Positions 1-18,856 of a stretch of DNA of 18,856 nt are shown piece by piece. Source of the stretch: an uncultured Acetatifactor sp. (lineage in GTDB: Bacteria > Bacillota > Clostridia > Lachnospirales > Lachnospiraceae); the NCBI GenBank assembly GCA_947626405.1, contig CANQSE010000006.1, forward strand, positions 1 through 18,856. Direction: 5' to 3'. The notes beneath the pieces were generated by a model. That model saw nothing but the letters and a program-made list of their open reading frames with translations, searched no databases and was not told the origin of the DNA. The translations under genes and the position numbers were made by a program. Position 1 is the stretch's first letter; the number at the start of each line of letters is the position of its first letter.

Positions 1-89
1 CTAAGCCGAGCGGAAGCGTGTCTGTCGGGAGAACATCGGCAGTACCGGGCGTGACTTGCAGGGAAAAGGCTGAACTGTTGCGACGGGGA

Positions 90-107
90 AGTAAAAGGAA
101 AGCGAAT
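90..107 (+). repeat. Direct repeat, copy 1 (18 nt)
   Basis: AGTAAAAGGAAAGCGAAT occurs here and again at 146-163, identical over 18 nt with a 56-nt offset. The similarity continues downstream: the next bases end in CTGACATT here and in TTGACATT after copy 2, where they form the -35 box. The duplicated unit is therefore about 31 nt and includes a -35-like element. Copy 1 has no matching -10 at the right distance. Confidence 0.8.
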
Positions 108-121
108 TGACCTGACATTGT

Positions 122-150
122 AACTCGGCAAACTCAGCAAAACTCAGTAA
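122..150 (+). repeat. Three imperfect 9-10 nt tandem units
   Basis: The units AACTCGGCA, AACTCAGCAA and AACTCAGTAA follow one another directly. They end 17 nt upstream of the -35 hexamer. The near 10-nt period puts the short A-runs on one face of the helix. That could bend the DNA or serve as a phased protein-binding site. The role is inferred from position only. Confidence 0.6.
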
Positions 151-163
151 AAGGAAAGCGAAT
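146..163 (+). repeat. Direct repeat, copy 2 (18 nt), next to the promoter
   Basis: This is identical to 90-107. It ends 4 nt upstream of the TTGACA hexamer at 168-173, so it lies where an UP element or activator site would be. See copy 1 for the extended similarity. Confidence 0.8.
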
Positions 164-167
164 AGTC

Positions 168-196
168 TTGACATTTACTAAAATGAACCTTATAAT
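168..196 (+). promoter_or_regulatory. Consensus sigma-A promoter of the peptide transporter
   Basis: TTGACA at 168-173 and TATAAT at 191-196 are both exact consensus hexamers, separated by 17 nt. Transcription would begin near 203, giving a leader of about 138 nt before the binding-protein start at 341. A second TTGACA at 219-224 lacks a good -10 at normal spacing. An exact-consensus promoter suggests strong basal expression, possibly held back by a repressor or by the structured leader. Confidence 0.9.
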
Positions 197-235
197 AAAT
201 GTTTAGTTGATAAAGCATTTGACATTAAACATGAA

Positions 236-308
236 TTTAACTTTTTAAAATGACTTTGGGACGGAGGAGATTATGAAAAAATTACGGTCCGCATTTTAAA
301 AAGTTAAA
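236..308 (+). promoter_or_regulatory. Leader hairpin with 17-bp perfect inverted repeat
   Basis: The arms at 236-252 and 292-308 are perfectly complementary over 17 nt (left arm TTTAACTTTTTAAAATG). Inside, GGAC at 259-262 can also pair with GTCC at 287-290. The loop holds a GGAGGAG ribosome binding site at 263-269 and a mini-ORF. The right arm is not followed by a T-run, so this is not a standard terminator. It lies wholly in the predicted transcript between promoter and first gene. A role in translational or stability control is an inference. As DNA it could instead be a long operator. Confidence 0.65.
273..299 (+). CDS. Possible leader peptide MKKLRSAF
   Basis: ATG at 273 is preceded by GGAGGAG (263-269) and opens an 8-codon frame ending in TAA at 297-299. 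The stop codon lies inside the right arm of the leader inverted repeat, so a ribosome finishing this frame would disturb the hairpin. The ribosome site plus ATG-AAA-AAA strongly resembles the real start of the binding-protein gene at 326-349. It may therefore be a relic duplicate start rather than a functional peptide. No run of regulatory codons is present, so classical attenuation by one amino acid is not supported. Confidence 0.35.
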   Translation: MKKLRSAF

Positions 309-320
309 GATAAATTTATC
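309..320. repeat. 12-bp perfect palindrome upstream of the ribosome site
   Basis: GATAAATTTATC is its own reverse complement and abuts the right arm of the leader hairpin, ending a few bases before the AAAAGGAGG ribosome site. It could be an operator half-site pair or just AT-rich symmetry. Being so AT-rich, it carries little weight alone. Confidence 0.4.
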
Positions 321-340
321 ATTAAAAGGAGGAAAAAGAC

Positions 341-3133
341 ATGAAAAAGAAACTGCTTGTATTAATGCTTGCATCCGTCATGGTTCTTTCATTGTCTTCC
401 TGCGGAGACGGGGGGGCGGATCCTGACTCGTCTTCGGCACCGACGGAAAGTCCTGATGCCGGAAGCAGCGACGGAACTGACGGAACTCAGACTTCTGATG
501 CAGATGCAAACTGGGACGGCGCGTATATCGACGCGGATGACTACAAGGCTTATATCAGCAATGATCTGGATCAGATTGTCATTGACATCCAGGAAGGGCT
601 GACGGCAGACGAAAAGACGGCGGTGGATGCGGCCGTTGCATCGGGAAAAGAGGCGATTGCGTCCGCCGGAACAATTGCCGACGTTCAGAAAGCCTATGAC
701 GATGCGTATAACGCTGTGCTCGAATGTATCCCCGTGGCAAACGGAATGATTTCATATTCCGACAGGAGCAACGAGGAGCGTCTTAAGATGCTTGGCGCTC
801 TGGAGACGTATGCGTACAGAACCGGTACTTGCGGAGTGCCTCTGTTTGAGGACGGCGTGATCCAGCTGATCAGCGAAAGAGTGACGCCCGGCACCGAGAA
901 TTATATTCCCGGCTATGGCTTCGGTATTCTGGCAGAGGGCAGCATCAACGCCGATCTGGATTATGAAACCAATGCCGACTGGAAAAGGTATTATCATATT
1001 CTGAACCCCAACGATCCCGGAACATTGAATTACTTAAACGACCAGGGTTCCGAGGTGCTTGATTTCTATAGTTATATCTCGGCATCATATTTTGGCAATT
1101 TCATGAATGATACCAAGGACGGATATGACTGGGTACCTGAGCTTGCAATGGAAAAGCCGGTTGCATTAAATGACGACGACGGAAACGGCACTGCAACCAA
1201 ATGGAGATTCCAGGTCCGCACAGGCGCGGAAGGGCTGAAGTATACGACAGCCTCCACAATTGAGTCCCGCGCGGCTTTCAACAACAGAGATGTGGAACTC
1301 GAGGATTATATTACACCGTATAAGCTGCTCCTCACTCAGAGCAACCAGATGTTCAGAGGCTCCGAGATGGCTAATAACACCACGGGCGCAATAGTCGGAG
1401 TAAAGGCGTTTTACGACGGCACCGCGAACGGTTTTAACCAGGATCTCTGGGATCAGGTCGGAATCAAGGCGTACGAGGAGGACGGCAAGAGCTATCTTGA
1501 GTTTGAGTTTACTCAGGAGATGACGCCCTTCTATGCGATGTACTATATCAGCAGCCCGCTGTATATGCCGGTTCCGCAGGATTTCATCGATCTTGTTACG
1601 GTAAAGAACTATCTTGGCTTTAACAGCGACGCAACGGAGACTCCTGTAGACAACTCCCTGTGCCTTGGCGCCTACTATCTTGAAGCCTATCATCAGGATC
1701 AGGAAGTGGTTTACAAGAAGAATCCCAATTATGTCTTTGCAGACACCAAATACAGTATTGAGGGCGTACATATTCGTATTTTCCCTGCGGCGAAAGAGGA
1801 TCCCGAGGCTTCCTTCAACGAGTTCCTGGCAGGACATACGGATGCTGCATCTATCCCTCAGACCAGACTGGACGAATACCGCAGCGACCCCAGAGCAAGG
1901 AAGACGACAGGAAGCTCTGTGTTTAAGCTGAATATAAATGCTTTGGATACGGAAGGATGGGAGGAGCTTTTCGGCGAGAACGGTACTGTTACACAGACCC
2001 CCAAGTCCGATTACTGGGAGGTTGAACCCGCTCTTTCCAACTCGCATTTCAGAAATGCCCTGCTTCTTTCAATTGACAGGAATACCTTTGCAAATGCGAG
2101 AGGCAGTATCGCTTCAGTGAATTACTTCTCGTCGGATTATCTGTGGAACCCTGAGGAGGGCCTTTCCTATGACTTGACTGACGAGCACGCAAAGGTAATA
2201 GCTCCCCTGGTTGAAGGCACCGACGGTGCAGGCTACTCTCTGGAGCTTGCAAGAGATTATTTCCGTGTGGCTCTCTCAGAGCTTGAGTCAGAAGGCAAAT
2301 ACACTCCCGGAACGGCGGACGCTCCTACGGAGATAAAGCTTGAGATCGCATGGATGTATCCTCAGCACGAAGAAAATTATCACAACGAGATTAAGGCTTA
2401 CCTGGAGAGCGCATTTAACGATCCCAGCGTCTGCGACAACAAGTATAAGCTCAATGTCGAGTTCTGGGTAGGAAACGAGTGGTCTGACGTTTATTATAAC
2501 AAAATGATGCTCGGACAGTTTGATCTGGGCTTTGGCTCAATCAACGGAAACAGCCTGAACCCTCTGGACTTCATGAACGTTTTGTCCTCCAACCAGGACA
2601 TCTCCGGAACATTCACCCTTAACTGGGGCACCGATACGAATGATCCTGATGCGTATCCTATAGTCTATGAAGGACAGCGCTTCTCCTATGACGCTTTCTA
2701 CCTTGCGGCCAACACGCAGGCAATCGTAAATGACGGAAGCAACAAGGACGCGTTTACATTCAACTATGAGCCGATCAAGAAGAACGACGACGGATCCTAC
2801 AGCGGCTCAATGGAGATAACCGCCGCGCTTCCCGACAGTACGACCCTGACCGTGACGGATGTGGTATGCTGCGATTATGAGCGTTACAACAACGGCGACG
2901 GACAGTACGAGGAGGAATCTGTCGAATGGGTGGCTGAGGACAAAGGAAACGGCGTGACAATGGTTACATTTACCGTTCCCGCGGAGCTTGCGGCGGCTTA
3001 TGTCGATGGCAACGGAACCTCCGAGAATCCTACGGGCGCAACCGGTTTCGACTTCTACTATGACTACGAGCTTGAAGGCAAGGTATCGTCCGGAAACTAC
3101 TATTCCACAAACGACAATTTTGTGGTAGAGTAA
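341..3133 (+). CDS. Oligopeptide ABC transporter substrate-binding lipoprotein (SBP family 5), oversized
   Basis: This is the likely extracellular receptor of the importer encoded downstream, capturing peptides and delivering them to the two permeases. Residues 1-20 are a lipoprotein signal (MKKK, then a hydrophobic stretch) with lipobox LSSC, so Cys21 would be lipidated. Residues 22-60 form a Ser/Asp/Gly-rich linker, and 75-130 are a predicted helical segment. The family 5 body follows, including the characteristic FRNALLLSIDR segment at 570-580. The last 120 or so residues look beta-rich. At 930 residues it is much longer than the usual 540-600 of OppA/DppA proteins; the excess lies at least partly in the N-terminal helical part and the C-terminal part. 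The start follows AAAAGGAGG at a good distance. It is the first gene of the operon, and a hairpin terminator directly after it probably makes it the most expressed member. Peptide rather than another substrate is inferred from the permease and ATPase types. Confidence 0.87.
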   Translation: MKKKLLVLMLASVMVLSLSSCGDGGADPDSSSAPTESPDAGSSDGTDGTQTSDADANWDGAYIDADDYKAYISNDLDQIVIDIQEGLTADEKTAVDAAVASGKEAIASAGTIADVQKAYDDAYNAVLECIPVANGMISYSDRSNEERLKMLGALETYAYRTGTCGVPLFEDGVIQLISERVTPGTENYIPGYGFGILAEGSINADLDYETNADWKRYYHILNPNDPGTLNYLNDQGSEVLDFYSYISASYFGNFMNDTKDGYDWVPELAMEKPVALNDDDGNGTATKWRFQVRTGAEGLKYTTASTIESRAAFNNRDVELEDYITPYKLLLTQSNQMFRGSEMANNTTGAIVGVKAFYDGTANGFNQDLWDQVGIKAYEEDGKSYLEFEFTQEMTPFYAMYYISSPLYMPVPQDFIDLVTVKNYLGFNSDATETPVDNSLCLGAYYLEAYHQDQEVVYKKNPNYVFADTKYSIEGVHIRIFPAAKEDPEASFNEFLAGHTDAASIPQTRLDEYRSDPRARKTTGSSVFKLNINALDTEGWEELFGENGTVTQTPKSDYWEVEPALSNSHFRNALLLSIDRNTFANARGSIASVNYFSSDYLWNPEEGLSYDLTDEHAKVIAPLVEGTDGAGYSLELARDYFRVALSELESEGKYTPGTADAPTEIKLEIAWMYPQHEENYHNEIKAYLESAFNDPSVCDNKYKLNVEFWVGNEWSDVYYNKMMLGQFDLGFGSINGNSLNPLDFMNVLSSNQDISGTFTLNWGTDTNDPDAYPIVYEGQRFSYDAFYLAANTQAIVNDGSNKDAFTFNYEPIKKNDDGSYSGSMEITAALPDSTTLTVTDVVCCDYERYNNGDGQYEEESVEWVAEDKGNGVTMVTFTVPAELAAAYVDGNGTSENPTGATGFDFYYDYELEGKVSSGNYYSTNDNFVVE

Positions 3134-3183
3134 ACCTGATTTATGATTTGACCTGTTGACTGAAATAATTTTAAAACGAAGGC

Positions 3184-3220
3184 AATGCGGCCGGATGGAT
3201 TGCCGGCCGCATTACTTTTT
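3184..3220 (+). terminator. Hairpin terminator between binding protein and permease genes
   Basis: An 11-bp perfect GC-rich stem (3184-3194 with 3203-3213, arm AATGCGGCCGG) with an 8-nt loop is followed by ACTTTTT. This has the form of an intrinsic terminator. The downstream permease gene has no obvious promoter of its own in the short gap, so partial read-through is likely. That would yield more binding protein than membrane components. A role as a stabilising 3-prime stem is also possible. Confidence 0.85.
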
Positions 3221-3247
3221 AGATACACTGAAATATAAGGGGGAACT

Positions 3248-4285
3248 ATGGCGAAATATGTAGCGAAAAGAATTGGTCTGGCTTTTATGACAGCCTTCAT
3301 CATACTTTCATTGACATTTATTCTTGTAAAGCTTCTCCCGTTTAACCGGCCGATCGGAGGAGATGCCCAGCAGATTGCTTATTTTGACAAACAGTATGCT
3401 CTGGGCTATGTTTATCGGTTTGACCATGAGGAAACGATGTACGGCGAGTATCTGTACAGGACGCCTTTGGAGCATGGACGCGCCAATTATTATTATCAGG
3501 TGCCTGTGATGACGCAGTATGTCAACTGGCTTAAGAACATAATCACAAAATGGGACTGGGGCTACAGCAAGACATTTCAGCCAAATGTCTCGGCTGCGGT
3601 TATTATCGGTTCGAGAATCGGATATTCAATACGTCTTAATATTTTTTCCGTTATTTTTTCCGTGCCCATCGGCATACTGCTGGGGATATGGGCAGCATTG
3701 AAAAAGAATACTATGACCGACCACGTCATCTCAACGCTGGTCATGGTCTTTATATCTATACCAAGCTTTGTGCTGATATCCTTTGTGCTTAGGATATTTG
3801 CCTACAATCTGAACTGGCTCCCGAGCGCATGGCCTACGGAGTCAGCCGACATAATGATGAAGGTGAAGGGATACATTATCCCTGTGTTCTGCCTGTCCTT
3901 TGGATCTGTCTGCGGCTACTGCCGGTTTACCAGAGCAGAGCTGTGTGAGGTCATGGAGAGCGACTATCTTCTGCTCGCGCGGACAAAGGGTCTGACAAGG
4001 CGTCAGGCGATTGTGCGCCACGCGCTGAAAAATGCAATGGTGCCGATTTTCCCTTCAATTCTTGCGGAATTTATCGGAATTTTGGGAGGCTCAATGATCC
4101 TGGAGCAGCTCTACAGTATCCCGGGAATAGGCAAACTGTTTGTTCTTGCTCTGAATTATAAGGACTACGATATCCTGTTTGTGGATATGGCGATTTTCAC
4201 CACGCTGGGTCTGCTGGCGGGTATATTGCTTGATCTGTCTTACGGTTTTATTGATCCGAGGATCAGAATGGGGGCGAAAAAGTGA
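3248..4285 (+). CDS. oppB: Oligopeptide ABC transporter permease, OppB/DppB type
   Basis: This is one of the two membrane halves of the importer channel. A first membrane helix lies at about 9-30 (KRIGLAFMTAFIILSL). It is followed by an extracytoplasmic segment of about 95 residues, then membrane helices near 127-151, 160-184, 208-230, 268-289 and 309-333. The EAA loop that docks on the ATPase is clear at about 234-267 (EVMESDYLLLARTKGL, then RRQAIVRHALKNAMVPI). The protein ends in the typical YGFIDPRIR. At 345 residues it is slightly longer than the usual 305-330, mostly from the first external loop. The start follows AAGGGGG. Its stop overlaps the start of the next permease, so translation is probably coupled. 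Dipeptide versus oligopeptide preference cannot be told from the sequence. Confidence 0.93.
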   Translation: MAKYVAKRIGLAFMTAFIILSLTFILVKLLPFNRPIGGDAQQIAYFDKQYALGYVYRFDHEETMYGEYLYRTPLEHGRANYYYQVPVMTQYVNWLKNIITKWDWGYSKTFQPNVSAAVIIGSRIGYSIRLNIFSVIFSVPIGILLGIWAALKKNTMTDHVISTLVMVFISIPSFVLISFVLRIFAYNLNWLPSAWPTESADIMMKVKGYIIPVFCLSFGSVCGYCRFTRAELCEVMESDYLLLARTKGLTRRQAIVRHALKNAMVPIFPSILAEFIGILGGSMILEQLYSIPGIGKLFVLALNYKDYDILFVDMAIFTTLGLLAGILLDLSYGFIDPRIRMGAKK

Positions 4286-6171
4286 TGGCCGATACGGAAA
4301 AAAACAGAGTTTTTAAAGAAGATGATTTCGTACTGATCCAGCAGGATAAGCGCGTTACGGACACAAAGCTTGAGACGAAGCCCACGACGTTTTTAAGAGA
4401 CGCGCTCAGGCGTTTCCGCAAAAACAAGGCTTCGGTCGCGGGCAGCTATATTCTCGGCATACTCATCATTCTGACCATACTTGTGCCGTCGCTTTCGTCT
4501 GCAAACATTACGACGGTAAATTCCGCGGAGGCTTTTTTGGCGCCAAAGCTTTTTGAGGCAGGCACGGGCTTCTGGGACGGCACGCGCAAGATAAAGCATG
4601 TGGTGTATGACAAAGACAACGAGATACCGGCTTTGTCGGAAAAAAACTCCGTTGCCTCCATCAAGTCGGCTCTTGTAGATATCAAGATCGATCCTGAGCC
4701 TACAAAGATTGATGCGGCAAACCCCTATGGGGAAGGCGGAGCCGTTATGCTCACCACGGACTCTGCGGTTGACAATAAAAACGCGTTGATGTATTCAAAG
4801 GCGACGTCCTTTGACACGAAGGGAAATTACACACTGGACGTTGTATTCAGGGATGAAGACGGAGTAAACAACTGCATGCTTGGAGAGTATGCCGTTTATC
4901 TCATGGCGGGAGACGAACAGATCATGCTTAAGGATTTTTCCAGAGATTACAGTCCCCTGTCCATAAATATAAGCGAAGCGCTCAAAGAGGCTTCTTTGGA
5001 TTCGATTCGTGCCCAGGTTTTTTTTGAAGTCAAATCCTCCGCCGAGAGCGTAAACTACATCCTGATTGAAAGCGCTGTTTTAAGCGCTGACGAATCCGTG
5101 TCCAATGCGGAGGAACTGGCGCAGATTTCAATTTCTGACGCCACGGATTTCATTAATGTATCGGACACATCAGATCTGGCCTACTGGTCCTGCACGGGCA
5201 GAAAAGGAATCCACGATTCCCTGATATACTACTGCGATTATGTTATAGATACGTATGACCTTGTGTACGGCCAGGGCGACGTGGTGACGTATCCTGCCAC
5301 TGAGGTAAACAGATGGATCGAGGCCGGATACTGTCTTTACGATTACAAGGTTGGTCCCGAATCGTTTGTAAAGCTTACCGACGACTGCCCCATTGACGTC
5401 GTGGAAGACCAGGCTATCATGGGGATTACAAAGAAGCTTTCCAGCATTACTGCAAGGGGCTGGGCGTATAAAAAGATGGGATACGACAAGATGCCGAAGT
5501 TTTTATTCGGAACCGACGCTTCAGGCTTCGATCTTTTTAAGAGAGCCTTTGCGGGACTGCGCACGTCGCTGATCCTGGGTATTTGTACTGCGGCCTTCTG
5601 CTTCTGCTTCGGACTGATATGGGGTTCAATCTCCGGATACTTTGGCGGCAACGTGGATATATTGATGGAAAGATTCTGCGATATTCTGGGCGGCGTGCCC
5701 TGGATCGTGGTCATGACGATATGTATTCTGCACCTGGGAAATAATTTCTTTACCTATGTGCTTGCACTCTGCATGACGGGGTGGATAGGAACGGCGGCGA
5801 GAACCAGAACGCAGTTTTACCGTTTTAAGGGACGTGAATACGTACTTGCGTCGCGCACTCTCGGATCGTCTGATGCAAGACTGATTTTTAAACATATTCT
5901 GCCCAATTCGCTTGGAACGATAGTAACCTCAAGCGTGCTGATGATACCGAGCAGTATTTTCTCGGAAGCTACGCTTGCGTATTTGAATCTTGGACTCCAG
6001 GGACGGCAGTCCTTCGGCGTAATGATGTCAAATAACCAGCCGTATCTTGGAGTATATCCGAATCTGGTTATATTTCCGGCTGTCGTCATGGCGCTGATGA
6101 TGATTTCATTCAACCTGTTCGGAAACGGACTGCGCGATGCGCTCAACCCGGCCCTGAAAGGAAGCGAATAA
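4285..6171 (+). CDS. oppC: Oligopeptide ABC transporter permease, OppC/DppC type, with large external domain
   Basis: This is the second channel half. The N-terminus is cytoplasmic and typical of OppC (TTFLRDALRRFRKNKASVAG), leading into membrane helix 1 at about 51-73. Instead of the short loop normally found there, about 330 residues follow (74-403) before the canonical FGTDASGFDLFKRAFAGLRTSL segment. The remaining helices come after that, with the EAA loop at about 508-541 (GREYVLASRTLGSS, FKHILPN). The family usually has about 300 residues; this has 628. The insert contains a beta-rich stretch near 180-270 and lies on the outer face by topology. ATG at 4285 overlaps the oppB stop as TGATG. 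GTG at 4282 is an in-frame alternative adding one residue, and both share the GGGGG ribosome site at 4270-4274. The frame is intact throughout, so the insert is a true domain. Confidence 0.92.
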   Translation: MADTEKNRVFKEDDFVLIQQDKRVTDTKLETKPTTFLRDALRRFRKNKASVAGSYILGILIILTILVPSLSSANITTVNSAEAFLAPKLFEAGTGFWDGTRKIKHVVYDKDNEIPALSEKNSVASIKSALVDIKIDPEPTKIDAANPYGEGGAVMLTTDSAVDNKNALMYSKATSFDTKGNYTLDVVFRDEDGVNNCMLGEYAVYLMAGDEQIMLKDFSRDYSPLSINISEALKEASLDSIRAQVFFEVKSSAESVNYILIESAVLSADESVSNAEELAQISISDATDFINVSDTSDLAYWSCTGRKGIHDSLIYYCDYVIDTYDLVYGQGDVVTYPATEVNRWIEAGYCLYDYKVGPESFVKLTDDCPIDVVEDQAIMGITKKLSSITARGWAYKKMGYDKMPKFLFGTDASGFDLFKRAFAGLRTSLILGICTAAFCFCFGLIWGSISGYFGGNVDILMERFCDILGGVPWIVVMTICILHLGNNFFTYVLALCMTGWIGTAARTRTQFYRFKGREYVLASRTLGSSDARLIFKHILPNSLGTIVTSSVLMIPSSIFSEATLAYLNLGLQGRQSFGVMMSNNQPYLGVYPNLVIFPAVVMALMMISFNLFGNGLRDALNPALKGSE

Positions 6172-6205
6172 AAAAGTAGAAAGATAACGGAAAGGTGTGT
6201 AAGAT

Positions 6206-7711
6206 ATGGCTTCGCAGGATAAGGTTTTATCGGTAAACAATCTTGTCATCAACTTTAAAACGGACAACGGCATCCTGAAAGCCGTCCGTGACATATCCTT
6301 TGATTTGTACCGCGGTGAAACGCTTTGTATCGTGGGTGAATCGGGTTCGGGCAAATCGGTTACTTCAAAGGCTATTATGGGTATTCTCGCCAATAATGCC
6401 ATAATTGAAAACGGAAACATCATGTACAGGGGAGAGAATCTGCTCGAGGTTTCCGAGGACGAATTTTACAAGATACGAGGGCACAAGATCGGCATGATTT
6501 TCCAGGATCCACTGTCCTCGCTCAATCCGATTGTGCGCATAGGAAAACAGATAACGGAAGCCATGCTGATAAATTCAGACAAGCTGAAGCTTATGTACCA
6601 TGACCTTATCAGCGACGATCTCATACGCTATAAAAACACTCTGTCCAAGATGAACATCGAGATAGCGGCGGAAAAACGCAAGCTTGATGAGTTTATCGCA
6701 GAGACGGCCGCAAAGGAAAACGTAAGCTCCGAGGAGCGTGCCGCCGACAAAAAGGCTGTTAAGGAAAAAAAGCTTGCCTTTAAGGAATTTGAAAAGAACA
6801 CCCGCGAGGAGTACGAAAAGAAGGCAAAGGAGCTTAAGGCTGTACTTACGCAGACGGAAAAGAAAGCAAAACAGCAGGTAAAGGAATACAAGGAAAAGGT
6901 AACCGCAGAGCACAAGGCCCGCCTTGCGGAGCTTAAAGCCAGTCTGGCAGGGCTTGGCAAAAACGGTTCGGCAGACGACGGCGACAGGGAGAAAATCCTT
7001 AAGCAGATCGAGGAGGAGAAGCTTGAGTTTACAAACAAGCTGAAGCTCACAAAGGCGGAAGCCAAAAAACGCGCGCTGAACATTATGCGCGAGGTGGGAA
7101 TACCTGAGCCTGAGCGTCGTTTCAGGCAGTACCCCTTTGAGTTTTCCGGAGGTATGAGACAGCGTATTGTAATTGCAATCGCGTTGACCGCATCCCCCGA
7201 AATTCTGATATGCGACGAGCCTACCACGGCGCTTGACGTGACGATTCAGGCGCAGATACTTGAGCTTATAAACAGAATAAAGGCCGAGAGGAACCTCTCA
7301 TGTATTTTTATCACGCATGACCTTGGAGTGGTGGCTAACATGGCCGACAGAGTGGCTGTCATGTACGCGGGAAAGATTGTGGAATACGGCACTGCCGAGG
7401 AAATTTTTTACGATCCAAAACACCCTTACACATGGGCGCTTCTTTCAAGTATTCCGGATGTGGACAGCAAGGAGAAGCTCGAAGCGATCCCGGGGACGCC
7501 GCCAAATATGATTTACCCTCCAAAGGGCGACGCATTTGCCGCAAGGAGCAGGTACGCCATGAATATCGACTACAGGGAGGAGCCGCCAATGTTCAAGGTA
7601 AGCGACACACATTATGCGGCCACGTGGCTTCTTGATCCCCACGCGCCAAAGGTCGAAATGCCCAGGATTGTGAGCGAGAGAATAAGAATTTCACTTGAGG
7701 AAGACGCATAA
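6206..7711 (+). CDS. oppD: Oligopeptide ABC transporter ATPase, OppD/DppD type, with coiled-coil insertion
   Basis: This is one of two cytoplasmic ATPases powering uptake. The catalytic set is complete: Walker A GESGSGKS 44-51, Q-loop Gln100, signature SGGMR 314-318, Walker B ILICDE 333-338, D-loop ALD 342-344 and H-loop His371. The family normally has 320-350 residues; this has 501. The excess is a Lys/Glu/Ala-rich helical block at about 124-281, between the Q-loop region and the conserved NIMREVGIPEPERRFRQYP that precedes the signature. Likely breaks near 171-174 and 250-259 suggest three helices forming a coiled-coil arm. The C-terminal Opp domain is present (HPYTWALLSSIPD, AIPGTPPN). However, the positions of the usual four cysteines hold D442, S448, D455 and T473. 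The start follows AAAGGTG 34 nt after oppC. Confidence 0.93.
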   Translation: MASQDKVLSVNNLVINFKTDNGILKAVRDISFDLYRGETLCIVGESGSGKSVTSKAIMGILANNAIIENGNIMYRGENLLEVSEDEFYKIRGHKIGMIFQDPLSSLNPIVRIGKQITEAMLINSDKLKLMYHDLISDDLIRYKNTLSKMNIEIAAEKRKLDEFIAETAAKENVSSEERAADKKAVKEKKLAFKEFEKNTREEYEKKAKELKAVLTQTEKKAKQQVKEYKEKVTAEHKARLAELKASLAGLGKNGSADDGDREKILKQIEEEKLEFTNKLKLTKAEAKKRALNIMREVGIPEPERRFRQYPFEFSGGMRQRIVIAIALTASPEILICDEPTTALDVTIQAQILELINRIKAERNLSCIFITHDLGVVANMADRVAVMYAGKIVEYGTAEEIFYDPKHPYTWALLSSIPDVDSKEKLEAIPGTPPNMIYPPKGDAFAARSRYAMNIDYREEPPMFKVSDTHYAATWLLDPHAPKVEMPRIVSERIRISLEEDA

Positions 7712-7744
7712 AGACATATTGCCTGTTGCATAAATGGAGGAAAG

Positions 7745-9025
7745 ATGAGCGAGACAAAAAGACAATACACGGACAATACCGGTGATAATGATTTTAATAA
7801 TCGGTACAATATCAATCCGAAGGTGAAACAGAAGCCGGAGCTTCGGGAAAATGGCATCATTCTTTCCGTAAGGCACCTTAAGCAGTTTTTCTTTTTCGGA
7901 AAGGGTGTCAACCGGCAGAAGCTCAAAGCGGTCTCAGACGTCTCCTTTGACATAAAAGAGGGAGAATGTCTCGGGATTGTGGGTGAGAGCGGATGCGGAA
8001 AGACGACTACAGGAAGAAGCATTATACGCCTCTACGATATTACCTCGGGCGCAGTCTACTATAAAGGCGTCCGCATAAGCGCCGGAACGAGATGGAACAG
8101 GAAAGAGATTAAGTGGTCCAGGATCCGGCTCAACAAAGAGATAAAGGAAATCAGGGAAAAGCTGGAGAGCGATATCGCGGAGGTTGACAAAGAAAGCCCG
8201 GACGGCCAGGCGCGGATTGCCCGGATGAGGGAACAGGCGGAGAAGGATATCGCTGAGCGCAGGGCTAAAATAGAGGAAATTAAAAAAGAGCAGACTGAAA
8301 AAATCCGGCAGATTAAGTATGACAATGAGCATACAAGCAGGAAGCTTCTCAACGAGATTCAGATGATTTTTCAGGATCCCGTGGACTCCCTTGATCCCAG
8401 AATGACGGTTGAGGATATTATACAGGAGGGTCTTAAGATCCAGGGCTTTAAAAATAAGCAGGAAAATCATAAAAAGGTAGTGGAAATGCTCAACCGTGTG
8501 GGGCTTGTAGAGGAACACGCCTCACGCTATCCGCATGAGTTTTCCGGCGGTCAGAGACAGAGGATCGGTATCGCCAGGGCGCTTGTCATGAATCCCAGGC
8601 TTTTAATCTGCGACGAGCCGATTTCGGCGCTGGATGTCTCGATCCGCGCCCAGGTAATAAATCTTTTGAACGAGCTGCAGGAGGAGCTTAATCTTTCGAT
8701 TATATTTATTGCGCACGACCTGTCGGTGGTGAGATATTTCTGCGATACGATAGTTGTCATGTATTTCGGAAAGGTAGTCGAGAAAGCGCCGAGCGCCGAG
8801 CTTTTCGCCCACCCTACGCATCCGTATACAAAGGCGCTGCTGTCGGCCATTCCCAAGCCGAATCCCAAATCGGAGAGAAAGAGAAAGCGTATTCTCTATG
8901 AGCCCGACAAGGTTCACAATTACTCTGACGACGACAAGCCGAGTCTCAGAGAGCTGTGGGAGAATCATTTCGTGTACTGCAACAACGCCGAATATGAAAA
9001 ATATATGAAAGAATGGAAAGCGTGA
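7745..9025 (+). CDS. oppF: Oligopeptide ABC transporter ATPase, OppF/AmiF type, with helical-hairpin insertion
   Basis: This is the partner ATPase of OppD. Motifs are complete: Walker A GESGCGKT 80-87, Q-loop Gln210 (MIFQDP), signature SGGQR 267-271, Walker B LLICDE 286-291 and H-loop His324. An N-terminal extension of about 35 polar residues precedes the nucleotide-binding fold. Between the Walker A domain and the Q-loop, about residues 117-200 form a charged insert. It looks like two long helices with a turn near SPDGQ (151-155). The usual length is 310-330; this is 426. The C-terminal tail (YEPDKVHNYSDDDKPSLREL, then HFVYCN) resembles the Streptococcus AmiF tail and lacks the cysteine cluster of enteric OppF. 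The ATG follows GGAGGAAAG, 33 nt after oppD. It ends 2 nt before the next gene. Confidence 0.93.
   Translation: MSETKRQYTDNTGDNDFNNRYNINPKVKQKPELRENGIILSVRHLKQFFFFGKGVNRQKLKAVSDVSFDIKEGECLGIVGESGCGKTTTGRSIIRLYDITSGAVYYKGVRISAGTRWNRKEIKWSRIRLNKEIKEIREKLESDIAEVDKESPDGQARIARMREQAEKDIAERRAKIEEIKKEQTEKIRQIKYDNEHTSRKLLNEIQMIFQDPVDSLDPRMTVEDIIQEGLKIQGFKNKQENHKKVVEMLNRVGLVEEHASRYPHEFSGGQRQRIGIARALVMNPRLLICDEPISALDVSIRAQVINLLNELQEELNLSIIFIAHDLSVVRYFCDTIVVMYFGKVVEKAPSAELFAHPTHPYTKALLSAIPKPNPKSERKRKRILYEPDKVHNYSDDDKPSLRELWENHFVYCNNAEYEKYMKEWKA
9015..9020 (+). promoter_or_regulatory. Ribosome binding site favouring the 9028 start
   Basis: GGAAAG lies 7 nt upstream of ATG 9028, inside the end of oppF. 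An in-frame ATG at 9013 would overlap oppF by 13 nt and has no comparable site in front of it, so 9028 is preferred. Confidence 0.55.
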
Positions 9026-9027
9026 CG

Positions 9028-9378
9028 ATGGGGTCATGGAAAAAATATCTTGCGGCGTTTCTTGTCAATACTGCTTTTACGCTGCTTGTCCTGTTTTTGA
9101 GAGGTTTTGAATTAAAGATATACTATGTGGATGCCTTCAGCGTGGCCGGAGGCATTTCCGTATTATTGGCGCTTTTGTTCTGGGTCTCCCGGGCAGGCGC
9201 CTTTGACACGATTCGATACGGTTTTTCAACGCTGTATTCCGGAAGGAAATACAAGGATCTCTACGAATACAGCAGCGCAAAGAGAGAAAAGCGAGACAGG
9301 AGGGGCGGGATCTCAAAGCCCTTTTTTCTGGTTGGAATCGGTTTTCTGGCCTGCTCGCTTTTGCTTTCGATTTTGTAG
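9028..9378 (+). CDS. Small membrane protein, DUF3899-like
   Basis: This protein of 116 residues has three predicted membrane helices, at about 7-25, 34-53 and 97-115. A strongly basic loop lies between helices 2 and 3 (YSGRKYKDLYEYSSAKREKR), which places that loop in the cytoplasm. The segment around SRAGAFDTIRYGFSTL resembles the DUF3899 family of Firmicutes, whose function is not established. It starts 2 nt after oppF, so it is probably translated with the transporter operon. It might be an accessory of the transporter or simply a passenger gene. An alternative ATG at 9013 adds five residues. Confidence 0.75.
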   Translation: MGSWKKYLAAFLVNTAFTLLVLFLRGFELKIYYVDAFSVAGGISVLLALLFWVSRAGAFDTIRYGFSTLYSGRKYKDLYEYSSAKREKRDRRGGISKPFFLVGIGFLACSLLLSIL

Positions 9379-9424
9379 GATGGAGACATCGGGGATTTTC
9401 CCGTAACGCGCGCAAACTGATGTG

Positions 9425-9432
9425 GGAGGTGA
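9425..9432 (+). promoter_or_regulatory. uvrB: Ribosome binding site deciding the uvrB start
   Basis: GGAGGTGA matches the anti-Shine-Dalgarno sequence over 8 nt and lies 10 nt upstream of GTG 9443. The farther in-frame GTG at 9422 would sit before this site and has no ribosome site of its own. Confidence 0.75.
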
Positions 9433-9442
9433 ATCTGATCCC

Positions 9443-11431
9443 GTGTTATTTAAGCTGCACAGTGATTACAAACCCACCGGAGACCAGCCGAGGGCCATCG
9501 CAGAGCTGGTGAAGGGTTTCAGGGAGGGAAACCAGTTCCAGACCCTTCTTGGCGTAACAGGCTCGGGCAAAACGTTTACGATGGCAAATGTTATTCAGGC
9601 TCTACAGAAGCCCACGCTTGTCATTGCCCACAACAAGACGCTTGCCGGCCAGCTCTACGGGGAATTTAAGGAATTTTTTCCGGAGAACGCGGTGGAATAT
9701 TTTGTCTCGTACTACGATTACTATCAGCCGGAGGCATACGTGCCCTCCTCCGACACTTATATCGCAAAGGATTCGGCCATCAACGACGAGATCGACAAGC
9801 TCAGGCTCTCCGCCACGGCGTCTTTGACTGAGCGCAGGGATGTTATTGTGGTGGCAAGCGTCTCCTGTATATACGGCCTTGGCAGCCCTGACGAGTACCA
9901 GGACATGGTTGTTTCCCTGCGCCCCGGCATGGTAAAGGACAGGGACAAGGTGCTGAGGGAGCTTGTGGACATCCAGTACACACGCAATGAGCTTGATATG
10001 CAGCGCGGATGCTTCCGCGTCCACGGCGATGTGATTGAGGTTTACCCCGCCCAGGGTGGAGATTATTTTATAAGAATCGAATTTTTCGGAGACGAGATTG
10101 ACAGGATTACGGAGGTGGAACCCCTGTCCGGAAAGGTGCATGCGACATTAAACCATGTCGCCATTTTCCCCGCGTCTCATTACGTGGTATCACAGGATAA
10201 AATCAAAGCAGCCTGCGAAACTATAGAAAAAGAGCTCGAGGAGCGCGTAAGGTACTTTAAGGCGGAAGACAAGCTCATCGAAGCTCAGCGCATTGCGGAG
10301 CGGACAAACTTTGATATTGAGATGCTTCGGGAGACCGGCTTCTGTTCCGGAATCGAGAATTATTCCAGGCATTTAAGCGGCATGCCCGAAGGCGCTCCCC
10401 CTATGACGCTGATGGATTTCTTCCCGGAGGACTTCCTCATCATCATAGACGAATCGCATATGACCATACCGCAGATTCGCGGCATGTACGCGGGCGACCG
10501 ATCCAGAAAGACCACTCTGGTTGACTACGGCTTCAGGCTCCCGTCCGCTCTGGACAACAGGCCCTTAAATTTCAGCGAATTTGAGTCCCACATTGACCAG
10601 ATGCTATTTGTATCCGCAACGCCGTCCGACTATGAGGCGGAGCACGAGCTCCTTAGGACCGAACAGATTATCCGCCCCACAGGACTTCTTGACCCCAGGG
10701 TTGACGTGAGACCGGTGGAGGGACAGATAGATGATCTGATTTCCGAGGTCAACAGCGAGACGCAGAAGCACAACAAGGTGTTGATAACGACGCTCACAAA
10801 GCGCATGGCTGAGGATCTCACCGACTATATGAAGGAGGTGGGAATCCGCGTCAAGTACCTTCACTCTGACATCGATACCCTGGAGAGAGCGGAGATTATA
10901 CGCGATATGCGCCTTGACGTGTTCGACGTGCTGGTCGGAATAAATCTTCTCAGGGAGGGACTTGACATTCCGGAGATTTCCCTCGTGGCAATCCTTGACG
11001 CCGATAAGGAGGGATTTTTGAGAAGCAGCACCTCGCTGATTCAGACTATCGGCCGCGCGGCCAGAAACGCGGAAGGCCATGTGATAATGTACGCCGACAC
11101 CGTTACGGAATCCATGCGGACTGCCCTGGACGAGACTAACCGCCGCCGGGAAATACAGATGAAATATAATCAGGAGCACAATATCACTCCTCAGACAATT
11201 CAAAAGAGCGTGAGAGAGCTCATAACAATCTCAAAGGTCATCGCCAGGGAGGAGATGAGGTTTGAGAAGGATCCGGAATCCATGAGCCGCATGGAGCTTG
11301 AGAAGCTTATTGCGGACATTCAGAAGAAGATGCAGAGGGCCGCCGCGGATCTGAACTTTGAGGCCGCCGCGGAGCTCAGAGACAAGATGATTGAGCTCAA
11401 GGAAAAGCTGCGTGATATGGATAAGGAATAA
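9443..11431 (+). CDS. uvrB: Excinuclease ABC subunit UvrB
   Basis: UvrB is the central damage-verifying helicase-like protein of nucleotide excision repair. It receives DNA from UvrA and then recruits UvrC. The start is chosen at GTG 9443, after GGAGGTGA. This gives [19 protein letters not shown], which aligns with the usual UvrB N-terminus, and a length of 662 residues, normal for the family. Walker A GVTGSGKT lies at 37-44. The damage-probing beta-hairpin region is at about 90-101 ([12 protein letters not shown]). The DESH box is at 336-339, and the helicase motif VI region contains QTIGRAARN. The C-terminal UVR domain that contacts UvrC lies at about 613-655. uvrA follows after 45 nt. I saw no GAAC-N4-GTTC SOS box in the 64-nt upstream gap and no terminator separating it from the transporter genes. 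Confidence 0.97.
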
Positions 11432-11476
11432 GAGGCATCCGGTATCAACCGGAGGGCGTCTTAAGGAGAGGTCATA

Positions 11477-14329
11477 ATGGAAGAAGCAAAGAAGATGCGT
11501 CCCAGGGAATATATAAAAATCCGCGGAGCAAGGGAGCATAATCTTAAAAATATCGATGTCGATATTCCAAGAAACGAACTTGTAGTTCTGACCGGACTGT
11601 CAGGTTCCGGCAAATCGTCTCTGGCCTTTGACACAATATATGCCGAGGGGCAGCGCCGTTACATGGAGTCGCTGTCCTCGTACGCGCGTATGTTCCTGGG
11701 CCAGATGGAAAAGCCAAACGTGGAGAAGATAGAGGGGCTTTCGCCGGCCATCTCCATCGATCAGAAATCAACTAACCGCAATCCCCGCTCGACGGTTGGA
11801 ACCGTGACGGAGATCTATGATTATTTCCGCCTGCTCTATGCCAGAATAGGTATTCCGCACTGTCCGGTCTGCGGAAGGGAGATTGCCAGGCAGACGGTGG
11901 ATCAGATGGTGGATCAGATCATGGCTCTGCGCGAGGGCACAAGGATCCAGCTTCTTGCCCCCGTTGTCAGAGGCAGAAAGGGCGAGCACGCCAAGGTGCT
12001 TGAGAGGGCAAGGAGAGCGGGATATGTCCGAGTGCGCGTGGACGGAAGCCTTTATGAGCTGACCGAAGACATACCGCTTGACAAAAACGTGAAGCACAAC
12101 ATTGACATTGTGGTGGACAGGCTTGTGGTGAAGGACGGGATCGAAAGACGTATCGCGGATTCCATCGAGAACGTGCTCAACCTTTCGGAGGGACTTCTGG
12201 TGGTGGATGTTGTTGACGGCGAGCCAATGACGTTCAGCCAGAATTTTGCCTGCCCCGACTGCGGCATAGGCATAAGCGAGATTGAGCCGAGAAGCTTTTC
12301 CTTCAACAATCCGTTCGGCGCCTGCCCTGTCTGTCTCGGACTGGGCTATAAAATGGAGTTTGACGTTGATCTGATGATACCGGATCAGACGCTGAGCATA
12401 AACGAGGGCGCGATAGCGGTGACGGGATGGCAGTCCTGCGCCGATAAGACAAGCTTTACAAACGCGGTGCTGAGGGCGTTATGCAAGGAGTATAATTTTG
12501 ACCTCGACACTCCGTTTGAGAAATACCCTGAAAAGATCAAAAAAATCCTGATACATGGTACTGACGGAAAGGAAGTGGAGGTTCATTATCAGGGTCAGCG
12601 CGGCAGGGGCGTCTATCCGGTAGCCTTTGAGGGACTGATACGCAACGTGGAGCGCAAATACAGGGAGACATTTTCGGAGACCATGAAGCAGGAATACGAA
12701 AGCTTTATGCGTATTACGCCCTGCAGGGAATGTAACGGCATGCGCCTTAAAAAGGAATCTCTTGCGGTGACGGTCTGCGATAAGAATATTTATGAGATAA
12801 CGGCCATGTCAATCAGCGAGCTCAACGTCTTTCTTAAGACGATGGGACTGACCTCACAGCAGCAGTTAATAGGAGGTCAGATTCTCAAGGAAATAGGCGC
12901 AAGAGTGGGATTTCTGGTGGATGTGGGACTGGAATACCTGTCTCTGTCCAGGGCGACAGGAACGCTCTCCGGAGGCGAGGCGCAGCGTATACGGCTTGCG
13001 ACTCAGATAGGATCCGGGCTTGTTGGCGTCTGTTATATACTTGACGAACCGAGCATCGGCCTGCACCAGAGGGATAACGACAAGCTTCTTAACACCTTAA
13101 AGAGTCTCAGGGATCTTGGGAACACGCTGATCGTGGTAGAGCATGACGAGGACACAATGCTTGCGGCGGACTATGTGGTTGATATCGGCCCCGGGGCCGG
13201 AGCGCACGGAGGAGAGGTTGTCGCCTGCGGCACCGCGGAGGAAATAATGCAGGTGCCGGAGTCGGTAACTGGACAGTACCTCAGCGGGAAAATGAAAATT
13301 CCCGTTCCGGCGACGCGCAGGAAACCGTCAGGGTGGCTTAAGGTGCTGGGGGCGCAGCAGAACAATCTCAAGAATATTAACGTGGATTTCCCGCTGGGGG
13401 TGATGACATGTGTGACAGGCGTGTCAGGTTCTGGCAAGAGTTCTCTGGTAAATGAGATACTTTATAAAAGACTGGCAAGGGATCTGAACAGGGCGAGGTG
13501 CATCCCCGGAAAACACAGAGATATAAAGGGCGAGGAGCAGCTTGACAAGGTAATAGCAATCGATCAGTCTCCGATCGGAAGGACGCCGCGCTCCAATCCC
13601 GCAACATACACGGGTGTTTTCGACCAGATCAGGGATCTGTTTGCGTCAACGGCCGACGCAAAGGCGAAGGGCTATGGGAAGGGCAGATTCAGCTTCAACG
13701 TAAAGGGAGGACGCTGCGAGGCTTGCGGCGGGGACGGCATAATAAAGATAGAGATGCACTTTCTCCCCGATGTGTACGTACCGTGCGAGGTATGCGGCGG
13801 GAAGCGCTACAACAGGGAGACGCTTGACGTAAAATATAAAGGGAAAAGCATATATGACGTACTGGAAATGACGGTGGAGGAAGCCTGCGGCTTTTTTGAA
13901 AATATGCCGTCGATACGCCGAAAGATCGAGACACTCTACGACGTGGGCCTGTCGTATGTAAAGCTCGGGCAGCCCTCCACAACTCTGTCGGGAGGCGAGG
14001 CACAGAGGATAAAGCTTGCGGCGGAGCTGTCAAGACGCAGCACGGGCAGGACAATATATATCCTTGACGAGCCCACCACCGGACTGCATTTTGCGGACGT
14101 ACACAAGCTTGTGGAAATTCTTCACAGGCTTGCCGACGGCGGTAACACGGTGGTTGTAATAGAGCACAATCTTGATGTGATAAAAACTGCGGATTACATT
14201 ATAGACATCGGCCCCGAGGGCGGCGACGCAGGAGGCACGGTCATTGCCAGGGGTACTCCGGAGGAGGTTGCCGCAAACAAAAAATCCTACACCGGAATGT
14301 ACGTTAAAAAAATGCTTGACAGGGCATAA
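11477..14329 (+). CDS. uvrA: Excinuclease ABC subunit UvrA
   Basis: UvrA is the ATP-driven dimer that scans DNA for bulky lesions and loads UvrB. Two ABC-type ATPase modules are present, with Walker A motifs at 40-47 (GLSGSGKS) and 648-655 (GVSGSGKS), each later followed by an LSGGEAQRI signature. Zinc-binding cysteines are intact: C259, C262, C283 and C286 in the first half, and C747, C750, C770 and C773 in the second. Additional CPVCG and CRECNG pairs fit the extra zinc site known in Gram-positive UvrA. The length of 950 residues is normal. The ATG follows AAGGAGAGG. A strong terminator lies about 75 nt beyond the stop, so it is the last gene of this transcript. Confidence 0.97.
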
Positions 14330-14403
14330 ATTTAAAAAATTTATTGATAAGCACTAAAGAAATCGGCACGGCAAGCCGAAAAAATAATTACTAAGGCATG
14401 GAA

Positions 14404-14451
14404 GCGGAGAATTGAGCGGACGGAACCGTTCTTTTCTCCGCGTTATTTTTT
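14404..14451 (+). terminator. Intrinsic terminator after uvrA
   Basis: GCGGAGAA (14404-14411) pairs perfectly with TTCTCCGC (14434-14441). After a two-base mismatch the stem continues with GAGCGG against CCGTTC, closing a 6-nt loop. The stem is followed by GTTATTTTTT. A weaker 5-bp hairpin with an A-run lies just upstream at 14363-14379. This cleanly separates the uvr transcript from the MreB cluster. Confidence 0.85.
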
Positions 14452-14496
14452 AAGAAATTTTATTTACGTAATTTTTAAAAAATTTCATTTACCCCT

Positions 14497-14524
14497 ATGA
14501 AAACGGAAAGATTTCGGTTATAAT
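14497..14524 (+). promoter_or_regulatory. Sigma-A-like promoter of the MreB/flagellar rod cluster
   Basis: TATAAT at 14519-14524 is an exact -10. The best -35 is ATGAAA at 14497-14502, matching 4 of 6 with 16-nt spacing. The DNA upstream (14452-14490) is very rich in A and T runs, as in UP elements. No match to the flagellar sigma-28 form (TAAA, then GCCGATAA) was seen. The leader would be about 58 nt. Confidence 0.65.
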
Positions 14525-14588
14525 AAACAATGTATGACCAGATTTATCCGAAGAAAATAAGAATCAATTTGGAAAGGGGTAACAGCGG

Positions 14589-15584
14589 ATGCAGTGTACG
14601 GATATTGGTATTGATTTAGGTACAGCCAGCATTTTAGTATACATCAGAGGAAAAGGAGTCGTCTTAAAGGAACCCTCTGTTGTAGCTTTCGATAGAGATA
14701 CAAACAAGATAAAGGCCATAGGAGAGGATGCACGCCTGATGCTCGGAAGGACGCCCGGCAACATTGTAGCCGTACGCCCCCTGCGCCAGGGAGTTATCTC
14801 CGATTACACCGTAACCGAGAAGATGATGAAATATTTCATCCAGAAGGCGCTGGGCAGGAGAGCATTTCGCAAACCCCGCATCGCCGTCTGTGTCCCGAGC
14901 GGAGTTACTGAGGTGGAAAAAAAGGCCGTTGAGGATGCGACCTATCAGGCCGGAGCGCGTGAGGTTTCAATCATTGAGGAGCCTATCGCGGCGGCGATCG
15001 GAGCCGGAATTGACATTTCAAAGCCCTGCGGGAACATGATCGTCGATATCGGCGGCGGAACCTCCGATATTGCGGTGATTTCACTCGGCGGAACCGTCGT
15101 AAGCGCTTCCATAAAAATTGCGGGTGACGATTTTGACGAAGCCATTGTGCGTTACATGAGAAAGAAGCATAATCTCCTGATCGGCGAGAGAACAGCGGAG
15201 GATATGAAGATAAAGATCGGCTCCGCCTACGCCAGACCGGAGGTCGATTATATGGATGTGAGGGGCCGTAACCTTGTGACGGGTCTGCCAAAGACAGTCA
15301 AGGTTTCATCGGAGGAGACGGAGGAGGCTCTTAAGGAGACCACGGCTCAGATTGTTGAGACGATACACAGCGTGCTTGAGAAAACGCCGCCCGAGCTTGC
15401 GGCGGATATTGCGGACAGGGGAATAGTCCTCACGGGGGGAGGCAGTCTGCTTCGCGGGCTGGAGGAGCTTATCTCCGCAAAAACCGGAATCAACACAATG
15501 ACGGCGGAGGATCCGATGACCGCTGTTGCGATAGGGACCGGAAAGTATGTGGAATTTCTTTCCGGATACAGGGACAACACATAA
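14589..15584 (+). CDS. mreB: Rod shape-determining protein, MreB/Mbl family
   Basis: This is a bacterial actin that forms membrane-associated filaments and guides cell-wall synthesis along the cell cylinder. The actin-fold motifs are present: phosphate-1 loop IGIDLGTAS at about 6-14, phosphate-2 DIGGGTSD at 153-160 and the adenosine-binding VLTGGGSLLRG at 280-290. The length of 331 residues is normal. The ATG lies 9 nt after AAAGGGG. Its position directly before two flagellar rod genes matches mbl-flhO-flhP of Bacillus subtilis, so it may be the Mbl paralogue rather than the mreBCD one. No mreC or mreD is adjacent, which supports that reading. Sequence motifs alone do not separate the paralogues. 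Confidence 0.93.
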   Translation: MQCTDIGIDLGTASILVYIRGKGVVLKEPSVVAFDRDTNKIKAIGEDARLMLGRTPGNIVAVRPLRQGVISDYTVTEKMMKYFIQKALGRRAFRKPRIAVCVPSGVTEVEKKAVEDATYQAGAREVSIIEEPIAAAIGAGIDISKPCGNMIVDIGGGTSDIAVISLGGTVVSASIKIAGDDFDEAIVRYMRKKHNLLIGERTAEDMKIKIGSAYARPEVDYMDVRGRNLVTGLPKTVKVSSEETEEALKETTAQIVETIHSVLEKTPPELAADIADRGIVLTGGGSLLRGLEELISAKTGINTMTAEDPMTAVAIGTGKYVEFLSGYRDNT

Positions 15585-15603
15585 AAAGAGGAAGGATGAC
15601 GAG

Positions 15604-16383
15604 ATGTTAAAGGGTTTATACACTGCCTACACCGGAATGATAAACGAACAGCACAGGATGGATACGCTGACCAACAACCTTGCCAATGCCGACACGGTAG
15701 GCTTCAAAAAGGAAGGCGCCACCAGCCAGTCATTCGGAGATCTGCTGGCGGTTAAAATCAAGGACGCATCCGTGGGAAAAAGAATTGCACAGCCCATCGG
15801 CTTTAACAATCCGGGCGTAAAGATCGGGGAAAATTATACCGACTATACCCAGGGCTCTTACAGGGTCACGGGAAATACCTACGACCTGGCGCTGGCGGGC
15901 GACGGATTCTTTGTGATAGAGTACACAAACAAGGCGGGGGAGACCTCTACTATGTATACCCGCGCCGGACAGTTCACGCTTAACAGGGAAGGATTTCTTG
16001 TTACGGAAGACGGAGACTATGTGCTCGACACTCAGAACCGCAGGATACAGATCGACACCCTGCAGGACTCCGTCATAGATAAGGACGGAACGATATATCA
16101 GAACGGAAACGCCGTCGCCACAATTCAGGTGGCTGACTTTGAGGATTACAATTACCTTGAAAAATTCGCGGAGACTTATTACCGTCCGGTGGAGGGAGCC
16201 GTATTTACACCGTCAAACGCGGTGATAAACTCCGGATATCTCGAGATGGCGAATGTCCAGATTGTAAAGGAAATGGTAAATCTGATAACGATTACCAGAG
16301 CCTATGAGAGCAACCAGAAGATAATACAGACCTATGACAGCTCCCTGGAGATTGCGGTGTCGCAGCTTGGAAGGGTTCAGTAG
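15604..16383 (+). CDS. flhO: Flagellar basal-body rod protein, FlgF/FlgG family (FlhO-like)
   Basis: This is a structural protein of the flagellar rod, exported through the flagellar secretion apparatus. The N-terminal rod motif is clear at about 5-35 (GLYTAYTGMINEQHRMDTLT, then NNLANADTVGFKK). The central DLALAGDGFFVI signature lies at about 94-105, and the C-terminal helical segment with NVQIVKEMVNLITITRAYES at about 217-236. The length is 259 residues. The start at ATG 15604 has GAGGAAGG 8 nt upstream and gives the family N-terminus. A longer in-frame start at 15547 would overlap MreB and add 19 unrelated residues. It begins 19 nt after the MreB stop. The name follows the Bacillus gene order; FlgF-like is equally fair. 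Confidence 0.9.
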   Translation: MLKGLYTAYTGMINEQHRMDTLTNNLANADTVGFKKEGATSQSFGDLLAVKIKDASVGKRIAQPIGFNNPGVKIGENYTDYTQGSYRVTGNTYDLALAGDGFFVIEYTNKAGETSTMYTRAGQFTLNREGFLVTEDGDYVLDTQNRRIQIDTLQDSVIDKDGTIYQNGNAVATIQVADFEDYNYLEKFAETYYRPVEGAVFTPSNAVINSGYLEMANVQIVKEMVNLITITRAYESNQKIIQTYDSSLEIAVSQLGRVQ

Positions 16384-16419
16384 TAAGAGATAATTAAGTG
16401 ACGGAAAGGAAGTATACAT

Positions 16420-17235
16420 ATGGTAAGAAGCTTATGGACCGCGGCAACGGGAATGATAGCGCAGCAGGCAAATCTTGACACGATAGCGCACAATCTCTCA
16501 AACGTAAACACCTACGGGTATAAAACCGAGGTAAACGAGTTCAAGTCGCTGCTTTATCAGACGCTGCAGACCAGGACCACCACGGCAAACGGGGATCAGA
16601 AGCCCACTAGCGCTCAGGTTGGACTTGGCGTGCGCAATTCAGCCATATCGTCCATATTTACAACGGGAAACATGATTAATACCGGCAGGGAGACATCGTT
16701 TGCGATAGACGGAAAAGGCTTCTTTGCGGTGAGAGGAGCGGACGGCAACACATACTATACCCGCAACGGAAATCTTCAGTTTACCCTTTCCGGCAACGGA
16801 AATATGCTGGCGGATTCCGAAGGTCTTCCGGTACTCGATACAAACGCAAATCCCATTATATTAAGCGAGGATTATGTTGTGAGCAATATAGTGGTTTCCT
16901 CGGACGGAACGATCTGTTACCCTGACGAATCAGGGAATCCGCAGTCTCTTGGGATCACGATAGGTCTATACCAGTTTAACAATCCAAACGGTCTGGAAAA
17001 GCTCGCGGACAGCCTTTATGCGCAGTCGGCGGCAAGCGGCCAGCCCATAAATGAATCCACAAATCCTAACGTGCAGCGAAGCAAGGTTATACAGAACTAT
17101 CTGGAGGGCTCAAACGTTCAGGTGGCTGACGAGATGGTAAACATGATAGTGGCGCAGAGGGCATATGAGCTCAACTCAAAAGCCATCATAGCCTCGGACG
17201 AGATGCTGCAGCAGGCAAACAATCTCCGCCGTTAA
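16420..17235 (+). CDS. flgG: Flagellar distal rod protein FlgG (FlhP-like)
   Basis: This is a rod or rod-hook component of the flagellum. It opens with MVRSLWTAATGMIAQQANLD and continues with HNLSNVNTYGYKTEVNEFKS, LLYQTLQ. This is the classic FlgG N-terminus and is closer to FlgG than the preceding gene is. The central FAIDGKGFFAV is near residues 93-103. The C-terminus has GSNVQVADEMVNMIVAQRAY followed by a helical end. Its 271 residues are close to the usual 260-270. The ribosome site AAAGGAAG lies 7 nt before the ATG, and the gap from the previous gene is 36 nt. It is a paralogue of its neighbour, as FlhP is of FlhO. Confidence 0.92.
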   Translation: MVRSLWTAATGMIAQQANLDTIAHNLSNVNTYGYKTEVNEFKSLLYQTLQTRTTTANGDQKPTSAQVGLGVRNSAISSIFTTGNMINTGRETSFAIDGKGFFAVRGADGNTYYTRNGNLQFTLSGNGNMLADSEGLPVLDTNANPIILSEDYVVSNIVVSSDGTICYPDESGNPQSLGITIGLYQFNNPNGLEKLADSLYAQSAASGQPINESTNPNVQRSKVIQNYLEGSNVQVADEMVNMIVAQRAYELNSKAIIASDEMLQQANNLRR

Positions 17236-17308
17236 AGGCAGGACTCGTGACGGCGCAATATAAGACGCCCTGATTTGACAGGGAAAAGGACAGAGGGAGA
17301 CGGAAATT

Positions 17309-17719
17309 ATGGTAGATATGTCTGATATCACATCGATGTACAGCGACATGTATGCTTCCGCGGCCAACCAGACTGCCGATAAGCTGAAAAACCAGCTCGG
17401 AAAGGATTATTCAAAGGCTTCCGACGAGGAGCTGATGGATGCCTGCAAACAGTTTGAGGCGTATTTTGTGGAGCAGCTTTACAAGGGAATGATGAAGACC
17501 GTTCCGCAGAATGAAGATGCGTCGAACTACACATCTATGATGACGGATTTTTACAGGGATCAGATGATCCAGACCATGGCCGAGCAGACTACAAACCAGA
17601 CAAGCCTTGGCCTTGCGCAGATGCTTTATGAGCAGATGAAGCGAAATTACGGCATCCAGGACGCGCCCTCTCAGGCTGACGACGGGAATGTAAACGCCGC
17701 AGAAAAAGTCGAATTATAG
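17309..17719 (+). CDS. flgJ: FlgJ-like rod-binding protein without the hydrolase domain
   Basis: This protein of 136 residues matches the N-terminal rod-binding part of FlgJ. Residues about 33-115 hold DEELMDACKQFEAYFVEQLY, KGMMKTVP, and later MMTDFYRDQMIQTMAEQ with LGLAQMLYEQM. In enteric bacteria FlgJ is about 310 residues and has a C-terminal peptidoglycan hydrolase domain; here none follows. Many Gram-positive and clostridial FlgJ-like proteins are this short, so it is probably complete rather than truncated. It likely caps or scaffolds rod assembly, with wall cutting done by another enzyme. The start is preceded by GAGGGAG. A second ATG at 17318 is possible. It is last in the MreB-rod cluster, before a hairpin. 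Confidence 0.87.
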   Translation: MVDMSDITSMYSDMYASAANQTADKLKNQLGKDYSKASDEELMDACKQFEAYFVEQLYKGMMKTVPQNEDASNYTSMMTDFYRDQMIQTMAEQTTNQTSLGLAQMLYEQMKRNYGIQDAPSQADDGNVNAAEKVEL

Positions 17720-17765
17720 GCAGGAGCCATCACGGCTTTTGCCATATCTTCAGCAAAATAATTAC

Positions 17766-17793
17766 AGGCTGCTTATATCGGGCAGCCTTCTTT
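17766..17793 (+). terminator. Probable terminator after the flagellar rod cluster
   Basis: AGGCTGC (17766-17772) pairs with GCAGCCT (17782-17788) around a 9-nt loop and is followed by TCTTT. The stem is short and the T-run is interrupted, so termination may be partial. It lies between the FlgJ-like gene and the helicase gene. Confidence 0.6.
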
Positions 17794-17822
17794 GCACATC
17801 ACGGACAAATCAGGGAGAACAA

Positions 17823-18856
17823 ATGGAAACCATAAACGGATTTGTGGAGCATATCGTTTTCCAAAACGCAGATAACGGATATACAGTGATGAATGTGATT
17901 GCGGGAGAGTCTGAGATCACCTGCGTCGGTATGTGTCATGGCCTGACTCAGGGGGAGAGCATCACTGCAGAAGGGGAATACACGGAGCATCCCGTCTATG
18001 GAAAACAGTTTAAGATATCGCATTTCAGGGCCACAACGCCGCAGGATAAGGCCGGAATTGAGCGATATCTGGCATCCGGAGCGGTAAAGGGCGTGGGAGC
18101 CGCTCTTGCCGCACGCATAGTAAAGCTTTTCGGCGACGACACATTCCGTATTATAGAGGAGGAACCCGAGCGCCTGGCGGAGGTCAGGGGAATCAGTATG
18201 CAGAAGGCCCGCGAGATCGCCTCCGAGATGGAGGAAAAGCGGGAGCTTCGCGACGCTATGGTCTATCTCCAGAAATACGGGATATCAAACTCCCTGGCCG
18301 TAAAAATCTATAACGCCTACGGCATGGGACTGTACGCAATCATGAGGGAAAATCCCTATAAGCTTGCGGAGGATATAAACGGCATAGGCTTTAAGCTTGC
18401 GGATGAGATTGCCGCAGCGGCAGGGATCCATACGGATTCGGATTACCGCATCCGAAGCGGCGTCTTTTACACTCTGCTCGCCGCAGTGGGTGAGGGGCAC
18501 TGTTATCTGCCGCTTGATAAGCTTCTGGACAGGGCAGGGAGCCTTCTTCAGATTGACATTGAGAATATCCGCCCGCAGATAGACAATCTTGTGATGGATA
18601 AAAAGATTGTGGTGAGGGACGGGTGCGTTTTTGCGCCGTCATATTACTACGCGGAGTTAAACTGCGCCAGAATGCTGCATGAGCTTAATATTCCCATGGC
18701 CGAGGCGGAAAACCTGCCGTGCCAGGACAGCATGACGGAGAAACAGCTTGAAAGGATGGCCGCCCAGCTTGGTATGGAGGCGGACGATCTTCAGCTAAAG
18801 GCAGCGGCGCAGTGCATACGAAACGGACTCTTTATTCTGGCGGGAGGACCGGGCAC
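17823..18856 (+). CDS. recD2: RecD2-like ATP-dependent DNA helicase (YrrC family), cut by window end
   Basis: The first 344 residues of a RecD2-type helicase are visible and the frame stays open to the right edge. Such proteins unwind DNA 5-prime to 3-prime and act in repair without RecBC partners. The N-terminus has the typical METINGFVEHIVFQNADNGY and TVMNV, then an OB-like part. Tandem helix-hairpin-helix stretches follow (AVKGVGAALAARIVKLFG, ERLAEVRGISMQKAREI, and NGIGFKLADEIA). The last visible residues, AGGPGT, begin the Walker A motif. Bacillus YrrC has about 800 residues, so more than half lies outside the window. The ATG has AGGGAG 5 nt upstream. The long N-terminal region before the ATPase separates it from RecD of RecBCD. 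Confidence 0.9.
   Translation, partial: METINGFVEHIVFQNADNGYTVMNVIAGESEITCVGMCHGLTQGESITAEGEYTEHPVYGKQFKISHFRATTPQDKAGIERYLASGAVKGVGAALAARIVKLFGDDTFRIIEEEPERLAEVRGISMQKAREIASEMEEKRELRDAMVYLQKYGISNSLAVKIYNAYGMGLYAIMRENPYKLAEDINGIGFKLADEIAAAAGIHTDSDYRIRSGVFYTLLAAVGEGHCYLPLDKLLDRAGSLLQIDIENIRPQIDNLVMDKKIVVRDGCVFAPSYYYAELNCARMLHELNIPMAEAENLPCQDSMTEKQLERMAAQLGMEADDLQLKAAAQCIRNGLFILAGGPG

Follow-up and report, generated by a model that had tools for sequence, protein, structure and literature searches.

Sequence profiles indicate a circularly permuted binding protein in an enlarged Opp-type importer of Lachnospiraceae

The window analyzed here, the whole 18,856-nucleotide stretch of DNA from an uncultured Acetatifactor sp., carries an Opp-type operon whose binding protein, as judged from sequence profiles, is a natural circular permutation: the pieces of its fold stand in a new order relative to its canonical sister proteins. 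ORF analysis of the window found five intact Opp genes at 341-9025, all on the plus strand, and Pfam confirmed each of the five proteins in its expected family. An SBP_bac_5 binding protein, two BPD_transp_1 permeases and two oligo_HPY ATPases encoded in one operon make the system Opp/Dpp-type. The features of the operon are as follows.

341..3133, +, oppA, 930 aa binding lipoprotein, an SBP_bac_5 protein circularly permuted by sequence profiles (ORF; SBP_bac_5 match over residues 362-754, E 1.2e-22)
341..403, +, signal sequence of OppA, with LSSC at Cys21 resembling a lipobox (sequence; Cys21 invariant in 8/8 aligned)
518..730, +, OppA residues 60-130, added helical region with three predicted helices (AF2, low-confidence model)
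770..994, +, OppA residues 144-218, canonical C-terminal end relocated to the N-terminal side (hmmsearch, hhalign)
1013..2623, +, OppA residues 225-761, fold body, starting at the canonical N-terminal start (hhalign)
2738..3130, +, OppA residues 800-930, C-terminal addition, an Ig-like beta-sandwich
3248..4285, +, oppB, permease of near-normal size, 345 aa (BPD_transp_1 E 2.1e-37)
4282..6171, +, oppC, permease, 629 aa, GTG start (OppC_N 36-88; BPD_transp_1 444-626)
4501..5505, +, OppC putative extracellular insert, TM1 to GTD motif, about residues 74-408 (length vs ordinary OppC)
4729..5151, +, OppC residues 150-290, beta-sandwich within the ectodomain
6206..7711, +, oppD, ATPase, 501 aa (ABC_tran and oligo_HPY)
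6569..7039, +, charged insert of OppD following the Q-loop, about residues 122-278, helix-like composition
7745..9025, +, oppF, ATPase, 426 aa (ABC_tran and oligo_HPY)
8075..8314, +, OppF insert, Walker A to Q-loop, about residues 111-190, charged, helix-like composition
9013..9378, +, linked sixth gene, overlapping oppF at its end; small membrane protein of the DUF3899 family, 121 aa (PF13038 E 5.3e-11)

The sequence-only reading of this DNA had four of the five subunits enlarged, and their lengths bear this out (OppA 930, OppC 629, OppD 501 and OppF 426 aa); OppB, at 345 aa, is only slightly long, as it had also noted. Of the catalytic and docking motifs that it described as kept, the check covered the catalytic ones, and both OppD and OppF have the patterns of Walker A, the Q-loop, the signature, Walker B and the H-loop. 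Similar sizes recur in close relatives, so the enlargement is not an assembly slip. The named relatives are mostly from Lachnospiraceae, and OppC_N has a single match in the metagenome-assembled genome carrying the operon. With moderate confidence, we explain the operon as an ATP-driven Opp/Ami-type peptide importer of a Lachnospiraceae subclade, with a permuted OppA, an OppC clamp, regulatory ATPase inserts and a DUF3899 accessory protein. Its type is given by family and motifs, and peptides would be its probable substrate.

Circular permutation of OppA

The enlargement of OppA is not the simple addition that had been proposed, since the canonical C-terminal ~75 residues are found near the N-terminus. 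When the final 80 residues of sister-clade OppA were made into a profile that left out the window subclade, it matched OppA residues 144-218 (hmmsearch E 1.7e-6), and the same region is matched at E 1.4e-7 when the normal-sized sisters are added to the profile. The sister-clade profile matches near the N-terminus in 10/10 window-subclade OppAs holding the region (E 1.7e-6 to 0.0048; an eleventh, L036, is lost to a contig end, and L108 repeats L037). In the listed binding proteins of other groups, the C-terminal profile match is near the C-terminus. The reverse profile, made from the 144-218 region of the window subclade, matches 15 OppAs (three normal-sized, 12 from the sister clade), always at the C-terminal end and with E 0.01 or better in eight. 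Alignment of the 144-218 region with sister C-terminal ends by hhalign gave E-values of 2.6e-6 and 3.6e-7; a reversed control gave no match (best E 0.091). The fold body (225-761) aligned to the sister-clade OppA at E 4e-33 and to the normal-sized sister OppA at E 4.5e-30, and the junction leads directly into the canonical start. For both C-terminal profiles, the listed rows cover groups other than the sister clade and the normal-sized sisters; for the window-subclade profile, they include L038, L108 and the window itself from its own subclade. The C-terminal profiles also matched five ORFs that are not binding proteins, elsewhere and at sequence E-values of 0.08 or worse. The OppA of L038 is split across two reading frames and was kept so, and in L032 and L034 upstream start codons are counted in the length of OppA.

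It is very improbable that OppA is unpermuted and that residues 144-218 are an unrelated added domain with a chance likeness to the canonical C-terminus. Such a domain would fit with the profile of the moved piece from the window subclade alone, which, up to E 10, picks out no solved structure of a binding protein and leaves the C-termini of the two more distant ordinary groups unmatched (E 0.22 and 0.25), and with the want of a confident structure model. It is, however, at odds with profile matches that run both ways, in every protein with the region and at the expected ends, and with the continuous junction. The C-terminal piece of window-type OppA also has no such match to the canonical C-terminus (hhalign best E 0.0079, probability 5%). 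Given the lack of a link to distant ordinary groups or solved structures, the link that indicates permutation passes via the sister groups; a sister-OppA profile brings the 144-218 segment onto the last part of solved family members. The mean pLDDT of the AF2 model of OppA is low (47.8), so the permuted fold is not seen at the level of structure.

In the permuted reading, the last ~75 residues of the canonical fold would have come to stand just ahead of the canonical start, preceded by a new N-terminal helical region, and the new C-terminus would have gained a beta-sandwich. AF2 predicts helices at residues 65-86, 89-108 and 112-129 (block pLDDT 46-76). As a point against the permutation, the N-terminal piece finds its best match to whole OppA profiles in the signal-sequence region, where LSSC at Cys21 is lipobox-like. 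Because of the permutation, the lipid anchor would be attached to the fold at a point other than the usual one.

Searched by itself at E up to 0.001, and in profile form at E up to 0.01, window OppA had no match among the sequences of solved structures. Pfam searches of window OppA and OppC at E-values up to 5 returned only SBP_bac_5 and two permease families; among relatives' OppAs, DUF1542 was found in 3/8 (best E 0.0086) and an AbpA-like match in one (E 0.00019). It is unlikely that the external additions are modules for binding glycans or the wall, keeping the importer or substrates such as glycopeptides at the cell surface. In the structure comparisons the rows are generic, and families beyond those listed may be represented.

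Additions to OppC, OppD and OppF and the linked DUF3899 gene

OppC carries ~315 extra residues at a single site after TM1. The distance from the start of the TM1 motif to the GTD motif is 364 residues in the window; elsewhere it is 49 in 16 operons, 48 in one and 74-116 in 16 more. L079 also has a long OppC (472 aa), but the alignment did not put its extra length at the TM1-GTD site. As in Ami-type importers, a permease subunit, in this case OppC, bears a large domain, and from what is known of the family it would lie on the external side of the membrane. The ectodomains of the two halves of the subclass have no detectable homology beyond 33 residues, and the AF2 model of OppC has a mean pLDDT of 51.1. 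The external domains of pneumococcal AmiC have been modeled and proposed to clamp the binding protein (PMC11192437). By analogy with AmiC, the OppC domain most likely clamps or guides the tethered OppA onto the translocator.

The ATPase additions are likewise at single sites. OppD has ~155 extra residues after the Q-loop (Q-loop to signature 215 in the window, 58-61 in the 38 operons outside the clade), and OppF has ~78 before the Q-loop (Walker A to Q-loop 120 in the window, 39-47 in the 33 operons without an OppF insert). Both are charged: K/R/E/Q make up 40% of the OppD insert, with 2% G/P, and 49% of the OppF insert. We considered a canonical coiled coil in the OppD insert and dropped the claim, as the insert's 3.5-residue periodicity is not above that of shuffled sequences (z 0.14; 187/500 as high). 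The heptad periodicity of the OppF insert is weak (z 2.05; 18/500 shuffles as high). The OppD insert site may resemble that of SMC/Rad50 proteins; SMC_N matches were weak and fell below the 40-bit cut-off (28.6 for one sister-clade OppD and 17.3 for one RCC1-clade OppF). Between the two halves of the subclass, the OppD inserts have no detectable homology. The charged inserts would reach into the cytoplasm, where their most likely role is in assembling or regulating the ATPase pair, not in catalysis. A cysteine cluster found at the OppD C-terminus in ordinary operons is absent from the window OppD, a loss common to normal-sized sister groups.

The gene overlapping the end of oppF encodes a DUF3899 protein (PF13038; 43.2 bits, above the Pfam gathering cut-off of 23.4). 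DUF3899 follows oppF in all 27 enlarged operons with 600 bases of room and in 0/40 others; 2/19 sister-clade loci were left out (fewer than 600 bases after oppF or no usable oppF end). The profile was grown on its own matches, 25 of which were found with the window sequence alone. DUF3899 does not mark the enlarged clade only, as it lies upstream of oppA, in either orientation, in 6/9 normal-sized sister loci. Its linkage suggests that DUF3899 is probably an accessory membrane subunit of the enlarged-operon lineage. No paper in the literature searched names the family, and the operon linkage provides it with a testable partner.

Descent of the enlarged subclass

The enlarged subclass is real, but it is linked by descent. 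In a tree of 63 operons, a single clade of 25 has the four subunits enlarged throughout (25/25), and the window type of OppD insert occurs in none of the 38 operons outside it. The loci came from genome searches, and 40/49 matches outside the window were retrieved as surrounding stretches. The tree omits L031, L036, L038, L044, L056, L061, L062, L066, L067, L108, L113, L118, L123 and L128, which are incomplete, fused, duplicate or have parts missing. We found no description of the subclass among the listed results of our searches of open-licence literature. The idea of a co-evolved subclass survives as far as monophyly goes, but not as a coupled package in which the inserts always co-occur. 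OppC and OppF inserts occur without an OppD insert in five operons; two others have a large OppC and a large binding protein with standard ATPase sites, and in one, OppD has its insert elsewhere, OppC is 330 aa long and the OppF sites are standard. On the tree, D needs at least one change, and A, C and F need at least two apiece. With so few changes, co-evolution is not statistically demonstrable (two independent pairs, p 0.5 at best).

It is possible, though on the whole doubtful, that the enlargements are mostly neutral or lineage-specific elaborations at insertion-tolerant loops of an ordinary working Opp system, shared through common lineage and not function. This would account for the unrelated RCC1-type propeller at the same OppC site in another clade, for the OppC domains that differ between the two halves, for insert sizes ranging over the 25 operons from 172 to 454 (OppD Q-loop to signature) and from 74 to 150 (OppF Walker A to Q-loop), and for an OppC ectodomain conserved less than the permease core (mean column identity 76.0% vs. 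90.5%; 69.3% in the sandwich). It sits less well with the retention of all four enlargements throughout the clade, with the 111/335 ectodomain positions, including cysteines 304, 318, 351 and 369, that are invariant in 10 OppC sequences, and with the base of the OppD insert, N.DKLK.MY.D.ISDDLIRYKNT, in which the letters shown are invariant in nine sequences. Most of the added domains appear, from sequence comparison, to be unrelated between the two halves of the subclass. As the OppC and OppD additions are not detectably homologous there, the peptide importer that we favor requires no single shared function for them. More tentatively still, the system could be a six-component device, with a permuted family-5 OppA, a lineage-specific OppC clamp, helical ATPase arms and DUF3899, in which the permutation moved the tether across the receptor hinge. 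With unrelated domains in separate clades, the OppC site is a place where importers take new parts.

Comparison with known importers

The named Opp equivalogs (Opp3B, Opp3C and E. coli OppB/C/D/F) do not cover the window proteins (best scores OppB 211 vs. 480 bits for Opp3B and OppC 271 vs. 450 for Opp3C), and none of the NCBIfam families listed is above its own cut-off (the list gives the best 25 of 186 families for OppD and of 187 for OppF). The best NCBIfam matches of OppD and OppF are the Mycoplasma models MMSYN1_0167 (561 positions) and MMSYN1_0168 (649), themselves long, with scores of 486 bits against a cut-off of 740 and 382 against 800. These matches raised a Mycoplasma-type origin, which we set aside on the position of the OppD insert: in the one genome match above the MMSYN1_0167 cut-off the insert precedes the Q-loop, and OppC there has 330 aa, whereas the window insert is after the Q-loop. 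The operons with RCC1-type OppC (L050, L059, L064, L070, L072) share a large OppC ectodomain and an OppF insert at the same sites as in the window. They differ in the RCC1 repeats of the ectodomain (3/3 scanned of five), in a standard OppD and in forming a separate clade.

The pneumococcal Ami/Ali oligopeptide importer (AmiC, AmiD, AmiE and AmiF with AmiA and AliA-D) is a close known system. There the external domains belong to AmiC, the OppB-type subunit, and AmiD has 308 residues, whereas in the window the large domain is on OppC, both ATPases are enlarged and OppA is apparently permuted.

We did not find the permuted layout for the SBP_bac_5 family in the literature searched, where one natural permutation of an ABC binding protein, of the sugar-binding type, was recognized. 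This is TpMglB-2 (Tp0684), a circularly permuted glucose-binding lipoprotein for which a 'Type Ic' or 'Cluster Bc' was proposed; the permutation reportedly occurs in treponemes and Gram-positive bacteria, and its authors suggest a link with tethering (PMC4990184). TpMglB-2, as described there, and window OppA would both be natural permutations of tethered ABC binding proteins, but TpMglB-2 binds sugar and belongs to another class, whereas window OppA is an SBP_bac_5 protein. A family-5 permutation with canonical-order sisters in one operon lineage would let docking and transport by a permuted receptor be compared directly.

The importer locus and its relatives

The window belongs to contig 6 of a MAG with a completeness of 84.85% and encodes an Opp-type importer in five intact genes. 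The features of the locus are as follows.

341-9025, forward strand: oppA, oppB, oppC, oppD and oppF (products of 930, 345, 629, 501 and 426 aa)
9013-9378: DUF3899 gene, directly after the Opp genes
After the DUF3899 gene: uvrB-, uvrA-, mreB- and flgG-like genes, named from a reading of the ORFs

This operon holds the sole OppC_N match of the window's genome (E 1e-4 threshold). OppB was used as bait for relatives because it carries no large insert. It matched in 40 of 291 class-sample genomes (E 1e-40) and 27 of 348 family-sample genomes (E 1e-60), with the window's genome counted in each. We fetched 40 of the 49 other class-sample matches and 27 of the 27 other family-sample matches, and joined them to nine loci of named relatives. 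A tree was built for the 63 operons with complete parts, from core columns with the insert columns removed, by a quick search with SH-aLRT support values. The window's operon falls together with seven others (support 100), these eight join 17 more in a 25-row clade (support 100), and the clade joins eight operons of nearly normal size (support 100), in which OppC spacing is moderately longer (112-116) and OppA is 604-640 aa. The clade has two halves, the window's subclade and a sister clade. By size thresholds, OppA, OppC, OppD and OppF are all enlarged in 25 of the 63 rows and none is in 33 (five of which have no scored OppA). OppC and OppF, and no other, are enlarged in five rows (one has a large OppA and one is without a scored OppA).

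Insertion sites shared, inserted parts exchanged

The extra length was measured as motif-to-motif spacing. From the start of the TM1 motif to the GTD motif, OppC has 364 residues in the window; the spacing is 49 in 16 rows, 48 in one and 74-116 in 16 others. The OppD Q-loop and signature are 215 residues apart, compared with 58-61 in the 38 rows outside the clade, and OppF has 120 residues from Walker A to the Q-loop, where the 33 rows lacking an OppF insert have 39-47. OppB exceeds the usual length only slightly, in line with the sequence-only reading.

Several side observations concern these proteins. Four cysteines of the OppC ectodomain (304, 318, 351 and 369; window 4282-6168) are invariant in 10 aligned sequences and possibly form disulphides. 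Past the OppD H-loop (window 7500-7711) there are 0-2 cysteines in 38/38 rows of the window's clade and sister groups, 4-8 in 20/20 ordinary rows and 5-6 in five rows of the RCC1 clade described below; cysteines at this place are iron-sulphur ligands in this family. In one sister-clade OppF (L113) the reading frame runs to 844 aa, about 400 of them additional and ahead of Walker A.

The same earlier reading suggested that the four enlargements form a joint, co-evolved set. Inside the subclass they stay together in all 25 rows; in general, against that reading, they come apart, as in the operons with only OppC and OppF enlarged, the large-OppC operons with standard ATPases, and the operon with a Mycoplasma-type OppD. 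Two loci outside the tree (L171 and L172) encode an OppC of 656-657 aa with a third kind of large ectodomain and standard ATPase insert sites; the adjoining SBP_bac_5 proteins are large (841 and 823 aa). The OppD at L154:7741-9507, whose genome is of the window's family, has 279 residues before the Q-loop. It scores 756 bits, enough to pass the Mycoplasma OppD model's cut-off, and lies next to an OppB of 527 aa, an OppC of 330 aa and an OppF with standard sites.

Compared by profile, the added parts of the clade's two halves are mostly not the same. Between OppC ectodomains the match is limited to 33 membrane-adjacent residues (probability 51%). No match is seen between the OppD inserts (probability 1.6%), and a weak one between the OppF inserts (probability 64%). 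The RCC1 clade comprises five operons separate from the window's clade. All three of its large OppC ectodomains that were scanned are RCC1-type beta-propellers (RCC1_2 E 2e-34 to 8e-30), the OppF Walker A to Q-loop spacing is 187-227 residues, and OppD is ordinary. The insertion sites are common to the groups and the inserted parts are exchanged.

Circular permutation of OppA

Judged from profile alignments, the window's OppA is circularly permuted. In the main alignment, window-type columns 224-803 line up with 92-575 of the normal-sized sisters. Of two further alignments, one joins signal sequence to signal sequence, and the other sets 150-204 against 577-630, where the normal-sized sisters have their C-terminal end (E 2e-4, probability 47%). 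The N-terminal piece hits the 75 C-terminal residues of OppA in the sister clade (E 2.6e-6) and in the normal-sized sisters (3.6e-7), but gives no match there in two ordinary groups farther off (0.22 and 0.25). No match came from the C-terminal piece of window-type OppA (best 0.0079, at 5% probability) or from a reversed control.

A database of 1382 ORFs was also searched by profile. With a profile of the sister-clade C-terminus, the window's OppA scores best among the matches listed, sister groups apart (residues 144-218, E 1.7e-6). The profile matches 10/10 region-holding subclade OppAs between residues 130 and 274 (E 0.0048 or better), and other groups' binding proteins, among the matches listed, near their C-termini; five ORFs other than binding proteins match, none better than E 0.08. 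In the reverse direction, a profile from the window's subclade matches the C-terminal ends of three normal-sized and 12 sister-clade OppAs (E 0.01 or better in 8 of the 15, best 2.6e-5). With a wider sister-group profile, the moved segment falls in the closing portion of solved family members, reaching residue 508 of 536 in 5kzt; a subclade-only profile of the segment reached no solved structure. Because OppA of the sister clade keeps the same order as the normal-sized sisters, the rearrangement is placed in the window's subclade. The subclade-type OppA is present in at least three of 348 family-sample genomes, the window's included, with no more than two candidates scored in each, as well as in the nine named-relative loci.

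DUF3899 linkage and comparison with known systems

Among operons with 600 bases to inspect, 10/10 of the window's subclade and 17/17 of the sister clade (2 of its 19 operons were not usable) have a DUF3899 ORF no more than 450 bases past oppF, against 0/8, 0/5, 0/5 and 0/22 operons of the other groups. Pfam bore out the identity in 8/8 sampled. In the normal-sized sisters DUF3899 is upstream of oppA in 6/9 loci, and thus its link with the operon appears older than the enlargement. DUF3899 matched in 28 of 319 family-sample genomes, 24 of them above the cut-off. Positions compared by hand put it on the contig of an OppB match from the family-sample search, about 2-5 kb away, in 19 of the 28; it is on a contig other than OppB's in two, and seven have no OppB match in that search. 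A search of open-licence literature found no paper naming DUF3899. The protein is probably an accessory subunit.

In canonical OppA both ends lie in one domain, and the segment ahead of the last strands lies in the other lobe. The permutation probably alters the point where the tether joins the OppA fold, and given this layout it would shift the tether to the other lobe. The OppD and OppF inserts probably serve assembly or regulation. By analogy with the AmiC model (PMC11192437), the OppC ectodomain probably receives or clamps OppA.

We found no permuted oligopeptide-binding or family-5 protein among the matches listed in the open-licence literature, which does not establish their absence in print. 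TpMglB-2 was the only "circularly permuted" case among the matches listed in one such search. It is the nearest precedent for the OppA rearrangement and is a sugar-binding protein (PMC4990184). The closest known system to the window's importer is the Ami/Opp group.
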